From positions 1 through 61,777 of the IMG/VR virus record IMGVR_UViG_3300027779_002131: DNA of 61,777 nucleotides; one strand, given 5' to 3'. This DNA is from a virus. Numbering within the stretch: position 1 is the first letter of the stretch; each line of letters begins with the position of its first letter. Shown here piece by piece: positions 1 to 61,777 of this stretch. The translations under genes were made by a program, and so were the position numbers. Below the pieces are notes generated by a model. The model was not told the origin of the DNA and ran no database searches. It saw nothing but the letters and a program-made list of their open reading frames with translations.

Positions 1-42
1 TTGAGTTAGTATCATTAAGATTATAAGTACAACCATTGTAAT

Positions 43-456
43 TTACTGTAGGCGATCTGCCTTCTTTTTGTCCCAATGTTCTATGGCTTCCTTGATGGAT
101 TCCTCTGCTAACACTGAGCAATGTAATTTAATAGGAGGTAGTTCTAATGCATCAGCAATATCTTTATCTTTAATAAGAGTTGCTTCTTCCATTGTTTTTC
201 CTTTAAGCATTTCTACAAACAGAGTCGAACTTGCAATAGCACTACCGCAACCATATGTTTTAAACTTTACATCTTCGATGACATCTGTATCAGGATTAAT
301 TTTTAGATCTAGTTTCATAACATCACCACATGCTGGAGCGCCAGTCATGCCAGTAGCAACGTTTGGATCAGTAGGATCAAACCTGCCTACGCCGTGAGCT
401 TTAGGATTATTAAGTACTTCCTTAAATCTATTAACTACTTTATCTGAGTATGCCAT
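43..456 (-). CDS. iscU: IscU-type Fe-S cluster scaffold protein
   Basis: IscU is the scaffold on which IscS-derived sulfur and iron are assembled into [2Fe-2S] clusters before transfer to client proteins. The 137-residue product has all the family landmarks: the first cysteine in ACGD, the second in YGCGSAIASS and the third in the LPPIKLHCSVLAEE block. The LPPIK stretch matches the LPPVK motif that binds the HscA chaperone, so the protein could use host HscA/HscB. The length is normal for IscU. It is the last gene visible in a minus-strand operon; its ATG follows directly on the stop codon of the upstream membrane-protein gene, with iscS one gene further up. No hscA, hscB or fdx is visible before the window edge. 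Confidence 0.95.
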   Translation of the reverse strand: MAYSDKVVNRFKEVLNNPKAHGVGRFDPTDPNVATGMTGAPACGDVMKLDLKINPDTDVIEDVKFKTYGCGSAIASSTLFVEMLKGKTMEEATLIKDKDIADALELPPIKLHCSVLAEESIKEAIEHWDKKKADRLQ

Positions 457-786
457 TTATTTTCCCTCTGGTTGGTGTGGAGCATCAACGTGTCCATCTA
501 GCTCGTCTTGAAGTTGATCTACTTCTTTTTGTAAATATTCAATGTTTAAATCTTGAACGGCATCATCTGGCAATGCTCCTAATTCACCCCTAGGCCATTT
601 AACTCTAAATTCTTCATTCATTTCAACAGAATCTTGCATTCTGATAACATCAAGTTCAAGTGTAGATATTTTTGCAGTAAGTGTAAAATATACACCTGCT
701 ATAGACAATATAACAGCAATAATACCTATTAGACTCTTGAGATCTAAGGTAATCGCTGTACCTTCGTTTAAAACTTGCTTATTCAT
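457..786 (-). CDS. Small membrane protein with C-terminal coiled coil
   Basis: This 109-residue protein has one hydrophobic segment at about residues 18-38 (IIAVILSIAGVYF), then a charged, coiled-coil-like tail (YLQKEVDQLQDELDG). Its function is not recognised. It lies between iscS and iscU and abuts iscU. A late octamer GGTAAATA at 792-799 leaves exactly five bases before the ATG, so this gene and iscU may also be transcribed separately as a leaderless late message. It could be a holin-like or envelope protein, or a membrane partner of the Fe-S genes; position alone does not settle this. Confidence 0.7.
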   Translation of the reverse strand: MNKQVLNEGTAITLDLKSLIGIIAVILSIAGVYFTLTAKISTLELDVIRMQDSVEMNEEFRVKWPRGELGALPDDAVQDLNIEYLQKEVDQLQDELDGHVDAPHQPEGK

Positions 787-791
787 AATAC

Positions 792-799
792 TATTTACC
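792..799 (-). promoter_or_regulatory. T4-type late promoter octamer GGTAAATA
   Basis: The octamer stands five bases before the ATG at 786, the same spacing seen at nine other genes in the window. It would start a leaderless transcript covering the membrane protein and iscU. Confidence 0.55.
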
Positions 800-801
800 T
801 T

Positions 802-2073
802 TTAATGGGAATTCCATTGAATAGTACTGAAGTCAACGCCATCTTGATACATGTCCCATAATGGTGATAATTCCCTAAGTTGTTCAATAACATGTACCAT
901 TAAAGCGCCAACCTTATCAACTTCTTCTACTGTTGTATGGTGGCTAAAGCTAAAACGTATGCTACTATGGGCTAGTTCATCTGCTCTGCCTAGTGCTCTA
1001 AGTACATAACTAGGCTCTAAACTAGCACTTGTACATGCACTACCACTGCTTACAGCAACATTATCTAATGCCATAATCAAAGACTCACCCTCAACAAAGT
1101 TAAAACTTATGTTAAGTATGTTTGGTACTTTGTGATCTAGTGAACCATTAATGTATGTTTCCTCAATAGTAGTAAGTTTGTTTAACAATCTATCGTGTAA
1201 ACTTGCTATATATTTGTTACGTTCATCCATTTCAAGTTTAGCATACTTAAATGCTTCGCCCATGCCTACAATTTGATGTGTAGGTAATGTACCTGAACGC
1301 ATACCTCTTTCATGGCCGCCGCCATGCATTTGTCCTCTGATTCTTGCACGTGGCTTACGTCTAACATATAATGCACCAACTCCTTTAGGACCGTATGTTT
1401 TGTGTGCTGATAAACTCATTAAGTGTACAGGAAGCTCTGCTAAGTTAATAGCAATTTTACCTGTTGCTTGAGCGGCATCAACATGGAACATTATTTTCTT
1501 TTCAAAGCATAGTTTACCAATGTTTTCGATATCGTTAACAGTACCCATCTCATTGTTAATAAACATAATACTAACTAATATAGTATCATCTCTAATTTCT
1601 TTAGCGACCATGTCAGCAGTAACAATACCGTTTTCGTTTGGATCTAAGTAAGTTACTTCAAACCCATCTCTTTCTAATTCTCTGCACGGATCTAATACTG
1701 CTTTGTGTTCTATCTTACTTGTAATGATATGTTTACCATTAGTTTCATAAAACTGTGCGGCACCTTTAACAGCAAGGTTGTCGGCTTCTGTTGCACCACT
1801 TGTAAATATAATTTCTTTAGGATCAGCACCAATTAAGTCAGCAACATTTTTCCTTGCTTCTTCTACGGCATCATCTGCTGACCAACCAAAACTGTGACTC
1901 CTACTAGCTGGGTTACCAAACTCACCATCCTCAGACATAAATTTAACCATTGTTTCAACTACACGTTTATCACACGGGGTAGTTGATGCGTAATCCATAT
2001 AAATTCTGTTGGCAGACGGTGTTGCGTGAGTGTCAATCGTTGCTGTTATATCTCTGTGGCTTTTATGATCCAT
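802..2073 (-). CDS. iscS: Cysteine desulfurase, IscS type
   Basis: This PLP-dependent enzyme takes sulfur from cysteine and hands it as persulfide to IscU. The PLP lysine is seen in [10 protein letters not shown] near residue 224, and the catalytic cysteine in [14 protein letters not shown] near residue 344. The C-terminus ([12 protein letters not shown], then IQW) is close to the IscS tail that docks IscU, so this is IscS rather than SufS or NifS. At 423 residues it is about 18 longer than typical IscS because of an N-terminal extension before the conserved YMDYASTTP block. The ATG overlaps the stop of the bacterioferritin-like gene (TAATG), which suggests coupled translation. With iscU downstream it forms a phage-borne core of Fe-S assembly. 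Confidence 0.95.
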
Positions 2074-2513
2074 TATGCAAAATCCTTTAACATTTTTTTA
2101 ATTTCTAGTGCGTGTTGTTCTTCTTGTCCAATCTGTCCTCTAGCATACTCTTCTAAGTAAACACTTGAGTCGTGTACTTCTTCTAATAGTAGTTTGTACA
2201 AACTAACTGCATGTAGTTCGTGTTCTAAACTTTCTTGTAGTATTGCTATTATACGATGATCATGTGTTTCGTTAATCTTTGCTATTACTTGACTAGGGTG
2301 TCCATCTAAGCCTGTAATAAGTTCGCCAGCCTGTAAGGCGTGAGCTAAACTCTCATTTGCTTGTTCTTGTAGAAATGCAACGATAGGAAGTCTGTAAGGT
2401 CCTGTAACCATAAGTGAACTGTGAGCATACCTAACAACTCCTGCCATCTCAAATTCCACAATATCATTAAGTATTTTGCATACTGTATTAGTTCTCAATT
2501 CCCTCATTTCCAT
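2073..2513 (-). CDS. bfr: Bacterioferritin-like diiron ferritin
   Basis: The 146-residue four-helix protein has ferritin-type iron ligands: a glutamate in FEMAGVVRY, the pair in [10 protein letters not shown], a glutamate in SLEHELHA, and the [10 protein letters not shown] motif in the last helix. These match the diiron centre of bacterioferritins, in particular the subfamily with an ESxxHA motif. The expected role is to oxidise and store Fe(II). The haem-binding methionine of classical Bfr is not obvious, so haem binding is uncertain. Its ATG is adjacent to the stop of the upstream fusion gene and its own stop overlaps iscS, so iron storage and Fe-S assembly are co-transcribed. Confidence 0.85.
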
Positions 2514-3290
2514 TTATTCTCCGTCATAGTATTCGAGCCGTTCTATATCATCTTCTGATGTTTCTTCACCGTACTGTATCTCTATAATATGACATGGGTC
2601 CTCGCCCTTATTAACTATCTGATGCCATTCGTTAGCTCTAACAGTAAACACATCATCTGTGCTTAATAAGTGATAAACATTCTCATCACTATTACCTGTA
2701 CTATGTTTAACAAAACATGCACCTTTGCTTACAAACCAAATTTCACTACGTTTAAAGTGTCTTTGGTAACTTATACCTTTCCCTGGTTCAATTATAAGCT
2801 CTTTAACACGAACTACATCGTCTTGAAACAAGTCGCTAAACTCACCCCATACTCTGCGTTCGGTAGGATACTGCCATTCCTTGAGTATCCAACTACTGCT
2901 GTTAGCTTTATGTTCTCCGCCAACACCAAATACAAAATCTATCCCTTCAACAACCATTTCTGGAATGTTGTCTTTTGTACGGTCTCCACCATTACAAAAG
3001 ATTATTTCATTGCCTGGACTACTGTATGCCTTTTTAGCTTGTTCTAGTGCTACAATGCAACTTCCATCACTATCATCAAATGCCCAAACATTATCTACCA
3101 TGTCTAGTCTATCAATGATACATGATCTTTCTTCAAAAGACATAAAGGGCCTGCCTTTCTTTTTTATTAACCATTTATCGCTGTTCAATGCAACAACTAG
3201 TTTATCTCCTAGTCGAGCCGCTGATTCTAAATATGCAATATGACCAGAGTGTAGAGGGTCAAATCCACCACTGACAATAATGACTTTCAT
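2514..3290 (-). CDS. Cytidylyltransferase-like / cupin fusion protein
   Basis: This is a two-domain protein of 258 residues. Residues 1-135 are a nucleotidyltransferase of the cytidylyltransferase superfamily, with the nucleotide-binding motif GGFDPLHSGH at the N-terminus, as in TagD and the HldE C-terminal domain. Residues 145-258 form a cupin like the mannose-6-phosphate isomerase domain of ManC (ISYQRHFKRSEIWFV and later ANEWHQIVN). The likely substrate is a phosphosugar or polyol phosphate, but which one cannot be read. The gene sits between bS21 and bacterioferritin with a gap of a few bases on one side and none on the other. I do not know this domain order as a standard bacterial fusion. 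Confidence 0.75.
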   Translation of the reverse strand: MKVIIVSGGFDPLHSGHIAYLESAARLGDKLVVALNSDKWLIKKKGRPFMSFEERSCIIDRLDMVDNVWAFDDSDGSCIVALEQAKKAYSSPGNEIIFCNGGDRTKDNIPEMVVEGIDFVFGVGGEHKANSSSWILKEWQYPTERRVWGEFSDLFQDDVVRVKELIIEPGKGISYQRHFKRSEIWFVSKGACFVKHSTGNSDENVYHLLSTDDVFTVRANEWHQIVNKGEDPCHIIEIQYGEETSEDDIERLEYYDGE

Positions 3291-3295
3291 CTAGG

Positions 3296-3724
3296 CTAGT
3301 ATAAACCATTTGTTCTTAAATGTCTAGCAACTGCAGACTTCTGGTTTTCATACTTCCTTCGTTTCTTTTTCGATTTTAAATAACCAAATCCTGATATGGA
3401 TTGTAAAGGTACTTCACCAGAGAATATTTTCTTATTTTCTTCTCGTTGGGTTCTCTTTATAGCGGCATCTTTTTGACGCTTACGTTTTTGTGCAGGCTTC
3501 TCATAAAATTCACGCTTTGCTAACTCTTTCTGTCTATCAGCATTTTCTAAAATCTTTTTAAGTTTTCTTAATGCACCGTTAACATCACCATTTCTAACTT
3601 CAACAGTTGCACCTTTAAATTTATCTAAAAATGCTTCTTCTTTCCTGGCAAAAGGTTTTTTATTATTAAACGACTTTTTAAAGTTGTTTCCTGTGTTCTT
3701 TCCCCAATTGTTATTCTTGTTCAT
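3296..3724 (-). CDS. rpsU: Ribosomal protein bS21 homologue, extended
   Basis: bS21 sits on the 30S platform near the anti-Shine-Dalgarno region and helps initiation. The core at about residues 35-92 follows the family pattern: VEVRNGDVNGALRKLKKILE, then the hallmark REFYEKPAQKRKRQKDAAIKR. The product is 142 residues, about twice a bacterial bS21, with an Asn/Lys-rich N-terminal arm of about 30 residues and a basic C-terminal tail of about 50 (SKKKRRKYENQ). bS21 genes are known from several marine phages, including pelagiphages, so this is precedented. The gene overlaps the 3' end of clpX by 14 bases and is in the iron/Fe-S operon. Confidence 0.9.
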   Translation of the reverse strand: MNKNNNWGKNTGNNFKKSFNNKKPFARKEEAFLDKFKGATVEVRNGDVNGALRKLKKILENADRQKELAKREFYEKPAQKRKRQKDAAIKRTQREENKKIFSGEVPLQSISGFGYLKSKKKRRKYENQKSAVARHLRTNGLY

Positions 3725-4988
3725 TTAGGCCTCTATATATTCTATAGTTGTTATCAATCTCTGTTTGTCCGTTCTCATAATGTAGAATCGGAAAATTATT
3801 CGGTTCTACTGGATATTTATGAAATTGGATCTGTGTTACACCACTTTTCCTGAGTGCTGGTGCTCTAAACATGGTACTTAATAGGGTATTTTCTATTAAT
3901 GCTTTAAGTCCTCTAGCACCTAAGTCTGTCTTACTTGATATCCTTGCTATCTCATTTAAATACTCTGGTTCTATTAATAATTCAATATCGTCCATGTGCA
4001 ATAGCTCTTTATACTGCTCTACTAAGTTGTTTTCTACATCATCGAGAATTAATCTAAGTTCTGCTTCGCCTAATTTATCTAGTACTGCAATAACAGGCAC
4101 TCTACCTACTAGTTCTGGAATTAACCCATAATGTACAATATCTTGAGGAGTTGTTCTTCTAAGTATGTGGTTTCGGTCTGCTGTCGATATTAATTTAGAA
4201 CCAAATCCTATTTGTGTTTTCTTTGTTATATTCTTTGCAACAATTTTATCTAACCCTACAAATGCTCCGCCTAATATAAACAGCACATTAGCAGTATCAA
4301 ATTCAATATGTTCGTCACTATATTTAGCCGAGCCTGCTTTGCTGGATTTAATCTTCACTACAGTACCTTCTATTAGTCTTAATAGGGCCTGTTGCACTCC
4401 TTCTCCACTTACGTCGCGTGTAGAGGTGTTAGATTCGCCCTTACGGGCCTTCTTGTCAATTTCGTCTATGTATATAACACCCTTTTGTGCTGTTTCTATA
4501 TCCCAGTCAGCAATGCTCAACAGACGCTCTAAGACGCTCTCTACGTCTTCTCCAACGTATCCTGCTTCTGTTAGTGTAGTTGCATCAGCAATAGCAAATG
4601 GCACGCCTAATTTTTTTGCAAGAGTTTTAGCAAATAGTGTTTTACCTGTGCCAGTTGGACCAACTAGCAATACATTGGTTTTATCTATGTGGATAGCTGA
4701 TCCACCTAGTATTCGTTTATAGTGATTGTATGCACTGACTGCCAATAACTCTTTTGTATCAGAATGCCCTATTATGTGAAGATCTAAGAAATCTTTAATT
4801 TCTTGTGGACCTGGTAAATCGTCAAACGAAAGGGAAGTATCGGTAGCCGATAAAGTATTAACAACAATATCATAACTCAGCACTATACATTCATTACAAA
4901 TATATACAGATGGTCCAGCAATTAGTTTATCAACGTTGTCTCGGTTTTTCCCACAAAAACTACATTGTAGGTTTTTATTTTCTGCCAT
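3711..4988 (-). CDS. clpX: ClpX-type AAA+ unfoldase
   Basis: ClpX unfolds proteins and feeds them to ClpP. All diagnostic elements are visible in 425 residues: an N-terminal four-cysteine zinc domain (CSFCGKN, then ICNEC), Walker A GPTGTGKT near 113, the pore loop AGYVGED near 145, Walker B IYIDEID, and sensor-2 GARGLKAL. The ClpP-docking loop is kept as TQIGFGSK near 260, so the protein should dock on host ClpP; no clpP gene is in the window. It may redirect host proteolysis or act in virion maturation. A late octamer at 5026-5033 lies 38 bases upstream and an AAGGTG sequence precedes the ATG. Confidence 0.95.
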   Translation of the reverse strand: MAENKNLQCSFCGKNRDNVDKLIAGPSVYICNECIVLSYDIVVNTLSATDTSLSFDDLPGPQEIKDFLDLHIIGHSDTKELLAVSAYNHYKRILGGSAIHIDKTNVLLVGPTGTGKTLFAKTLAKKLGVPFAIADATTLTEAGYVGEDVESVLERLLSIADWDIETAQKGVIYIDEIDKKARKGESNTSTRDVSGEGVQQALLRLIEGTVVKIKSSKAGSAKYSDEHIEFDTANVLFILGGAFVGLDKIVAKNITKKTQIGFGSKLISTADRNHILRRTTPQDIVHYGLIPELVGRVPVIAVLDKLGEAELRLILDDVENNLVEQYKELLHMDDIELLIEPEYLNEIARISSKTDLGARGLKALIENTLLSTMFRAPALRKSGVTQIQFHKYPVEPNNFPILHYENGQTEIDNNYRIYRGLNEQE

Positions 4989-5025
4989 ATAATATACGCA
5001 CCTTGTATTTTTTGCTCATGTCTAT

Positions 5026-5033
5026 TATTTACC
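5026..5033 (-). promoter_or_regulatory. Late promoter octamer GGTAAATA upstream of clpX
   Basis: It overlaps the 3' end of the coiled-coil gene and leaves a leader of about 30 bases before clpX. A 14-codon reading frame begins at an ATG at 5019 and ends inside the clpX start region in another frame; it could be a leader peptide or chance. Confidence 0.45.
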
Positions 5034-5763
5034 TTCGCTTACCAGTGTACTTTTTGTTTGTCGGTGACGGTTCATCATTGGTTGGTAGTGGCATTGCCCA
5101 AAAGCCTATTTTTTTTCTAACTTCGTCTTCGGACGCTTTATTTAGCATGTTGAAGATTTGTTTCTCAGTTAAATCTTCTTTGTTCCATTCGCTTTGGGAT
5201 AACAGTCTTGATGCTTCGTGTAAATCTTTTGACGATTCTTTTTCAATAACTTCTGGCGGCCTTTCTACAAACTCAGTTACCGGTACTTCGACTATCTTTT
5301 CTATAATTCTTTCGGGTCCGGGGACTTCGACAATTCGCTCTGGCCCAGGGACTTGGACTTCTTTAGTAACCACGACTTCCTTCTCAATCTCGATCGGTTT
5401 CTCAACAATTTTTTCGACGACCTTTTCAATTTCAACCTCCTTAGTAACTATTATTTCTTTAATAACTTCAACTGGGATCTCAACCTCTACTTCTACTATC
5501 TTCTCAACTTTAACTTCTACTATTTTCTCAACCTCTACTATCTTCTCAACTTCAACCTCTACTATTATTTCTTTAGGTTTTTGCTGTAGAAGCCAATAAG
5601 TTGCGTCCAAGTCTTCTTTTAAAGTTACAATGTTCTTATTAAGTTTTATCTTTTCTTTTTTCCACTGCTCTATTTCGGCAAGTTTATCAACAAGCGTTTC
5701 CATTGTGCTTTGATATTTTGCATATAGTTCGTCGAACTTTTCTTTAACTTCTTGTTCGTTCAT
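5029..5763 (-). CDS. Coiled-coil protein with V-E-V-E-K repeats
   Basis: The 244-residue protein has an N-terminal coiled coil (about 1-65), a middle built from repeated short valine/glutamate/lysine units such as VEVEKIVEV and PGPERIVEVP (about 70-175), and a basic C-terminus (SPTNKKYTGKRR). Such repeats usually form long extended or coiled structures. Function is unknown. It overlaps the upstream membrane protein by 20 bases, and that protein ends in the same kind of repeat, so the two probably interact. Confidence 0.75.
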   Translation of the reverse strand: MNEQEVKEKFDELYAKYQSTMETLVDKLAEIEQWKKEKIKLNKNIVTLKEDLDATYWLLQQKPKEIIVEVEVEKIVEVEKIVEVKVEKIVEVEVEIPVEVIKEIIVTKEVEIEKVVEKIVEKPIEIEKEVVVTKEVQVPGPERIVEVPGPERIIEKIVEVPVTEFVERPPEVIEKESSKDLHEASRLLSQSEWNKEDLTEKQIFNMLNKASEDEVRKKIGFWAMPLPTNDEPSPTNKKYTGKRR

Positions 5764-7234
5764 CGTCTAATTTTTTCTTAAGTTTTTTTTCAAGGACTTT
5801 AATTGCTCTAGGTGTTTTTATTGCATCCATGTTAATTTCTTTTTCTATCTCGACTGGTACTTCCTTTACTACTTCAACTTCTTTAATTACTTCTACTGTT
5901 TTAGGCTTTTTTGCTAGTTGCTTTTCTAAATCAGTTATTCTTTTTTTTTGATTTTTGTCGTCAGGGGTGGCAATAGATGTTGCCATCTGTTTATAAGTAT
6001 CTATTATGTCGTCTTCGGAAGGATTAATTATTTCATCAACAAAATGTGGCTTCGGACCTGTGTCTTCTAGATTAATACCAAATCTTAGGAGTGTTTGGTT
6101 GGCGGCTATAAGTAGCATGATTGCTAATGGATCAAATACAACAACAAGCAATATAATAAATAATCTAATTGCTTGATCTAATACTTGTTCATCACTTGCA
6201 CCGTATACAAGTTCAGCAACATATTTAATAGGACCTATTTCTTTTTCTAAATCCCTTACAACTTGTTGGGCTACAAATCTTTCGTCTTTAATTACAACTA
6301 TACCATCATAAATTGTATCAATTTCTGTGTTGTAATCATCTATCTTTAGTATAGCGTCATCCTGGTTTGCACTACTGCTATCACGCAGTTTGTTAATTTC
6401 TTCGTTTGCATCGTCTATAGTAGTCTGTGCTTGAGCCCTATACCTATTTATGTTTGTTTGTTGCGAGTTTATATCAGTTTGGGAAAGTAAACGTAAACTA
6501 TTTTTCTCGTCTGCAATAGCATCACGTTCTGCTTTTTGTTCTTGCCTTACTTCGTTTGCTTTAGCAACATTGTCTACTACTTCTATTTCGGCACTTCTAA
6601 ATAATCCGCCTGCGTCTGTTTCTGTTGTAGTAGTGCCTTGATCGGCATAACTGTTTACAATGCTGTCCAACGGTATTAGTTTATCATCTTGTGATTTGAG
6701 GTCAATGACTAGTTGATCTCTGATGCTTCGGATTTGTACTTGAGCGTAATCAATATCGCCTTGTACTCTTTCCCATGCACCGTCTCTAATTAGTATTTGC
6801 TGTTGTATGCTTGAGCTAACGTCTAAGCCACCGCCAGTTTGTAAACTAGCAATACGGTCTTCAAGTATACCTATTTTATTTTCTTCTCTTAACACTTGAC
6901 TGTCTAGTCTTTCTACAATAGCAAATGCATCTGAACTGCTACCTGATACTTCTTGGTGTGCTTTACTTAGATAACCAAATATTCCTATGCTGGTTATAAG
7001 CATTAAAAAAATCACAGCAATGCTCAAGTAAGTTTTTACCAGTATAGAAGTTTCTTTCCAGTATCTGTATAACCAACTAACAGTTACAAGTTTGCCTACT
7101 TCAAGTGTTCCTGCCATTATAGCAATAGATAACGCCGCTCCTTGAAAGAACGTCATAAGGCCCACTATACTAAACCATGCGGCAACACCTGCAATGGCTA
7201 AAGCGGTAAACAATGTTAATAGTCCGAATAGCAT
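5744..7234 (-). CDS. Multi-spanning membrane protein with long coiled coil
   Basis: Hydrophobic segments lie near the N-terminus (three or four within the first 110 residues, e.g. AVIFLMLITSIGIFG) and one near residues 365-385 (LFIILLVVVFDPLAIML). Between them is a long Glu/Gln/Asp-rich coiled coil. The C-terminus carries VEVIKEVEVVKEV-type repeats like those of the next gene. Function is unknown; a virion or envelope-remodelling role is possible. Two ATGs lie upstream in frame (7240 and 7264). I prefer 7234 because the late octamer GATAAATA at 7240-7247 then gives the recurrent five-base spacing and rules out the earlier starts. Confidence 0.75.
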   Translation of the reverse strand: MLFGLLTLFTALAIAGVAAWFSIVGLMTFFQGAALSIAIMAGTLEVGKLVTVSWLYRYWKETSILVKTYLSIAVIFLMLITSIGIFGYLSKAHQEVSGSSSDAFAIVERLDSQVLREENKIGILEDRIASLQTGGGLDVSSSIQQQILIRDGAWERVQGDIDYAQVQIRSIRDQLVIDLKSQDDKLIPLDSIVNSYADQGTTTTETDAGGLFRSAEIEVVDNVAKANEVRQEQKAERDAIADEKNSLRLLSQTDINSQQTNINRYRAQAQTTIDDANEEINKLRDSSSANQDDAILKIDDYNTEIDTIYDGIVVIKDERFVAQQVVRDLEKEIGPIKYVAELVYGASDEQVLDQAIRLFIILLVVVFDPLAIMLLIAANQTLLRFGINLEDTGPKPHFVDEIINPSEDDIIDTYKQMATSIATPDDKNQKKRITDLEKQLAKKPKTVEVIKEVEVVKEVPVEIEKEINMDAIKTPRAIKVLEKKLKKKLDDERTRS

Positions 7235-7239
7235 ATACA

Positions 7240-7247
7240 TATTTATC
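7240..7247 (-). promoter_or_regulatory. Late promoter GATAAATA, leaderless spacing
   Basis: The octamer is followed by TGTAT and then the ATG at 7234. It heads the membrane/coiled-coil, ClpX, bS21 and Fe-S operon. Confidence 0.65.
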
Positions 7248-7289
7248 GTTTCTTGTAGCCACAAGTCGTTAGAAATAGGATGGGCATCC

Positions 7290-7297
7290 TATAAATA
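7290..7297 (+). promoter_or_regulatory. Late promoter TATAAATA, leaderless spacing
   Basis: Perfect T4 late octamer, five bases before the ATG at 7303. With the minus octamer at 7240-7247 it forms a divergent late promoter pair about 50 bases apart. Confidence 0.7.
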
Positions 7298-7302
7298 TGG
7301 GT

Positions 7303-8478
7303 ATGATATACTTAGAAAAGATTTCTACAGAAAGGTCACAAACATACAGCAAACTAAAATATTCATTTAGCGATGCAATGGATCACCCTGGATTAATAGG
7401 TATTTTTTATAATAATCCAGAGTTCGGTGATGAGATTAAAAAACAATGTGATGAAGCAGGCATCGGTTTTGGAAAAATGTTTGGTGCAGATGGTGTAACC
7501 ATTGATGCATTATCAACACTGATGGTAAAAGATTTGTCAAACTATTGGTTTGAGATAAATGCTTATGACTTTATGCAATTAGAATTAAAGCAACGTGAAA
7601 ATTTAATTGACACTTATAATATTATTGTCTATGATTATATCGATGGCGGTTACCATGTAGAGTTATACTTGCCTCTGCATTATTTAAATGACAAAAGGAT
7701 ACTAAACGCCAGTGGTGCATTTGATAAATTTGGAAACGACACATTATGTATACCAGTATTCCCACTTATAACTTATAGTGAAACTGTGAGAACAGGAAAT
7801 GTTGTACCTGAGAGTGTAATAGATTTACCTAAAGACAAACGTTGTTTCTTCCCCAACCATAAACCTAGACCAGGCAGACTGCAAACACTAGCAAGACTGG
7901 CTGAGTTAGATCTACTAGATGAACATTGTGATTGGAGTTTAACAGTAAACTTTGATGAGGACGGACAACTTGGCGATTACTTTAAAAGTCCTAACGTAGG
8001 ACTAGGTAGATATGGACATTCACTTGAACAATCAGAGTCTGTTAAAGACTTTGTAAAGAAATACAAATCAGCTTTACCTAAAGTTCTACCAAACAGCACA
8101 ATAGAATTATTTAAAGATTGTATACCTTTAAACAAACGTTACGCTGGAAAGTACACATGGAAGTTTGCATGTGAAACATATCCGCATATCAAGTTTAACA
8201 CAGAAAAAACTTTTAAAGGAATGATGGCTGGTATACCTGTTTTAACTATTGGTCCTAAGAATTTAAACAAAGGATTAGTTGACGCAGGCTATATAATGGA
8301 ATACACAGAGCTTTACGATCACTTAGAATTTGGTGATGAACGCATTGAAGCAGTAATTGATATTATGGTTTCGAAACAACCTAATATAGAAGCAGTAAGA
8401 CACAATTATAAGTTATCACATGATGTAAAATTCTTAGCAAGTCTCATAGTAAACCCTCTCAAGGAAAAACTGACATAA
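7303..8478 (+). CDS. Glycosyltransferase-like protein
   Basis: The 391-residue product has, near residues 285-325, the block CETYPHIKFNTEKTFKGMM followed by AGIPVLTIGPKNL. This resembles the nucleotide-sugar-binding 'TEKTFK' region of GT-B type glycosyltransferases, including phage ones related to fucosyltransferases. The N-terminal half is not recognised. Substrate is unknown. The first ATG in frame (7297) overlaps the late promoter, so 7303 is chosen. The gene is alone on the plus strand here and ends 2 bases before the terminator stem. Confidence 0.6.
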   Translation: MIYLEKISTERSQTYSKLKYSFSDAMDHPGLIGIFYNNPEFGDEIKKQCDEAGIGFGKMFGADGVTIDALSTLMVKDLSNYWFEINAYDFMQLELKQRENLIDTYNIIVYDYIDGGYHVELYLPLHYLNDKRILNASGAFDKFGNDTLCIPVFPLITYSETVRTGNVVPESVIDLPKDKRCFFPNHKPRPGRLQTLARLAELDLLDEHCDWSLTVNFDEDGQLGDYFKSPNVGLGRYGHSLEQSESVKDFVKKYKSALPKVLPNSTIELFKDCIPLNKRYAGKYTWKFACETYPHIKFNTEKTFKGMMAGIPVLTIGPKNLNKGLVDAGYIMEYTELYDHLEFGDERIEAVIDIMVSKQPNIEAVRHNYKLSHDVKFLASLIVNPLKEKLT

Positions 8479-8509
8479 AAAAGCCCTACTCGTCAGTAAG
8501 GCTTTCTTC
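8477..8509. terminator. Two-way intrinsic terminator
   Basis: AAAGCC(C)TACT pairs with AGTA(A)GGCTTT around the loop CGTC, giving ten base pairs with one mismatch. Read on the minus strand it ends in a run of six U and would stop the tRNA-cluster transcript. Read on the plus strand it is followed by UUUCUU and would stop the glycosyltransferase transcript. Confidence 0.85.
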
Positions 8510-8573
8510 ATTCAACACTTGTTATTTTCTCATTGTTTTTCTCTCTTTAGTATGACAGCATTCATTCGTCAAC

Positions 8574-8593
8574 ATGGTCACTGTCGGGACCAT
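8574..8593 (-). other. Hairpin 3' of tRNA-His
   Basis: ATGGTC pairs with GACCAT six bases downstream of the tRNA-His CCA on the minus strand. There is no U run, so it is more likely a processing or stability hairpin than a terminator. Confidence 0.35.
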
Positions 8594-8598
8594 TAAAC

Positions 8599-8675
8599 TG
8601 GGGTGAACGACGGGGTTCGAACCCGCGACCTCCGAAACCACAATCCGGGGCTCTACCAACTGAGCTACGTCCACC
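8599..8675 (-). tRNA. tRNA-His(GTG)
   Basis: Full cloverleaf with encoded CCA. Acceptor GTGGACG pairs with CGTTCAC, and the anticodon loop TTGTGGT sits on a CCGGA/TTCGG stem. The extra G at -1 opposite C73, the identity element of tRNA-His, is present. The anticodon begins with G34, the site modified to queuosine in many bacteria. Last of a three-tRNA cluster downstream of queD. Confidence 0.95.
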
Positions 8676-8677
8676 AT

Positions 8678-8752
8678 TGGCGGTCTGTAAGGGAATCGAA
8701 CCCTTATATCAGGATAGACAATCCCGCATAATAACCATTATATTAACAGACC
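8678..8752 (-). tRNA. tRNA-Asp(GTC)
   Basis: Acceptor GGTCTGT pairs with ACAGACC, discriminator G73 and encoded CCA. Anticodon stem CGGGA/TCCTG with loop TTGTCTA gives anticodon GTC. G73 is typical for tRNA-Asp. The D-stem is A/T-rich and weak. GTC is also a queuosine-type anticodon. Two bases separate it from the tRNA-His gene. Confidence 0.9.
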
Positions 8753-8760
8753 ATTGAATC

Positions 8761-8835
8761 TGGTACTCCCTGGGAGAGTCGAACTCCCGTTGCCGAGATG
8801 AAAACCCGGTGTCCTAACCACTAGACGAAGGGAGC
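8761..8835 (-). tRNA. tRNA-Glu(TTC)
   Basis: Acceptor GCTCCCT pairs with AGGGAGT (one G-U at the end) and CCA is encoded. Anticodon stem CCGGG/CTCGG holds the loop TTTTCAT, giving TTC. The D-arm sequence TTCGTCTAG is typical of tRNA-Glu. Confidence 0.9.
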
Positions 8836-9109
8836 AAGTAAGATAGATACGGTACACTTGAGGACTTTACTAGGTGTGGTTTTGATTCTACTCTATTCAC
8901 TTTTATCCTACCTCGTTTACGAAATACCACTCGGGTATCTATCACATGCTACTCTCATGCACTATTTTGACAGTCCAAGTGCGGTTGACTGATTACATTC
9001 TACTCTGATCGGTTTATAGACATTGATCAGTAGTCTAGCAATTTGTTTTTGTTGTTTAAAGTCTGTACAAAACTAGCGTCAGAACGCAAAAATCAGACTA
9101 TAGAAACTA
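8836..9109 (-). other. Non-coding stretch between queD and the tRNA cluster
   Basis: No reading frame is convincing over 274 bases. Several short hairpins can be drawn: CTGATC...GATCAG near 9004-9029, ATACC-ACTCG-GGTAT near 8923-8937, GCGT-CAGA-ACGC near 9076-9087, and three copies of CTACTCT near 8889, 8949 and 9000. No terminator separates it from queD, so it is probably transcribed with queD and the tRNAs. It may be a spacer, a processed leader or a non-coding RNA. Confidence 0.4.
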
Positions 9110-9595
9110 TTATGGGTGTGGAATAAATCTCGTTTTTACATGATCATTAAGTTCTACGGTAGCACTATTATGTTCATGCTCCCTAACTGTAACTTTCTGT
9201 ACCCAACACCTTTTACCATATTGTTCTTCAATGATGTCTTGAGCTTTATCAAACACTAGTTCTGCAAATCTTTCACATCCTACTGCTGGTACTACTCTAA
9301 TATCAATTAAGCCTTTAGCTTGTAACATTTCAATTGTTTCCATTTCTGGATCATCTTCTGCTACTAAGTAAGTATGATCAAACATTAGTTTTAACCATTC
9401 TTTAAGTGGCTTTAGTCCACCAAAGTCTACTACCCAATTTCTGTCATCCAATCCTTCACTGCCGAATTGTAACTCAAATTGTAATGCATAACCGTGTATT
9501 AAGTTGCAATGACTATCTGCTCGCCATTGCCTAAATGCACAACTATGTCCAGTAGAATGACTGTAAGTCTTCCCACTATAAAATCTCTTATTCAT
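9110..9595 (-). CDS. queD: QueD-like 6-carboxy-tetrahydropterin synthase
   Basis: QueD makes 6-carboxy-5,6,7,8-tetrahydropterin, an early step to preQ0/preQ1 and queuosine. The 161-residue product has the subfamily motif AFRQWRA, then SHCNLIHGYAL with the active cysteine, VVDFGGLKPLK, the FDHTYLVAEDDPE block and the glutamate in VREHEHN. The second histidine of the usual HGH zinc motif is Tyr (HGY), as I recall for the alphaproteobacterial-type subfamily. The start at 9595 gives a GAGGT ribosome site at good spacing; an ATG at 9601 is too close. A sigma70 promoter lies upstream at 9622-9650, and tRNA-His and tRNA-Asp, both queuosine targets, lie downstream. No queC, queE or dpdA is in the window. 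Confidence 0.85.
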   Translation of the reverse strand: MNKRFYSGKTYSHSTGHSCAFRQWRADSHCNLIHGYALQFELQFGSEGLDDRNWVVDFGGLKPLKEWLKLMFDHTYLVAEDDPEMETIEMLQAKGLIDIRVVPAVGCERFAELVFDKAQDIIEEQYGKRCWVQKVTVREHEHNSATVELNDHVKTRFIPHP

Positions 9596-9621
9596 TAACA
9601 TACCTCGACTGTTTAAAATTT

Positions 9622-9650
9622 ATTATACAGCCTATTTAGGCATTAGTCAA
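9622..9650 (-). promoter_or_regulatory. Sigma70 promoter for queD
   Basis: -35 TTGACT and -10 TATAAT separated by 17 bases, about 30 bases upstream of queD. Probably also drives the tRNA cluster. Confidence 0.8.
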
Positions 9651-9671
9651 CCTGAATTTAAGTTTTATTGG

Positions 9672-9878
9672 TTATTTTTGATGTTTAGGCAGTTTTGTTT
9701 CTATAAACCATTCGTGGACTCTTTTTGCTGGGTTATATTTCTTTAATCTTAACTTTCTATTCTCTTGAGTAAGAGTTTTAGTTTTAACTGCTGTGTAATG
9801 ATAAGTGTGAGAATCTCTTTTCTCACCTTCTGGAATTAGATATACTGTTACGTTTTTTTTACTGCTTTTTGTTGCCAT
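9672..9878 (-). CDS. rpmG: Ribosomal protein bL33-like
   Basis: bL33 binds 23S rRNA near the E site of the 50S subunit. The 68-residue product lines up with zinc-free bacterial bL33 over nearly its whole length: a basic start (KSSKKNVTVYLI), the Y-T central strand region (HTYHYTAVKTKT), and the signature RKLRLKKYNPAKRVHEWF, which parallels KLxxRKYDPxxRKHVEF. The end (ETKLPKHQK) parallels EAKIK. There are about five extra residues in the first loop. It lies downstream of a thermonuclease gene, after a strong hairpin at 9901-9917, and has only a weak ribosome site. Assignment is by motif only; a profile search would decide. Confidence 0.75.
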   Translation of the reverse strand: MATKSSKKNVTVYLIPEGEKRDSHTYHYTAVKTKTLTQENRKLRLKKYNPAKRVHEWFIETKLPKHQK

Positions 9879-9900
9879 GTCTCTGTTTGTTTGTGAACTA

Positions 9901-9917
9901 GCCCAACTGGGTTGGGC
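9901..9917 (-). promoter_or_regulatory. Perfect 7-bp hairpin in the bL33 5' leader
   Basis: GCCCAAC and GTTGGGC pair around a three-base loop. No U run follows, so it is not a standard terminator. It lies 23 bases before the bL33 start and could block or process the message, or act as a protein-binding site. Confidence 0.5.
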
Positions 9918-9933
9918 ATCACTCGATTAAAAA

Positions 9934-10398
9934 TTAGTCTTCTAAGCCTGCATCTTCTCTGCTTATATCAACTACACTTTCAGAAATAAGTTTACTTCTG
10001 TTAGCCATATGTTTCATTTGAACTTCTTCCTTACTTCCACCAAAGTATGCTACTGCATGACCGGTTTCAATAAGAACATCTGTTGCTGGTTTCATTTCAC
10101 CGTTCCACTCAACATCAAAGTCGCCTAGTATTCTACCAAACTTACCTTTCATGTCTTCGCCGTTCTTGCTGACCTGAGTTTTTAAAATTGCTGTCTCTCC
10201 TAGTAATGATATTAGTTTTGCTTTAGCGGCTTTCCCGAAGACTTTCTCTACAGGATCGCTTGTTCTAGATTCAGGTGTATCAATTCCCATCATTCTAACT
10301 CTTTCGTCTCGAAGCCAAACTCCGAATCCTAAATCGATGTCTACATCAACGGTATCACCATCAACCACTCTTGCTATATTTACTCTATACTCATACAT
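9934..10398 (-). CDS. Thermonuclease-like (SNase fold) nuclease
   Basis: The 154-residue protein has the SNase OB-fold motifs: VVDGDTVDVDIDLGFG, then RMMGIDTPESR with the catalytic Arg, Asp and Glu, and the second arginine in GRILGDF. It has no signal peptide, so it probably acts in the cytoplasm on host or phage nucleic acid. The upstream in-frame ATG at 10455 overlaps the late promoter; the start at 10398 has an AGGAGTAGTAGGT ribosome site right before it. Confidence 0.85.
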   Translation of the reverse strand: MYEYRVNIARVVDGDTVDVDIDLGFGVWLRDERVRMMGIDTPESRTSDPVEKVFGKAAKAKLISLLGETAILKTQVSKNGEDMKGKFGRILGDFDVEWNGEMKPATDVLIETGHAVAYFGGSKEEVQMKHMANRSKLISESVVDISREDAGLED

Positions 10399-10435
10399 AC
10401 CTACTACTCCTACGTTATTGTGTGTATTAAGTATG

Positions 10436-10443
10436 TATTTATC
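10436..10443 (-). promoter_or_regulatory. Late promoter octamer GATAAATA
   Basis: About 38 bases upstream of the thermonuclease start, leaving a leader with a ribosome binding site. Confidence 0.55.
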
Positions 10444-10474
10444 GTATGTATGCAAAAGTTATATCCGTAACTTT

Positions 10475-11089
10475 TTAAAAAACTTCTCCCATCTTATGAA
10501 AAACATGATTCTCAATGTAAGCAACTTTTTGGTATGCCGTTGCCCAATGAGGATCTGCTAATTTGTCGTTGTAATAATGTGTGGCTTCGTAAGTGTTATC
10601 AAATATGTCATGCTTTAGTAAGGATGATGCAACAGTTAAACTTTCTTCCCAAGCCACCATGTTACCTTTTATGATTTTGCCTTCTGCTGTTTTTAAAACA
10701 ATAGTATCAGACTTCCCGTCACAGAACCAACTAAATTGACACTTGTGCCTTCTTGGAACCATTTTGCCTTTCCAGTTTTCTTTATAACTTGCTTGATACA
10801 CAACTCCGCAAATAGTATTTGGATAGTTTTTATGATTAACTCTATTTAAAGTAACATTGCCTACTGCAAACTTACCATTAACAGATTCGCCACGTGCTTC
10901 GTGATATATGTTTGTTGCAAGACAAATCATTTGGTCTGTGTCTACAACTTTTGCTACAGGTTCTGCTTTTACTTCCTTAACTGCTTCAACGTTAGGCTTT
11001 GATATTGGCTCTTTTGTTTCATTATCAAAAAGACTAATAACAACAGCAATAGCAAGACCAACGTAACAAACTCTAATAAATGTAGTCAT
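10475..11089 (-). CDS. SleB/CwlJ-type cell wall hydrolase (putative lysin)
   Basis: The 204-residue protein has an N-terminal hydrophobic segment (about residues 6-20, VCYVGLAIAVVISLF), a linker, then a SleB-like domain with the family signature NIYHEARGES near residue 65 (catalytic Glu) and AVGNVTLNRVNHKNYP. Cysteines in CGVVYQ and CQFSWFCDG are typical of the family. The likely role is peptidoglycan cleavage at lysis, with the N-terminal segment acting as signal-anchor. It lies downstream of the Sm-like gene in the same direction; the ribosome site AGAGG overlaps a palindromic AT repeat. Confidence 0.8.
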   Translation of the reverse strand: MTTFIRVCYVGLAIAVVISLFDNETKEPISKPNVEAVKEVKAEPVAKVVDTDQMICLATNIYHEARGESVNGKFAVGNVTLNRVNHKNYPNTICGVVYQASYKENWKGKMVPRRHKCQFSWFCDGKSDTIVLKTAEGKIIKGNMVAWEESLTVASSLLKHDIFDNTYEATHYYNDKLADPHWATAYQKVAYIENHVFHKMGEVF

Positions 11090-11101
11090 CCGTATATACC
11101 T

Positions 11102-11127
11102 CTAGTTTAAACTAGTAATTAAACTAG
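11102..11127. repeat. Palindromic CTAGTTTAA repeats
   Basis: The 14-base palindrome CTAGTTTAAACTAG (11102-11115) is followed by a second inverted AAACTAGTTT unit overlapping the end of the Sm-like gene. It covers the region just upstream of the lysin ribosome site and could be an operator or an RNA hairpin. Confidence 0.45.
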
Positions 11128-11406
11128 TTTTATGTCAGTAGTATTCTGTTGGTATGACTTCGCTATGGCGTCATCTGTCGTTGTGTATGCAACCACTGTA
11201 GTTTTATTTATTGAAATTGTGTTACTTTGAGATGTCATCATCCAAGGTATAATTCCTAATCCATCTTGGCCGTGTGCAACTGTTCTTACTTTAGTGATAT
11301 TCAACAGCACGTCATCATCGCTTTCAAACCTAGCAACTAGCTCTTCTCCGCTATTAAGTTTAACTGTAATGATCGAACCTTCTTTGATTGGTTTGTTAAG
11401 TAACAT
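11119..11406 (-). CDS. Small Sm/Lsm-like protein (tentative)
   Basis: This is a 95-residue protein. The N-terminal part, IITVKLNSGEELVARFESDD followed by a VLLNITKV strand, has the strand order and the 'G-E-L-x-A-x-F' pattern of Sm/Lsm (Hfq-like) beta-barrels. The rest (SNTISINKTTVVAY) could be the closing strands. A role in RNA binding would follow if the fold is right, but this is weak. It is transcribed from its own sigma70 promoter at 11435-11462, so expression is probably early or middle. Confidence 0.55.
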   Translation of the reverse strand: MLLNKPIKEGSIITVKLNSGEELVARFESDDDVLLNITKVRTVAHGQDGLGIIPWMMTSQSNTISINKTTVVAYTTTDDAIAKSYQQNTTDIKLV

Positions 11407-11434
11407 ATAGAGTCCTAATTTTGTTATTTGTACT

Positions 11435-11462
11435 ATTATATACTGTTTTAATTAGTTGTCAA
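11435..11462 (-). promoter_or_regulatory. Sigma70 promoter for the Sm-like gene
   Basis: TTGACA and TATAAT with 16 bases between them, 29 bases upstream of the ATG. Confidence 0.8.
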
Positions 11463-11527
11463 CCGTAAAATTGGCTAAAAAAAGGGTATTTCTTAGGATA
11501 AAATTCATATTTTCGTAAATATTAGTA

Positions 11528-11617
11528 TGGACAGACTTAATTCAGTCTAACAAAAATGATATCGCCTCCCTCTTAGAATAGGCTACATAGTACAAAGAGT
11601 ACTGCAATATCTGTCCA
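11528..11617. ncRNA. Candidate structured RNA (multi-stem junction)
   Basis: TGGACAGA (11528-11535) and TCTGTCCA (11610-11617) form a perfect 8-bp closing stem. Inside are AGTAC-AAAGA-GTACT (11589-11603), GCCT...AGGC (11564-11583) and AGACT...AGTCT (11533-11548, competing with the closing stem for three bases). No reading frame covers it. It lies between the glycosyltransferase stop and the Sm-like promoter. Strand is undetermined; it does not match a ribozyme or riboswitch I recognise. Confidence 0.35.
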
Positions 11618-11633
11618 CGTTTTGATAGAGTTA

Positions 11634-11645
11634 TGCGGCGCCGCA
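11634..11645. repeat. 12-bp perfect GC palindrome TGCGGCGCCGCA
   Basis: It stands six bases after the stop of the glycosyltransferase gene and is very G+C-rich for this genome. It could be a protein-binding site or modification target. Confidence 0.5.
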
Positions 11646-11650
11646 ATGCT

Positions 11651-12409
11651 TTATAAAAATAAAGTTTCTTCTACAATTGGAATTTTGTTGTTAGACAAAT
11701 TTTCCATCAAGGATAATCTATCCGTACTCCCACGACTGCCATGCACATGTACAGCACAAGATTGATTTAAATCTATTTGATTAAAATTCTTATTCATTAA
11801 CGTGCCTTGAGAAGTTCTAGGATCGTGTAATAACTGATAAGCAAGTTCTGTATTATAAACATCATCAGGTGCCACTTCTTGGCTCCACATCATTGCATTG
11901 TAAATAATTTGTTCGCAATCCCAACGGTCCGGATTCCAATTCTCAACCATCTCAATACCTAAATCCCAAACTGTTTGACTCATATCTTTTGGATAGTATC
12001 TTATTCCACAATTGAAATAGTACTTGAATTCTATATTGTAATGTTCGCATGTAACTGATGTTGGGTCAGTTAAGTTGTACATACGAAATATATTATCAGT
12101 AGTAAAGTAATTAGTAGGTTGTGTAAAAACAACATCTAAATCAGCATACAGAACATTATTGCCTTTTTGCCACAGTTCGTAAATCTCATAGAAGTTTTTT
12201 TTGAATACATCTCTGATGTTATCAGCTTCTCCTCTAAACACTTTGATTTCGTTTAAGTTCTCTACGTTTTTAAGTGCCGAAGCAGTAGCAATTTTTTCCA
12301 TAGCATTATAATTAGCAACAAGGTTGGGCTCGTCACTTCGATCATTGAACCACTTAGTGTGGTCAGTAATTGTATAATTTTTAAAAACTAGAAAGTTTTT
12401 ATCACTCAT
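11651..12409 (-). CDS. DxD-type glycosyltransferase-like protein
   Basis: This 252-residue protein has a DLD motif in NNVLYADLDVVF, as in GT-A glycosyltransferases that bind nucleotide-sugar through a metal, and RWDCEQIIYNAMMW downstream. The end has HVHGSRGS. No signal peptide is seen. It follows the FkbM methyltransferase with an 8-base overlap, so the two may build or cap the same glycan. An upstream in-frame ATG exists, but the start at 12409 fits the coupled overlap. Confidence 0.65.
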   Translation of the reverse strand: MSDKNFLVFKNYTITDHTKWFNDRSDEPNLVANYNAMEKIATASALKNVENLNEIKVFRGEADNIRDVFKKNFYEIYELWQKGNNVLYADLDVVFTQPTNYFTTDNIFRMYNLTDPTSVTCEHYNIEFKYYFNCGIRYYPKDMSQTVWDLGIEMVENWNPDRWDCEQIIYNAMMWSQEVAPDDVYNTELAYQLLHDPRTSQGTLMNKNFNQIDLNQSCAVHVHGSRGSTDRLSLMENLSNNKIPIVEETLFL

Positions 12410-13055
12410 TGTCTTTGTGGATCCAAACATATGAACTTAAATCATCATCTGCAATTATATAACCTTGTTCGGTCATAAATTCTGCAACGTTATCGTCTTC
12501 CATTACTTTAACGTCAACAAATATAGTAGGCTTCCACTTTTTAATAGTTGCTACTGCACCTAATAAAACTTCAAGTTCGTAACCTTCAACAGATATCTTA
12601 ATAAAGTCTATACTTAGCGGCTTTTTAATCGCTACATCTAATAGTTTGTCTTTAATCATATTATCTAAACAATATTGTGTTGTTTGTTCGTCACAGATCC
12701 AATCTGCTGTAGAAGTTAATGTAGAGTTTGATTTTACACGATCTATTTCTAGTATTACGTTGTTCTCATTACCTAAACCACAACCATGTATCTCTAATCT
12801 AGCTTCGTTTTCGACTGTGTTTATTTCTAAACACTTAATAAAGTCTTCACAAGGTTCTATTGCAATAACCCTTGTAAACTCGCCAAGCAATCTTGTTGTC
12901 CAAAAGCCAACATGGGCACCAACGTCTATTGCAACGCTTTTGTCCTTGAAAAATGGTTTTGCCATTTCATATTCTTCTAGCTTATACGCTGGTTTAGTTG
13001 TTAAGTAAGTATCACCAGTTGGTATATAGAAGTTAGTATTTTTTATCTTTTTCAT
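12402..13055 (-). CDS. FkbM-family SAM methyltransferase
   Basis: The 217-residue protein has the SAM-binding motif AIDVGAHVGFWTTRLL near residue 45, the acidic motif VIAIEPCEDF, and the FkbM-type block DFIKISVEGYELEVLLGA. FkbM enzymes O-methylate sugars and other hydroxyl groups. Start 13055 is chosen over 13073 because an AGAGG site precedes it by eight bases; 13073 abuts a late octamer. Overlaps the following glycosyltransferase. Confidence 0.85.
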   Translation of the reverse strand: MKKIKNTNFYIPTGDTYLTTKPAYKLEEYEMAKPFFKDKSVAIDVGAHVGFWTTRLLGEFTRVIAIEPCEDFIKCLEINTVENEARLEIHGCGLGNENNVILEIDRVKSNSTLTSTADWICDEQTTQYCLDNMIKDKLLDVAIKKPLSIDFIKISVEGYELEVLLGAVATIKKWKPTIFVDVKVMEDDNVAEFMTEQGYIIADDDLSSYVWIHKDNE

Positions 13056-13073
13056 AATGTTTGCCTCTACCAT

Positions 13074-13081
13074 TATTTATT
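13074..13081 (-). promoter_or_regulatory. Late promoter-like octamer AATAAATA
   Basis: It directly precedes an ATG at 13073 and lies 18 bases before the preferred methyltransferase start. The first T of the octamer is replaced by A. Confidence 0.4.
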
Positions 13082-13116
13082 AGTGTCTATGGCGTGGTTA
13101 TACAATTGTTGGCTCG

Positions 13117-13392
13117 CTAAATATTTTTATTTAAAAGTCCTAAAGTTGTTGAAATAGTAGCGTTTGGATCTGGATCTGGTCCAAAAGATTTTGCATCTAG
13201 CACAGGCTTAATTAATGCACCCATCATATGTATCATTGATCTACTTAATTCTTCGGTGGTATCGCCATAAGGAACTATGCCCTCTTCTGTCATGCTATGA
13301 GGGTTTTCGTTATCATCATAATACACTTCGTGTATCTGAAAGAACTCTTCTTCTTCGTAAACATGCTTAATCACTCGATAATTCCAGCTCAT
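13117..13392 (-). CDS. Conserved small protein beginning MSWNYRVIKH
   Basis: This is a 91-residue cytoplasmic protein; MSWNYRVIKHVYEEEEFFQIHEVYYDD at the start resembles a small uncharacterised family found in bacteria and phages. Function is unknown. The start at 13392 has GGAGATA at correct spacing; longer in-frame starts lie inside the promoter. Expressed from a sigma70 promoter at 13417-13444. Confidence 0.75.
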   Translation of the reverse strand: MSWNYRVIKHVYEEEEFFQIHEVYYDDNENPHSMTEEGIVPYGDTTEELSRSMIHMMGALIKPVLDAKSFGPDPDPNATISTTLGLLNKNI

Positions 13393-13416
13393 GTTATGTA
13401 TCTCCATAAAAACTAT

Positions 13417-13444
13417 ATTATACAGCATATTAAATTAATGTCAA
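13417..13444 (-). promoter_or_regulatory. Sigma70 promoter
   Basis: TTGACA and TATAAT, 16 bases apart, about 25 bases upstream of the 13392 start. Confidence 0.8.
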
Positions 13445-13456
13445 TCTCTTAATTTA

Positions 13457-13464
13457 GATAAATA
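13457..13464 (+). promoter_or_regulatory. Late promoter GATAAATA
   Basis: It heads the plus-strand virion-like block, with a leader of about 40 bases before the ATG at 13507 and a GGGGA ribosome site. Confidence 0.6.
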
Positions 13465-13506
13465 TGTTTAGTGAAACAAACTTTTACATTTACCCGGGGA
13501 TAACAA

Positions 13507-14112
13507 ATGGCTACAGTAAAAAAATATAATTTAGCAGGCTTAAATGCAAATGTTGAATTAGGCAAGCAAGGGTCGTATATAACCGGCACTTCAAGTGAAA
13601 TTGGCTTTTATGCTAATGGCGGAGCATTACAGAAATTAAAAATTGCAGACGCAACAGTATCCACTGAAGCTATTACTAAAGCTCAGTTAGACGCAGTAGC
13701 GGCAGATTTAGTACAACATGTTACTGTTGACTTTGAATATGACAGCGGAACAACTAACGTTGCAACTATAAGTGCAGGTTCAAGAATTATATCAGTAACA
13801 GTTGATATTCCGACTGCCTGGACAGCATCAAACAATACTGCTACTTATGTGGAAGTTGGTGATTCAGGTAACATTGCTAGATTTATTAGAGCCGGTGATG
13901 CAGACATACTTAAAGTAGGTCAATATCACTCTCAGTTCCAATATGAGTACGGTAGTTCAACTGCTATATCTTTAAAAGTTACTCCAGGAACTGCAAGTGC
14001 AGGCACAGGTACATTAAGTATTGTGTTAGCAAGTGATTCTGTAACTGTTACAGATTACGGTTCAATTAACGCGGCTCAAAATAGTAACAGCGATTTAGGT
14101 AACATTGCCTAA
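13507..14112 (+). CDS. Putative virion structural protein
   Basis: The 201-residue protein is rich in Ala, Thr, Ser, Gly and Val and low in charge, with predicted beta-strand content (TVDFEYDSGTTNVATISAG, IISVTVDIP), the profile of phage decoration or tail proteins. It is not recognised further. First gene after a late promoter, followed by other probable virion genes. Confidence 0.65.
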   Translation: MATVKKYNLAGLNANVELGKQGSYITGTSSEIGFYANGGALQKLKIADATVSTEAITKAQLDAVAADLVQHVTVDFEYDSGTTNVATISAGSRIISVTVDIPTAWTASNNTATYVEVGDSGNIARFIRAGDADILKVGQYHSQFQYEYGSSTAISLKVTPGTASAGTGTLSIVLASDSVTVTDYGSINAAQNSNSDLGNIA

Positions 14113-14123
14113 ACCGGTTCCTT

Positions 14124-15368
14124 ATGAGAATTGCAGAACTTAAGATAGCAAAGGCTTCTAGCCCAAGACCGAAAATAGTAAAACCCAATAGGGGTGGTTC
14201 TTCGAAGCACCCTATGAGGGGAAAACTTGTCGGCGAAGATATTAAACCATTAGACGAAGTTGCATTTTTGGCACCTGCAGTATGGTCAGCGGCTAGAGTT
14301 GCCGCTCCTTGGTTAATTAAACAAGGATGGAGACTTGTTAAAGGTACAACTAAAGTAGCAGTAAAAAATCCAAAAACAGCAATAGCAGTAGGCACCGGCG
14401 TTGCTTACAAAGATGAGCTTGCGGCTGTGGCAGAATTTTTAAAAGGTATAGGCGAAACTGTTGAACCTGTTATTAAATATGTAAAACAATACGGCTTACC
14501 TATATTGGCAGTAGTTGCATTATTGTACGGCGGTAAAAAAATAGTTGACATGGTTAAAAACGAAGACCCCGAAACAGTTAACGAAGGCGAAGAACGTAAC
14601 GACATCACAAAACTAATGATTCCTCATATAAGAGAATATTTAGAAAGTAAAGGACCGGGTTCTTTTATTAGTATGGAAGACCTAGAAAGTAATTTATATG
14701 ACTTTGCTCGCGATTTAACACATAATGATTTAAAAAGTCCACAACATTTAAGAGACTTTATGAGTAACCCAGGCGACGAAGCAAGTTCGGCCGTAGGTGA
14801 ATTAATATCAGGAATGTATCCTCCGGAGTTCGAAGACTATATTACTACTGAAAGTGTTAATAATAATTTGTTCCACATCAGCGTAAATGGTCGCATTGTG
14901 ATGCCAAATGTCACTAAAGATAAAATAAATTCATATAAAACAATACTCAAACAAAAATACCCAGATGGGAAGGTTGACTCACAGCCAGTGACTAAGAAAA
15001 CTCAAGAAGGTAATAAACCTCAGAAGCCAAAACCTTATAACACAAAAAGAAATCCTGTTGCAAAGAACATTGAAAAGTTCAATAGACCTGTAACACATCA
15101 GGATAAGAAAAAAGAACTCAAAAAGAAAGGGCCGTCTATTGATTTAGACGAAGCACCTTTTGTAGTAAGTGGCGGTGAATCAATTAAAATCGCTGTAAAT
15201 AAAACCGAAGATTGGTTAAGAGACAAATTCTCAGATGGTAAATCTTATCACACAAACATTGACGCTTTACAGGAACTAGGTAATTTAGTTGGATATACAG
15301 TGGAACCACGCGGTTCTAAAAGCGTTACATTCAATAAGTTTTTTACACAGACAGACGAACATTCATAA
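14124..15368 (+). CDS. Putative virion or ejection protein with hydrophobic helices
   Basis: The 414-residue protein has an N-terminal basic region, two hydrophobic helices (about residues 48-65, APAVWSAARVAAPWLI, and about 125-142, GLPILAVVALLYGG), an alpha-helical middle and a Lys/Pro-rich tail (TKRNPVAKNIEKFNRP). No enzyme motif is seen. Late-gene position and composition suggest a virion protein, perhaps one that meets the membrane. Function unknown. Confidence 0.65.
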   Translation: MRIAELKIAKASSPRPKIVKPNRGGSSKHPMRGKLVGEDIKPLDEVAFLAPAVWSAARVAAPWLIKQGWRLVKGTTKVAVKNPKTAIAVGTGVAYKDELAAVAEFLKGIGETVEPVIKYVKQYGLPILAVVALLYGGKKIVDMVKNEDPETVNEGEERNDITKLMIPHIREYLESKGPGSFISMEDLESNLYDFARDLTHNDLKSPQHLRDFMSNPGDEASSAVGELISGMYPPEFEDYITTESVNNNLFHISVNGRIVMPNVTKDKINSYKTILKQKYPDGKVDSQPVTKKTQEGNKPQKPKPYNTKRNPVAKNIEKFNRPVTHQDKKKELKKKGPSIDLDEAPFVVSGGESIKIAVNKTEDWLRDKFSDGKSYHTNIDALQELGNLVGYTVEPRGSKSVTFNKFFTQTDEHS

Positions 15369-15410
15369 ACCATTGGTGTAAAACCAAATAAATAATAAAG
15401 GAGTGCAATC

Positions 15411-15596
15411 ATGAATTATTTAAAATTAGCAAAAGGCTGGATCACATCCAGACTAGCAGAAAGAACATCTTGGGACGGCGGAGTTATTATAGGTATTAGT
15501 TTACTTGTTATGGTAGCCAGTCCAATGATTAAGTTTGCGGCATGGGGCGGCCTCGCCTACGGTGCGTGGACATTGTACAAGGAAGAAACTAAATAG
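15411..15596 (+). CDS. Small membrane protein
   Basis: The 61-residue protein has an amphipathic start (MNYLKLAKGWITSRLAERTS) and one or two hydrophobic segments (GVIIGISLLVMVASP, AAWGGLAYGAW). It resembles a small membrane protein I recall from T4-like marine phages. Function unknown; holin-like activity is possible. A strong AAAGGAG ribosome site precedes the ATG. Confidence 0.7.
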   Translation: MNYLKLAKGWITSRLAERTSWDGGVIIGISLLVMVASPMIKFAAWGGLAYGAWTLYKEETK

Positions 15597-15611
15597 TTTT
15601 TTCCCTTCTTT

Positions 15612-15619
15612 GATAAATA
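15612..15619 (+). promoter_or_regulatory. Late promoter GATAAATA, leaderless spacing
   Basis: Followed by five bases (CTACT) and the ATG at 15625; no ribosome site is present. Confidence 0.7.
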
Positions 15620-15624
15620 CTACT

Positions 15625-16635
15625 ATGAACTTAAAAGAGATAGTAGATAGTAGTATTTTATCAGAGACCCCCGAAGACGAAGCCTTACTTCAAAAGGCCG
15701 AAACGGCGAGAGATCAAGCTCGTGCGACAACAAAAGGCATCAAATGGGACGATACTGCTATTGATATTATGTCAGCAGTAGGATCTATTGCTGATGATTT
15801 AAGTGTCGAGGAAGTAACAAAAGAATTAGAGTACTTAGAAAATGCTGTATTCCAAGCAAAAAATGAATTGGAATCTGCTATATACGGTTTAGAAGAACCA
15901 TTTGACGACTTGATTAGAACATTACAAAACAGAATTGATGATGAAGAGATGGATCGTCAAGATGCAGAGTACGATGCAAGAAACAGTGAGTCAGTAGAAG
16001 AAAGTGAGCCAACTATGTTAAATCCTACCAGCGCCGCAGTTAGAAATACTAAAGTAATTAACGTAGTTACCAAAAGTAATACAACTAACGAACGCAAAGT
16101 TGCAAAACTATTAAGAAATGTGTTAGTTAACGAAGATGCAAAACTAGACGTATACGAACTATTTTCGTTGTTACAAAGTGAGAAGCCAGAACTAGTAGAA
16201 GTATTTAAATCTGTTGCATTAACAACTTACGATGTACAACTAGATGAAGGTAACGGAAGAATTAGAAAAGGTCTTGGTATTGGAGCATTAATTATGTCAT
16301 TGTTAGGTATTAACGCATTGGCTCCTACAGCCAAAGACGGCGAACTCGGCAAGGCTTTACATGCTCACGTTCAACAAGGTGGCGAAGATTCAGACTTAGC
16401 ACAACATTATTACAAGGCTTTAGATGTATATGCAGATGCAGGTGGCCAAAGAACATTAATAAACTTAAATATCAAGTTTAATCCAAACTTCAAAACTAAC
16501 AGAGTAAGTTATGATCCTAACAGACAAGATGTGGAAGACTTCTTAAGGAAACAAGCAAAATTACCAGAACCTGCCGCTTCATCTAAAAAAGTTGAATCTC
16601 GCCAAATGAAGGAACCTTGGTGGAGCAAGAACTAG
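15625..16635 (+). CDS. Helical protein of unknown function, probably virion-associated
   Basis: The product is 336 residues. Residues 1-130 are acidic and helical (ELEYLENAVFQAKNELESA). A short hydrophobic Gly-rich stretch (GLGIGALIMSLLGINALAP) lies around residues 215-235. The C-terminus is basic and Pro-rich. No known domain is recognised. The start at 15625 is set by the late octamer; the longer frame to 15535 runs back through the promoter and the preceding gene. Confidence 0.65.
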   Translation: MNLKEIVDSSILSETPEDEALLQKAETARDQARATTKGIKWDDTAIDIMSAVGSIADDLSVEEVTKELEYLENAVFQAKNELESAIYGLEEPFDDLIRTLQNRIDDEEMDRQDAEYDARNSESVEESEPTMLNPTSAAVRNTKVINVVTKSNTTNERKVAKLLRNVLVNEDAKLDVYELFSLLQSEKPELVEVFKSVALTTYDVQLDEGNGRIRKGLGIGALIMSLLGINALAPTAKDGELGKALHAHVQQGGEDSDLAQHYYKALDVYADAGGQRTLINLNIKFNPNFKTNRVSYDPNRQDVEDFLRKQAKLPEPAASSKKVESRQMKEPWWSKN

Positions 16636-16841
16636 TACTAGACAATGACTATCACGGCAAGTTCGATACAATTTGCTACATTAAAGTTTTAGGAGATGGC
16701 TGGAAATTTAAATACAATTTAAAAGCTCCATTCTCAGTTAGAACAAATGAACAAATGATGGTACCGGCAGGATGCAAGTTCTCATTAATTAAGTGTCGTC
16801 CAGGTTCAGATCTACCTATCAAAATAACAAAAACCTTATAA
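16620..16841 (+). CDS. Small unknown protein, GTG or TTG start
   Basis: About 73 residues; overlaps the end of the previous gene by 16 bases. There is no ATG near the start: TTG at 16617 and GTG at 16620 follow an AAGGAACC sequence, and GTG has the better spacing. The beta-rich sequence (ICYIKVLGDGWKFKYNLKAPF, PAGCKFSLIKCRPG) is not recognised. Confidence 0.6.
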   Translation: MEQELVLDNDYHGKFDTICYIKVLGDGWKFKYNLKAPFSVRTNEQMMVPAGCKFSLIKCRPGSDLPIKITKTL

Positions 16842-16844
16842 ATA
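16837..16844 (+). promoter_or_regulatory. Late promoter TATAAATA, leaderless spacing
   Basis: Perfect octamer overlapping the end of the preceding small gene, followed by CAAAC and the ATG at 16850. Confidence 0.75.
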
Positions 16845-16849
16845 CAAAC

Positions 16850-17377
16850 ATGGAACCCCATGTAACTAAATTAGACTTTTCAATAGACCCAGAACGTTTA
16901 CATACTGAACTAGATAATTTATTAAGTGATGTTGGATTTTCAAATCCTAATCAATTAACACTAACAAGTGTGCTCGGTAATAACAACTGGGAAGAAAGTA
17001 CAGGCAAAATAAAAAATCTAAAGTTTCCAGAAAAAGCATACTGTGAACTTAACGCCCGCCTCCATGATACTATATTTGATGAGATTATTTCACACTTCCC
17101 AGGATATACACGTTGGAGACTGCTAAAATTATCATCGCATAGTAATTACAGCATCCATTCAGACAGCGATAACGGTAAGAAGAACATACGAGTACATATT
17201 CCTGTAATAACTAATCCAGACGCATACTTAATGTTTTTTAATGAAAGAACAGAACCAAAGATGCATCATTTAGAAGTAGGTAATGCATACCAAGTTAATA
17301 CAACAGGATTGCATAGTGCAATTAACTTTGGTTGGCAAGACAGATATCACATAGTTGGAGTAAAATACGAGGGATAA
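16850..17377 (+). CDS. 2OG-Fe(II) oxygenase / Asp-Asn hydroxylase-like
   Basis: The 175-residue protein has the HxD iron pair in YSIHSDSDNG near residues 103-105, the following RVHIPVITNP strand, the distal histidine in TGLHSAINFG near 155 and the 2-oxoglutarate arginine in WQDRYHIVG. This matches the aspartyl/asparaginyl beta-hydroxylase group of cupin-fold oxygenases. Substrate unknown; protein or small-molecule hydroxylation are both possible. It is one base away from an SDR gene. The start is fixed by the late octamer five bases upstream. Confidence 0.75.
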   Translation: MEPHVTKLDFSIDPERLHTELDNLLSDVGFSNPNQLTLTSVLGNNNWEESTGKIKNLKFPEKAYCELNARLHDTIFDEIISHFPGYTRWRLLKLSSHSNYSIHSDSDNGKKNIRVHIPVITNPDAYLMFFNERTEPKMHHLEVGNAYQVNTTGLHSAINFGWQDRYHIVGVKYEG

Positions 17378-17378
17378 T

Positions 17379-17921
17379 ATGAAAATAGCAATAACAGGTC
17401 ACAGTAAAGGTATAGGCAAAGCATTGTATGATAACCTTTCTATAGAGCATGACGTAGAAGGCTTTAGCAGGACTAACGGTTTTAATATTGCCACTGATAC
17501 TGATATGATTATACGAGCAGTAAAGAAATCAGATGTATTCGTTAATAACGCATTCCACGGAATGGCTCAAATGATAATACTTAATAAACTTTGGGAACTA
17601 TGGAAATATGATGAGACTAAAACTATTGTAAACATTGTCAGTCTAAGCAAGTATCCAGGACTTAGCAGTAACGAAACTGGCTACTCAGCATTAAAGGCCG
17701 CACTATATCACCAAGCATTCTTATTAATGTTTTCAGACAGAGAACGCAGATGCAGAATGATTAATGTAAACCCAGGATATGTTAAAACAGCAATGACGTC
17801 TCATGTAAAAGATAATGTTAATATGCTTACACCTGAAGAATGTGCAGAACCTATTGCTTATGCTATTAATCTGCCACAACACGTGGAGATAGGCGAACTT
17901 AGTCTTTGGCGGCCTTTCTGA
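17379..17921 (+). CDS. Short-chain dehydrogenase/reductase
   Basis: This 180-residue SDR has the cofactor motif TGHSKGIG at the N-terminus, the NNA-type motif in VFVNNAFHG, the serine in NIVSLSK, and the catalytic YSALKAAL (Tyr and Lys) near 101-105. It is shorter than the usual 250 residues but complete in motifs. Substrate unknown. The GAGGGA site sits in the end of the oxygenase gene, so the two enzymes are translated together and may act on one pathway. Confidence 0.85.
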   Translation: MKIAITGHSKGIGKALYDNLSIEHDVEGFSRTNGFNIATDTDMIIRAVKKSDVFVNNAFHGMAQMIILNKLWELWKYDETKTIVNIVSLSKYPGLSSNETGYSALKAALYHQAFLLMFSDRERRCRMINVNPGYVKTAMTSHVKDNVNMLTPEECAEPIAYAINLPQHVEIGELSLWRPF

Positions 17922-17927
17922 TAAATA
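17920..17927 (+). promoter_or_regulatory. Late promoter GATAAATA, leaderless spacing
   Basis: Overlaps the end of the SDR gene and stands five bases before the ATG at 17933; no ribosome site. Confidence 0.7.
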
Positions 17928-17932
17928 CTAAT

Positions 17933-20635
17933 ATGAAAACAGTTGTTTTATATCCAGGAAGATTTCAACCAATGCTACCGCACCATGCGGAAGTGTACCG
18001 GCACTTACAGTCTGAATTTCCTGATGCAGAAGTACACATTGTTACAGCAGATAAAGTTGAAGCAGGCAGGTCACCATTTACTGCTGATGAAAAACGTCAG
18101 ATTATGATGCAACAACATGGTATTCCTGAGGATAGGATTATCATTAATAATCAATTATATAACTGGAAAGCATACGAAAATACATTTGACTTGTCTAATA
18201 CTAAACTAATTTTTGCTGTAGGCGGTAAGGATATGGAAGGGAATCCTAGATTTAGTTTCAAACCAAAGAAGGATGGCTCAGCAAGTTACTTACAAATGAT
18301 AAATACAACTAGCGACCATGCATTACCAGGCGATCAAAGAGGTTATGTATACTCTGCACCAACTATAGGTGATGAGAATGAAGCCGCAAGTGCAAGTGCA
18401 TTTAGGCAGGCTTTATTAACTGCACCAGACTTAGATAGTGCTAAAGATGTATTTACTAAGACAATGGGAGAGTTTAATCAAGGTATTTTTGATTTGGTAT
18501 ATGATAAAATTACAGGTAATATTATGAAAGAATCATTAGAAACATTAAAGAAATTAGCAGGCTTGCTCGACGAAGCTCCAGTTAACTTTGCACCAGGCAA
18601 AGGGAATATGGACTACGAACCAGGAGTTAGCTCAAAAGATCAGAAAAATGCGGCCGAAAGACCTGAGAAGGCGGCATCAAGCAATCCAAACTCTGTAGGA
18701 TTTACAGATATTGGACCAGAAGATATGATTAGTGTTGATACCGGTAAGCCAATTAATAGCAAACAAAGAGCTAAAAGCATGGCTAACCAGTTTCCAGATG
18801 GTGCTGACATAAATGACCCAGCAGTTAAGAAAGAACAATTTTTAAAAGTACTAGCACGTTCACCAGGTTATGTATTAGGTGAGATTAATGCTAGATTAGC
18901 CAACGATGACGAAGGCTTTGCCGCAAGTGACAGATTAAGTAATATTATTGATAGGTTACCAGAAGATGGAGTAATGGGATTAGGCGACGAAGATCGCAAA
19001 TGGACATTATCATTAGTAAACAATGCAATCAACAACATGGTATTACACAAGAAAGACCCAGACTTGGATAACTTTGATGATGAACCACATGAATTTCAAG
19101 CTGGCATAGATTCATTAGATAATGAAGAGCCAGAAATGGTCAGTTTAGATGACCCAGAGTATGATTCACAGCCAGATGATGATGAATTAGAAATGGAAGA
19201 AACTAACGATCTCAATGACCTGAGACAAATGGCTGGCTTAGAAAGACAAGAAGTTAGCGAAGGTGGCGAGTGTTACCACTGTGATGGAACAGGAGTACAC
19301 CAAGATGAAGATGGTGAAAACTATGACTGTGAAAAATGTAATGGTTCAGGTTATGTTGGAGCTAGTGACGATGATCAAGATGAACCAGGACAAGATGAAA
19401 TCGATGCTCACGCAGAACCCGTATACAAAAAATATATTAACAACGACCAAGACGAATCATTAGATCTTTCTTCAGTTGTTGAATCTATTATAGGTGAAAA
19501 AAGAATAGACGAATTAAATTTTAGTAAGATAAAAAACTTAATAATGCAAAAAGTAGCATCTAAGTTTGGAAAAGGTGAGCATGACACTATTGAAAAAAGA
19601 ATAACAACATCTTACAAGAATGCAGGCGAAGGCGAATACGATTCATACATTACAGTAGATGGTGAAAAAACATATGGTCCTTTCAGTGGTATTGAAGATT
19701 TTGCAAACGCTATGACAAAGATATCTAATTCATTAATAATGAATAAAGACACCAGCAAGTTTAGCCATAAGGTCCTTAAACCTCTTGATCCTGAGACTGG
19801 CCACGCTTTTCAAGATCCAAAATTTCAACAGAGTGTACGAGATTTAGGGTCCAAATTAAATAAAGCAGATGTAGATGCTTTACCAGTTAAAAAAGAAAGT
19901 GCGCCAGAACAACAAAACTCTGAGATGAGTGATGAAGAATTACATGCATACGTTGGACAAAAAGAAGAAGATTTGGTGCAGGATATGATATATCACTTTG
20001 CTCCAGATTATGTTGGCAAAGATAACTTTGAAGAAAGGTACGAAAGGTACAGAGAAGAAGTATTACTGCCGGCGGCACAGGATGTAAGTGCAGAGAAAAA
20101 TGCAGATGACATGGCTGGCACAGACTATGACAGTGATGACTTTGTAGACAATTACAATATGGTAGGTGATGATGAAATTAACCAAGAAGAGTCCTTAGAC
20201 GAGCTGGATTCGACCCCACAAGATCCGGACGGTAACGGTTACGACGCAGAAGACGCCGCTAGATGGAAGTTAACAGATACTCATAGTGGCAAAGAATACA
20301 GAGCAGGCTCTATATTAACTATGGTACATCCTCCTGCAACAATACTTGCTATTATACCACCAACTGCTTCTACCGAAGGCGCTATATCAACTAGCAACCG
20401 TACTATCAGTAGAAGAGAGTATGAAGCATTAGGATTGAAGATGTCTCAATCAAGACAACGTCCAAGTCAAGGTGAACTAGCATTACCAAAACCGGACCCG
20501 CATCAACCAAACTTACCAGGAATGGCGGGCGTCGTTAAAAAGCTAGAACCTGAGACAACTGAAGGATTAGATTTAGCAATTGATAACGCTCTAGCAGAAA
20601 CAGTAGCAGAGCTTAGAAAACTAGCAGGATTATAA
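17933..20635 (+). CDS. Multidomain protein: nucleotidyltransferase, LAGL motifs, DnaJ-like zinc module
   Basis: The product is 900 residues. Residues 1-185 form a nucleotidyltransferase of the NMNAT/cytidylyltransferase type, with PGRFQPMLPHHAEVYR at the N-terminus and RSPFTADEKRQIM after it. Near residue 200 a sequence starts like a protein N-terminus (MKESLETLKKLAGL), suggesting fusion. Near 427 comes LNDLRQMAGL, and residues 445-480 hold two CxxCxGxG repeats (CYHCDGTG and CEKCNGSG), a DnaJ-type zinc module. The rest is acidic and low in complexity, and the protein ends in AELRKLAGL. The mix suggests a packaged, multi-effector late protein. The start is set by the late octamer. Confidence 0.75.
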   Translation: MKTVVLYPGRFQPMLPHHAEVYRHLQSEFPDAEVHIVTADKVEAGRSPFTADEKRQIMMQQHGIPEDRIIINNQLYNWKAYENTFDLSNTKLIFAVGGKDMEGNPRFSFKPKKDGSASYLQMINTTSDHALPGDQRGYVYSAPTIGDENEAASASAFRQALLTAPDLDSAKDVFTKTMGEFNQGIFDLVYDKITGNIMKESLETLKKLAGLLDEAPVNFAPGKGNMDYEPGVSSKDQKNAAERPEKAASSNPNSVGFTDIGPEDMISVDTGKPINSKQRAKSMANQFPDGADINDPAVKKEQFLKVLARSPGYVLGEINARLANDDEGFAASDRLSNIIDRLPEDGVMGLGDEDRKWTLSLVNNAINNMVLHKKDPDLDNFDDEPHEFQAGIDSLDNEEPEMVSLDDPEYDSQPDDDELEMEETNDLNDLRQMAGLERQEVSEGGECYHCDGTGVHQDEDGENYDCEKCNGSGYVGASDDDQDEPGQDEIDAHAEPVYKKYINNDQDESLDLSSVVESIIGEKRIDELNFSKIKNLIMQKVASKFGKGEHDTIEKRITTSYKNAGEGEYDSYITVDGEKTYGPFSGIEDFANAMTKISNSLIMNKDTSKFSHKVLKPLDPETGHAFQDPKFQQSVRDLGSKLNKADVDALPVKKESAPEQQNSEMSDEELHAYVGQKEEDLVQDMIYHFAPDYVGKDNFEERYERYREEVLLPAAQDVSAEKNADDMAGTDYDSDDFVDNYNMVGDDEINQEESLDELDSTPQDPDGNGYDAEDAARWKLTDTHSGKEYRAGSILTMVHPPATILAIIPPTASTEGAISTSNRTISRREYEALGLKMSQSRQRPSQGELALPKPDPHQPNLPGMAGVVKKLEPETTEGLDLAIDNALAETVAELRKLAGL

Positions 20636-20636
20636 A

Positions 20637-21095
20637 ATGAACGAAATAGAAAAACTACAACAGTTAGCTGGTATTAAGCCTACAAAGTTAGTTAATAAGC
20701 CGACTATTATAGAGCAACCTCGTTCAACTACATTACTTGATTCATACGATGTTGATAACTCAGCAATTGATGAAAGAGATGCTGGTGATAGCGATAACGA
20801 AAAACTAGCAGTAGGACATGTTGATAACGAAAGAGACATGATCAAAAGAAACTTATTTGAAATGGGTAAATACTGTGTAGAACTATATAAAATGTTAGAC
20901 GAACTTCCAGATTCTGACTTCCCACATTGGTGGCAGGCTAAAATTGTTAAAGCACAAACTTATATTGGCGATTGCAAACATTACTTAGAAAACAGTTTAG
21001 AAGTACCAGCAGGTGATGATATGACTGGAGATGGTTCACAAGGTAGTGTTGACGTAGTTGACGATGATGACTTAGATCCAAGTGGTGTTAGTTAA
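20637..21095 (+). CDS. Acidic protein with N-terminal LAGI motif
   Basis: This 152-residue protein begins MNEIEKLQQLAGIKP, the same kind of motif found three times in the preceding 900-residue protein. A central helical part (FEMGKYCVELYKMLDELPDSDFPHWW) may be a small domain; the tail is very acidic (DVVDDDDLDP). One base separates it from the stop of the preceding gene. Function unknown. Its 3' end overlaps the convergent GH6 gene by four bases. Confidence 0.65.
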   Translation: MNEIEKLQQLAGIKPTKLVNKPTIIEQPRSTTLLDSYDVDNSAIDERDAGDSDNEKLAVGHVDNERDMIKRNLFEMGKYCVELYKMLDELPDSDFPHWWQAKIVKAQTYIGDCKHYLENSLEVPAGDDMTGDGSQGSVDVVDDDDLDPSGVS

Positions 21096-21937
21096 TCTTT
21101 TTTATTAAGAACTAACTCACTTCCGTATTCAGCCCAAAACTTCCCAGCCCTTGGACCACCGTTACCTGTACCATCTGATTCCCCAGGTATTTTAACCCAA
21201 AGAAACGCATCACATTTATCTATATCTGTATCACAAGTAGGCGGAATGCCTAATGCTCTTCCCGGAGGATTACACCAGTCGTTTCCATAGGGTCCGTTGC
21301 CATTACGACTAGTATCGATAACAAAACGCTTGTTAGACGTGTTCTCTGTAAGTCTAAGAGCCCATTTAACACTCTCTTCCGTACTTCTAAAGTTACTTAC
21401 ATTAACACTAAATCCACGTACATGCTTATTAGTAACAGAGTTAATTAACTTGCCTGCAACATCAGGTTCCAGCCAATTGCTGTGGCCTATATCAACATAA
21501 ACAATAGCATTACTATGTGTTGTTAGTACTTCGAGACCGTGTTTCATGAGCTTAATACGAAACTCTCTATCTTCTTTGTCCATTAAAGTGCTATGAGGTA
21601 ATGCATCAGGCTCAAATATAACTATAGGACTATGTTCCCCAATCCCGTTACAGAACTGAAATAAGAAATCTATATAATCTTCTTCACCACTTGCACCACC
21701 TTTACTGTAATGCCCCATATCTCGTGAAGGCAAATTGTATATAACAAATACAGGTAGTTGTGGTAAGGATCTTGTTAGTAAACGATTTATACCTTTGTGT
21801 AGATCTTTGCAACCTTTACCGTTACGTTCGCCATACCAAAAAGAAACAGGATGTTCAAATATCTTGCTTACTGCCGGGAACTGTATCTTGTGGTTTTTAA
21901 CCCTGTCAAAGTTATTAACAAAGAACGGATATTCCAT
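21092..21937 (-). CDS. Glycoside hydrolase family 6-like enzyme
   Basis: GH6 enzymes are inverting beta-1,4-glucanases. The 281-residue product has the family landmarks in order: YNLPSRD with its Asp near residue 72, IFEPDALPHS with the likely acid Asp near 109, VYVDIGHSNWL, GFSVNVSNF, FVIDTSRNGNG, DWCNPPGRALG and the closing LWVKIPGESDG with Asp near 254. All expected catalytic aspartates are kept. No signal peptide or carbohydrate-binding module is present. It follows deformylase and glutaredoxin in a late operon, so it is probably late. The target could be a beta-glucan in host or cyst/biofilm polysaccharide; lysis or release are possible roles. Confidence 0.85.
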   Translation of the reverse strand: MEYPFFVNNFDRVKNHKIQFPAVSKIFEHPVSFWYGERNGKGCKDLHKGINRLLTRSLPQLPVFVIYNLPSRDMGHYSKGGASGEEDYIDFLFQFCNGIGEHSPIVIFEPDALPHSTLMDKEDREFRIKLMKHGLEVLTTHSNAIVYVDIGHSNWLEPDVAGKLINSVTNKHVRGFSVNVSNFRSTEESVKWALRLTENTSNKRFVIDTSRNGNGPYGNDWCNPPGRALGIPPTCDTDIDKCDAFLWVKIPGESDGTGNGGPRAGKFWAEYGSELVLNKKD

Positions 21938-21944
21938 ACGCTAC

Positions 21945-22250
21945 CTACTCGAACATAGGTGCTAGTTCATTGTTTTGGTGCATCTCTGTAATAATATCAC
22001 ATCCACCAACTAACTCTCCCTTAACAAACAGTTGCGGGAATGTAGGCCAATCACTAACACTAGGAAGTGTTGCTCTAATTTCAGGGTCTGCTAATATATC
22101 TACATAACTAAATGGCTTGCCGACTTCTATAAGTGCTTGTACTACTTTAGCACTAAAGCCACATTCTGGTTTATGAGGTGTGCCTTTCATGAATAATATT
22201 GCATCACTTGTACTGATCATTTCGTTTATTTGTTCTACTGTTTTTGTCAT
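21945..22250 (-). CDS. grxD: Monothiol (CGFS) glutaredoxin, Grx4 type
   Basis: CGFS glutaredoxins carry [2Fe-2S] clusters with glutathione and pass them from the IscU scaffold to client proteins. The 101-residue product has FMKGTPHKPECGFS with the single active cysteine, WPTFPQLFVKGELVGGCDI for glutathione binding, and the normal length for Grx4. The start overlaps the deformylase stop (ATGA). It complements the iscS-iscU genes at the left end of the window. It is distinct from the dithiol CPFC glutaredoxin beside nrdB. Confidence 0.95.
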   Translation of the reverse strand: MTKTVEQINEMISTSDAILFMKGTPHKPECGFSAKVVQALIEVGKPFSYVDILADPEIRATLPSVSDWPTFPQLFVKGELVGGCDIITEMHQNNELAPMFE

Positions 22251-22765
22251 TTTTGCATCTTCATTATTTGTTTAACTCGCTTTTCACGTTTCTTCATTGC
22301 TCTTTGCAATTTCATATCACTTGCATATTCTAAAAATAATTTACCTTCTAAGTGATCGAATTCGTGTTGAAAACATTGTGCGTCTGTACCGTCTAGCTCT
22401 AATGTGTGTTCTTTTTGAAAGCAGTCCTGAAACTTAACAACGCATGTTGCCGGTCTTGTTACCATAAAAAATAGTAATGGAAACGTTAAACAACCTTCTT
22501 CTTGACAAATTGTTTCTTCAGATTGAGAAATAATCTCAGGATTATAAACTCCCATGTCGCCAATTGTTCTATGATTCATTACAAACATTCTGTAACTAGC
22601 ACCTAATTGTGGAGCCGCTAGTCCTATGCCAAACCTATCTTTCATAAGTTGTAACATTTCTGTTTGTCTATCATGCCAAACTACATCAGTCGCACTAAAA
22701 GGATCTATATCTGATCTAATGTGTAACGATTGATGGTTTGGTTCGACTAACATAATGTTTTCCAT
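22247..22765 (-). CDS. def: Peptide deformylase
   Basis: This enzyme removes formyl from nascent N-termini. All three motifs are visible in 172 residues: GIGLAAPQLG, EEGCLTFP (metal cysteine) and QHEFDHLEGKLF (metal histidines and catalytic Glu). Phage deformylases are known in marine myoviruses, where they are thought to keep up turnover of photosystem or other proteins. Expressed from a late octamer with leaderless spacing; followed by grxD and the GH6 gene. Confidence 0.95.
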   Translation of the reverse strand: MENIMLVEPNHQSLHIRSDIDPFSATDVVWHDRQTEMLQLMKDRFGIGLAAPQLGASYRMFVMNHRTIGDMGVYNPEIISQSEETICQEEGCLTFPLLFFMVTRPATCVVKFQDCFQKEHTLELDGTDAQCFQHEFDHLEGKLFLEYASDMKLQRAMKKREKRVKQIMKMQK

Positions 22766-22770
22766 ACTAC

Positions 22771-22778
22771 TATTTATT
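22771..22778 (-). promoter_or_regulatory. Late promoter AATAAATA, leaderless spacing
   Basis: Followed by GTAGT and the deformylase ATG at 22765. It overlaps the end of the SWIM-protein gene. Confidence 0.6.
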
Positions 22779-23085
22779 TGATGTGTTTACAATTGCCTCT
22801 AAACGTGAATCCAGGACATGAACATTTTCCGTCATCAATAGTATATACTTTACCATTTGAACCTTGTACTGTAACAACACCAGCCGCAAGTCCTTCTTCT
22901 CGTTCACCGAGTTTAACGAACTTACGTCTGCTCTTGCTAAACTGCTTTAAAGGATTCTTAAATGTTTTTAAGTCGCCTACTAGCGGTTTATATGCTACTA
23001 ACTGTCCAGCACCGTTAACATGATAAATGCCATTACTAACAGAATAATTTCCCCAATCAGTTACTTCTTGTAATATATCGATCAT
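22774..23085 (-). CDS. SWIM-type zinc finger protein
   Basis: The 103-residue protein ends in KCSCPGFTFRGNCKHIK, a CxC...CxH SWIM zinc finger, preceded by the typical strand pair VVTVQGSNGKVYTIDDG. SWIM modules bind DNA or proteins. The N-terminal 65 residues are not recognised. Last gene of the sigma70-driven operon 24359-22774, overlapping the upstream gene by four bases. Confidence 0.8.
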   Translation of the reverse strand: MIDILQEVTDWGNYSVSNGIYHVNGAGQLVAYKPLVGDLKTFKNPLKQFSKSRRKFVKLGEREEGLAAGVVTVQGSNGKVYTIDDGKCSCPGFTFRGNCKHIK

Positions 23086-23387
23086 ACTAAACCTACTAAA
23101 CCCCGCACAATTGATTGTGCTAATACAGTGACAATAACAGCATTAAGCATAATTAATGCCCTGTCTTTCCAAAGTAAGCCAACTGTGAGCCAGCCCATTG
23201 TTCCTACTAAACTAAACCATACATCAATCATATGGTATTCTATGCCGGCGCTTCTTGCCACTACAGCTATTAATATGAAGGCACTTGCACACCATTTAAC
23301 ATACCAACTTAAATCTTGCTTTGGTGTTGCCGATTTATAGATTCGTTTACTATTTTCTAATTCCTTAGGATCAAATTGTTTGCTCAT
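23082..23387 (-). CDS. Small membrane protein
   Basis: The 101-residue protein has three to four hydrophobic segments (WCASAFILIAVVARSAG, VWFSLVGTMGWLTVGLLW, ALIMLNAVIVTVLAQSIVRGLVGLV). The N-terminus is charged. No family recognised. Overlaps both neighbours by one to four bases, between the HD hydrolase and the SWIM gene. Confidence 0.7.
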   Translation of the reverse strand: MSKQFDPKELENSKRIYKSATPKQDLSWYVKWCASAFILIAVVARSAGIEYHMIDVWFSLVGTMGWLTVGLLWKDRALIMLNAVIVTVLAQSIVRGLVGLV

Positions 23388-23893
23388 TACTTTACATCCA
23401 TAATTTGTGCTCTTGCTCTTGCTTTAAGTGAAGGGTCTGCTTTATCCAACAAGCTCAAAGTGTGCAACTTCTCAATTTTGTATGTTTTCCAAAACCTAGG
23501 ATCTTGTACAGATATGTCTGAACTGTTATGAATTAAATCAGCAACCTTAACAGTTTGTGCTCCAGCTGGACCTTTAGCATTGTGCTCAGCATCTAATTGC
23601 TTTCTGTGTGCTCTGTTGCCATCTTCTAAAACAGAGATGTCTGTTAAAAAATAAACAAGCTCTGCAACATCAGGTCCAAACTCTTTAGTAATCTCATCAA
23701 TTGTTACTTCAGTATCTTCAACAACATCATGCAATATAGCCGCCACTACCATTTCTTCAGTATGATCAACTGATTCAACAATCTCTGATACTGCGATAGG
23801 ATGAGTGATATACGGAGAACCACAGTACTTTCGTACTTGGCTTCCGTGTGCCTCAGTGGCAAATAGTATTGCTCTTTCTTTCATGTTATGCAA
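23387..23893 (-). CDS. HD-domain (p)ppGpp hydrolase-like (MESH1/SpoT type)
   Basis: The 168-residue protein has the HD hydrolase pattern of SpoT and small alarmone hydrolases: the start MKERAILFATEAHGSQVRKY, then YITHPIAVSEIV, the HD pair in ILHDVVEDTEVT near residue 54, FGPDVAELVYFLTD, and VKVADLIHNSSDI. There is no synthetase or regulatory domain, so it would be a stand-alone hydrolase. Degrading (p)ppGpp would lift the stringent response and keep ribosome synthesis going. Other nucleotide substrates are possible for HD enzymes of this type. It is in a four-gene operon with a strong sigma70 promoter, so probably early. Confidence 0.85.
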   Translation of the reverse strand: MHNMKERAILFATEAHGSQVRKYCGSPYITHPIAVSEIVESVDHTEEMVVAAILHDVVEDTEVTIDEITKEFGPDVAELVYFLTDISVLEDGNRAHRKQLDAEHNAKGPAGAQTVKVADLIHNSSDISVQDPRFWKTYKIEKLHTLSLLDKADPSLKARARAQIMDVK

Positions 23894-24359
23894 CTTCTAA
23901 ATTATTTATTTGAATTTGTGCAAAGCCCATACCATCTACAATGTTGAACTCGCCAGTTGAAGTGTCTTCAACAATGTCACCAACTGATAGTGAATGCATG
24001 TCTCTATATTCACTCACTTCTTTAGTCTTCTTGTTTAAGTAAGTCTTCATCTTAAAGCCACTAACGAAAGCATCAAACGTTTCGTCTGTGTCTGTGTCTT
24101 CGTTGTAGTAGTAACCATTTAGGATTTTGAATACTTCTTCTAATTCGCTATTAACTGGACCTTCAAAGTTAGCAACTTCACATACCTTAGTGTAATGCTC
24201 AAACATATCAGTAGTAAATCCTTCTGAACCTTTATGCATTACTTCCATATGAGCATTGTACTCTGGGTACTTTTCAGAAGTCTTTGTGTGTCCGCCTTCT
24301 GGACCGTTAACAAAGTTGTATACTTCTTCGCTTAGTTTGATTTGGTAAATGTTGTACAT
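23886..24359 (-). CDS. Unknown protein, first gene of the HD-hydrolase operon
   Basis: The product is 157 residues, acidic, and seems cytoplasmic (EVFKILNGYYYNEDTDTDET, VGDIVEDTSTGEFNIVDG). The C-terminal part looks like a small beta-barrel of the kind seen in T4-like phage proteins of unknown role. Overlaps the HD gene by eight bases. A near-consensus sigma70 promoter precedes it. Confidence 0.7.
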   Translation of the reverse strand: MYNIYQIKLSEEVYNFVNGPEGGHTKTSEKYPEYNAHMEVMHKGSEGFTTDMFEHYTKVCEVANFEGPVNSELEEVFKILNGYYYNEDTDTDETFDAFVSGFKMKTYLNKKTKEVSEYRDMHSLSVGDIVEDTSTGEFNIVDGMGFAQIQINNLEVA

Positions 24360-24390
24360 AAATTGCCTTCTTTATTTAATTTATACAACT

Positions 24391-24418
24391 ATTATAGCAA
24401 ATATTGGCAATTTGTCAA
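24391..24418 (-). promoter_or_regulatory. Consensus sigma70 promoter
   Basis: TTGACA and TATAAT with a 16-base spacer, about 30 bases upstream of the ATG at 24359. It drives the HD-hydrolase/SWIM operon. Confidence 0.85.
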
Positions 24419-24458
24419 CCGTTTTCGTAAGGTGTAGACCGTTGATTTTAGTAGGTTT

Positions 24459-25205
24459 TTAAGATTTCTTAACGGTTTTTTGGCTCGGAACTAGCATTTC
24501 TGCCCATTTTATCATGAAATAATAGGTGCCATCTAGTAATCCAAACCTAGCATCACCTGGATTCCAGTGATGATTTGCATGGTATAATTCACCCATCCAA
24601 GGTATAGCAAGTAGTGAACTATTGCGTGGCTTTAATTCTGTTGAGTGCCCTACTAAATTAAGTCCTACTTGGTAAAGATACGATATAGAAATTAGAGATA
24701 CCATTACTTGCCAACTTAAAAAGTATGATACAATCACTTGTAAAGTAATTGCTGTTTCCCAATAGTATTTGGTTTGTTTAGCATATAACCTATCTCTAAG
24801 CATCCAACGAGGTATGTGTCTTATTGGCGGCACTTTGTTAAACACACAGAAGTTATCCCATATACTATGCATATGACCATGAGGGTCGCCTTCTTTATCT
24901 GTGTGAACGTGATGAGATAAATGTACAGCCGCCCAACCCATTGCAGGTTGATTAAGTAATGCTGTGGTACTGCCTAATAAGAATACTTCTAACCATCTAG
25001 GCATTTTCCAACTTCTATGAGAACAATACCTATGTAAGAAGCCAGAAGTAGTAAAACCTGTAAATATTGTAGCACCTACAAATAGTGTTAACCACTCTGT
25101 AAGTGTGAAGTGGAAAACTGTAAAGTATGCAAACAGTAAACTTGCTATCATAAAAATAGTAGTGTGTATCTTACCGTTTTGTTTTCCAAATAGTTTAAAA
25201 AGCAT
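24459..25205 (-). CDS. Acyl-lipid/acyl-CoA delta-9 type fatty acid desaturase
   Basis: The 248-residue integral membrane enzyme has the three histidine boxes of delta-9 desaturases: HRYCSH, HLSHHVHTD and ELYHANHHWNP, which bind the diiron centre. Hydrophobic segments flank them (IFMIASLLFAYFTVFHF, WLTLFVGATIFTGF). It would introduce a double bond into membrane fatty acids, changing host membrane fluidity during infection. Its start directly follows the stop of a small membrane gene. It needs iron and an electron donor, which links it loosely to the iron theme. Confidence 0.9.
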   Translation of the reverse strand: MLFKLFGKQNGKIHTTIFMIASLLFAYFTVFHFTLTEWLTLFVGATIFTGFTTSGFLHRYCSHRSWKMPRWLEVFLLGSTTALLNQPAMGWAAVHLSHHVHTDKEGDPHGHMHSIWDNFCVFNKVPPIRHIPRWMLRDRLYAKQTKYYWETAITLQVIVSYFLSWQVMVSLISISYLYQVGLNLVGHSTELKPRNSSLLAIPWMGELYHANHHWNPGDARFGLLDGTYYFMIKWAEMLVPSQKTVKKS

Positions 25206-25385
25206 TTATTTTACCTTGATAAATTCAATAAGCCCTTCAGCTGTCTCCTTGTATTTCAAAAAACCTCGTTGCATTAATGCATCAATAGTGTTCTCAGAAC
25301 CTGTCCTGACACCACTTTTAAATCCAAAATACAAACCTATCAATGTTCCTATTATGTAAGGAAGTATTATTATATATGGTTCCAT
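25206..25385 (-). CDS. Small membrane protein upstream of the desaturase
   Basis: The 59-residue frame begins MEPYIIILPYIIGTLIGLYFG, one transmembrane segment, followed by a charged helix (ENTIDALMQRGFLKYKETAEG). Its stop abuts the desaturase ATG, which suggests coupled translation. A GAGAGG sequence precedes the start. Function unknown. Confidence 0.7.
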   Translation of the reverse strand: MEPYIIILPYIIGTLIGLYFGFKSGVRTGSENTIDALMQRGFLKYKETAEGLIEFIKVK

Positions 25386-25437
25386 GTATAACCTCTCAAC
25401 TTTAAAAAGTATATTGTATTACTACTTATCATTATTT

Positions 25438-25764
25438 TCAATCTCCAAAGAATGTCGATGGAGCTTTTATTTGCTTAATCTTCTTCCACCACTTGCCTAA
25501 TATGTGTCCCCAAGTTGCCGAAGTGTACTTTTCTTTCAGTGTAATATAGTAAGTATCTGTGGCTGGCAATATAATAGTTTCACCTGCTTTGCCTTCAGTT
25601 CCTTCGTACACAGAGTCTGTTCTAAATTCTATTTTCTTACCGCCGTGGTTGAAATGTAATATAAGCATACCGTCTCTGCCTTCTAATGCATTTATGTTTT
25701 CATATACTTCTAGCATTGCAAAGTCTTCTGCTATCTGATTTATTTTATCAGTGTATTGGCTCAT
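25438..25764 (-). CDS. Unknown protein
   Basis: This 108-residue protein has beta-strand content (MLILHFNHGGKKIEFRTDS, TIILPATDTYYITLKEKY) and a basic Trp-rich end (WGHILGKWWKKIKQIK). No family recognised. The start at 25764 overlaps the upstream stop (ATGA); an in-frame ATG 24 bases earlier is less likely. Confidence 0.65.
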   Translation of the reverse strand: MSQYTDKINQIAEDFAMLEVYENINALEGRDGMLILHFNHGGKKIEFRTDSVYEGTEGKAGETIILPATDTYYITLKEKYTSATWGHILGKWWKKIKQIKAPSTFFGD

Positions 25765-25916
25765 GATATTTCTCCCATGGCTAACCAATCTCTGTAGGAT
25801 AATGGGTCATTTGTGGTGATACGATACTTGTTGTATTCTTCCTTTTTAATTCTTGATGCTTCCATGGTCTTGACCCATTCATCGGAGTTCTTTCTCCATT
25901 GCTCCGAATTATTCAT
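25761..25916 (-). CDS. Small unknown protein
   Basis: This is a 51-residue, charged, helical protein (MNNSEQWRKNSDEWVKTMEA). Start chosen at 25916, five bases after the exonuclease stop; a longer frame would run back into that gene. Function unknown. Confidence 0.6.
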   Translation of the reverse strand: MNNSEQWRKNSDEWVKTMEASRIKKEEYNKYRITTNDPLSYRDWLAMGEIS

Positions 25917-25920
25917 TGAC

Positions 25921-26457
25921 TTATTGTAATATGTTAAAGTGCTTGTATGATTGTTGTACACAGACTGCTTGGTAGTAAGCATCAGCATCTGCACTATGTA
26001 AGTTTTGCTGAATTGCTTTACGTGGATCTGATGGCATCATATTGAATACTGTTCTACAATCCATTATTTGCCAAAATGCCCAACCTTTGTGATATTTAAA
26101 CTGAGTAAACAAGTTCTCTAAAATAACCATATCAAACTGAGGACCTTGACACCAAATTTTATCACAACCAACTAGATACTTGTTTAATTGTGCCGCAAAG
26201 TCACTTAACGGTATCCTGTCCTCATCTGAAAATGCTTCGTCTTGGATATGTTGAGGCTGTTTTGCCCACCATTCTAATGTACTTTCTAGTACACTACGTC
26301 CATCTTCAGTCTGTACGTCTACTGTAGGGCGCCACAGTTGCTTTGTGTGAGGTTCTATACTGTTATACGGATCAAACTTAACTGCACCTACTGAGAGTAT
26401 AACAGCATCAGGCTCTGTGCCTAATGTCTCGATGTCAATCATTGCATGTGTAGCCAT
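25921..26457 (-). CDS. DEDDh 3'-5' exonuclease (DexA/ExoVIII-like)
   Basis: The 178-residue protein has the DnaQ-superfamily motifs: Exo I DIETLGTEPDAVILSVG (Asp and Glu), Exo II in WCQGPQFDMVILENL (Asp), and Exo III HSADADAYYQA (His and Asp), which makes it DEDDh. The 'ILSVGAVKFDP' continuation resembles ExoVIII and T4 DexA. The expected role is degradation or processing of host or phage DNA. It has its own sigma70 promoter at 26481-26508, consistent with early expression. Confidence 0.85.
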   Translation of the reverse strand: MATHAMIDIETLGTEPDAVILSVGAVKFDPYNSIEPHTKQLWRPTVDVQTEDGRSVLESTLEWWAKQPQHIQDEAFSDEDRIPLSDFAAQLNKYLVGCDKIWCQGPQFDMVILENLFTQFKYHKGWAFWQIMDCRTVFNMMPSDPRKAIQQNLHSADADAYYQAVCVQQSYKHFNILQ

Positions 26458-26480
26458 ACGGATACTCCTATAAAAAGTAT

Positions 26481-26508
26481 ATTATACAGGCTTTACAGCA
26501 TTTGTCAA
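26481..26508 (-). promoter_or_regulatory. Consensus sigma70 promoter for the exonuclease operon
   Basis: TTGACA and TATAAT, 16 bases apart, 24 bases upstream of the ATG. The -35 overlaps the stop of the upstream SGNH gene. Confidence 0.85.
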
Positions 26509-27155
26509 GTATTATTTGTTATCTGTCTTGCTAGGATTTTAGTGAATGCTTTATGTGACTGGATGCCAGCATGTCCATCTGGTGTTCTGTCTGTAGGCTT
26601 CCATGTTAACAACTTTATATTGTCGTTCCAAAAGGGTTTTATCATGATTGTATCCGGTATTACAGCATGTATAACTTGTATAACACCTATACTTTTTAGA
26701 TAAAAGTCTGCGTGAGATATAAACAAGTTCATAATTATATCAGCATCGATAGGATCATATACATGCTCAAAGTATGCTTTACTTATATCGTTATCTAGCC
26801 AACTAGCTACTGCTGTTGTATGTTCTGTATAGAATCGACCTGACACATGTTCTGCTATGCGCCACTTATCTGTAGTAGAAGGATCTTCTTGAGGAGTGTT
26901 AATAATACAAGTTCGTTGAGCTGACGACCACATTATTGTTACAATATCACCTTTGTTTATTTTAGATTGTAAAATAGTGTTCCAAATTTGTTTATTGCTG
27001 GAACCAGGTGATCCTAGATTTAATGTACTACATTTAAAAGAGTTTGCTAATAGTTGTGGATATGCAAATAAACTTGGTGCCGGGTTTCTATTGCTATTGC
27101 AATCTTCCATTCCAGTACCATAAGTGTAACTGTCACCGAATGACAATATTCGCAT
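26505..27155 (-). CDS. SGNH/GDSL hydrolase-like protein
   Basis: The 216-residue protein begins MRILSFGDSYTYGTG, block I of SGNH hydrolases with the nucleophile Ser. GSPGSSN supplies the block II Gly, and TPDGHAGIQSH the catalytic Asp-x-His region. Such enzymes cleave acyl esters, often on glycans. It is last in a glycan cassette after two glycosyltransferases (1-base overlap). One of five SGNH-like genes in the window. Confidence 0.75.
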   Translation of the reverse strand: MRILSFGDSYTYGTGMEDCNSNRNPAPSLFAYPQLLANSFKCSTLNLGSPGSSNKQIWNTILQSKINKGDIVTIMWSSAQRTCIINTPQEDPSTTDKWRIAEHVSGRFYTEHTTAVASWLDNDISKAYFEHVYDPIDADIIMNLFISHADFYLKSIGVIQVIHAVIPDTIMIKPFWNDNIKLLTWKPTDRTPDGHAGIQSHKAFTKILARQITNNT

Positions 27156-28039
27156 TATAACTCTAGAACTACATCATCGGGAATAACATCGGCGCCTGCG
27201 TCTAATTGTCCGGCACCTTTAACACCGTCTGGGAATATCATTTTTTCAAACGGATCTTGCGTACCTGCTTGTACATTATCCCACCAGTCTGAATGTTGTC
27301 CTATTTTGTCCAGATACCATGCAATTTTGTATGCAGTTCTAACTCTAGAATTTTGCATGTCTGCATGTCCAAAGTCTGCCGGATCCGATGGATTACCTTC
27401 TGAGTATGACCTAGCCTTGAATGTTTCATCATCGTTGTTACCTGTTAAGTCTGCACGATCATGTAGAAAGTTAATATCAATTCTTTCAAATATATCTAAC
27501 ATGTAAGCAACATGGCTTAACCAAGCATCATTCTGAGAATTCATACTTAAATGATCCATTAATCTAAACCAATCCATTGGAATAATAGGAAGTATAGCAT
27601 AAGGATGTCCTGCATGATTATCATGTGGAGCAAACAATTTGAATTGACCATTTTTGCTTTCAATTTGGTCGTCCCAACCTTGTGTTTCCATTAGTGCATC
27701 ATCATTCCAAAAGAATAACCATTGCCCTGTAGCAGATGAAGCCAGTGTGTTTACATATACATGCAACTTTGAATAACCTAGTGGTTCAAAAATATTTGCT
27801 CTACATTCAACACCTTGCTCTTGCAAGTAAGGAGCAATCTCTTGTTCAATAAAAGGTCGTACTTCTTCGTCATCGTCATCGAGTCCTAATAAAATTTCTA
27901 TTCTAGTTGGATCATTTGCATGACTAATTAGACTTTCTAAACTCTTCTTTAATAGATCAGTTCTTCCTCTAGTAGGTAGTAACACTGATATAACAGTTTT
28001 GTCTATCTTGCTATGAATCTCTTTTACTTCTTCAGCCAT
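27155..28039 (-). CDS. GT-A (GT2-like) glycosyltransferase
   Basis: This 294-residue protein begins with VISVLLPTRGRTDLLKKSLESL, the GT2 nucleotide-binding start, and has the metal motif in WLFFWNDDALMETQGW. The C-terminal half is less typical. Substrate unknown. It overlaps the neighbouring glycosyltransferase and SGNH genes by one base each, so the three form one translation unit. Confidence 0.8.
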   Translation of the reverse strand: MAEEVKEIHSKIDKTVISVLLPTRGRTDLLKKSLESLISHANDPTRIEILLGLDDDDEEVRPFIEQEIAPYLQEQGVECRANIFEPLGYSKLHVYVNTLASSATGQWLFFWNDDALMETQGWDDQIESKNGQFKLFAPHDNHAGHPYAILPIIPMDWFRLMDHLSMNSQNDAWLSHVAYMLDIFERIDINFLHDRADLTGNNDDETFKARSYSEGNPSDPADFGHADMQNSRVRTAYKIAWYLDKIGQHSDWWDNVQAGTQDPFEKMIFPDGVKGAGQLDAGADVIPDDVVLEL

Positions 28040-28920
28040 TATACAGGATCTCCAGTTAATAATTTTCTAATGTTGCCACGGAACGTATAATGTCCAATAT
28101 GATTAAGTGCAGTTCTTGGATCTAACCAAACCTCGCCACCCATTTTTTGCCAACGTCTACAAAATGTGTAGTCTTCTGACAAGTAACGTCTAGTGTCTGG
28201 ATCAATCATTGTATCAAACAATGCATACATGTATTGCTCAAACTTCTGGTCTACATTAATGTCGTTTGCATAACTTAACTCGGTATGCTTGTCAAACATC
28301 TGCTGAATAACATCTTTCTTAATACACATAAAGCCTGTTCCAGCGTCTTTAAGTTTAACTAAATTGTCTTGTATTTGCACTTGCGGAGTTTTGTTGCCTT
28401 TCTCATCTTTTATAAAGTCAAAGTTTACAACATAGTTCGAACTATGCCCTTCAATTGTTTGTGATGTTTCATCTAGGTTTGCCCTTGCGGCGCCAATAAT
28501 ACTTTCCCAATTAACTGCTTTCTTAGGATAAGCACCAACTATAACAGGCTTATCGTATGCAACCATTCTTAACATATCTTCAGGTTCAAATTCAATATCA
28601 GCATCTACAAAAAATAAATGTGTAGCATCTTTATTTTCCATAAAGAAACTAACCAGTGTATTTCTGCCTCTAGTTATTAAACTCTCGTTTGCTAGTGTAC
28701 TAATGGTGTATGGTATATCGTACTTGTTACACATTATAGCAAGTTTCATCATACTTCTAAAGTATGGTTCGCCAAGTTGCCCACCATAACAAGGTGTTGC
28801 AATAAAGATATGCTTTTTCCTAAGAAGACCTACTGGTATCTCAATTTTTTGATCTAACAGTTTGTGCATTACTTCGTCTGTTGCTTCTTGTGGTTGTTTA
28901 TGTGTCTTCTTATTTGCCAT
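28039..28920 (-). CDS. GT-A glycosyltransferase-like protein
   Basis: This 293-residue protein has KHIFIATPCYGGQL at the N-terminus of the domain, THLFFVDADIEFEPEDML (DxD-type metal motif), and IIVGAYPKK-like and SEDYTFCRRW blocks typical of a phage glycosyltransferase family. It may glycosylate virion proteins or modify surface glycans. First of the three-gene cassette. A late-like octamer at 28920-28927 overlaps the start codon, so the real promoter is unclear. Confidence 0.8.
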   Translation of the reverse strand: MANKKTHKQPQEATDEVMHKLLDQKIEIPVGLLRKKHIFIATPCYGGQLGEPYFRSMMKLAIMCNKYDIPYTISTLANESLITRGRNTLVSFFMENKDATHLFFVDADIEFEPEDMLRMVAYDKPVIVGAYPKKAVNWESIIGAARANLDETSQTIEGHSSNYVVNFDFIKDEKGNKTPQVQIQDNLVKLKDAGTGFMCIKKDVIQQMFDKHTELSYANDINVDQKFEQYMYALFDTMIDPDTRRYLSEDYTFCRRWQKMGGEVWLDPRTALNHIGHYTFRGNIRKLLTGDPV

Positions 28921-28984
28921 ATTTATTATTGAATACCTTAATGTAATTGTTAATTGTATTTACGCTTCGGTTGTCGCATATCTG

Positions 28985-29662
28985 CTATATTCTGGTATCT
29001 AGATCACTATAAACGATTGTTGCAAATCGTTCATTAGCCGCAGGGCCAGGGTGGACATCATCATGAGCAAGATCGTTTTTAAAATCCCAGCCTTCTAATG
29101 TATACGAAAGAAATTCTATGTTGTTATTTGTGCAAAGTTGTGCTATAGCAAGTTTATTTTTTTGATAGTTTAAGTCATTATTTATTTTATTTCTAATCCA
29201 TGCATTGTACATGCTGTATAATCTTTTATCAATAACTCCTGTGTTGTTAATAGTTAGTTGTCCTTGCACTCTTTGGAAGAGGTCAGACTTTAATATCTCA
29301 AGTCTGCCTGGAGGCGGTTGTAAATAAACTACATACTTTGGCTTTAGCTCTGGTATCCAATATGAAGCAAATCTAAAACATGTGTCAGGACTACCTGCTG
29401 GCTTAGATAAATTAGCAACGGTAAGATTTCCTTTTTCAGCAAGTCTATAAGGCCAAGTTTTATCCTGATCAACACCAATACCGAATGTAATACTACATCC
29501 TAATGTTATTAAGTCAATATTTTCAAAGTCTTTGCCTCTAAACCCGGCGCTGTTTATTTTATACTGCACTAGTCCTGTTCTATCATTACCAATTTTTTCT
29601 TGTTCAGTTGATGCAAGATAAGGATAACAAGAATAGTTTACTAACGGTGAGTCTGGCTTCAT
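28985..29662 (-). CDS. SGNH-like hydrolase downstream of tRNA genes
   Basis: The 225-residue protein has a block-I variant ITLGCSITFGIGVDQDKTWP with Cys in place of Asp before the serine position, KPAGSPD, and the catalytic HDDVHPGPAANE block at the end. It may be an esterase or acyltransferase on glycans. The true start is 29662; a longer frame extends through the tRNA-Ala gene and is not real. Probably on one late transcript with tRNA-Thr and tRNA-Ala. Confidence 0.7.
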   Translation of the reverse strand: MKPDSPLVNYSCYPYLASTEQEKIGNDRTGLVQYKINSAGFRGKDFENIDLITLGCSITFGIGVDQDKTWPYRLAEKGNLTVANLSKPAGSPDTCFRFASYWIPELKPKYVVYLQPPPGRLEILKSDLFQRVQGQLTINNTGVIDKRLYSMYNAWIRNKINNDLNYQKNKLAIAQLCTNNNIEFLSYTLEGWDFKNDLAHDDVHPGPAANERFATIVYSDLDTRI

Positions 29663-29682
29663 ATAATATCTCAAATAGTACC

Positions 29683-29758
29683 TGGTGGAGCTGATAGGGA
29701 TCGAACCTACGACATCCACGTTGCAAACGTGGCGCTCTCCCAACTGAGCTACAGCCCC
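29683..29758 (-). tRNA. tRNA-Ala(TGC)
   Basis: Acceptor GGGGCTG pairs with CAGCTCC, discriminator A73 and encoded CCA. Perfect anticodon stem CCACG/CGTGG with loop TTTGCAA gives TGC. A G-U pair sits at the third acceptor position; G3-U70 is the alanine identity element. Confidence 0.95.
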
Positions 29759-29765
29759 CAAATTG

Positions 29766-29841
29766 TGGAGCTCGGAATAGGATTCGAACCTACGACCTGT
29801 TGATTACAAATCAACTGCTCTGCCAACTGAGCTATCCGAGC
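29766..29841 (-). tRNA. tRNA-Thr(TGT)
   Basis: Acceptor GCTCGGA pairs with TCCGAGC and CCA is encoded. Anticodon stem GTTGA/TCAAC with loop TTTGTAA gives TGT. It starts about 20 bases after a late octamer. Confidence 0.95.
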
Positions 29842-29861
29842 CTATACATCTTTCTTCTTTT

Positions 29862-29869
29862 TATTTATA
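29862..29869 (-). promoter_or_regulatory. Late promoter TATAAATA before the tRNA pair
   Basis: Perfect octamer about 20 bases upstream of tRNA-Thr; would put tRNA-Thr, tRNA-Ala and the SGNH gene under late control. Confidence 0.65.
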
Positions 29870-29876
29870 GTTTAGC

Positions 29877-29895
29877 AGTTACACGAGTGGTAACT
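29877..29895. other. Hairpin between two minus-strand units
   Basis: AGTTAC pairs with GTAACT around seven bases. The plus strand has a following T run, the minus strand does not, so it is only a weak terminator candidate for the upstream small gene. Confidence 0.3.
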
Positions 29896-29907
29896 TTTTG
29901 GATAGTT

Positions 29908-30075
29908 TTATCTTTCGCCGAATGGCTTTTTAGATACAAATTCATTTAACCGTTCTGCTTCTCTAAGAACTTCGTCAGTGGTTGGCATATCTTCTGGATT
30001 CTTTGCTTTAGCTTGTAATATTTCTTTTGCTTCTTTTACTAAATCTAACCTAATTTCATAAGGGGTTTTTGACAT
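29908..30075 (-). CDS. Small helical protein
   Basis: The 55-residue protein starts MSKTPYEIRLDLVKEAKEIL and is charged and helical throughout. It resembles small T4-like phage proteins of unknown role. Start 30075 is chosen over 30111 because an AAAGGAT site precedes it. A TATAAT-like sequence and a late-like octamer lie upstream. Confidence 0.65.
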   Translation of the reverse strand: MSKTPYEIRLDLVKEAKEILQAKAKNPEDMPTTDEVLREAERLNEFVSKKPFGER

Positions 30076-30158
30076 TTTTAAATCCTTTGATAATGTAATA
30101 TTATATACCAATATTTATCATGGTGTTCATAAAAAGTTATGTATAGCTTTAAGTTGCG

Positions 30159-30166
30159 GATAAATA
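30159..30166 (+). promoter_or_regulatory. Late promoter GATAAATA
   Basis: Lies 47 bases upstream of the small gene at 30214. Confidence 0.5.
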
Positions 30167-30213
30167 CAGTTGCTTAAGAAATTAATTTTAAGTGTTAAAT
30201 TTAATATATTATC

Positions 30214-30441
30214 ATGCCAGTAAAATTCAAACCAAGTGGACGTAAATGGATCAAAGATCCAGTAACAGGAAGGTCATCAAGTAGGTCGGTTCACGAACAT
30301 TTCTATATAAAGAATCAATCAAAAGAAACATTAATTGAAGCTATAAATGATCATAATATAAAGCCTAAAGCCAAACAAAAATGTCGTAACGAATTAGTCA
30401 GACGTGGTGTTAAATTAAATTGGGTTTCTAAATTAGATTAA
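30214..30441 (+). CDS. Small basic protein of the MPVKFKPS type
   Basis: The 75-residue basic protein (MPVKFKPSGRKWIKDPVTGR, then KPKAKQKCRNELVRRGVK) resembles a small protein I recall from T4-like marine phages; function unknown. The basic character suggests nucleic-acid binding. It converges with the metallopeptidase-like gene and overlaps it by four bases. Confidence 0.75.
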   Translation: MPVKFKPSGRKWIKDPVTGRSSSRSVHEHFYIKNQSKETLIEAINDHNIKPKAKQKCRNELVRRGVKLNWVSKLD

Positions 30442-30830
30442 TTCCAGTACTTGTCGTACAACACATACTCTAAATAGTAAGCTTCATTCTCTGATTCAGA
30501 CAGGTGGGCAACCGTTTGCTTTGTATACTTTTTTCTGATATGCTGTTTAACATGTACTAGTTCATGTGCTAAAGTAACTAGCACTTCTTTATACGGTGCT
30601 ACTTCGTATACACCATTAATTTCTAGTCCTTTTGCTAACTCTACAATAATATTGCTAGAGTCGCCATAACATCCTCCGTGACTATTATCGCTAAGTCTTT
30701 TTGTTATACGAACTTCAACATCAATGTCACGTTTTAACCTACCTTTAAAGAAATGATGCAAGCAGTCTACACAATATTGCTCTACTTTCTTTTTATTTGC
30801 TATCTGCCCTGTTATGTAAATGTGAATCAT
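30438..30830 (-). CDS. Zinc metallopeptidase-like protein (HEXXH)
   Basis: The 130-residue protein has LVTLAHELVHVKQHI near residues 88-102, an HExxH zinc motif, and a downstream acidic helix (HLSESENEAYYLEYVLYD) that could give the third ligand. It resembles small phage peptidases of the SprT-like type. No signal peptide. Substrate unknown. Overlaps the PP-loop gene by one base. Confidence 0.7.
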   Translation of the reverse strand: MIHIYITGQIANKKKVEQYCVDCLHHFFKGRLKRDIDVEVRITKRLSDNSHGGCYGDSSNIIVELAKGLEINGVYEVAPYKEVLVTLAHELVHVKQHIRKKYTKQTVAHLSESENEAYYLEYVLYDKYWN

Positions 30831-31942
30831 TACCAGTCAAATTGATAAATGTTACAGGCTTTAGGTTCAACTTCTCTAACACTATTAAGTATTATATCTT
30901 CTAACTCAGTCGGGTCAATGCCTTCAAATTTAGTTAACCTACTAATTTTAGATGCTTTTGCACTAGGCGATCTTCCTTGATCTAGTACACTAGGATTGTA
31001 CCAAGTTGATTCTCTTGCTACATTATACAATGGTATTCTGTAACGTTCATCAAATTCATCGTAATTGCCAGTTTGTGATGCTAAGTGGAATTTTAAGTTT
31101 TCGAATCCTGTGCGTTTTGAAATAGGAAATATGTAATCAAATTCTTCAAAAGACTTGTAATACATTTGTTTGTATACTTCTACATTAGTTTTTACACCAG
31201 TAGTAACTTCTATTACTTTACCAAATGATTCAATAGCGTACTTGTTTTGATAATACCCAGCATATAAAATTTCTGGTGTTAGCAAAAATGGATCTTTAAT
31301 AATATGTATGCCATGTTCTTGTTCTAGTATTGTAAAAGGAGCACTAAAGTTAAAGTAAAAAGTTGGAGATGCCCAACCTATACCGTCCTGAGGAGAGCCA
31401 TCTTCATTTAGATAATGTTTTCTACTTAGAAAAACATTGTTAAAGTCTGCCGAAACTGCTACAGTAGGTGCTTCTCCACCTAACATTAATATTCTATCGT
31501 TAAATTTAGACTTTTTAATTGCGGCAAGTTGTACAGAAATCTGAGGACTCATTGTTCTATAACGTCTAGTATATTCATTTAGATTGTTTTCTAAATGATC
31601 CTTTGCGTCTATGTCTTCAAAATGCAAGTCTAGATCTATTAGCTCTGCAAACTGTGTAGCAGTTAGTACATCATCTGCATTTATTACATTGCCATCCCAA
31701 AGAAATCTAAAGCATACTGCATTAACATCCTTACAGAAGTGTTTAGCCAAGTTTGCAGTGAATTGACTGTCTAATCCTCCACTTAAACAAACAGTAACAC
31801 CTTCTAATGTACTCAATTGTTCTTTAAACAAATTCATTAAGTTTGGTTCACTTGGTTTAGTAAGTATTAGTTTGCTGGTTCCAGCTTCATAATCTAACTC
31901 AAGTGTTGTTGTGTTGCCTATCGATAGTAATGTATTGTCCAT
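30830..31942 (-). CDS. PP-loop ATPase, asparagine synthase-like
   Basis: The 370-residue protein has the PP-loop VTVCLSGGLDSQFTANLAK near residue 55, the signature of ATP pyrophosphatases that adenylate a substrate (asparagine synthase, QueC and relatives). The glutamine amidotransferase domain of asparagine synthase B is missing. Length and C-terminal region fit an asparagine synthase-like enzyme better than QueC. Substrate unknown; amidation of a peptide or glycan precursor is possible. Start 31942 is chosen because the 34 extra codons upstream overlap the plus-strand late promoter. Confidence 0.7.
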   Translation of the reverse strand: MDNTLLSIGNTTTLELDYEAGTSKLILTKPSEPNLMNLFKEQLSTLEGVTVCLSGGLDSQFTANLAKHFCKDVNAVCFRFLWDGNVINADDVLTATQFAELIDLDLHFEDIDAKDHLENNLNEYTRRYRTMSPQISVQLAAIKKSKFNDRILMLGGEAPTVAVSADFNNVFLSRKHYLNEDGSPQDGIGWASPTFYFNFSAPFTILEQEHGIHIIKDPFLLTPEILYAGYYQNKYAIESFGKVIEVTTGVKTNVEVYKQMYYKSFEEFDYIFPISKRTGFENLKFHLASQTGNYDEFDERYRIPLYNVARESTWYNPSVLDQGRSPSAKASKISRLTKFEGIDPTELEDIILNSVREVEPKACNIYQFDW

Positions 31943-31968
31943 TAAAGGTTCTCTATTCAAACGTTTAT

Positions 31969-31976
31969 GATAAATA
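31969..31976 (+). promoter_or_regulatory. Late promoter GATAAATA for the subtilase
   Basis: Leaves a 45-base leader with a TTGGAG ribosome site before the ATG at 32022. Confidence 0.6.
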
Positions 31977-32021
31977 CTTAGTATAAATTGGATCAACCAA
32001 ATACTATTATTGGAGTAAAAC

Positions 32022-33578
32022 ATGGCAAGATACTTAGTGAGCATAAACGCCGCAGATGATACCGCGGCTCAGAGTGCTATTACAACCGCAGGTGCCTCAG
32101 TCGAAGCAACGTTAGGATTTACCTTAACATACGAGATTGAAGCCACTGAAGCACAGAAAGATGCTATCTCTGGTCTAACCGCTAGTCAGTTAGCAACAGA
32201 AACAGTTTCCGCCACTGTACAAGCAGGGGCAACATTTTCTAGAACACATTTGGACACTATTGTTCATTCATCTGGAAATAACGCCTGGAATCCAGCAAGA
32301 ACTGGAACAGGGAAATTTGTCTACTTAGTGGACACAGGTATTAATAACCTACACAACGAGTTCGTAGGTGGTACAATACAAAATTTATGGTCAGCATTTG
32401 CAGATGATGATGATGTATCAACTTACGGTGATGCTGGAGGTCACGGAACTGCTGTTGCTTCAATGATTATTGGAACAAACATTGGTAGTGCCAAAGATGC
32501 ATATTTACAGAACGTTAAACTGTTTAATACAAACGGTGGTAATGTAACAGTTGGTGAAATTATAAATTCATTAAGTGCATGTTTAGTTCATCATAAAGCA
32601 AATACTCAAACAGATGTTAAAGCAGTATGCTTACCTTGGACTATTCCAGCTAACGCATTCGTTGATGCTAAAATATTAGAAATGAACGCTTCTAATATGG
32701 TTGTTGTAGCCGCGGCAGGTAACGATGGGGTCGATGTAAATACTAAGTCACCAGCAGGCGTTAACGAGATTATAACAGTAGGTTCATTCAACTCGGACGA
32801 GCAAGTAACATCATTTACTAACGCACCTCATAGTAGTTCAAACAGTTTTGTTAACTACGGTGCTGAACTTGATATATTTGCATTAGGAGTAGGGATTGAT
32901 ATAGCAGATAAAGACAATGTATCGAACTACTTAACAGGAACTGGTACAAGTCTATCAGCAGGTTTAGTTGCAGGCGTTGTTACACATTATGTTCAACGAG
33001 ATCCTGCATTAACATCAAGTCAAATTAAAGAACAAATGTTAGCTTCAGGTCACGCAACAGGTATATTTAACTTAACATTTGATGACTCAGATGCAAGTAT
33101 TGATTATTCTTCTGTTTATAAATCAGCACTTACAACTAAGAACGTTGACGCTAGAGTATTAACAACAGTAACATCAGGTAGAATTGTTAATGTTAAACAT
33201 GGCGTGGCGGCAAGCACACTTGACTTAGGATTAAACGCATCAGCAACAGACGTTAAGATACTAGACTTTGCTCCGTTACCACCTTGGGTAACAATCGACA
33301 TAGCAACAGGTATTATAACTATTGATACAACTGATGCTAGTACATGTCCTTCCTCAAGAGCTCCAGGTATTTACTTGTTTGCTATAAGAGGTAGTGTAGT
33401 AGAAAGTGGTGGTTCTAATAAAGCAACAATGGTAGAAGAGTTCTCAATTGGATTATACACAACTAACGTTAGTGAATTAGACATCGATGGTGATCCAAGT
33501 TCATTCTATTACGATACAGATGATTCATCGTATGACGAAGTTGTTAACTATACTTCAGCATTGTCTTCCAAACCGTAA
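32022..33578 (+). CDS. Subtilisin-like serine protease (S8) with prodomain
   Basis: The 518-residue protein has a prodomain-like N-terminus (MARYLVSINAADD to about residue 68), then the catalytic triad of S8 proteases: Asp in YLVDTGINNLHN near 103, His in GGHGTAVASMI near 140, and Ser in GTGTSLSAGLVAG near 309; the oxyanion Asn region is VVVAAAGNDG. Residues 370-518 form a beta-rich C-terminal domain. No signal peptide is seen, so it could be a virion-bound protease, perhaps maturing tail or capsid proteins or cutting surface proteins. Followed by a strong terminator. Confidence 0.9.
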   Translation: MARYLVSINAADDTAAQSAITTAGASVEATLGFTLTYEIEATEAQKDAISGLTASQLATETVSATVQAGATFSRTHLDTIVHSSGNNAWNPARTGTGKFVYLVDTGINNLHNEFVGGTIQNLWSAFADDDDVSTYGDAGGHGTAVASMIIGTNIGSAKDAYLQNVKLFNTNGGNVTVGEIINSLSACLVHHKANTQTDVKAVCLPWTIPANAFVDAKILEMNASNMVVVAAAGNDGVDVNTKSPAGVNEIITVGSFNSDEQVTSFTNAPHSSSNSFVNYGAELDIFALGVGIDIADKDNVSNYLTGTGTSLSAGLVAGVVTHYVQRDPALTSSQIKEQMLASGHATGIFNLTFDDSDASIDYSSVYKSALTTKNVDARVLTTVTSGRIVNVKHGVAASTLDLGLNASATDVKILDFAPLPPWVTIDIATGIITIDTTDASTCPSSRAPGIYLFAIRGSVVESGGSNKATMVEEFSIGLYTTNVSELDIDGDPSSFYYDTDDSSYDEVVNYTSALSSKP

Positions 33579-33593
33579 TAAGTTTTAAGTAAC

Positions 33594-33632
33594 AAAAACC
33601 GTGCTAAATATAAACAATAGCACGGTTTTTTT
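33594..33632 (+). terminator. Intrinsic terminator after the subtilase gene
   Basis: A 13-bp perfect stem (AAAAACCGTGCTA with TAGCACGGTTTTT) with an 11-base loop and a T run. It ends directly at the ATG of the next gene. Confidence 0.9.
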
Positions 33633-34673
33633 ATGATTATAGATCCAACAACACACAGCACAATATACAATCCATTAAGTTCGCAAGGACAATGGGCTCA
33701 ACATCGCTTCGGAAAACGAGACTACCCAAACTTAACACTAGACTTAGAAACTGTACTACACAGCTTAGACAGTATCTCAGAAGGCTTCTTTGTATTTGAT
33801 CGCCCTATATATTTAAAAAGTACATATGGTGATGCAGGATTATGGAAAGATGTTACTCGTTTATCCAAACTAGTAGGTGGTATGCTTACTGTATCTACTT
33901 ATGGAATGTTAGACGCTAAAGTTATTAAAACAATAAAACATCACCAAGCAATGATTCATGTGTTTTGTGATGGGTTTGAAGATGACTGCGGTAAAGTGTT
34001 TTTAGGTGCTGAATGGGAATCTATTGCAAACTTACTTAGTATTGCTAACTCGAATGCAATGGTAGAGTTTTTTGTGTTTGAACATAACAAACATCAGATA
34101 CCTTACATTATAACGTTTTGTGCTCAACGAAATGTTAAGATTAAATTTACGCCTGGCATTAGTAACGACAATATAGGCTCATGTGTTATTGACCATGACA
34201 GTAATTGGTTGTATGATGTTTTGCCTGTTGAGCTAGAAACAGAAATGTTAGATGCTGATTACGATGCCGCATTGCTTAGAGAGATTAAAGACAAATACAG
34301 CAATGTTAAGCCTGTTCAGTTAAAAAGACATTTAGAAAACTATAACAGTTTACGAACATTTATAGTCAACAAGAAAGGAAGAGGACTACTACAATTGCCA
34401 ATGATTAGCCAACTAATACCGCATAATCAATTACAAAAGTTTGATAATCCAGTTAAAGATGATATACATATTACGCCAACAGGACATGTTACTGAAAACG
34501 CAGAAGAGTACCATATGTTCTTAAATATGGTTAGTTCTGATTGGGAAATGACTAATAAAACCGTTTCTAAGATTAATCATTTAGATGAGTACGGATTAAA
34601 AACATTGTACTATGCACAAAAGTTTAATAAGGAATTTTTAAAATCTAGAAAAGTACAATCGTACTTCAATTAA
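33633..34673 (+). CDS. Unknown protein
   Basis: The product is 346 residues, soluble, with no recognised domain. The N-terminal third (PIYLKSTYGDAGLWKDVTRL, then GGMLTVSTYGML) recalls the first strands of a radical-SAM-like barrel, but no CxxxCxxC cluster is present, so that idea is weak. The ATG follows directly on the T run of the terminator, and no ribosome site is visible. Confidence 0.6.
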   Translation: MIIDPTTHSTIYNPLSSQGQWAQHRFGKRDYPNLTLDLETVLHSLDSISEGFFVFDRPIYLKSTYGDAGLWKDVTRLSKLVGGMLTVSTYGMLDAKVIKTIKHHQAMIHVFCDGFEDDCGKVFLGAEWESIANLLSIANSNAMVEFFVFEHNKHQIPYIITFCAQRNVKIKFTPGISNDNIGSCVIDHDSNWLYDVLPVELETEMLDADYDAALLREIKDKYSNVKPVQLKRHLENYNSLRTFIVNKKGRGLLQLPMISQLIPHNQLQKFDNPVKDDIHITPTGHVTENAEEYHMFLNMVSSDWEMTNKTVSKINHLDEYGLKTLYYAQKFNKEFLKSRKVQSYFN

Positions 34674-34681
34674 GATAAATA
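34674..34681 (+). promoter_or_regulatory. Late promoter GATAAATA for the haem/copper cassette
   Basis: Immediately after the stop of the preceding gene; leaves a leader of about 77 bases before 34764. Confidence 0.6.
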
Positions 34682-34714
34682 GTTTATATAAGAATATAAC
34701 ATAAGGTTATATTA

Positions 34715-34743
34715 GTATCAGAGCATTCGCTCGTAATTGATAC
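34715..34743 (+). promoter_or_regulatory. Leader stem-loop before the monooxygenase gene
   Basis: GTATCA pairs with TGATAC and encloses GAGC-ATTC-GCTC. It lies 20 bases before the start codon and could regulate translation or stabilise the mRNA. Confidence 0.5.
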
Positions 34744-34763
34744 GCAATCCAAAGGAAAAACAC

Positions 34764-36074
34764 ATGTACAAGTATATAGCCGTGGCTCTTTTAGCCACTG
34801 TGTCTGCATCAGCGTGGGCGACAGATTATGTCACAGGCGTTGCTGATATTATTAATAACAATTGTGTAGTATGTCATAGAGCAGGTGGCATAGGACCAAT
34901 GAGTTTTGAAACGTATGACCAAGTTAGACCATGGGCGCCACTAATGGCTATTAAAGTAATGAAAAGAGAAATGCCACCTTATGCGTATGATCACGGTGTT
35001 GGTATACAAAAGTTACAAGGCGACTGGCGCCTATCCCAAGAAGATATTGATACTTTTGTTGAATGGGTAGACACTGGATCAATGTATGGCAATACAGAAA
35101 TTGTAGTACAGCCTGTAGTATTTCCAAATGATAATGAATGGAGTTTTGCACAGGACTTCGGTGAACCTGACCTTATAATTGCATCAACTCCTATAGATAT
35201 TCCTGCCGAAGGGGCGGATCTTTGGCATAAACATTATGTGCCTGCCGGCAACGAAGTTCCTAGATGTATTAAAGCAGTTCAAGTTAAGCCACGTGGAGAT
35301 GCTAAGGCCGTAGTGCATCACGCTAATAGTTCTGTATTCTTAACAAACGAAGGAACTGGAGAGTTAGAACGTTATGGACAGTTAACTGAATATGCTATGG
35401 GCAAGTGGGGTGAGATTCCAGGCGATGGTGTGTGCCGTACACTTCCAGCAGACTCACAAATTCTCTGGGACATTCATATGTATCCAGGAGGGGTTGGAGC
35501 AACAGCACAAGGACTAGCAGTTAAAGATAATATAGTAGAGATTGGACTATGGTTCCATGAAGTAGGATATGAGGACAAGAGTTACAATCAAGACTTAGCA
35601 CTATACCCTTTGCGAGATGGTTATGAGAATGGTCACTTAATTATACCTCCTAATGGTTATGCAATGACACAAGGGTTTAAGTCTTTTGACCATCCAGTGC
35701 GTATAGACAGTTTCCAACCACACGGACACTTGCGGATGAATGCCGCCAGCTTAGAGATATTTTATCCTGAAAGCGGACGTACAGAAAAGATAGGACAAGT
35801 ATCTAACTGGAGTGCAACTTGGCACCACAGCCATTTGTTTGATACTTCAGTAGCACCACTAGTTCCTGCAGGTGCAGTACTAGTTATGAAACAATGGTAT
35901 GACAATACTGCTGATAATCCAAACAACCCTGATTCAGATATGTGGGTAGTAGATGGCAGTAGGACTGGAGATGAGATGTCTCATTTTTGGATAGCCGTTA
36001 CACACTTAGATGATAAAGGCTATAATAAATTAAAGGAAGAACGAAATGAAAAAGTTAATATTGCTAGTAAGTAG
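34764..36074 (+). CDS. Secreted cytochrome c / copper type II monooxygenase-like protein A
   Basis: The product is 436 residues. A Sec signal peptide (MYKYIAVALLATVSASAWA) leads to a periplasmic protein. A haem c motif CVVCH stands near residue 34 in a small cytochrome c domain. The rest resembles copper type II ascorbate-dependent monooxygenases (PHM/DBH fold): VVHHANSS near 185, WDIHMYPGG near 237, PHGHLRMNA near 320 and DEMSHFW near 403, matching the HH, H, HxH and Met copper ligands. It would need host cytochrome c maturation and copper loading. Substrate unknown. The ATG at 34764 follows AAAGGAAAAA. Overlaps the next gene by 29 bases. Confidence 0.8.
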   Translation: MYKYIAVALLATVSASAWATDYVTGVADIINNNCVVCHRAGGIGPMSFETYDQVRPWAPLMAIKVMKREMPPYAYDHGVGIQKLQGDWRLSQEDIDTFVEWVDTGSMYGNTEIVVQPVVFPNDNEWSFAQDFGEPDLIIASTPIDIPAEGADLWHKHYVPAGNEVPRCIKAVQVKPRGDAKAVVHHANSSVFLTNEGTGELERYGQLTEYAMGKWGEIPGDGVCRTLPADSQILWDIHMYPGGVGATAQGLAVKDNIVEIGLWFHEVGYEDKSYNQDLALYPLRDGYENGHLIIPPNGYAMTQGFKSFDHPVRIDSFQPHGHLRMNAASLEIFYPESGRTEKIGQVSNWSATWHHSHLFDTSVAPLVPAGAVLVMKQWYDNTADNPNNPDSDMWVVDGSRTGDEMSHFWIAVTHLDDKGYNKLKEERNEKVNIASK

Positions 36075-37284
36075 TTTAATAACGTCTTTTGCTAGTGCTC
36101 ATGATGATATAGATATAGACTACGCTGAAAATGTAGCACCTATATTTGTAGAACAATGTCAGGCTTGTCACAGAGAAAATGGTATAGGACCATGGGCAAT
36201 GACTGATTATAGAATGCTACAAGCATTCGCTCCTGCAATCAAAGAAGCTATTGAGTCAAGGCGAATGCCGCCAGGACAGATAGATCCTAAGTATGTAGAT
36301 CGCATTATAAATCATAGGACATTAAGTCATACAGAAATGGAAACTATTGTAAAGTGGATTGATGCAGGAACTCCTGTAGAAGGTAATAGAGATCCGCTAA
36401 CAGAAACAGTATACTCAACTTCAGCGTGGGTACATGGTGAACCCGATATGATCATTGATGTTCCGGCGCAAGAGATCCCAGCAATTGGAAGTCTTGGCCC
36501 TAATGCAATACCTTATCGTTACCTTGCTGTAGACTCAGGACTAACAGAAGATCGTTGGTTGCGTGGCTCAGAGTTTCTACCTTCGGAGCCAACTGTTATG
36601 CATCACATGTTAAATTCAATTAGTGTTCCTGGACAGCGAAATGGTAACATCCTTGGTACACAAGGCGGTGGCCAAGAAGAAATGAACTATGCAGGTATTA
36701 GTGCGTATGTCCCAGGAGGAACACCTGACTTTTATGATGAGAACACTGGTGGTTTACTACGAGCAGGTAGTACTATAAACTTACAGTTACACTACACACC
36801 AGATGGTACTGCAAGAACAGACAATGCGAGGATTGGATTATACTTTCATGATGAGGGTGTAGTACCACAAGAAAGAATGGCAGGAGATTGTGCTTGTATA
36901 TTTCCTAACACTTGGACACCAATTCCGCCATACGATCCTAACTTTGTGCAGACAGCAGAAGTTGTACTAAAGAAGGATGTCAACTTGCATACATTCTTGC
37001 CACACATGCATTTCCGTGGAAAGAGTATGAAAGCAACAGCATACTACCCAGATGGAGAAGTAGAGGAGTTAATTAATATTCCTAACTATGAATATGCTTG
37101 GCAACTTTCGTATACGTGGAGAGAGCCTAAGTACTTGCCTGAAGGAACTCGGTTGTTTGTAGAAGGAGCATTTGATAATTCTGCAGAAAATAAGATGAAT
37201 CCTGATCCAAGCAGAGAAGTACCGTGGGGACAAATGTCAGAGGATGAAATGTTCTTTGGTGCATTTACTTGGAAAAATATTTAA
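36046..37284 (+). CDS. Secreted cytochrome c / copper type II monooxygenase-like protein B
   Basis: This is a tandem paralogue of the upstream gene, 412 residues, with signal peptide (MKKLILLVSSLITSFASA). The haem motif CQACH is near residue 38 followed by the shared GIGPWAM. Copper ligand motifs are more canonical here: TVMHHMLNS near 186, NLQLHYTPDG near 249, FLPHMHFRGKSMKA near 320 and EDEMFFGAF near 402. The spacing of the four motifs is almost the same as in protein A. The pair may work as a heterodimer or relay. The start lies within the 3' end of gene A with an AAGGAAGAACGA ribosome site. Confidence 0.85.
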   Translation: MKKLILLVSSLITSFASAHDDIDIDYAENVAPIFVEQCQACHRENGIGPWAMTDYRMLQAFAPAIKEAIESRRMPPGQIDPKYVDRIINHRTLSHTEMETIVKWIDAGTPVEGNRDPLTETVYSTSAWVHGEPDMIIDVPAQEIPAIGSLGPNAIPYRYLAVDSGLTEDRWLRGSEFLPSEPTVMHHMLNSISVPGQRNGNILGTQGGGQEEMNYAGISAYVPGGTPDFYDENTGGLLRAGSTINLQLHYTPDGTARTDNARIGLYFHDEGVVPQERMAGDCACIFPNTWTPIPPYDPNFVQTAEVVLKKDVNLHTFLPHMHFRGKSMKATAYYPDGEVEELINIPNYEYAWQLSYTWREPKYLPEGTRLFVEGAFDNSAENKMNPDPSREVPWGQMSEDEMFFGAFTWKNI

Positions 37285-37295
37285 GGAGACATAAT

Positions 37296-37385
37296 ATGTT
37301 GCAAATAATTACAGCAGTCAGTTGGGCAATAATAGTAACATACGTTGCAGTAAAATTGCCGTTTCTAATTATAATGCTTGTGTAA
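37296..37385 (+). CDS. 29-residue membrane peptide
   Basis: Begins MLQIITAVSWAIIVTYVAVK and is a single hydrophobic helix. An AAGGAGAC ribosome site stands at good spacing, right after gene B, which supports real translation. Function unknown; could anchor or assist the upstream enzymes. Confidence 0.5.
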   Translation: MLQIITAVSWAIIVTYVAVKLPFLIIMLV

Positions 37386-37397
37386 GAGGAAGTAGTA

Positions 37398-37568
37398 ATG
37401 AGAATAATCGGTATCCCTAAAGTGATAATCGATCTGGCATTTGAGTTATTCACTAGTGTGCTTATAGTGTTTCTATGTTTTATAATTGTATCTTGCGTTA
37501 TAGTATTAATTATAAATGTATACGACGATTATCGCACACTATGGAAAAATAGGAAAAGAAGAAAATGA
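37398..37568 (+). CDS. Small membrane protein with basic tail
   Basis: The 56-residue frame has a long hydrophobic segment (FTSVLIVFLCFIIVSCVIVL) and ends in a basic tail (WKNRKRRK). A GAGGAAGTAG sequence precedes the ATG. It overlaps the next gene (ATGA). Could be part of the envelope cassette or an inner-membrane spanin-like protein. Confidence 0.5.
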   Translation: MRIIGIPKVIIDLAFELFTSVLIVFLCFIIVSCVIVLIINVYDDYRTLWKNRKRRK

Positions 37569-37681
37569 TAGTCCAGGGCTATGTGTTTATGGGCATTCTG
37601 GTATTTATTAACATTGCATGTTATGTAATGATTGATGCGTATTTCGAAGGTCATCCAGCCTTTACAGATGATGAAACATAA
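37565..37681 (+). CDS. 38-residue membrane peptide
   Basis: MIVQGYVFMGILVFINIACYV is one hydrophobic helix followed by a short acidic end. Both ends overlap neighbours, typical of coupled small genes. Function unknown. Confidence 0.45.
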   Translation: MIVQGYVFMGILVFINIACYVMIDAYFEGHPAFTDDET

Positions 37682-37829
37682 ACACTTTGCTGTTACATGT
37701 CTATTGTTATTAACTCTAATAATGTGTAGTACTGTTGATAAAGATAGTCAATACTCTTTTACTGAATATCATTTCGAAGATACTATTCCAGAAGAAAGAT
37801 GTACAGATGCAACTATTATTTGTCTCTAA
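37668..37829 (+). CDS. Small exported or membrane-anchored protein
   Basis: The 53-residue frame MMKHKHFAVTCLLLLTLIMC starts with a signal-like hydrophobic stretch ending at a cysteine, but the residues before it do not match a strict lipobox. Two more cysteines are in the tail (RCTDATIICL). It overlaps the previous gene. Start 37668 chosen over 37632 to leave a proper signal. Confidence 0.5.
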   Translation: MMKHKHFAVTCLLLLTLIMCSTVDKDSQYSFTEYHFEDTIPEERCTDATIICL

Positions 37830-37856
37830 AAATATAGTTCGAAAGGAGGACACACA

Positions 37857-38045
37857 ATGATTAAAATAACTACATTAGTATTAATATTACTATTAACAGG
37901 ATGTAATAGCACATTTACATTTCGCTTTGCAACGAGCGACTCTCAATTTGATTACATGCCAGATCCATTAACGTGGGATAGAAATATACGAGATTGTAGA
38001 AGTGAGCCACAATGTAATGCGGCAGATTTGTTTAATAGATTTTAA
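37857..38045 (+). CDS. Small lipoprotein
   Basis: The 62-residue protein MIKITTLVLILLLTGCNSTF has a clear lipobox (LLTGC) for lipidation. The mature part has two cysteines (RDCRSEPQCNA). A strong AAAGGAGGA ribosome site precedes the ATG. Could belong to the haem/copper cassette or be an outer-membrane spanin. Converges with the PAAR gene with a four-base overlap. Confidence 0.75.
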   Translation: MIKITTLVLILLLTGCNSTFTFRFATSDSQFDYMPDPLTWDRNIRDCRSEPQCNAADLFNRF

Positions 38046-38323
38046 AGACCTACTTTAACAGTAATAGCACCAAGGGTAACAGGATGCAAACATGATCCTG
38101 TACTCTGCTTGTTCATTGTAACCGGCTTGCTCATTGCAAATACTGTTTTACTGCATGTTGGTAGTAAAACTATTGCCGCGGCATGTTTATTCTCACCATG
38201 CGTTGCTATTGTATCATTGGCTGTACTAACAATTGAAGCTTCAGCAAACACCGTAGGTGCGCCTGGACCAGTGATTGCGCCTGGGCCTACTAACGATGTA
38301 CCTACTTTTCCTATTCCGAACAT
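38042..38323 (-). CDS. PAAR-like baseplate spike tip protein (gp5.4 type)
   Basis: The 93-residue protein has PAAR-repeat character: GPGAPTVFAEASIVSTANDTI, then a histidine-rich turn (ATHGENKHAAA), a second SKTVFAMSKPVTMNKQ unit and a final GSCLHPVTLGAITVKVG. PAAR proteins sharpen the central spike of contractile tails with a metal-bound tip, as T4 gp5.4 does. Length fits. A late octamer lies six bases before the ATG. Confidence 0.8.
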   Translation of the reverse strand: MFGIGKVGTSLVGPGAITGPGAPTVFAEASIVSTANDTIATHGENKHAAAIVLLPTCSKTVFAMSKPVTMNKQSTGSCLHPVTLGAITVKVGL

Positions 38324-38328
38324 AACAA

Positions 38329-38643
38329 TTATTTATCTTCTTTAATATCTGCTTCTGCTTCTGCTTCAGATTCAAGCATAGCGTTGTAGTCCTTATTAGT
38401 GTTCTCTAACGTTGGTAACACACAAAGAATGGTGTTGAGTTGCATAGTTACTATTTCTGCTTTAGCAGTTAGTACAAACGGTCCTAGCACTACGTCTGGG
38501 CCATTAATTAATACTGACCTTGGGTTTTGAATTGTAATGCAATCATCTTCTATATTAATAAGTTTACCAATAAACTCATCATTAGTAATACTTCTAACTG
38601 TAACTGTTTCTGATAGTTGATCTTCTAATATTGTAGTAAACAT
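38329..38643 (-). CDS. Small Sm/Lsm-like protein with acidic tail (tentative)
   Basis: This 104-residue protein has ETVTVRSITNDEFIGKLINI followed by EDDCITIQNP, which has an Sm/Lsm-like strand pattern, and an acidic tail (ESEAEAEADIKEDK). Function unknown. Overlaps the glutaredoxin gene by one base, so it is probably co-expressed with the ribonucleotide reductase genes. Confidence 0.55.
   Translation of the reverse strand: MFTTILEDQLSETVTVRSITNDEFIGKLINIEDDCITIQNPRSVLINGPDVVLGPFVLTAKAEIVTMQLNTILCVLPTLENTNKDYNAMLESEAEAEADIKEDK
38330..38337 (-). promoter_or_regulatory. Late promoter GATAAATA for the PAAR gene
   Basis: Six bases separate octamer and ATG, one more than the common leaderless spacing. 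Confidence 0.6.
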
Positions 38644-38885
38644 TATATTGTACCTAGTTTGTTTGTGTCTATCAGTGCTTTAAATTCTGTAAAGCCACCA
38701 ATTTTTTCGCCATCGACAATTATTTGAGGGAATGTTCTTGCAGTTGGGAAGATTTCCATTAGGTCTTCTCTAATAAAATCTTCATCTAACATTTTGTATG
38801 TTAGTTCGTACCCTTCCCTTTCTGCCAATGCTTTTGCCTGTGTGCAAAAAGGACATTGTGGTTTGCTATAAATTTCTACTATCAT
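38643..38885 (-). CDS. Dithiol glutaredoxin (NrdC/GrxC-like)
   Basis: The 80-residue protein has the CPFC active site in YSKPQCPFCTQAK, TFPQIIVDG and the GGFTEF glutathione-binding end. It can reduce ribonucleotide reductase. The gene overlaps nrdB by one base in the nrdA-nrdB-glutaredoxin order. Confidence 0.9.
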   Translation of the reverse strand: MIVEIYSKPQCPFCTQAKALAEREGYELTYKMLDEDFIREDLMEIFPTARTFPQIIVDGEKIGGFTEFKALIDTNKLGTI

Positions 38886-40012
38886 TATAAACTAAATCCT
38901 TTAAATGTGTCTTCGGTTACATCTTGCTTAGTACCACCAGTAATGTAACTACTAATTTCTGTTTCTTGTGGTGCTACTTGTACCTCACTACCACTAATCC
39001 ATTTTTGTGTCCACGGTAACGGGCTAGTTGCACTAGAAGTGTAAGGACAATTAAGTCCAACAGCTCTCATACGTTTGGCGCCAATCCACTCAACATAATT
39101 TTTAAGTAGTTCAGCGTTTAACCCGATCATACTACCATCTTTAAACAAGTAATCAGCCCAAGCCTTTTCTTGTTGTATGGCTTCCATAAACATCTCTACA
39201 CATGCACCATCAGTTTCTTTTGCAATTTTGGCAAAATCTTTGTCGTCTGTTTTTAACAGTTTCAACATCTGCTGGGTACTTGCTAAGTGAACGTTCTCAT
39301 CTCTAGCAATAAGTTTAATAATCTTTGCATTACCTTCCATCTTCTTAAGTTCTGCAAAGGCCCAACTACATGCAAATGATACATAAAAACGTACACCTTC
39401 AAGTATATTTACACTCATTAGGCATAACCATAGCTTCTTTTTGATCGAATATAAGTCAACTATAACTTTTTTGCCATTAACGGTATGTGTACCAACGCCT
39501 AACATCTTATAATAACCAATGTCTTCTATGAGGTCATCATAGTAACGACTAATAGTATCAGAACATGCTACAATCTCTCTCATATTCAACATGTTGTCAA
39601 ATACTACACTTGGATCAGAATAAATATTGCGTATAATATGTGTATAACTTCTACTGTGGATTGTTTCTGAAAATGCCCATGTTTCAATCCAAGTTTCTAA
39701 CTCTGGCAAACTTACTATAGGTAGCAATGCTAAATTAGGCGAACGGCCTTGTACACTATCTAAGATAATTTGTCTTTTTAAATTGCTAGTAAAAATGTGT
39801 TGTTCGTGTTCTGTTAGATCTCTAAAGTCTTTTGTGTCTTTAGTGATGTCTACTTCTTCGGGTCGCCAAAAGAAACCTAACTGCTTTTCTGTTAGCTTAT
39901 CAAATTGTCTATATTTTAATACATCGAATCGCTGGACATTTACTCCGCCTGATGCATCTAAAAACATACTACTCTTAGTATTGTCTTTAGGCTTGGTATT
40001 AAAGACGCTCAT
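38885..40012 (-). CDS. nrdB: Ribonucleotide reductase class Ia small subunit
   Basis: The 375-residue diiron protein has WIETWAFSETIHSRSYTHI with iron-ligand Glu and His and the radical Tyr, and later ARDENVHLA with the second Glu/His set. It holds the tyrosyl radical that NrdA needs, so it depends on iron supply. Eleven bases downstream of nrdA. Confidence 0.95.
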   Translation of the reverse strand: MSVFNTKPKDNTKSSMFLDASGGVNVQRFDVLKYRQFDKLTEKQLGFFWRPEEVDITKDTKDFRDLTEHEQHIFTSNLKRQIILDSVQGRSPNLALLPIVSLPELETWIETWAFSETIHSRSYTHIIRNIYSDPSVVFDNMLNMREIVACSDTISRYYDDLIEDIGYYKMLGVGTHTVNGKKVIVDLYSIKKKLWLCLMSVNILEGVRFYVSFACSWAFAELKKMEGNAKIIKLIARDENVHLASTQQMLKLLKTDDKDFAKIAKETDGACVEMFMEAIQQEKAWADYLFKDGSMIGLNAELLKNYVEWIGAKRMRAVGLNCPYTSSATSPLPWTQKWISGSEVQVAPQETEISSYITGGTKQDVTEDTFKGFSL

Positions 40013-40023
40013 TAACTCTTTCC

Positions 40024-42333
40024 TTAAATTTTACAACTATCGCAATCGTCATCATCTACTGAGGTAACAAAGTTTGCTTCAACTGACTTACGCGATTCTT
40101 CTTTATCAATATCTATCTCGCCTTGGCCGTCGTGTGTGTTATTATAGTACAACTGCTTTCCGCCATACTTATAAAACATGATAATATGCTGTAGTAGTAC
40201 ACTCATCGGAATTTTTTCATCCTCAAAATGTTCTGGGTTATATGATGTATTCACAGAGATACCTTGATCGATATACTTCTGTAAAACTGCCATTATTTTT
40301 AAGTAACCTTCGGGACTTTTCTGATCCCAAAGTAGGTCATACTTATTTTTTAATTTTGCATACTGAGGTACTACTTGTTTTAGTACACCATGCTTACTTT
40401 GTTTAATACTTACAAAACTACGTGGTGGTTCAATACCGTTAGTGCTATTGCTAATTTGTGCAGATGTTTCTGCTGGCATTAGTGCCATTAGTGTCGAATT
40501 ACGAATACCAGAGAACTTTAGTTGTGCTCTTAGTCCTTTCCAATCCATTCTTTCTTTGTGTTTAACTAACTCGTCAACATCTTTCTTGTATGTTTGATTA
40601 GGTGTTATGCCGTCTCCGTACTTTGTTTCATTTGTACCAGGACATGCACCTTTCTCAACTGCCAAGTCTGCACTTGCTTTAATTAAGTAGTAACTCCATG
40701 CTTCTGCAAATTCATCAACTAATTCTAAGTTAGGGTCTTGGTAATTAGTATCATTTTTTGCTAACCAAAATGCAAAGTTAATAATACCAACACCTAAAGG
40801 ACGCCTTTTATATGTGGCTATCTCTGCCGCCAGTACTGGGTACTTTTGGTAGTCTAGCAACGCATCTAAGCCCCTTACAGCAAGTTCGCAAGGCTTAGCA
40901 AAGTCTTGTGGGGTCTTTATTCTTCCCCAGTTAATTGCTGACAATGTACACAATGCAATCTCGCCTTCTTCGTCATTAATTGTTGTTAACGGCTTAGTTG
41001 GTAGATTAATTTCTGTACATAAGTTAGACTGTCTAATAGGTGCTACATCTTCTTTGAACGATCCATGTGTGTTTGCATGGTCAACATTCATTAAGTATAT
41101 TCTACCTGTATCTTTTCTTTCTGTTGCAAATGCACTGAATAAGTCAATTGCTTTAATAGTTTTCTTACGCAACCGTGTATTACGTTCTGCTGTTTCGTAT
41201 AACTCTTGAAACTTTTCTTGGTTATTAAAGAATGCATCATATAATCCAGGAACATCAGGTGGTGAGAACAAAGTAATGTTTCCACCAGATAGTAATCTCT
41301 CATACATTAATTTGTTAAACTGTACACCATAGTCCATGTGTCTAACACGGTTTTCTTCTGTACCTTTGTTATTTTTGAGGACAAGCATGTCTTCAATTTC
41401 TAAATGCCATAAAGGATAATATAGTGTAGCCGCTCCGCCTCTTACTCCACCTTGTGAGCATGATTTAACTGCTGATTGAAATAATTTAAAGAAGGGGATA
41501 ACGCCTGTGTGAGTTGCATCTCCATTCCTAATAGGCGAACCTATTGCTCTAATACTACCTGCACCTATGCCTATGCCTGCCTTCTGGCTTACATACTTTA
41601 CTACGGCGCTTGTAGTTGCGTTAATGCTGTCTAAACTGTCACCTGTTTCAATGAGTACACATGAGCTAAACTGTCGCTGTGGTGTTCTAACACCTGCCAT
41701 TACTGGCGTAGGTAAACTAATGTAATGCGTACTGATTGCATCATAGTAATCTTTAACAGTTTGTAGTCTTGTTTCTTCTGGATATGCACTAAACAATGTT
41801 GCAGAAATCAGCATGTAAGCAACCTGTGGGGTTTCAAATATCTCCCCCGTATTACGATTTTGTACCAGGTATTTCCCTCTAAACTGTTCCATTGCGGCAT
41901 ACGTTAAACTTTCGTCACGCTCGTGTACAATGTAGTCACTTAGTTCGTCGATTTCGTCTTTAGTGTATAGTTCTAATATTTCTGCATCATAAAACCCTCT
42001 GTTAATATTATCCTGAATAATATCACACAAACAAGGTGGTGTAAATGTACCGTACACTTGCTTACGCAAATGATAGTTAATAAGTCTACCAGCAACAAAC
42101 TGATAGTTAGGGGTTTCTTCTGTGATTAAATCTGCGGCACTTTTGATTAGTGTTTCTTGTATTTCAGCACTAGTAATGCCAGTATAGAATTGGATGTGGC
42201 TCTTAATCTCAACTTCTGATTCACTAACGCCTGTAATATCTGCACAGGCGTGGAACACGACTTTATGCAGTTTGTCAAGTTCTAGCGGTTCTTTTCTACC
42301 GTCTCTCTTGCTAATTAAAATTTCTTTTGACAT
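40024..42333 (-). CDS. nrdA: Ribonucleotide reductase class Ia large subunit
   Basis: The 769-residue catalytic subunit has an N-terminal ATP-cone-like region (ILISKRDGRKEPLELDKLHK), the redox cysteine in FSSCVLIETGDSLDS, the active-site NLCTEINLP, MPAETSAQISNSTNG, and the C-terminal CDSC pair that accepts electrons from glutaredoxin. Makes deoxynucleotides for phage DNA replication. Expressed from a sigma70 promoter with an AGGAAC ribosome site. Confidence 0.97.
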   Translation of the reverse strand: MSKEILISKRDGRKEPLELDKLHKVVFHACADITGVSESEVEIKSHIQFYTGITSAEIQETLIKSAADLITEETPNYQFVAGRLINYHLRKQVYGTFTPPCLCDIIQDNINRGFYDAEILELYTKDEIDELSDYIVHERDESLTYAAMEQFRGKYLVQNRNTGEIFETPQVAYMLISATLFSAYPEETRLQTVKDYYDAISTHYISLPTPVMAGVRTPQRQFSSCVLIETGDSLDSINATTSAVVKYVSQKAGIGIGAGSIRAIGSPIRNGDATHTGVIPFFKLFQSAVKSCSQGGVRGGAATLYYPLWHLEIEDMLVLKNNKGTEENRVRHMDYGVQFNKLMYERLLSGGNITLFSPPDVPGLYDAFFNNQEKFQELYETAERNTRLRKKTIKAIDLFSAFATERKDTGRIYLMNVDHANTHGSFKEDVAPIRQSNLCTEINLPTKPLTTINDEEGEIALCTLSAINWGRIKTPQDFAKPCELAVRGLDALLDYQKYPVLAAEIATYKRRPLGVGIINFAFWLAKNDTNYQDPNLELVDEFAEAWSYYLIKASADLAVEKGACPGTNETKYGDGITPNQTYKKDVDELVKHKERMDWKGLRAQLKFSGIRNSTLMALMPAETSAQISNSTNGIEPPRSFVSIKQSKHGVLKQVVPQYAKLKNKYDLLWDQKSPEGYLKIMAVLQKYIDQGISVNTSYNPEHFEDEKIPMSVLLQHIIMFYKYGGKQLYYNNTHDGQGEIDIDKEESRKSVEANFVTSVDDDDCDSCKI

Positions 42334-42372
42334 TCATGTTCCTGTGTGTGAATTAGTTTTATGCTAAATGTT

Positions 42373-42401
42373 ATTATACATGTTACTATTTAGTTTGTCA
42401 A
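42373..42401 (-). promoter_or_regulatory. Sigma70 promoter for the nrd operon
   Basis: TTGACA and TATAAT, 17 bases apart, 40 bases upstream of nrdA. Confidence 0.85.
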
Positions 42402-42835
42402 GCATAAAGTTTATCTAGTGTTATTATACTTTTATTGAACGTAACAGAATTGTCTCTAACATATTCTTCGGAGTGGGTTTCGCCTGCAATAAAATTAAAA
42501 AACTTACCATCTACTTCAAATATGGCTCCTTCTGCTCCTGTTATGTGATTACTTATCATTTCAAATGGTACAGAATTTGACTTTATGAAGCCCAAGTTCT
42601 GTAAGGTAGATGCTATAACAATTGACAAGCCTGTAGTACAGAATAAGCCGTCTTTAACTATATCAAAGACGTTAGGCCAATCCCGGGGATTATAATAATC
42701 AAGGTGTCGTTGCTTAGTTTTAACACTCTTAAACCCTAACGCAACATCTAAAAGAGTGCCGTCTTCTGGGAAGTCATTTCTAAAGGTACGCCATGCACGA
42801 AGTCTGGCATCGCCGTCCTGGGTATTTGTAAACAT
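42398..42835 (-). CDS. Unknown protein
   Basis: This 145-residue protein has a Cys-containing segment (VKDGLFCTTGLSIVIASTL) and an aromatic-rich start (DARLRAWRTFRNDFPEDG). Not recognised. It follows the tail-fibre-like gene by ten bases and has an AGGAATTT ribosome site. A transglutaminase- or accessory-tail role cannot be judged from sequence. Confidence 0.65.
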   Translation of the reverse strand: MFTNTQDGDARLRAWRTFRNDFPEDGTLLDVALGFKSVKTKQRHLDYYNPRDWPNVFDIVKDGLFCTTGLSIVIASTLQNLGFIKSNSVPFEMISNHITGAEGAIFEVDGKFFNFIAGETHSEEYVRDNSVTFNKSIITLDKLYA

Positions 42836-42845
42836 AAATTCCTAT

Positions 42846-45800
42846 TTAACTGAGTGCGGACCAACGATCTTGGACATATTTAAGTTTTAGTTGTACACCT
42901 ACATTATGCGTAATATTAGTGCTAGATTCTGCTTCTAACTGATTATTAACTAAGTATATACTTACAAGTCCTGCCGCATTCATTTGGGCTCTGAACTTAG
43001 GCTCAACTAATTGGTTAACATGAGTAGTAATTTCAGAATGACTTGAGAATGAATCATTAAAAATAACAGCGTTTGCAGTATCGGCAAATTCTTTTCTGCC
43101 TGCAATAGTCCATACACCTGTTCTAATGTACTTATTTGCTGATGCTAATGTTGATTCTTGCATACTATAATCTACTTTGTATACGTTGTATGTACTTCCA
43201 GTATCAAATGATGCAACAAGTCTTGCTGAACTTAAATCACTAGAAGAAACTCCGCCCGATCCTGGTATACCGTTATCGCCTGGTAACAAAATAATCTGCT
43301 CCATGCTGTTATAACTAGTAATTTTATTACCAAATGATGCGGCTTCTCTTGTAGAAATCTCAATATTGTTTTTAAGATTAACTAAACCTCTTGAACCTTT
43401 GTTAGTATCAAGTAGTTTGTCGTATAAACTTGTTCCGTATATTCTGTTAGTAATATCATTAAATATGCCAGCTTCTTCTCTACTACCAAATGTTATTTCA
43501 TTGAATGTGTTATCAATTGCTAAACTATATTGTGTAGAAATGTTAGTACTTTTAGGACTTAGTGTTGCATAAGTTGTACTATCACCTGGGAATACGTTAC
43601 TGAATAAGTTAACATCTCTGCTATTAACTGTTGTGTTCAGCCAAGTTTCAAATTTTGCTTTAACTGTATTGTTTGCTCTATCGTAAAACTTATCGGTTAA
43701 ACCTAGCACAGACAATGTTGCAGTTGTTTTATCTTCAAACAATGTAAATTCTAAACCACCTGTGCTTACTGAAGCGTATGCTGGTCTCTGTGAAATGTAA
43801 ACAGCATTTAATACTTTGTCTGTTTGGGGTATCCAATTAAGTTGTGGATAAATTTGTACGTTTGCGCCAGCAATTGGTACAAGGTTTTTATTAACTGTAG
43901 TAATAGCACTAGCAACTGTTGTGTTTGCTGACAAGTCTATTCCTAATACAGGTACTGCTTTAAATGATGTTGAACCAAAAGACAATGCTGACCTAGGCTC
44001 AATACCAACGCCAGATGCAGAAATTAATCCACCTGCGCCTGATTCTGTTAGCAGTTGTGCCGCTGTTGCCATATTAGCTACAAGGTTTTCTACATAAAAA
44101 GTATCAGTAGTTATATCAGCCGCTGTACTCTTAATATCGTAATTTACACCAGTAACTAGCACCGTAGGACCTGTTGCTCTAACAATTGAAGTTCCTGTGC
44201 TAATACTATGTGCTTCTGATATTACTTGTATTGTTTTGTTTACATCTGCTGAAGCACTACCGTGGTTTACATACTTAATACCGCCTGCGGCAATATTTGC
44301 TGTAAATGTTACGTTTGAATTACCTGATAATATATCATTTGTGTTAACTCTAATTGTAAAATGACTTTTGGCTTTAGATGCAACAACTTTAAACAATGTA
44401 TCATGTAGTTGACATGCACCTGCATCGCCTAAGTTATCAATAATACGAACATAGTCATTAACTTTAACTTCATTTGTTTTTAATGTTGCATCGTAAATTC
44501 TAATAACGCATGTAGTTGGGGTAGCATTTGTAAATCCGTTACCTGGGTATGCTGAATCAACTTCAACATTTGCACCTGCTGACCTTGATACTGTGTAAGG
44601 TAATGCTGGCATAGAAATAGTAATAGCTGAGCCGCCAATTCCTGATACAGGAAACTTAGCTCTACTTAGATATTCATTTTCGTTACCTGTTGTTCCTACT
44701 AGCATTACATCAGAATACTTGTACACACCTGCCGTGGCTGTTGTTTGGAACTTGCCTGCATCTGATGAAGAACTAAATGTAATAACATAGCTTTCTCCAT
44801 CATTGGAAGATATAACACTAGTTAACGCTGATGTCTCATCTTCTCTAGCAACATATAGTTTACCTAGTGTTAAGCCTGTTGTTGCTGTTATGTTAGCACC
44901 ATCGGCTGTACTTGTTATATGAATCATATCCATACCAACGTAGCCAACGCCAGTTGATTTACTTATTTGAATATTCTCTTTCTTAAATTGCTTGTAAGTA
45001 GGTAATAGTCCAGAATCCCATAATGTAGTATTCTGATAAAAACTTTGTAAAGGAACATGTGGAGAAATGTTACCTTTGTGTGATCCTGATTCTACACCTG
45101 CTATTGCTGAAATAACATTTGCATTTGAATAGTATGTAAGTGCGACCGAATCGTTTACAGATGGTATAGTTCTCATTGTTAAAGTATGAGAGCCTACACT
45201 TGAAATATTGCTACCGTCTATTGCAAAATCAACATTTGCTCCAGGGGTAAATGTTGTACTTGTAGATTCTCCAGACTGTTTAATAGAATTTTTAACTACT
45301 GTCACATCTTGTGAATGGAATGCTACATCAGTAAACATATTTTTTTGATGTTTAGGTACAAACGATACTGCTGTACCACTTGCTAATTCTGATATTGATT
45401 GGTCAATAGTAATAACATAGTAATTATTTGAAGAATGTTTTGCAACTGTATTAACTTTTGGTCTTGTTCCTGCATAACCTGAGATAATAATTTCATCGTG
45501 TACTCTAATATTACCAGTGGTATCGAGACCACCTACTATAGTCACTTGTATTTCAAAACTTCCTGCTGTTTTTGTTGCACTTAATGTTGATGCTATTGTG
45601 GCTGTAGATATTGGAGAGAAAACAGGGTAAGAAGAATCAGAGAAAGCACTTGCGACTACACCTGATAAAATACTTCTAGCATCTGTTGGTTGCCAGCTTT
45701 TAACTTTACTAATAGCATCAAACTCACCTTCAACAAAACGTACACAAGGAACGTTAAATGCAATAATGTTATTGTTAGCAATACTTGCCACATGAGATTT

Positions 45801-45998
45801 TGCACTTAAAGTATTTTCATAGTAACTTACACTATGATAATCTGATGTTGCTGGGTTAGTAGGATCACCACCAATATAGAGCTGTCTACTGTCTGTAGCC
45901 AGTCCAATTTCTCCAGGCCGTAACGGCTGAGGAAGATCTTGCTTAAGACCCCTGCGGTGTTGTATTCTCGATACTATTGTTTTGTCGTTATCTGCCAC
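42846..45998 (-). CDS. Large tail-fibre-like protein
   Basis: The 1050-residue protein begins with RIQHRRGLKQDLPQPLRPGE followed by IGLATDSRQLYIGG, a module found at the N-terminus of many phage tail-fibre and receptor-binding proteins. The rest is Ser/Thr/Asn/Gly/Val-rich beta structure with many short repeats. The end (VQLKLKYVQDRWSAL) is shared in style with fibre tips. Start is GTG at 45998 with an AAGGAGAC site nine bases upstream and a late octamer at 46023-46030. Likely a distal tail or baseplate fibre for host binding. Confidence 0.8.
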   Translation of the reverse strand: MADNDKTIVSRIQHRRGLKQDLPQPLRPGEIGLATDSRQLYIGGDPTNPATSDYHSVSYYENTLSAKSHVASIANNNIIAFNVPCVRFVEGEFDAISKVKSWQPTDARSILSGVVASAFSDSSYPVFSPISTATIASTLSATKTAGSFEIQVTIVGGLDTTGNIRVHDEIIISGYAGTRPKVNTVAKHSSNNYYVITIDQSISELASGTAVSFVPKHQKNMFTDVAFHSQDVTVVKNSIKQSGESTSTTFTPGANVDFAIDGSNISSVGSHTLTMRTIPSVNDSVALTYYSNANVISAIAGVESGSHKGNISPHVPLQSFYQNTTLWDSGLLPTYKQFKKENIQISKSTGVGYVGMDMIHITSTADGANITATTGLTLGKLYVAREDETSALTSVISSNDGESYVITFSSSSDAGKFQTTATAGVYKYSDVMLVGTTGNENEYLSRAKFPVSGIGGSAITISMPALPYTVSRSAGANVEVDSAYPGNGFTNATPTTCVIRIYDATLKTNEVKVNDYVRIIDNLGDAGACQLHDTLFKVVASKAKSHFTIRVNTNDILSGNSNVTFTANIAAGGIKYVNHGSASADVNKTIQVISEAHSISTGTSIVRATGPTVLVTGVNYDIKSTAADITTDTFYVENLVANMATAAQLLTESGAGGLISASGVGIEPRSALSFGSTSFKAVPVLGIDLSANTTVASAITTVNKNLVPIAGANVQIYPQLNWIPQTDKVLNAVYISQRPAYASVSTGGLEFTLFEDKTTATLSVLGLTDKFYDRANNTVKAKFETWLNTTVNSRDVNLFSNVFPGDSTTYATLSPKSTNISTQYSLAIDNTFNEITFGSREEAGIFNDITNRIYGTSLYDKLLDTNKGSRGLVNLKNNIEISTREAASFGNKITSYNSMEQIILLPGDNGIPGSGGVSSSDLSSARLVASFDTGSTYNVYKVDYSMQESTLASANKYIRTGVWTIAGRKEFADTANAVIFNDSFSSHSEITTHVNQLVEPKFRAQMNAAGLVSIYLVNNQLEAESSTNITHNVGVQLKLKYVQDRWSALS

Positions 45999-46022
45999 TG
46001 TTAATGTCTCCTTACTTAACAG

Positions 46023-46030
46023 TATTTATC
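46023..46030 (-). promoter_or_regulatory. Late promoter GATAAATA for the tail-fibre gene
   Basis: 24 bases upstream of the GTG start, with a ribosome site between. Confidence 0.65.
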
Positions 46031-46041
46031 ACATCTAGCAA

Positions 46042-46716
46042 CTATGCTTTATTATAATAGTCTGCTAATCGTGAGGCCCACTTGTGGCAGTACTCTTCGA
46101 ATTCGTCGCCTTCGATAATAAAGTCAGCATATTTGCCTTCTCTATCAACCATTAATATAGCAACTTGTTTAATATTTGTGTCAAACATCTCGTTATGTGC
46201 TAATGCGTATGCACAACCTTGCATAAAGTAATCGTCGATCCACTCACGCTTTTTAATTTTTTTAGAAGTTTTAAAGTCAATAATGCTCTCTACACCATTA
46301 AACATACCAACTGCATCACTTGTACCTGCATATAATCCTTTAGCAAGTAAGGCTACTTCTACTCCCCAAACTTCATTAACTTGGGATAAACCTTTATTAA
46401 CCATTTCATCTAGCATGGTTCTAGCTAGTATACTGATATGGTTGTTGCCTTTAATCTCATAGTCTTCAAGTAAAACATACTTCTCTAAGGCATTATGTAC
46501 TTTAGTACCAAGTCCTGCGGCTTCTTTGCTAATACGGTTAGCTTCTGCATCACCGACACGTTTGCGCCAGTTGATTAATGCTGTTTTGTCGCCAGTCTCA
46601 GATAGGACTGTAGTTACACTAGGAACAGGAACATTGTCGTCCCCTGTGTATTGTCGTTGTCCTGATTTTGCTGTTACTCTTTTGAGAGTTGGGTAAGTAA
46701 ATTTTTCTACAAGCAT
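46042..46716 (-). CDS. PD-(D/E)XK exonuclease (RecB/MGME1-like)
   Basis: The 224-residue protein has PSVTTVLSETGDKTAL at the N-terminus, GLGTKVHNALEKYV, and the nuclease core GLYAGTSDAVGMFNGV followed by IIDFKTSKK with the catalytic Asp, Asp-x-Lys. A downstream QGCAYALAHNEM gives the typical helix. These features match phage and mitochondrial MGME1-like 5' exonucleases. It has its own sigma70 promoter, so probably early DNA metabolism although flanked by late genes. Confidence 0.85.
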   Translation of the reverse strand: MLVEKFTYPTLKRVTAKSGQRQYTGDDNVPVPSVTTVLSETGDKTALINWRKRVGDAEANRISKEAAGLGTKVHNALEKYVLLEDYEIKGNNHISILARTMLDEMVNKGLSQVNEVWGVEVALLAKGLYAGTSDAVGMFNGVESIIDFKTSKKIKKREWIDDYFMQGCAYALAHNEMFDTNIKQVAILMVDREGKYADFIIEGDEFEEYCHKWASRLADYYNKA

Positions 46717-46743
46717 TGAATATACCTTTATTGAATAACAACC

Positions 46744-46771
46744 ATTATAGCATGATTATTGTGTTTGTCAA
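46744..46771 (-). promoter_or_regulatory. Sigma70 promoter for the exonuclease gene
   Basis: TTGACA and TATAAT, 16 bases apart, about 28 bases upstream of 46716. Confidence 0.85.
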
Positions 46772-46783
46772 CCTTTTTACACT

Positions 46784-47575
46784 CTATTTGGGTTTGTAGT
46801 AATATGGATTTAATCCATCTGTTTTAAACAATATGTATTCTGCGATACGTTTATGAGCCTCTTTATTTGGATGGCATTCATTAGGTGCAATGTAATCATA
46901 CTGCCCTATTGTACTTATAATTTCCTCATTAGGTATTAGTGTTGTATCTATGCCGCCGTCTGGGAAAACATTATCTCCAAATATGTGTTGTAGCATATTT
47001 GTATGTGCTGGAGAAATCCATTTGCTATCTGGTACAATGTTTACTTCAGGAACAAGATTCATTCCTGTCCACAATGGTATAATCTTAAGTTTAATATAAT
47101 TTGCTTTGCACAAACAATATATAGAATTTAAAATCATATTAGCATCAAAGTCTGCAAACTCTGGTAAGTTTTTTGATTTTTGAAAGTCTAACAGTTTTCC
47201 TCTAGAATATTGCTTAATACCTTGGAAGTGATGTCTCTTATAATTATAGTCAATGCCAAAGCCTCTAGTTGATGCTGTTGTTTGTAAGAAAAAAGTATAT
47301 TCGTTTTTGTCATTAAACTTGTTATTAGCAAACCAATTACACATCTCAAAGTATGCAAATTCGTAACTGCCGCCAGCAATACCAAAGTTTTGATAAGTCG
47401 CACCTCTGTGCTTTGATACTAATGCAGGATATGAATCGATTGGGTTTTGGGTGTTGTCTCTAAAATTAGGGAAACCAGTTTTAGTGAATGTTCTAATTTC
47501 AGATGAAGATAAGTTACTTGGGAGTTCGCTACCGATAGTCCAACTATCTCCGAACCATATGTCAATACGTTCCAT
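46784..47575 (-). CDS. SGNH/GDSL hydrolase-like protein
   Basis: The 263-residue protein begins MERIDIWFGDSWTIGSELPS (block I), has FGIAGGSYEFAY as block II and ends with the catalytic block PNECHPNKEAHKRIAEY. The longer frame from 47581 is rejected because the late octamer at 47581-47588 leaves exactly five bases before 47575. It is next to a second SGNH gene, suggesting duplication. Likely acts on acylated glycans in the virion or at the cell surface. Confidence 0.75.
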   Translation of the reverse strand: MERIDIWFGDSWTIGSELPSNLSSSEIRTFTKTGFPNFRDNTQNPIDSYPALVSKHRGATYQNFGIAGGSYEFAYFEMCNWFANNKFNDKNEYTFFLQTTASTRGFGIDYNYKRHHFQGIKQYSRGKLLDFQKSKNLPEFADFDANMILNSIYCLCKANYIKLKIIPLWTGMNLVPEVNIVPDSKWISPAHTNMLQHIFGDNVFPDGGIDTTLIPNEEIISTIGQYDYIAPNECHPNKEAHKRIAEYILFKTDGLNPYYYKPK

Positions 47576-47580
47576 ACGCA

Positions 47581-47588
47581 TATTTATA
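47581..47588 (-). promoter_or_regulatory. Late promoter TATAAATA, leaderless spacing
   Basis: Perfect octamer followed by TGCGT and the ATG at 47575. Confidence 0.75.
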
Positions 47589-47592
47589 GTAA

Positions 47593-48210
47593 TTAAATGT
47601 TAGAGGTTATGAATCCTGACAGATATTCTGCAAAACTTTCATGTGTTCTAGGACCAAAATGCCCATCTGCAACTGAATCCAAATAAAAATCTACTAAACT
47701 TTCAGTGATATAGGGAATATTTGTCCAGTCAAATATGTATTGATCTATAAACTCTTTTTGTTGTGTCCATACACCTGGAATATTAATGCATACACCATAG
47801 TTGCTAGTAACATAAGAATTTGCAATGGCTATGTTTGTTTTTGCGTCATACAAAGATTTTTCTTCTGTCCAATATTTTGTATAATATTGAACAATATGAT
47901 TATCTTCTGATGAACTACAAAAAGTAGATAAGTCATTTTCACTATTTCTCATTTTACCTACTCTGCTTGGCTCTGGCCATAATACGCACACAATATCATC
48001 TTTTTGAATCTTTGTCTCTAGTATGCGACTTGCAGTATCACAAATAGATGTGCCACCAAATCCTAAGTTTTGATATTGTGAATTTAAACGATTTGCTGTT
48101 AAAGTTGGGAAAGTTTCTTTTGAATATGTACCAAAACTTGCAGTATGGTCTAAGCCTGAAAGGCCGTTTCCTTGAACAAAACTGTCACCAAAGAAAAAAA
48201 GTTTCTTCAC
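47593..48210 (-). CDS. SGNH/GDSL hydrolase-like protein, GTG start
   Basis: The 205-residue protein starts KKLFFFGDSFVQGNGLSG (block I), has LGFGGTSICDTA (block II) and ends with SVADGHFGPRTHESFAEYL (catalytic Asp and His). The start is GTG at 48210, set by the conserved distance from start to the GDS motif in the sister proteins; no clear ribosome site is seen. Five bases after the stop of the upstream gene. Confidence 0.75.
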   Translation of the reverse strand: MKKLFFFGDSFVQGNGLSGLDHTASFGTYSKETFPTLTANRLNSQYQNLGFGGTSICDTASRILETKIQKDDIVCVLWPEPSRVGKMRNSENDLSTFCSSSEDNHIVQYYTKYWTEEKSLYDAKTNIAIANSYVTSNYGVCINIPGVWTQQKEFIDQYIFDWTNIPYITESLVDFYLDSVADGHFGPRTHESFAEYLSGFITSNI

Positions 48211-48215
48211 TGGAT

Positions 48216-48536
48216 TTACCAGCTTATATTCCAGGTAATAGTATCTGTGCTTACTAAGTTTTGAGCTACTTTAACTCCGTACCCTAAGTCTTTAAAATAC
48301 TTAGAAACGTATGTAACTTGATCTTTTTTAGTAGCGTCTGTTGTGATATTAAAGTATGCCTTATAGTATGTGTTACTATTAGTCATTGTAGTACCAGTTG
48401 AAACATTTGCGTATAAAACGCCAGAATCAACATTAGCCAGTACGGCAGTTTCAATACTGCGTACCTCTGAATGAATTACTGAGTTGTTTCGTGTATCTTT
48501 ACGGGCAGTTGCCGCATTAGAAAATATAGTTGCCAT
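48216..48536 (-). CDS. Unknown, probable virion protein
   Basis: This 106-residue protein (MATIFSNAATARKDTRNNSV; YYKAYFNITTDATKKDQVTY) is Thr/Asn/Ser-rich with beta character. It resembles small conserved proteins of T4-like marine phages; function unknown. Overlaps the upstream gene by one base. Confidence 0.65.
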   Translation of the reverse strand: MATIFSNAATARKDTRNNSVIHSEVRSIETAVLANVDSGVLYANVSTGTTMTNSNTYYKAYFNITTDATKKDQVTYVSKYFKDLGYGVKVAQNLVSTDTITWNISW

Positions 48537-48883
48537 TATAAATCTGCCTTAATGTCTTTCATGGCTTGATTGCCAGCCATTTGTCCAACGTCAACTGTGT
48601 CTTCTGGGTCTGTGTCTATATCTGACGGTAAATCGCCATTTGCTCTAATTGTATCAGCATCAACACTACTAGCATAACCACTATCGTTAATGGCTTTAAC
48701 TAATGTTCCTGTATTCAATACAAGACCAGTGTTTGCTTCTAATTCTGCTTTAAATGTTTCAGTAGGAATATCTTCTGGACCTTCGTCGTCAGCAATGTAT
48801 CTACTAAGCAAGTCCTGAACTGCTATAATTAGTTCGTTTCCGGCTCCTGAATTTTCAGAACCTGTTACTTCTGAAATGAGCAT
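48536..48883 (-). CDS. Acidic unknown protein
   Basis: A 115-residue, very acidic protein (IADDEGPEDIPTETFKAELE; DIDTDPEDTVDVG). No domain recognised. Between two probable virion genes with one- to three-base spacing. Confidence 0.6.
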   Translation of the reverse strand: MLISEVTGSENSGAGNELIIAVQDLLSRYIADDEGPEDIPTETFKAELEANTGLVLNTGTLVKAINDSGYASSVDADTIRANGDLPSDIDTDPEDTVDVGQMAGNQAMKDIKADL

Positions 48884-48886
48884 TAT

Positions 48887-50185
48887 TTAAACCTCTGCTC
48901 TACCTAATGGCTCTTCTGCCGGTCCTGCCATAGCTGGAATATTATCTGCAACTGGCTCATCCATGCCCATGTCATCTAGTCCTGGTGAACCCATGTCACC
49001 GCCTAAATCTGCGCCTAAATCACTTGTGTCACCTAATCCGCCTACCATTTCACCACCTGTTAATCCAGTAATTGCTAAATCTAATCCACCTTTAAGTGCT
49101 TTACAAGCCTCTAAGTGGGCTGATAGTAATTGTGAAGTGCTGTCTGCAAACGATTGAGCAGTATCGGCACCCATTTCAGTTCTCATAGAATCTGAAATTG
49201 CTGGTATATCTTCATTTACCATTCTGCCAATTCTTTCTACTTGATCTTGGATATCGTCAGCTAACGCTCTAACAGCCATAACAACTTCTGCTTCTTCAAC
49301 ATTAACTTCTTCGTTAATCATTTCGTCTATTATATCATCAAACATGCTTTTCTCACTTTCTTGTATTTCTTCGTCACTAGTATCACCAGTTACACTATAA
49401 ACCGTTCCATCAACTTCAAAAGAATCTTTGCCTTGGGCAATAGCATCTTTTCTAGCACCTGTAAATTTGTTTTGCTCTGCAATTTGCTTACCAAACATTT
49501 GTATACCTGTTTGGACGGACTCTACTTCTAGTCCATTTAGGAAACCTACAATAGAGTCTCTGCTCTTTCCAGATACTTCTGAAAAAGTTTTTAACTTTTC
49601 TTCTATTGCGTTATAATTTTCCATTGTCTCAAGCTCAATACCAACTTCTTTAGCAAGTTCACTTAAAAGTCTTGCACTCATATCAGTTTCTGGTAAACCA
49701 AGTTCTGCTTCAATTGACTCATGTGGTTCACCACATGATTCTTCGAACTTGCCAATTGCTGACATAACCATTGTTTCAGTAACAGAGTCATCATAACAAT
49801 GAGTCTGGTCTGCACGAACTTCATTCATACATTGACTTCTTGCTTCTTCAGACGTGTAACCTGAATTACACAATTCCGTAATACGTTCATCAATTTTTGC
49901 CGCTAACGCTTTGTAGCCTGGGCTGGACTCGTAATACCCCTCAACAATCATTGTCTCTGAAAGATCTCTTAGGCTTAGATATTTTGCATAATCTGGCTCT
50001 AGTTGAAACTTCTTGTTACTTCCTCTAATTTTGAATAGTGCCTTTTTGGCTGTCTCGTTAATTTTCATTAACTTTTCGAGGTTGACTGTTCCTGGATTGA
50101 TTTTTAAACCAAATTGTTCAGTTAGCATTTTATTTAATTTAGCTATCTTACTTGTTGGTGTTTGATTAAATTCATTCAAAAACAT
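48887..50185 (-). CDS. Probable virion/core protein, acidic with Gly-Asp tail
   Basis: This 432-residue protein has an N-terminal helical part (SKIAKLNKMLTEQFGLKINP; LSETMIVEGYYESSPGYKAL) and a Gly/Asp/Met-rich tail (GADLGGDMGSPGLDDMGMDE). The N-terminal pattern recalls T4-like marine phage structural proteins of unknown role; a core or scaffold role is possible. A late octamer lies 33 bases upstream and an AGGAAATC site precedes the ATG. Confidence 0.65.
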   Translation of the reverse strand: MFLNEFNQTPTSKIAKLNKMLTEQFGLKINPGTVNLEKLMKINETAKKALFKIRGSNKKFQLEPDYAKYLSLRDLSETMIVEGYYESSPGYKALAAKIDERITELCNSGYTSEEARSQCMNEVRADQTHCYDDSVTETMVMSAIGKFEESCGEPHESIEAELGLPETDMSARLLSELAKEVGIELETMENYNAIEEKLKTFSEVSGKSRDSIVGFLNGLEVESVQTGIQMFGKQIAEQNKFTGARKDAIAQGKDSFEVDGTVYSVTGDTSDEEIQESEKSMFDDIIDEMINEEVNVEEAEVVMAVRALADDIQDQVERIGRMVNEDIPAISDSMRTEMGADTAQSFADSTSQLLSAHLEACKALKGGLDLAITGLTGGEMVGGLGDTSDLGADLGGDMGSPGLDDMGMDEPVADNIPAMAGPAEEPLGRAEV

Positions 50186-50218
50186 AGTGATTTCCTAGTT
50201 ATAGTTAGTTCTTACACT

Positions 50219-50226
50219 TATTTATC
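50219..50226 (-). promoter_or_regulatory. Late promoter GATAAATA
   Basis: Upstream of the 432-residue virion-like gene; leaves a leader with a ribosome site. Confidence 0.6.
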
Positions 50227-50239
50227 ATAATCGAAAGAT

Positions 50240-50695
50240 TTACAATTGATGTTTAAGTTCTTCCGATACAGATCTTAATTTAATAAGGGTTTCGTGTAGT
50301 CTAACAAATGCAACATCACGCATAAAGTCTTTATCAGTTACTTTTATAGTGTGTTTATGGAATATTGACTCAGTAAATAAATCAGCATACCTATCTAATA
50401 ATCGCTGTGTTCTGATCATTTGCATCTCACTAATATCGTATGATGCCTTGGGGTTAGTAGATGCGTTTAGACGTACACACAGCGTCTGTGCTGTATTCTT
50501 TTGCAGTATATGTGTAAGTACCACCTTTTTCTTTAAAGCCTCTGTTACATTGAAGTAATTGCCAGCCACAGTTTTAGTAACAACAAATACACCTCTTTTA
50601 GCGACCTTACCTGCTAAGGTATCCAACTGTCCTGCTAGGTGTGTTTTTTGTTGTTTGTTATACTTCTGTTTTTTGTGGGTATATTTTGTAGCCAA
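50240..50695 (-). CDS. Basic unknown protein, TTG start
   Basis: This is a 151-residue basic protein (ATKYTHKKQKYNKQQKTHLAG; EMQMIRTQRLLDRYADLF). No family recognised. The start codon is TTG at 50695 with an AAGGAAGGAAAAG ribosome site directly upstream; no ATG is near. It overlaps the previous gene by 38 bases. Confidence 0.65.
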   Translation of the reverse strand: MATKYTHKKQKYNKQQKTHLAGQLDTLAGKVAKRGVFVVTKTVAGNYFNVTEALKKKVVLTHILQKNTAQTLCVRLNASTNPKASYDISEMQMIRTQRLLDRYADLFTESIFHKHTIKVTDKDFMRDVAFVRLHETLIKLRSVSEELKHQL

Positions 50696-50882
50696 CTTTT
50701 CCTTCCTTTGTAGTTACTTTACGAATGACGTTTTGCTTATACATTTCTTCTACCATATGCAAAGTGTACTCGTCTAATGTATTTATATCTAAAAATTTGG
50801 TTAGGTCGATTTTGTTGAATAGGTCTGACTGAGATCTTGAGATAAAACTTAGATGTCCGTCTTTACATTTAACTGCTTTCAT
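50658..50882 (-). CDS. Small unknown protein with winged-helix-like pattern
   Basis: The 74-residue protein (EYTLHMVEEMYKQNVIRKVTTKEG, here in parts: helix EYTLHMVEEMY, turn, strand VGYKIYP) could be a small winged-helix fold, but this is only a pattern guess. The start overlaps the upstream stop (TAATGA). Confidence 0.55.
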   Translation of the reverse strand: MKAVKCKDGHLSFISRSQSDLFNKIDLTKFLDINTLDEYTLHMVEEMYKQNVIRKVTTKEGKVGYKIYPQKTEV

Positions 50883-51178
50883 TATGGACTCACTATCTCA
50901 AAGTCGTCTTCTGCTCTACTACTAGCACTTCTACCACCATGTTGTACAGCGGCTTTAGTTTTAGCACTATGCTGATCCATAGCGGTTACTTTATAAGTTT
51001 TGCCTGTAGGCGTATGCTTAACTTTATAGTTTTGGGATTGTTCGTTTGTTTTTCTTTTTGATTTTTTGCTCTTTGCAAAAACACTTGGATTAGGTCTTTT
51101 TTGCATGCCGCCCATTGGTTGGGCAACAATGGCAATACCACCGGAAGTTGTTTCATTAATTATATCATTTATTAACAT
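50882..51178 (-). CDS. Small basic unknown protein
   Basis: This 98-residue protein has a hydrophobic start (MLINDIINETTSGGIAIVAQ), a Lys/Ser-rich middle (FAKSKKSKRKTNEQ) and a segment YKVKHTPTGKTYKVTAMDQH. Function unknown. Leaderless late-promoter spacing fixes the start at 51178. Confidence 0.65.
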   Translation of the reverse strand: MLINDIINETTSGGIAIVAQPMGGMQKRPNPSVFAKSKKSKRKTNEQSQNYKVKHTPTGKTYKVTAMDQHSAKTKAAVQHGGRSASSRAEDDFEIVSP

Positions 51179-51183
51179 AGTAG

Positions 51184-51191
51184 TATTTACC
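51184..51191 (-). promoter_or_regulatory. Late promoter GGTAAATA, leaderless spacing
   Basis: Followed by CTACT and the ATG at 51178; overlaps the stop of the 715-residue protein gene. Confidence 0.6.
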
Positions 51192-53331
51192 TTAATTGGT
51201 TTTTAATTTTGTTGTAAGCAGGTTCTCGTATTACCCATTCGCCATTTTTAATGCTGAATCCCATAATTTTTAAATCAGCATTAGAATATGATCCTGACAA
51301 ATGTAAGTTCTTAAACCATATTAGTTTACCCCAGTTGCCTTTATCTGGAGCCTTCATTGGATTCTTACTGCGTTGCATAGGCGGACTTGGACGTTCTTGT
51401 CTTTCAATATCTAAATTCTTAAAGTAGCCTTCTTCAAAAGGACTAAGACGTTCCACAGCGGACCATGGTCCCCAATGTTTATGTTTCCTAACCATTTCAG
51501 CAAACGTTTTATAATCATATTTTTTTATATTTGTAGGATCTGCAATGCCATAATAAATAATTTTATCGCCGTTTGTTATTTTATTAATGTTAGAACCGTG
51601 ATTGTCTGATACATCGTTTACTTTTGCACCATCTTCTATCCAAGCATGTCCATAAGTATTACCTTGTTGTCCACCTATTCTAGGAGTTATATCTGCATGT
51701 ACTAACTTTGCTGTTTTATTACCTGCTCTAGCAAGTTCCATAAATTCTCTTCCAGATGCTTCGTAGCAATTCCCATCATTTCCTTCATATACACTTGCAC
51801 CAAAGTCTACTTTAGTTTTTTTCTTTTTCTTTTTCTTTTTAGGTTTGCTGTAAGTTGATAACGTTCCCATTCCCATAGTATCAGCGGCAACAAATCCACT
51901 GCCTGTGCCTGCTTCGCCACCGCCACCAGATGCTCCACCAGATGCTCCGCCGCCTGATCCATTACCGGCTCCGCCTCCACCACCAGTTCCTGCACCAGCG
52001 CCTGAACCTGCACCACCGCCGCCGTCTTCCGGGACAGTTCCTCTATAAGGTATTGTAAAATGTTTAAAAAGTGCTAATGCATCTTCTTTATACCTAATTA
52101 CACCAGCTAATCTTAATTGTATAATATATTCTTTAATTTCAGCAACTGTAGTTAGTTTGCCTGCATCTATTTCAGCTTGTATAATATCTTTTGCACTCTC
52201 TTGTTCTTTATCCATTTTACTAAGTACTTTGTTGTCTTCTTTAACATTGCTATCTGGTAAAAACTTTAATAGTAGTGTGCTACTGTTAGTTTTACTAAGT
52301 TGAAATTGGCTTTGGTTACTGTATTTTGCTGGATGTTTTTGGGTCACAGGTGCATAGTCATGGTATAACTCGCCTGCTTGGTCTAGCGGAATATTCTTTT
52401 TTGTTTGTTGGTCGTATGCTACAACTTTAGCTGGATAACGTTTTATTAAACTTGTCCACATGTGCTTGGCACTAGGTGTTTGCGTAAAATCTGAGTATAT
52501 TGGTAATTTTTTCCATGCACTAAAGGCTATATACAGTTTTATTGCTTTGCCTTGTCCTTGAATACTGGAGTCTAGTCCTACACCTTTAACCTTAACGCCA
52601 TCTTCAAACTGCCCTAATTTTAAGAAGCCTAATATATTTTTATCTTTAGTAGGTCCTGTTGCAGGTCCAGTATTTGCACGAAACCATGCCTTTATTTTTT
52701 CCCTGAAAGTTTTTGGAGGTTCTACTACGTTATCCTTTGCATAAAATATATAAATATCTCGGTTAGGCATAACATACACTTCAGTTTGTGATTGTATAGT
52801 AGGTATAGGTCCTAATGGTGTACCTGGTCTATAATCTTTTTCAGGATCCCAATCGTACTTAGGGGTTGAGTCTTGCGTTGCTTGTTTATATGCAGTATTA
52901 GGATTTGGATCATACGAGTCTGCAGGTTGATTAATAACTTCGCTAACTGGTGTGTTACTTACTTCGCCTGGAAACTGTTGCATTAAGTCCTCAATACTAG
53001 CATCAATAACTATTGCATCCACCATATGCATATCTAACATCCTTGCGGCATCGTATCGATGATGTCCATTAACTAAGTAACCGTTCTTGTCTACTATAAA
53101 AGGCTTGTCTATGCTATGATAGTCTTTTGCAACTTTTTGAGCAAGTCCTGGTACTCGTTGAGATTGTACCGGTTTAATTACAGCCAACGGAATTGTTTTT
53201 CTAACATATTTTATACCAGAAGCCTGTATGTCTGGTTCTTTAAGTTGGGGTAAAAGATTTCGGTCAAAGTGTTTATCACTTATATTATTCGGTAGTGTAG
53301 ATAGTACTGCTTCGTATATTGACATTTTCAT
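51187..53331 (-). CDS. Multidomain protein: ParB-like, acyltransferase-like, Cys-His hydrolase-like
   Basis: The product is about 715 residues. Residues 40-125 match the ParB/sulfiredoxin N-terminal fold (KPFIVDKNGYLVNGHHRYDA). Residues 220-310 look like a GNAT acyltransferase (GVGLDSSIQGQGKAIKLYIA; SDFTQTPSAKHMW). A long Gly/Ala/Ser linker spans about 437-482. The C-terminal domain has Cys in GNCYEASGREFM near 520 and His/Asp in YGHAWIEDGAKVNDVSD near 560, like papain-fold enzymes. Start 53331 gives ATGA overlap with the 34-residue gene. The architecture fits an injected polyvalent protein. Confidence 0.7.
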   Translation of the reverse strand: MKMSIYEAVLSTLPNNISDKHFDRNLLPQLKEPDIQASGIKYVRKTIPLAVIKPVQSQRVPGLAQKVAKDYHSIDKPFIVDKNGYLVNGHHRYDAARMLDMHMVDAIVIDASIEDLMQQFPGEVSNTPVSEVINQPADSYDPNPNTAYKQATQDSTPKYDWDPEKDYRPGTPLGPIPTIQSQTEVYVMPNRDIYIFYAKDNVVEPPKTFREKIKAWFRANTGPATGPTKDKNILGFLKLGQFEDGVKVKGVGLDSSIQGQGKAIKLYIAFSAWKKLPIYSDFTQTPSAKHMWTSLIKRYPAKVVAYDQQTKKNIPLDQAGELYHDYAPVTQKHPAKYSNQSQFQLSKTNSSTLLLKFLPDSNVKEDNKVLSKMDKEQESAKDIIQAEIDAGKLTTVAEIKEYIIQLRLAGVIRYKEDALALFKHFTIPYRGTVPEDGGGGAGSGAGAGTGGGGGAGNGSGGGASGGASGGGGEAGTGSGFVAADTMGMGTLSTYSKPKKKKKKKKTKVDFGASVYEGNDGNCYEASGREFMELARAGNKTAKLVHADITPRIGGQQGNTYGHAWIEDGAKVNDVSDNHGSNINKITNGDKIIYYGIADPTNIKKYDYKTFAEMVRKHKHWGPWSAVERLSPFEEGYFKNLDIERQERPSPPMQRSKNPMKAPDKGNWGKLIWFKNLHLSGSYSNADLKIMGFSIKNGEWVIREPAYNKIKNQLR

Positions 53332-53432
53332 GGTCTTATCCATTTACCGTTTCTAAATACCGCAACTTCACCTTTATTACAAAGTGTGTATTCTCCTTCT
53401 ACAGGATGTTGAGGCTCTTTAACTTTTATCAT
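53328..53432 (-). CDS. 34-residue coupling protein between two giant genes
   Basis: The frame starts MIKVKEPQHPVEGEYTLCNK and ends in FRNGKWIRP. Its ATG overlaps the stop of the 1972-residue gene and its stop overlaps the start of the 715-residue gene, so it fills the gap exactly. Conserved-looking small beta protein; may also serve to couple translation. Confidence 0.55.
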   Translation of the reverse strand: MIKVKEPQHPVEGEYTLCNKGEVAVFRNGKWIRP

Positions 53433-56400
53433 AATTGTTTTAATACATTTTTGTTCAATTTCATTTTTGCATAGCCTTTAACTATACTTCTAATATCATG
53501 CTTGTCGCCGTAAGCCGCTCTAGCGGCTCTAAAATCTCTAATCATCGATGGATCTGGTATGCAAACATACGCAGTCATTTGTGCTTTAAGATCGCCTGTT
53601 AAGATAGGACTTGCTAACACTAGTCGTAACTTTCTAATTGTGTCGTTGTTAGGTACTGCGCCTTCTTGTACACTTTCAACTTTCTTACGCATACTTGATC
53701 CTCTTACTTTTAATAAGTCTACTAAACCTTTTTCTTTTTCAATGTAGTTCCTAATGTAGCCTTTACTGTTCTGATACATTCTAACTGATAAGAATTCTTT
53801 GCCTGTAATTTTGTTAAAAATAGTAATCTTAGGATGTTTTGCAGTTTCAATCATCCTTGCTTCTAAGTCAACTTTATCTTTGTCCATCATTCTATCTAAC
53901 TTTTTAAAGTCTAACACATAGTAGCCGCCTGCTTTTAAATCTGTAAACTGTACTAACTTGACTCTATCGTCATTCAGTGTAGCAAAGAACTTAATTGCAT
54001 CTAATAATTTTACTAGAAAGTTTTTTTCGTTTTCTTCACTAGTTAACTGTGAACTTAATTGTTTTGTTGCTTCAGTGTATGCAATTCTGTAACCTTGCTC
54101 AACTGAATCAGCAGTAATAAATTGATCTTCAATTGGTGTTAAGTCAACATTAAATCTATCCCACATTTCTTTTAATATACTATAACGTACAGTTAATGGT
54201 TCTTTTTGCTTGCCGCCACCTACTTGACCCATTTGTTTTGTACTACCAACTTTAACACTCATATCAAAGTGTTGCAATGTTTTTTCTGGGCCGCCATCTA
54301 AACTGTGGGTTAAGAATACATCTACTTTAGTATCTGTTTCTCCGGTTACACCGTCAGCAATAACTTTTACTGTATCTACTTTACCATTTGCTTGGAAATA
54401 ATTTGTGTACCTTTCTAAATTATCATTGACATACTCTGCAACACCAGTTGTTATTTGTTGCATCACACCCCACTTCTTAGGATCTATAAAGTCCATGTAA
54501 GTATCGTGTTTTAAATTAAGTGTTAGTGTAAAGTAATCTGCTATAGGATTATCTACTTCTTGTGCTGTAAGTGTTAGCTCATGCCAGCCACCCTTGTCTG
54601 GGGCATCTTTAGGTAATCGTTTAATTACATTTTCTATATCTAGTGATGTTACTGGTGCACTTGGACGTACTAATAAACGTGCAAATGTGCCACAGCCTAA
54701 TATGCCTTCTGCTACTTCACCTTTGTTTGAGACTTTAACAGGAGCGTCACCATCTGCATCTGCTGTTCTGGCTCCAAAATCTGCTGTTTTTTCTAAAGCC
54801 GAGTAGGCTATTATTTCGCCATCTGCTGTTCTCAGTTTTGAAGGTAACTGTGAAGCATTCTCGGCATTGTAAAATGCATCAGCCATTTCTGGGTCTAGTA
54901 CAATCTTGCCTGTGAATCCTGCTAAGTCAAATTCAGCACCTGCACTTAATTTGTCAGCAAATGCTTGTATTCTTGCAGGTGTTTTTAATTCTGCTCTGCC
55001 TAAGTCTCTTTCAAACATTTTAATATGTATATTATTAATTTTGCTAGAGTCTATTTTCTCTAGCATAAGTAGTTGTTCTTCTAGTGTTTTAGCTTCTAGT
55101 TTTTCAAAAGTAGTTGACTCTATTCCAAATGGTGGTCTTTCTTGTACCCGGCCTCTAAGAGGTTCACCCTGCTCAACGCCTGGCGCATCCACGCTATGGG
55201 TAGTGGTATTGTAGGTGTTTCCATTTTTTACTACTTCTATTGCTTTTGCTAATGTGTAAGGACCATCGCGTGTTAATCCGGCAAGTAATGCCGATAGTAG
55301 AACGTTTTGATCAACTCCCTTTGTGTTTGTCATGTTTAAAAACTTAACTAGCATCATCGTCGGGCCTTCAAAGTATCTCGATATACCATCCCTCATCATG
55401 GAATCAAAAGATGGAAACTTAGTTCTAATGTTCTGTATTAGATCTTCATCGTCTGGAAAAAATGTAGAGTCTTCTTTGGATAACTTTTTAACAATATCTG
55501 GATTGTTCATTCGCCATACATTTGCACTAGTTGGTTCAAATGGTTCTCCGCCTGGACCGTTAATTACTGATCGAGGTAACAGAGGTTCTAAGTTGTAAGG
55601 TTCTACTCCTTCTCTACCGTCACCATTTTCTATAACTTCGATGCCTAGTTTCCGGAATGCGTCTTTATTTACTTTTTTTATTTTCCTGAACCCATCATTA
55701 TTAAAGTTGTCAAATTCATAACCGTAAATCATATTCCATTTATTGAGAATCTTATCAGCTGATTTATTTCGCCACTGGCGTTCATCACGTCGTAGAGCAA
55801 TTGCTCGACTGGTTCGATCAGATTCTGCTGAAAATATTTTGGAGGCTTCGAGAGCTATATAATAATATGCCCAAGGTACGTTAAACACTTTTTGAGATTC
55901 ACTATGATACATACTGCTACCAAAGAAAAACTGACTATAAAAAGCTCTTGATTCTTCATCTGTTATAGGTTCATCTCTGTTTATTTTTCCAGTCATTTGC
56001 GCCATGTCACCTAATAACTGTTCAGTTACATATAGATCTCCACCATATGCGTATGTAGTTATAGTTGCCGGTGCATCGCCTATATATTTACTTGTAAACT
56101 CTTCACCTCTTTTATGTTGAGTGAGCTTGTTATCAATATCATCTTTTTGACTATTAAATCCCATCTGTTGTGATATTTTATCTAAGTTAGTCATCCAGGT
56201 TGCAATAGCATCTGTTCGTGGTTTTATTATTTTTTGAATAGCTTTGGATTTATTATAAAAATCTTTATCTTGTCCTAGTCGATTATAGTAAGCCGACAAT
56301 GAATCATTAATATAGCGTACTACACTAGCACTTATCTGATCTACTGGATTATCGTCAAAAGGGCCTGGTATATAATTAGTGCCTCTCAATGCTTCTATAT

Positions 56401-59347
56401 TGCTTTTTGTTCTTTGCATGTCATCTTTTGTTATAATGAAATACAGTTCTGGACGGGTTTGGCCATATTCAGTATCTTTTAACTCAGGGAATAGGTCTTC
56501 CAACCTATCACCGTATGAATTTGCTTGCTTATCTCCTACTGTTTTTAAAAGCTGTTCTGTAGAATTTGCTAGTAATTTAACGCTGTTTATATACAGCTCT
56601 GGATTAGTGCCGTTTAATTTATTTAATGCCAGTATCCGGGTTCTTAAGTTATCTGTTAAGCTAGACGTTGCATGGTCGGCATATGATTCTCTTTCTCTTC
56701 TGCTATCAAATTTCTTAGATACTGGATGTTCCCATTTATCATAAGTCGTTAATTTTTTAGTTAACTTATCTAACGCTTCGTCTTGTATTGGGCCTCCAGG
56801 AAGTGGCCATTGCAACTCGTTTCGAAGACGTCTGCCAAATTGGCCCCATGGTATCCCACTATTGCCCATGCCACTATCACCTGACATTGTTTTAAATAAT
56901 TCTGCTACACTATTACTAGTTTGATTTGACGCAGATGCTATTAAGTCAACTGCTTCAGAGTCTTTCCATAAGATGGTTGTATTAAAACCATTCCATATGC
57001 CAACTAAAATTTCGTTTACCTGAGGATGTGTTAACCAGCTTGGGTCATTTACTACGGTTTTCTTAAATAATCTGTCTATGCCATTTTTAACTCTTTCAAA
57101 TGTTGTTTCTTGAGTATGATTAACTTGATCGTTCTGGGAATACCCAATACCGCGGACATTACCAAACGTTTTATTAATTGTTGTTGACAGTGAGTCGTAA
57201 GATAATTTAAACTGTGGTAATGATTTTCTTAACACACCAATTGCTTTTGCATTAACTGGTTCTCTGTTAAGGTTTTGATTTAAATCGTAACCTGCTTGTT
57301 GTAAGGCTTTAACATAATTTATTTGTGCTGTTTCAAGATCCTCTTTTTCGTGGTGCTCATTATATCCATCTAGGAATTTAAATGCCGCATTTATATTTTC
57401 AATACTGTCAATATAATTCTCTTTACTAAAGAATCCTTTTAATACATCAATAAGAGGGTCTTCATAAGTAAATCTGTCTTTAACTCTATCTTCTATGTCT
57501 TTGCCAATTGTGCCAACATTGTTAATCAATTTAAACAATGCTTTAATATAATCAGCATTATGTAACTCATCACTATATGCCGCATTAAGTGTTTCTGCAT
57601 AACGTACTACTGACTTAACTACAGTTGGGAAATCTTGATGGTAATCATTTCCGCCACCTATTCTAAATTCTACTAAGTTATGGCCTGATTCACTGTCTTG
57701 CTGATCTTTAAAGTTAATTGAAGTAAATTTATCTTGACTTATGCCAGTTATTAAAATATCTTCTATGTCTTTGATTGTTTTTATATTACTAGGATCTGCT
57801 TTAAGCTCACTTGCTTTCTTTTGTAATCGTTGGTATTGTGACTTAGCATAACTATTGTTTTCTCTGCCAAACGTACTTAATAAGTACTTGTCACCAAGCA
57901 ATACAGCAAGTTTTACTCTGTTAACTTCTGCAAAACCGGAAATGCCATTTTGTTCGCCGTTCCAACTCATAGTAACATGTAAGCCTGTTGACCTATTAGT
58001 ATCAACGTTTCGATCAGCAAGTAGTTCAAACAGCGACTTCATTTCTTCGAGCATGTCTCTTGGACTATTGTACACCGGAGAAATAATCTCTGCACCTAGG
58101 CCGTCTGATTCAATACTGCTATCGTCTTCAACTCTCCAGTAACTATTGTTTATACCGCCGGAATGATATTCTCCTGTTTCTACATCGTTATATTTTGAGT
58201 TGTTATATGCCCAATTAGATACTTCATCGCCAATTTCTTCTAAGCCGCCATCACTCGCTAAGAAAACATCAAAGTCGCTTAACATCGAGCTGGGAGAACC
58301 ATAGTGGTCATGTATCCAATCATACATAGTGTGATTTTGCAATGCTTGATCAAACGCTTCGTCCATGACTTCGCCGCTGTCTCTTGCTTCTTGTTCGAGA
58401 TATTCAATAAGTTCGTCTTCGTATTCTTCTTCGACAACTTCTCGTAACCAATTCATGTACTCGTAGCCATCTTCTATTCTGCTTTTGTACTCTGCTGGAT
58501 TTTGATTTTTAAAATCTTCTTTGTATCTATCAACTGCTTCTGACGTTGGGCCGCCATTTGAATCAATAAATTGTTCGATGTAGTTTTCATCTTCTTTACG
58601 TTCGGCTACTAACTCTTGTATGAGTTCGCCTTCATATTCATATATTTTATCTTCTCTGAGCCATTCATGGTATCCTTCTGTCATTCTTTCAGTATAACGC
58701 TCTCCATACTCGTTGTCTACTCTTTCTTCGATTTCGGACCAGTCTAGGTCATCAATATCGTCTGATGAGGAGCCGTTATACCCTTCCCAGGACGTCTCTG
58801 CTTCGAATCCGCATTTAATGTATGCATCTAACGCCCGTGTAACTGTATGCTTTTGGTTAAAATTAATTTCAAACAACTGCTCTGTACTTTGCTCACGTAA
58901 TTGATTTTTACGAGCTAAACGTTTGATTCTTTTGTTAGCTGAATTTGATTTTGATTGATCGTCATTTTTTATTTTTTTAAGTGCGTCGTGGCTAATATCT
59001 TCATCAACCATTACTTCTACTTCTGGATCATATAATTCATATTTTCCATCTGGTAATTCAACAACAACCTGATCTGGGTTTGGTGTTGAACCTATCATAC
59101 TATGTACTTTGCCAGCAACTTCGCCATTCTCGTCTTTAAATTCTGTTCCGTTTTCTAAGCCTTTTGCTGGTACAGGCTTAATAGGTTTTGAAAGATCTGC
59201 TAACGACGGAGTTGTAGTTGGACTACTTGATTGTGCTGTTGATGGGGAGGGTTTATTAGCACCATAAGAAGCTCCACCAGTAGACATACCATACTCATTT
59301 AGGCGTTTTACTAATGATTGTAATGTTTGCACATCCTTAAATTTCAT
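53429..59347 (-). CDS. Giant multidomain protein with amidoligase-like domain
   Basis: The product is 1972 residues. After a low-complexity start and a very acidic helical region (about 170-350), residues 395-575 show an amidoligase (COOH-NH2 ligase)-like pattern: YWRVEDDSSIESDGLGAEII, then SPVYNS, DVDTNRSTGLHVTMSW-type motif near 455 with the GLH core, and NLVEFRIGGGNDYHQDFP near 560. Near 1675-1712, KVDVFLTH followed by HFDMSVKVGSTKQMGQVGGG recalls a PD-(D/E)XK nuclease core (D, then x-x-K). The rest is not recognised. It is in the late block and could be packaged and injected. Confidence 0.7.
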   Translation of the reverse strand: MKFKDVQTLQSLVKRLNEYGMSTGGASYGANKPSPSTAQSSSPTTTPSLADLSKPIKPVPAKGLENGTEFKDENGEVAGKVHSMIGSTPNPDQVVVELPDGKYELYDPEVEVMVDEDISHDALKKIKNDDQSKSNSANKRIKRLARKNQLREQSTEQLFEINFNQKHTVTRALDAYIKCGFEAETSWEGYNGSSSDDIDDLDWSEIEERVDNEYGERYTERMTEGYHEWLREDKIYEYEGELIQELVAERKEDENYIEQFIDSNGGPTSEAVDRYKEDFKNQNPAEYKSRIEDGYEYMNWLREVVEEEYEDELIEYLEQEARDSGEVMDEAFDQALQNHTMYDWIHDHYGSPSSMLSDFDVFLASDGGLEEIGDEVSNWAYNNSKYNDVETGEYHSGGINNSYWRVEDDSSIESDGLGAEIISPVYNSPRDMLEEMKSLFELLADRNVDTNRSTGLHVTMSWNGEQNGISGFAEVNRVKLAVLLGDKYLLSTFGRENNSYAKSQYQRLQKKASELKADPSNIKTIKDIEDILITGISQDKFTSINFKDQQDSESGHNLVEFRIGGGNDYHQDFPTVVKSVVRYAETLNAAYSDELHNADYIKALFKLINNVGTIGKDIEDRVKDRFTYEDPLIDVLKGFFSKENYIDSIENINAAFKFLDGYNEHHEKEDLETAQINYVKALQQAGYDLNQNLNREPVNAKAIGVLRKSLPQFKLSYDSLSTTINKTFGNVRGIGYSQNDQVNHTQETTFERVKNGIDRLFKKTVVNDPSWLTHPQVNEILVGIWNGFNTTILWKDSEAVDLIASASNQTSNSVAELFKTMSGDSGMGNSGIPWGQFGRRLRNELQWPLPGGPIQDEALDKLTKKLTTYDKWEHPVSKKFDSRRERESYADHATSSLTDNLRTRILALNKLNGTNPELYINSVKLLANSTEQLLKTVGDKQANSYGDRLEDLFPELKDTEYGQTRPELYFIITKDDMQRTKSNIEALRGTNYIPGPFDDNPVDQISASVVRYINDSLSAYYNRLGQDKDFYNKSKAIQKIIKPRTDAIATWMTNLDKISQQMGFNSQKDDIDNKLTQHKRGEEFTSKYIGDAPATITTYAYGGDLYVTEQLLGDMAQMTGKINRDEPITDEESRAFYSQFFFGSSMYHSESQKVFNVPWAYYYIALEASKIFSAESDRTSRAIALRRDERQWRNKSADKILNKWNMIYGYEFDNFNNDGFRKIKKVNKDAFRKLGIEVIENGDGREGVEPYNLEPLLPRSVINGPGGEPFEPTSANVWRMNNPDIVKKLSKEDSTFFPDDEDLIQNIRTKFPSFDSMMRDGISRYFEGPTMMLVKFLNMTNTKGVDQNVLLSALLAGLTRDGPYTLAKAIEVVKNGNTYNTTTHSVDAPGVEQGEPLRGRVQERPPFGIESTTFEKLEAKTLEEQLLMLEKIDSSKINNIHIKMFERDLGRAELKTPARIQAFADKLSAGAEFDLAGFTGKIVLDPEMADAFYNAENASQLPSKLRTADGEIIAYSALEKTADFGARTADADGDAPVKVSNKGEVAEGILGCGTFARLLVRPSAPVTSLDIENVIKRLPKDAPDKGGWHELTLTAQEVDNPIADYFTLTLNLKHDTYMDFIDPKKWGVMQQITTGVAEYVNDNLERYTNYFQANGKVDTVKVIADGVTGETDTKVDVFLTHSLDGGPEKTLQHFDMSVKVGSTKQMGQVGGGKQKEPLTVRYSILKEMWDRFNVDLTPIEDQFITADSVEQGYRIAYTEATKQLSSQLTSEENEKNFLVKLLDAIKFFATLNDDRVKLVQFTDLKAGGYYVLDFKKLDRMMDKDKVDLEARMIETAKHPKITIFNKITGKEFLSVRMYQNSKGYIRNYIEKEKGLVDLLKVRGSSMRKKVESVQEGAVPNNDTIRKLRLVLASPILTGDLKAQMTAYVCIPDPSMIRDFRAARAAYGDKHDIRSIVKGYAKMKLNKNVLKQL

Positions 59348-59348
59348 A

Positions 59349-59651
59349 TTACTTGCGTCTCTTAAATCTAGTTGCTTTATTTAATGATGCTACCCTACGA
59401 CTAATCGGATTATACTTTTTAGACCTGCCGGCTTTACGAGTAATTCTCTTACCCATTCTTGCTTTTGTTTTTTTCAGTGTTAAACGTTTCTTGAAGTCAA
59501 TTGGGGCACCGCATTGTGCCGCAGTTGCTACTACTCTGCCTTTACGTCTGCCTGAAGTACATCTAACAGCTCGTTTAACTGACTTGCCCATTTTACGCCA
59601 TACCATTCTGGCTTCAAACAACTCAGTATCTGTAAATTCACTGATTATCAT
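59349..59651 (-). CDS. Highly basic phage protein
   Basis: The 100-residue Arg/Lys-rich protein (VWRKMGKSVKRAVRCTSGRR; KKTKARMGKRITRKAGRSKK) strongly resembles a protein I recall as conserved in T4-like marine phages, with CTSGRRKGRVV and CGAPI. Probably binds DNA or RNA, perhaps packaged. Starts after an AGGAAC site and overlaps the upstream gene by four bases. Confidence 0.75.
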   Translation of the reverse strand: MIISEFTDTELFEARMVWRKMGKSVKRAVRCTSGRRKGRVVATAAQCGAPIDFKKRLTLKKTKARMGKRITRKAGRSKKYNPISRRVASLNKATRFKRRK

Positions 59652-59902
59652 AACATTGTTCCTACCAATGTACCAATTGTTGCTAATAATGTAGTAATTG
59701 TTATGCCAACTATAGCAACGATCCAGCCTTCTAATTTATCTAGTCTAGCTTTAGTATCTTCTTTAAACTCCCTAAGTTCAGCAGTAATACTCTCAATTCT
59801 AAGCATATCAGCAATAATATGTGCTTCTACTCCACCTTCTTGAATATACTGCTCTGGTTGTGGTGATTCTTTAGTTTCAACTTTAACTTTTTTTCTAACC
59901 AT
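59648..59902 (-). CDS. Holin-like/XhlA-like small membrane protein
   Basis: The 84-residue protein has a charged coiled-coil N-terminal half (ITAELREFKEDTKARLDKLE) followed by one C-terminal transmembrane helix (WIVAIVGITITTLLATIGTL). This layout matches XhlA/holin-like proteins. Could help lysis, or be a virion membrane protein. Confidence 0.65.
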   Translation of the reverse strand: MVRKKVKVETKESPQPEQYIQEGGVEAHIIADMLRIESITAELREFKEDTKARLDKLEGWIVAIVGITITTLLATIGTLVGTML

Positions 59903-59911
59903 TGTTTATCT

Positions 59912-60316
59912 CTATAATAAGTCTTGTTTAGTAAATTCCATATTTACTGTACTGTCAGTATCAATAGTTCCACCATTTAATACTATACCGTTTAGCTCGT
60001 CTGTTAGTGTAGTAATTGTGTGTACGCCTTCTCGTTCAAATGCAAATTTAAAAATCCAACCTGCTCCAGTCATAGTCGGTGCTCCATAGTTTTCTAAAAC
60101 TAATGCCCCGACGCCACTTATGGCTACAGGGTTATTCATAACTACAGGCATTGCTCTCAAACTAATAACTTGTACTATACTTTCAAAATCTTTTTGTGTG
60201 TTGTCGCTAAAATCACCTGTTCTAGTAATATCTAACGAAGTGAACAAAGTATAAAATTCAATATTACCAGATAATACTTCCTGGTTATTCATTGCTCCGC
60301 TTCTTGTTAACGCCAT
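59912..60316 (-). CDS. Conserved phage protein, probably structural
   Basis: The 134-residue protein begins MALTRSGAMNNQEVLSGNIE and is beta-rich (YTLFTSLDITRTGDF; WIFKFAFEREGVHTI). It resembles small structural proteins of T4-like marine phages. The start at 60316 has a GGAGAC site; a frame from 60328 would remove it. Late octamer at 60357-60364. Confidence 0.7.
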   Translation of the reverse strand: MALTRSGAMNNQEVLSGNIEFYTLFTSLDITRTGDFSDNTQKDFESIVQVISLRAMPVVMNNPVAISGVGALVLENYGAPTMTGAGWIFKFAFEREGVHTITTLTDELNGIVLNGGTIDTDSTVNMEFTKQDLL

Positions 60317-60356
60317 GTGTGTCTCCATAGCAAGACATTAATGTACTTGCTTACAC

Positions 60357-60364
60357 TATTTATC
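60357..60364 (-). promoter_or_regulatory. Late promoter GATAAATA
   Basis: About 41 bases upstream of the ATG at 60316, with a leader that carries the ribosome site. Confidence 0.6.
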
Positions 60365-60389
60365 AGTTTTTATAATATTGATTTACAGT

Positions 60390-61454
60390 CTAGAAAGGGG
60401 TGTCTTTAGATCTTGTAGACTGGGGAGTGTCTACTTCGTGCTTTGGTAAGGACTTGTTTGCTAATGCTCGTTGCACAAAACCCTTCCTAATATGTTGGAA
60501 GTCATGCATTACTTCTTTTTTGCTTCGTTTATTAACAAAGTCACCAAACCAAGTACCTAATATTTCTATAAAGATTTGTATAATGTCGTTATGTATGTGT
60601 AACCCTTTATCTCTATAGTCAGTAAAGTATTCTTGTATCATTTCATACAAAGGAAAGTAATTTGCAGGATCAGTTTCTTCAACAGCAACTCTAATACTAG
60701 CTTTTGCTACCATTGATAATGCCATTGGCGGGTGGTCTGATGGCCAACTTTGACTTGCAAACCCAAAAGGACTTAGTATAAACAATACATCTTTACAAAT
60801 ATACTTGTGGATTAGCCTTAATACTTCTTTGTGTGATTCAACTACTTCTGCATGGGATAGTCTACGAATAATATGTCGGTTTGGATCTAGGTATGCTTTT
60901 GGTGGTGCGGCAAATAAGTCTTGCCCTGTTACTGTGTCGTGATAAATGTCTGTTGTTCCGCTAAACAATACAACTTTATTAAAGTCTATCATCTTTTCTA
61001 GCAAGAATCCTCTATGTCGTTTGCTTAAATTAAACTGCTTTGGCGTATAGTCTGGCCAAATGTCGCCTTTTTCTGTGAGACTGGCTTCTTCGAACAACCA
61101 TTTTAAATGCATTGCTAGTGTTTTCATATTAAAAATGCCTTGGCCGTAACGGAATACTCTGTTAGTCGTCCAATGTTTCATTTCAAATATTTTTGCAAAG
61201 TCTTGCACTATACAACTGCCTACCCATAATACTGTGTCGTCTTGTTCAAAGAAGTCTGTATTAAACGAGTGAAACCATTCGTAGTTAAAGAATTCGTGGT
61301 GCTTTTCAAAGCCTGGTGTTGAGGTAGTTATAAGTTTACCTGGTCTAGCATTAGCAACTTCCATAGGTATTTTAAAGTTGCCGAACACAGATTCAGTTGC
61401 ACCCATTTCTAGAATGTGATCGTTAATTATTAATGAGTCGTTAAAGAGTGGCAT
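60390..61454 (-). CDS. GSCFA-type SGNH-like protein
   Basis: This 354-residue protein has LWVGSCIVQDFAKIF near residue 75, comparable to the GSCFA block that replaces GDS in this SGNH branch, followed by YGQGIFNMKTLAMHLKWLF and VVLFSGTTDIYHD, both in the expected order. Likely an esterase or acyltransferase on glycans. The fifth SGNH-related gene of the window. Leaderless late-promoter spacing fixes the start. Confidence 0.65.
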   Translation of the reverse strand: MPLFNDSLIINDHILEMGATESVFGNFKIPMEVANARPGKLITTSTPGFEKHHEFFNYEWFHSFNTDFFEQDDTVLWVGSCIVQDFAKIFEMKHWTTNRVFRYGQGIFNMKTLAMHLKWLFEEASLTEKGDIWPDYTPKQFNLSKRHRGFLLEKMIDFNKVVLFSGTTDIYHDTVTGQDLFAAPPKAYLDPNRHIIRRLSHAEVVESHKEVLRLIHKYICKDVLFILSPFGFASQSWPSDHPPMALSMVAKASIRVAVEETDPANYFPLYEMIQEYFTDYRDKGLHIHNDIIQIFIEILGTWFGDFVNKRSKKEVMHDFQHIRKGFVQRALANKSLPKHEVDTPQSTRSKDTPF

Positions 61455-61459
61455 ACTCT

Positions 61460-61467
61460 TATTTATA
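61460..61467 (-). promoter_or_regulatory. Late promoter TATAAATA, leaderless spacing
   Basis: Perfect octamer followed by AGAGT and the ATG at 61454. Confidence 0.75.
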
Positions 61468-61481
61468 GATTTTGGAAAAGA

Positions 61482-61777
61482 CTACTTAACCTTGTTGGCG
61501 GCCGCCTTGCCTGTTTGAACTCTATCTCTGACAAAGTTTGACACTCCGTCTATATCAATACCACCAACTTTTTCTCCGCTGGAGTTCTTTCTGCTAGTTT
61601 TGTCTTTTATGGTTGCTTTTATTGTGTTTATTTCATCTCTAACTGCATTCATTCCAGGTATAAGATCTAAAAGACTGCCCGCCTGTGAGCCTGGAAAAGG
61701 ATCTTTATTTTTACCTTTGTTGAAATCCGGTGCGCCTGGCTTTAGTCTGCCACGGGCCACCATGTCGCTTTGGGCAG
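61482..61777 (-). CDS. Unknown protein, partial at window edge
   Basis: The visible C-terminal 98 residues (GRLKPGAPDFNKGKNKDPFP; LLDLIPGMNAVRDEINTIKA) are basic and helical. An ATG is at 61763, but no ribosome site precedes it and the frame stays open to the window edge, so the true start is probably outside. Function unknown; late neighbours suggest a virion protein. Confidence 0.6.
   Translation of the reverse strand, partial: AQSDMVARGRLKPGAPDFNKGKNKDPFPGSQAGSLLDLIPGMNAVRDEINTIKATIKDKTSRKNSSGEKVGGIDIDGVSNFVRDRVQTGKAAANKVK

Follow-up and report, generated by a model that had tools for sequence, protein, structure and literature searches.

The virus record analysed here (61,777 bases, from IMG/VR; referred to below as the window) carries two adjoining genes, A and B, whose sequences and structural models indicate that each product joins a cytochrome c domain of class I type to a dicopper oxygenase core resembling PHM and DBH. 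We consider it an even call whether marine phages of several lineages have independently acquired self-sufficient enzymes of this haem c-dicopper type from Pseudohongiellaceae, reorganised the domains and now run a late periplasmic O2-dependent oxidation with them, which would make these genes a widespread, undescribed class of auxiliary metabolic genes. That A and B form a late auxiliary metabolic gene pair for periplasmic O2-dependent oxidation in the host has, in our estimation, somewhat better than even chances. The two genes are:

34764..36074, + strand: gene A, predicted exported cytochrome c - PHM/DBH-like copper oxygenase, 436 aa (homologues, alignment, model)
36046..37284, + strand: gene B, predicted exported cytochrome c - PHM/DBH-like copper oxygenase, 412 aa

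The end of gene A and the start of gene B share 29 bp on the same strand, and the two proteins are 30% identical. A signal peptide and exactly one CxxCH haem c site in each protein, both claimed in a preliminary description of this DNA, can be seen directly in the sequence, with predicted cleavage at ...SASAWA/TDY in A and ...TSFASA/HDD in B. The corresponding features, with two of the candidate copper-ligand motifs, are:

34764..34823, + strand: signal peptide of A, approximately residues 1-20, recognised by eye (charged start, hydrophobic core, AxA-type cleavage site)
34863..34877, + strand: CxxCH haem c site of A, C34-H38 (CVVCH at 34-38), invariant (30/30)
36157..36171, + strand: CxxCH haem c site of B, C38-H42 (CQACH at 38-42), invariant
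35316..35321, + strand: HH 185/186 of A, candidate CuH-type ligands, invariant in viral A and in the joint alignment
35721..35729, + strand: HxH 320-322 of A, candidate CuM-type ligands, invariant in viral A

The full sets of candidate ligands are HH 185/186, H238, H320/H322 and M405 in A and HH 186/187, H249, H320/H322 and M402 in B, which agrees with the four copper-ligand motifs that had been placed near residues 185, 240, 320 and 403. In both proteins these six His/Met residues follow the order of the PHM/DBH copper sites (HH, H, HxH, M), and it is by this order, rather than by superposition, that they are equated with PHM residues. The haem site and the copper ligands were invariant in 11/11 viral A and 9/9 viral B proteins chosen for their diversity. 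When 30 A/B proteins of viral and cellular origin were aligned together, the two Cys and the His of CxxCH, the HH pair, the third His and the last Met are all invariant and HxH proved at least 90% conserved, so that the conservation of ligands and haem sites, as judged from these alignments, is beyond chance. Also invariant (30/30) is a Met 32 positions beyond the haem His, namely M70 of A and M74 of B, which is the putative distal haem ligand; with this role assigned by inference, both proteins show the features of class I c-type cytochromes, i.e. a CxxCH site, a downstream Met and export. The ligand sets of both proteins are intact, which supports this part of the earlier description.

AlphaFold2 models were built from alignments of the window and fetched-locus sequences (pLDDT 83 and pTM 0.80 for A; pLDDT 73 and pTM 0.67 for B). 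When these models were compared with the PDB using Foldseek, the best ~30 matches for either protein were all PHM or DBH (DBH 4zel, E 2.6e-11, for A; PHM, E 1.1e-10, for B), and strong fold matches were to PHM and DBH only. The models display the two-domain beta-sandwich fold of the PHM/DBH superfamily with moderate TM-scores (~0.45 by query, ~0.6 by target); the likeness to copper monooxygenases first suspected from the ligand motifs was therefore recovered in the predicted structures of both proteins, at E ~1e-11 for A and 1e-10 for B. Sequence searches gave lower scores: PF03712 (Cu2_monoox_C) matches B at 16.4 bits, under its curated cut-off of 23; no PF01082 match was obtained, and the best E-value among 22 relatives was 0.0013; and the Pfam cytochrome c family PF00034 is found at 16.6-20.4 bits, under the cut-off of 21.3. 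Searches of the PDB by sequence, with single proteins and with a profile, returned no convincing chain and no PHM match, so that fold alone finds PHM. Since the Pfam scores lie below the cut-offs and no convincing PDB sequence match was obtained, A and B are named here PHM-like and are not presented as curated members of these families.

Pattern-limited scans of IMG/VR found at least 249 A stretches and at least 118 B stretches; a search of marine viral contigs for the pair had been suggested as a check. Among 154 fetched viral loci, 99 have both A and B, and another 32 contain A but no B, with 3 kb or more of downstream sequence available. B without A was encountered in these loci at contig ends only, never where upstream sequence was available, and three long records (101, 119 and 230 kb) contain A and lack B throughout. 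B has thus been lost or was never gained in at least 32 viral loci carrying A; A appears to be the core part in phages and B an optional partner. Neither protein had a match in PHROGs at E<=1, and no report of phage PHM-like proteins was found among open-access papers. An enzyme of this type is common in the sea, yet no record of the INPHARED annotated phage genomes, from which entries closest to the window may have been withheld, matches A or B at E<=1e-3. The view that such a system is odd for a lytic phage therefore holds for cultured phages and fails for uncultured marine ones, where the family is common.

A small number of IMG/VR entries, L080 among them, appear to be of bacterial origin, as they would if A and B were an artefact, arising either from the fusion of bacterial sequence to a phage contig or from the chance carriage of host DNA in decay. 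We give this explanation practically no weight, and it is already refuted. A separate record, L081, which may or may not come from an unrelated sample, differs from the window by 6 mismatches in 21,236 bp across the region (99.97% identity over 21 kb); together with the A-B order recurring in many relatives, it makes misassembly, which the preliminary description had named as a possible refutation, very unlikely. The artefact is further contradicted by virus-only clades, by the repetition of phage contexts and by purifying selection on both genes (dN is several-fold lower than dS in every pair compared). As for these contexts, A and B are found in several phage lineages, including T4-like phages (beside the major capsid gene) and PolA/primase phages (beside NrdAB). 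Their neighbours are scaffold, major head protein and UvsW helicase in L101, a single-strand binding protein (SSB) in L116, and PolA, primase-helicase and NrdAB in L057 and L099, and structural-protein genes are also among the phage-type neighbours. The position of the pair between clear phage genes is therefore genuine and is repeated across lineages.

A motif upstream of gene A bears on the time of expression:

34674..34681, + strand: late-promoter-like motif GATAAATA (NATAAATA), 82-90 nt upstream of gene A

Upstream of 59 window genes, NATAAATA occurs 14 times in the sense and 3 times in the antisense orientation (~1.8 expected), and it precedes 26 of 65 distinct viral A genes where 4.6 would be expected. 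The exact T4 motif TATAAATA is not above chance in the window; the enriched form is the degenerate NATAAATA upstream of genes, a known late-promoter motif of marine T4-like phages (PMC2984593). Because of the motif before A, the enrichment of NATAAATA and its match to the published motif, late expression of A and B is well supported as a prediction, and the earlier placement of the pair behind a late promoter is upheld by GATAAATA and the sense-strand enrichment.

In a genome scan, relatives of A with 63-72% identity were found in gammaproteobacterial records, mostly Pseudohongiella, 'SAR86 cluster' and Pseudomonadales MAGs. Both genes have cellular lineages in Pseudohongiellaceae (up to 72% identical for A and up to 53%, range 48-53%, for B). 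Of 59 genomes in the family to which a Pseudohongiella record belongs, 28 contain a close homologue (E<=1e-150); across the class (274 genomes), the centre genome is the sole one to have such a match. Five checked hosts contain 19-36 family members per genome, and cellular A genes occur in tandem arrays of one to five. The neighbours of the cellular genes include an MFS transporter, a secreted protein of unknown family and a cupin, and they do not name a substrate. In a tree of 67 A proteins, computed by a quick method with SH-aLRT support only, two viral clades, of which the large one has support 98, sit at separate positions among bacterial A, and for this reason at least two transfers are likely; viral A was thus likely captured at least twice from Pseudohongiellaceae-like gammaproteobacteria. 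Viral B forms one clade (support 100) which a split viral form joins at 98, with cellular B adjacent, and would have been derived from cells once. This gene ancestry makes Pseudohongiellaceae or close relatives the likely host. Two apparent donors outside this group, 'Neomarinimicrobiota' (L210) and 'Flavobacteriales' (L220), were rejected, both being phage contigs binned into MAGs.

Cellular B orthologues (~50% identical) are mostly 574-608 aa long and comprise an AhpC/TSA-like redoxin domain, a cytochrome c and then a PHM-like part with all ligands. The N-terminal redoxin domain is absent from gene B of the window phage, which, like that of most other phages, consists of cytochrome and PHM-like part; in L034, L047, L059, L062 and L079, two ORFs take the place of B, one for redoxin plus cytochrome and the other for the PHM-like part. 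Sequence comparison thus indicates that the redoxin domain was lost in the window phage and most others and kept as a split gene elsewhere. The nearly equal motif positions in A and B had been taken as a sign of duplication. Tandem duplication inside the phage is ruled out by the separate cellular lineages of the two genes; these lineages, as well as the architecture of cellular B and its phage variants, identify A and B as old paralogous host lineages.

Being host-derived, located in a true phage genome and under purifying selection, A and B have the features expected of auxiliary metabolic genes. In PHM and DBH, CuH receives single electrons from ascorbate, and O2 activated at CuM serves to hydroxylate a C-H bond. 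A and B would be matured in the periplasm by the host Sec and cytochrome c maturation machinery, leaving the phage reliant on its host for haem attachment; the cytochrome domain would draw electrons from the respiratory chain and pass them to the CuH site, standing in for the ascorbate of the animal enzymes, and the CuM site would use O2 to hydroxylate a small substrate. Extra enzyme made late could allow a host oxidation pathway to feed the cell during virion production, the oxidation step continuing while the host genome is shut down, by analogy with what has been proposed for phage pmoC and amoC. A phage-borne copper monooxygenase subunit, pmoC, has been reported to be most active late in infection (PMC7674155), and amoC is another precedent for such a subunit on phage genomes (PMC8115048).

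The prediction of haem and copper in one protein, together with the AhpC/TSA-like redoxin domain of cellular B, could also suggest detoxification or redox poise, A and B consuming O2 or reactive species, or holding copper, with no specific substrate. However, the window phage's B lacks the redoxin domain, and strict retention of both full PHM-type ligand sets exceeds what holding metal would need; we judge this explanation unlikely. PHM/DBH-type copper oxygenases are biosynthetic in animals, where they finish hormones, and this, with the PHM fold of the A and B models, would fit a biosynthetic or modifying role in which a peptide or secondary metabolite is finished and nothing is catabolized. 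Such a role is quite improbable, as no precursor-peptide or biosynthetic genes were recognised beside phage A/B and the neighbours differ in each phage lineage.

Compared with known systems, A and B resemble PHM/DBH in fold (Foldseek E 1e-10 to 3e-11) and in the order of copper ligands, but are only ~15% identical to them, have a fused N-terminal cytochrome c, are bacterial or phage proteins and probably use no ascorbate. Their direct homologues are the uncharacterised cytochrome c / redoxin / PHM-like proteins of Pseudohongiellaceae, from which phage B differs in having the AhpC/TSA-like domain in a split gene or not at all. Phage pmoC and amoC share with A and B the nature of a host-derived copper monooxygenase part on lytic phage genomes (PMC7674155, PMC8115048); however, they are membrane subunits of a larger complex, whereas A and B are exported and soluble, and each is predicted to contain an entire active site, next to an electron-transfer domain of its own. 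The role therefore has precedents, while the kind of enzyme, its self-contained architecture, its repeated capture and the host link appear to be new. The gene repertoire of lytic phages would gain a fusion of cytochrome c with a PHM-like dicopper oxygenase, and many orphan marine phages are indicated to have their hosts among Pseudohongiellaceae. A large uncharacterised oxidase family, with up to ~36 copies per host genome, seems to have been important enough to be captured by viruses at least twice, and its substrate becomes a clear, testable question.

Five small reading frames follow gene B:

37296..37385, + strand: tiny ORF 1, hydrophobic, 29 aa, reading frame only
37398..37568, + strand: tiny ORF 2, predicted membrane protein, 56 aa, found at one other viral locus (L045) besides the near-identical L081
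37565..37681, + strand: tiny ORF 3, hydrophobic, 38 aa, reading frame only
37671..37829, + strand: tiny ORF 4, lipobox LIMC, 52 aa, conserved in near-identical contigs only
37857..38045, + strand: small lipoprotein, lipobox LTGC, conserved NxxxCR-x4-C-x4-LF, 62 aa, a phage family

All five, described earlier as tiny membrane or lipoprotein genes, are real reading frames, but a conserved gene was shown for the last one only. This lipoprotein family is present in 46 fetched records, adjoining A in many and standing alone in others, and its C-R-x4-C block is invariant. In L101, the major capsid gene is separated from the gene that follows it by an island of 3,086 bases with A and B; the sister phage L254 (capsid protein 92% identical) has 801 bases there, with the small lipoprotein only. 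This capsid-side site is a cargo slot in the two phages, and lipoproteins without A are often found in the same position. Such proximity, along with export signals and a late promoter, could speak for the envelope role first suggested, in which late periplasmic oxygenases hydroxylate or cross-link an outer-membrane component, with the lipoprotein as a partner, and block adsorption or DNA entry of other phages. That is rather unlikely in our view: an independent scan showed no A within the DNA seen at about 20 of 30 independent lipoprotein loci, which rules out an obligate partnership of the lipoprotein with A; A/B show no consistent linkage to any receptor or envelope gene; and the cellular kin form large paralogue sets, some in tandem arrays, which looks catabolic. 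The metabolic role is favoured over envelope modification or superinfection exclusion because of this cellular abundance and paralogy. The small lipoprotein would be a fellow passenger of A rather than a proven partner. Its weak PHROG match to an o-spanin is unlikely to reflect its function, since the related phage contig L210 has both the lipoprotein and a separate Rz/Rz1-like pair.

Window A (34764-36074), one of the phage's two genes for an exported cytochrome c - PHM/DBH-like copper oxygenase, lies on an unusually long branch of the A protein tree (0.57 versus a median of 0.14), and despite this length all of its ligands are retained. One viral relative of the second gene, B, is present as two overlapping pieces (L032:11184-12426), an apparent frameshift.

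A divergent B-like gene adjoins the tandem A arrays of bacteria at the following loci:

L157:6388-8109
L159:6630-8381
L185:6647-8164
L189
L215 (minus strand)

Both HxH copper ligands are gone from this gene, which has R-M-N in their place; the haem site, HH, the third His and the last Met are retained. Its product is perhaps a one-copper electron carrier or a pseudoenzyme.

The cellular orthologue of B is adjoined, in most of five genomes (L234-L238), by an inositol-monophosphatase-like gene and also by a FAD-oxidase/SDR/UbiA/GtrA set, the latter resembling decaprenyl-phosphoryl arabinose synthesis.

The small C-R-x4-C lipoprotein was also found in T4-like phages:

L254:3001-3183
L246:2974-3159
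L251
L264

These loci lack A; the lipoprotein is encoded there either immediately 3' of the gene for the major capsid protein or behind genes of the gp46/47 type. Phage genes are carried by two contigs binned as Neomarinimicrobiota (L210, PBPT01000016.1) and Flavobacteriales (L220, DQKQ01000288.1) MAGs; both look like misbinned phage.

Other phage genes of the window include:

32022-33578, subtilisin-like protease, upstream of A (Peptidase_S8 match, E 5e-23)
43-2073, Fe-S cluster assembly genes, IscU-like and NifS/IscS-like by sequence

The protease gene has its own NATAAATA motif.
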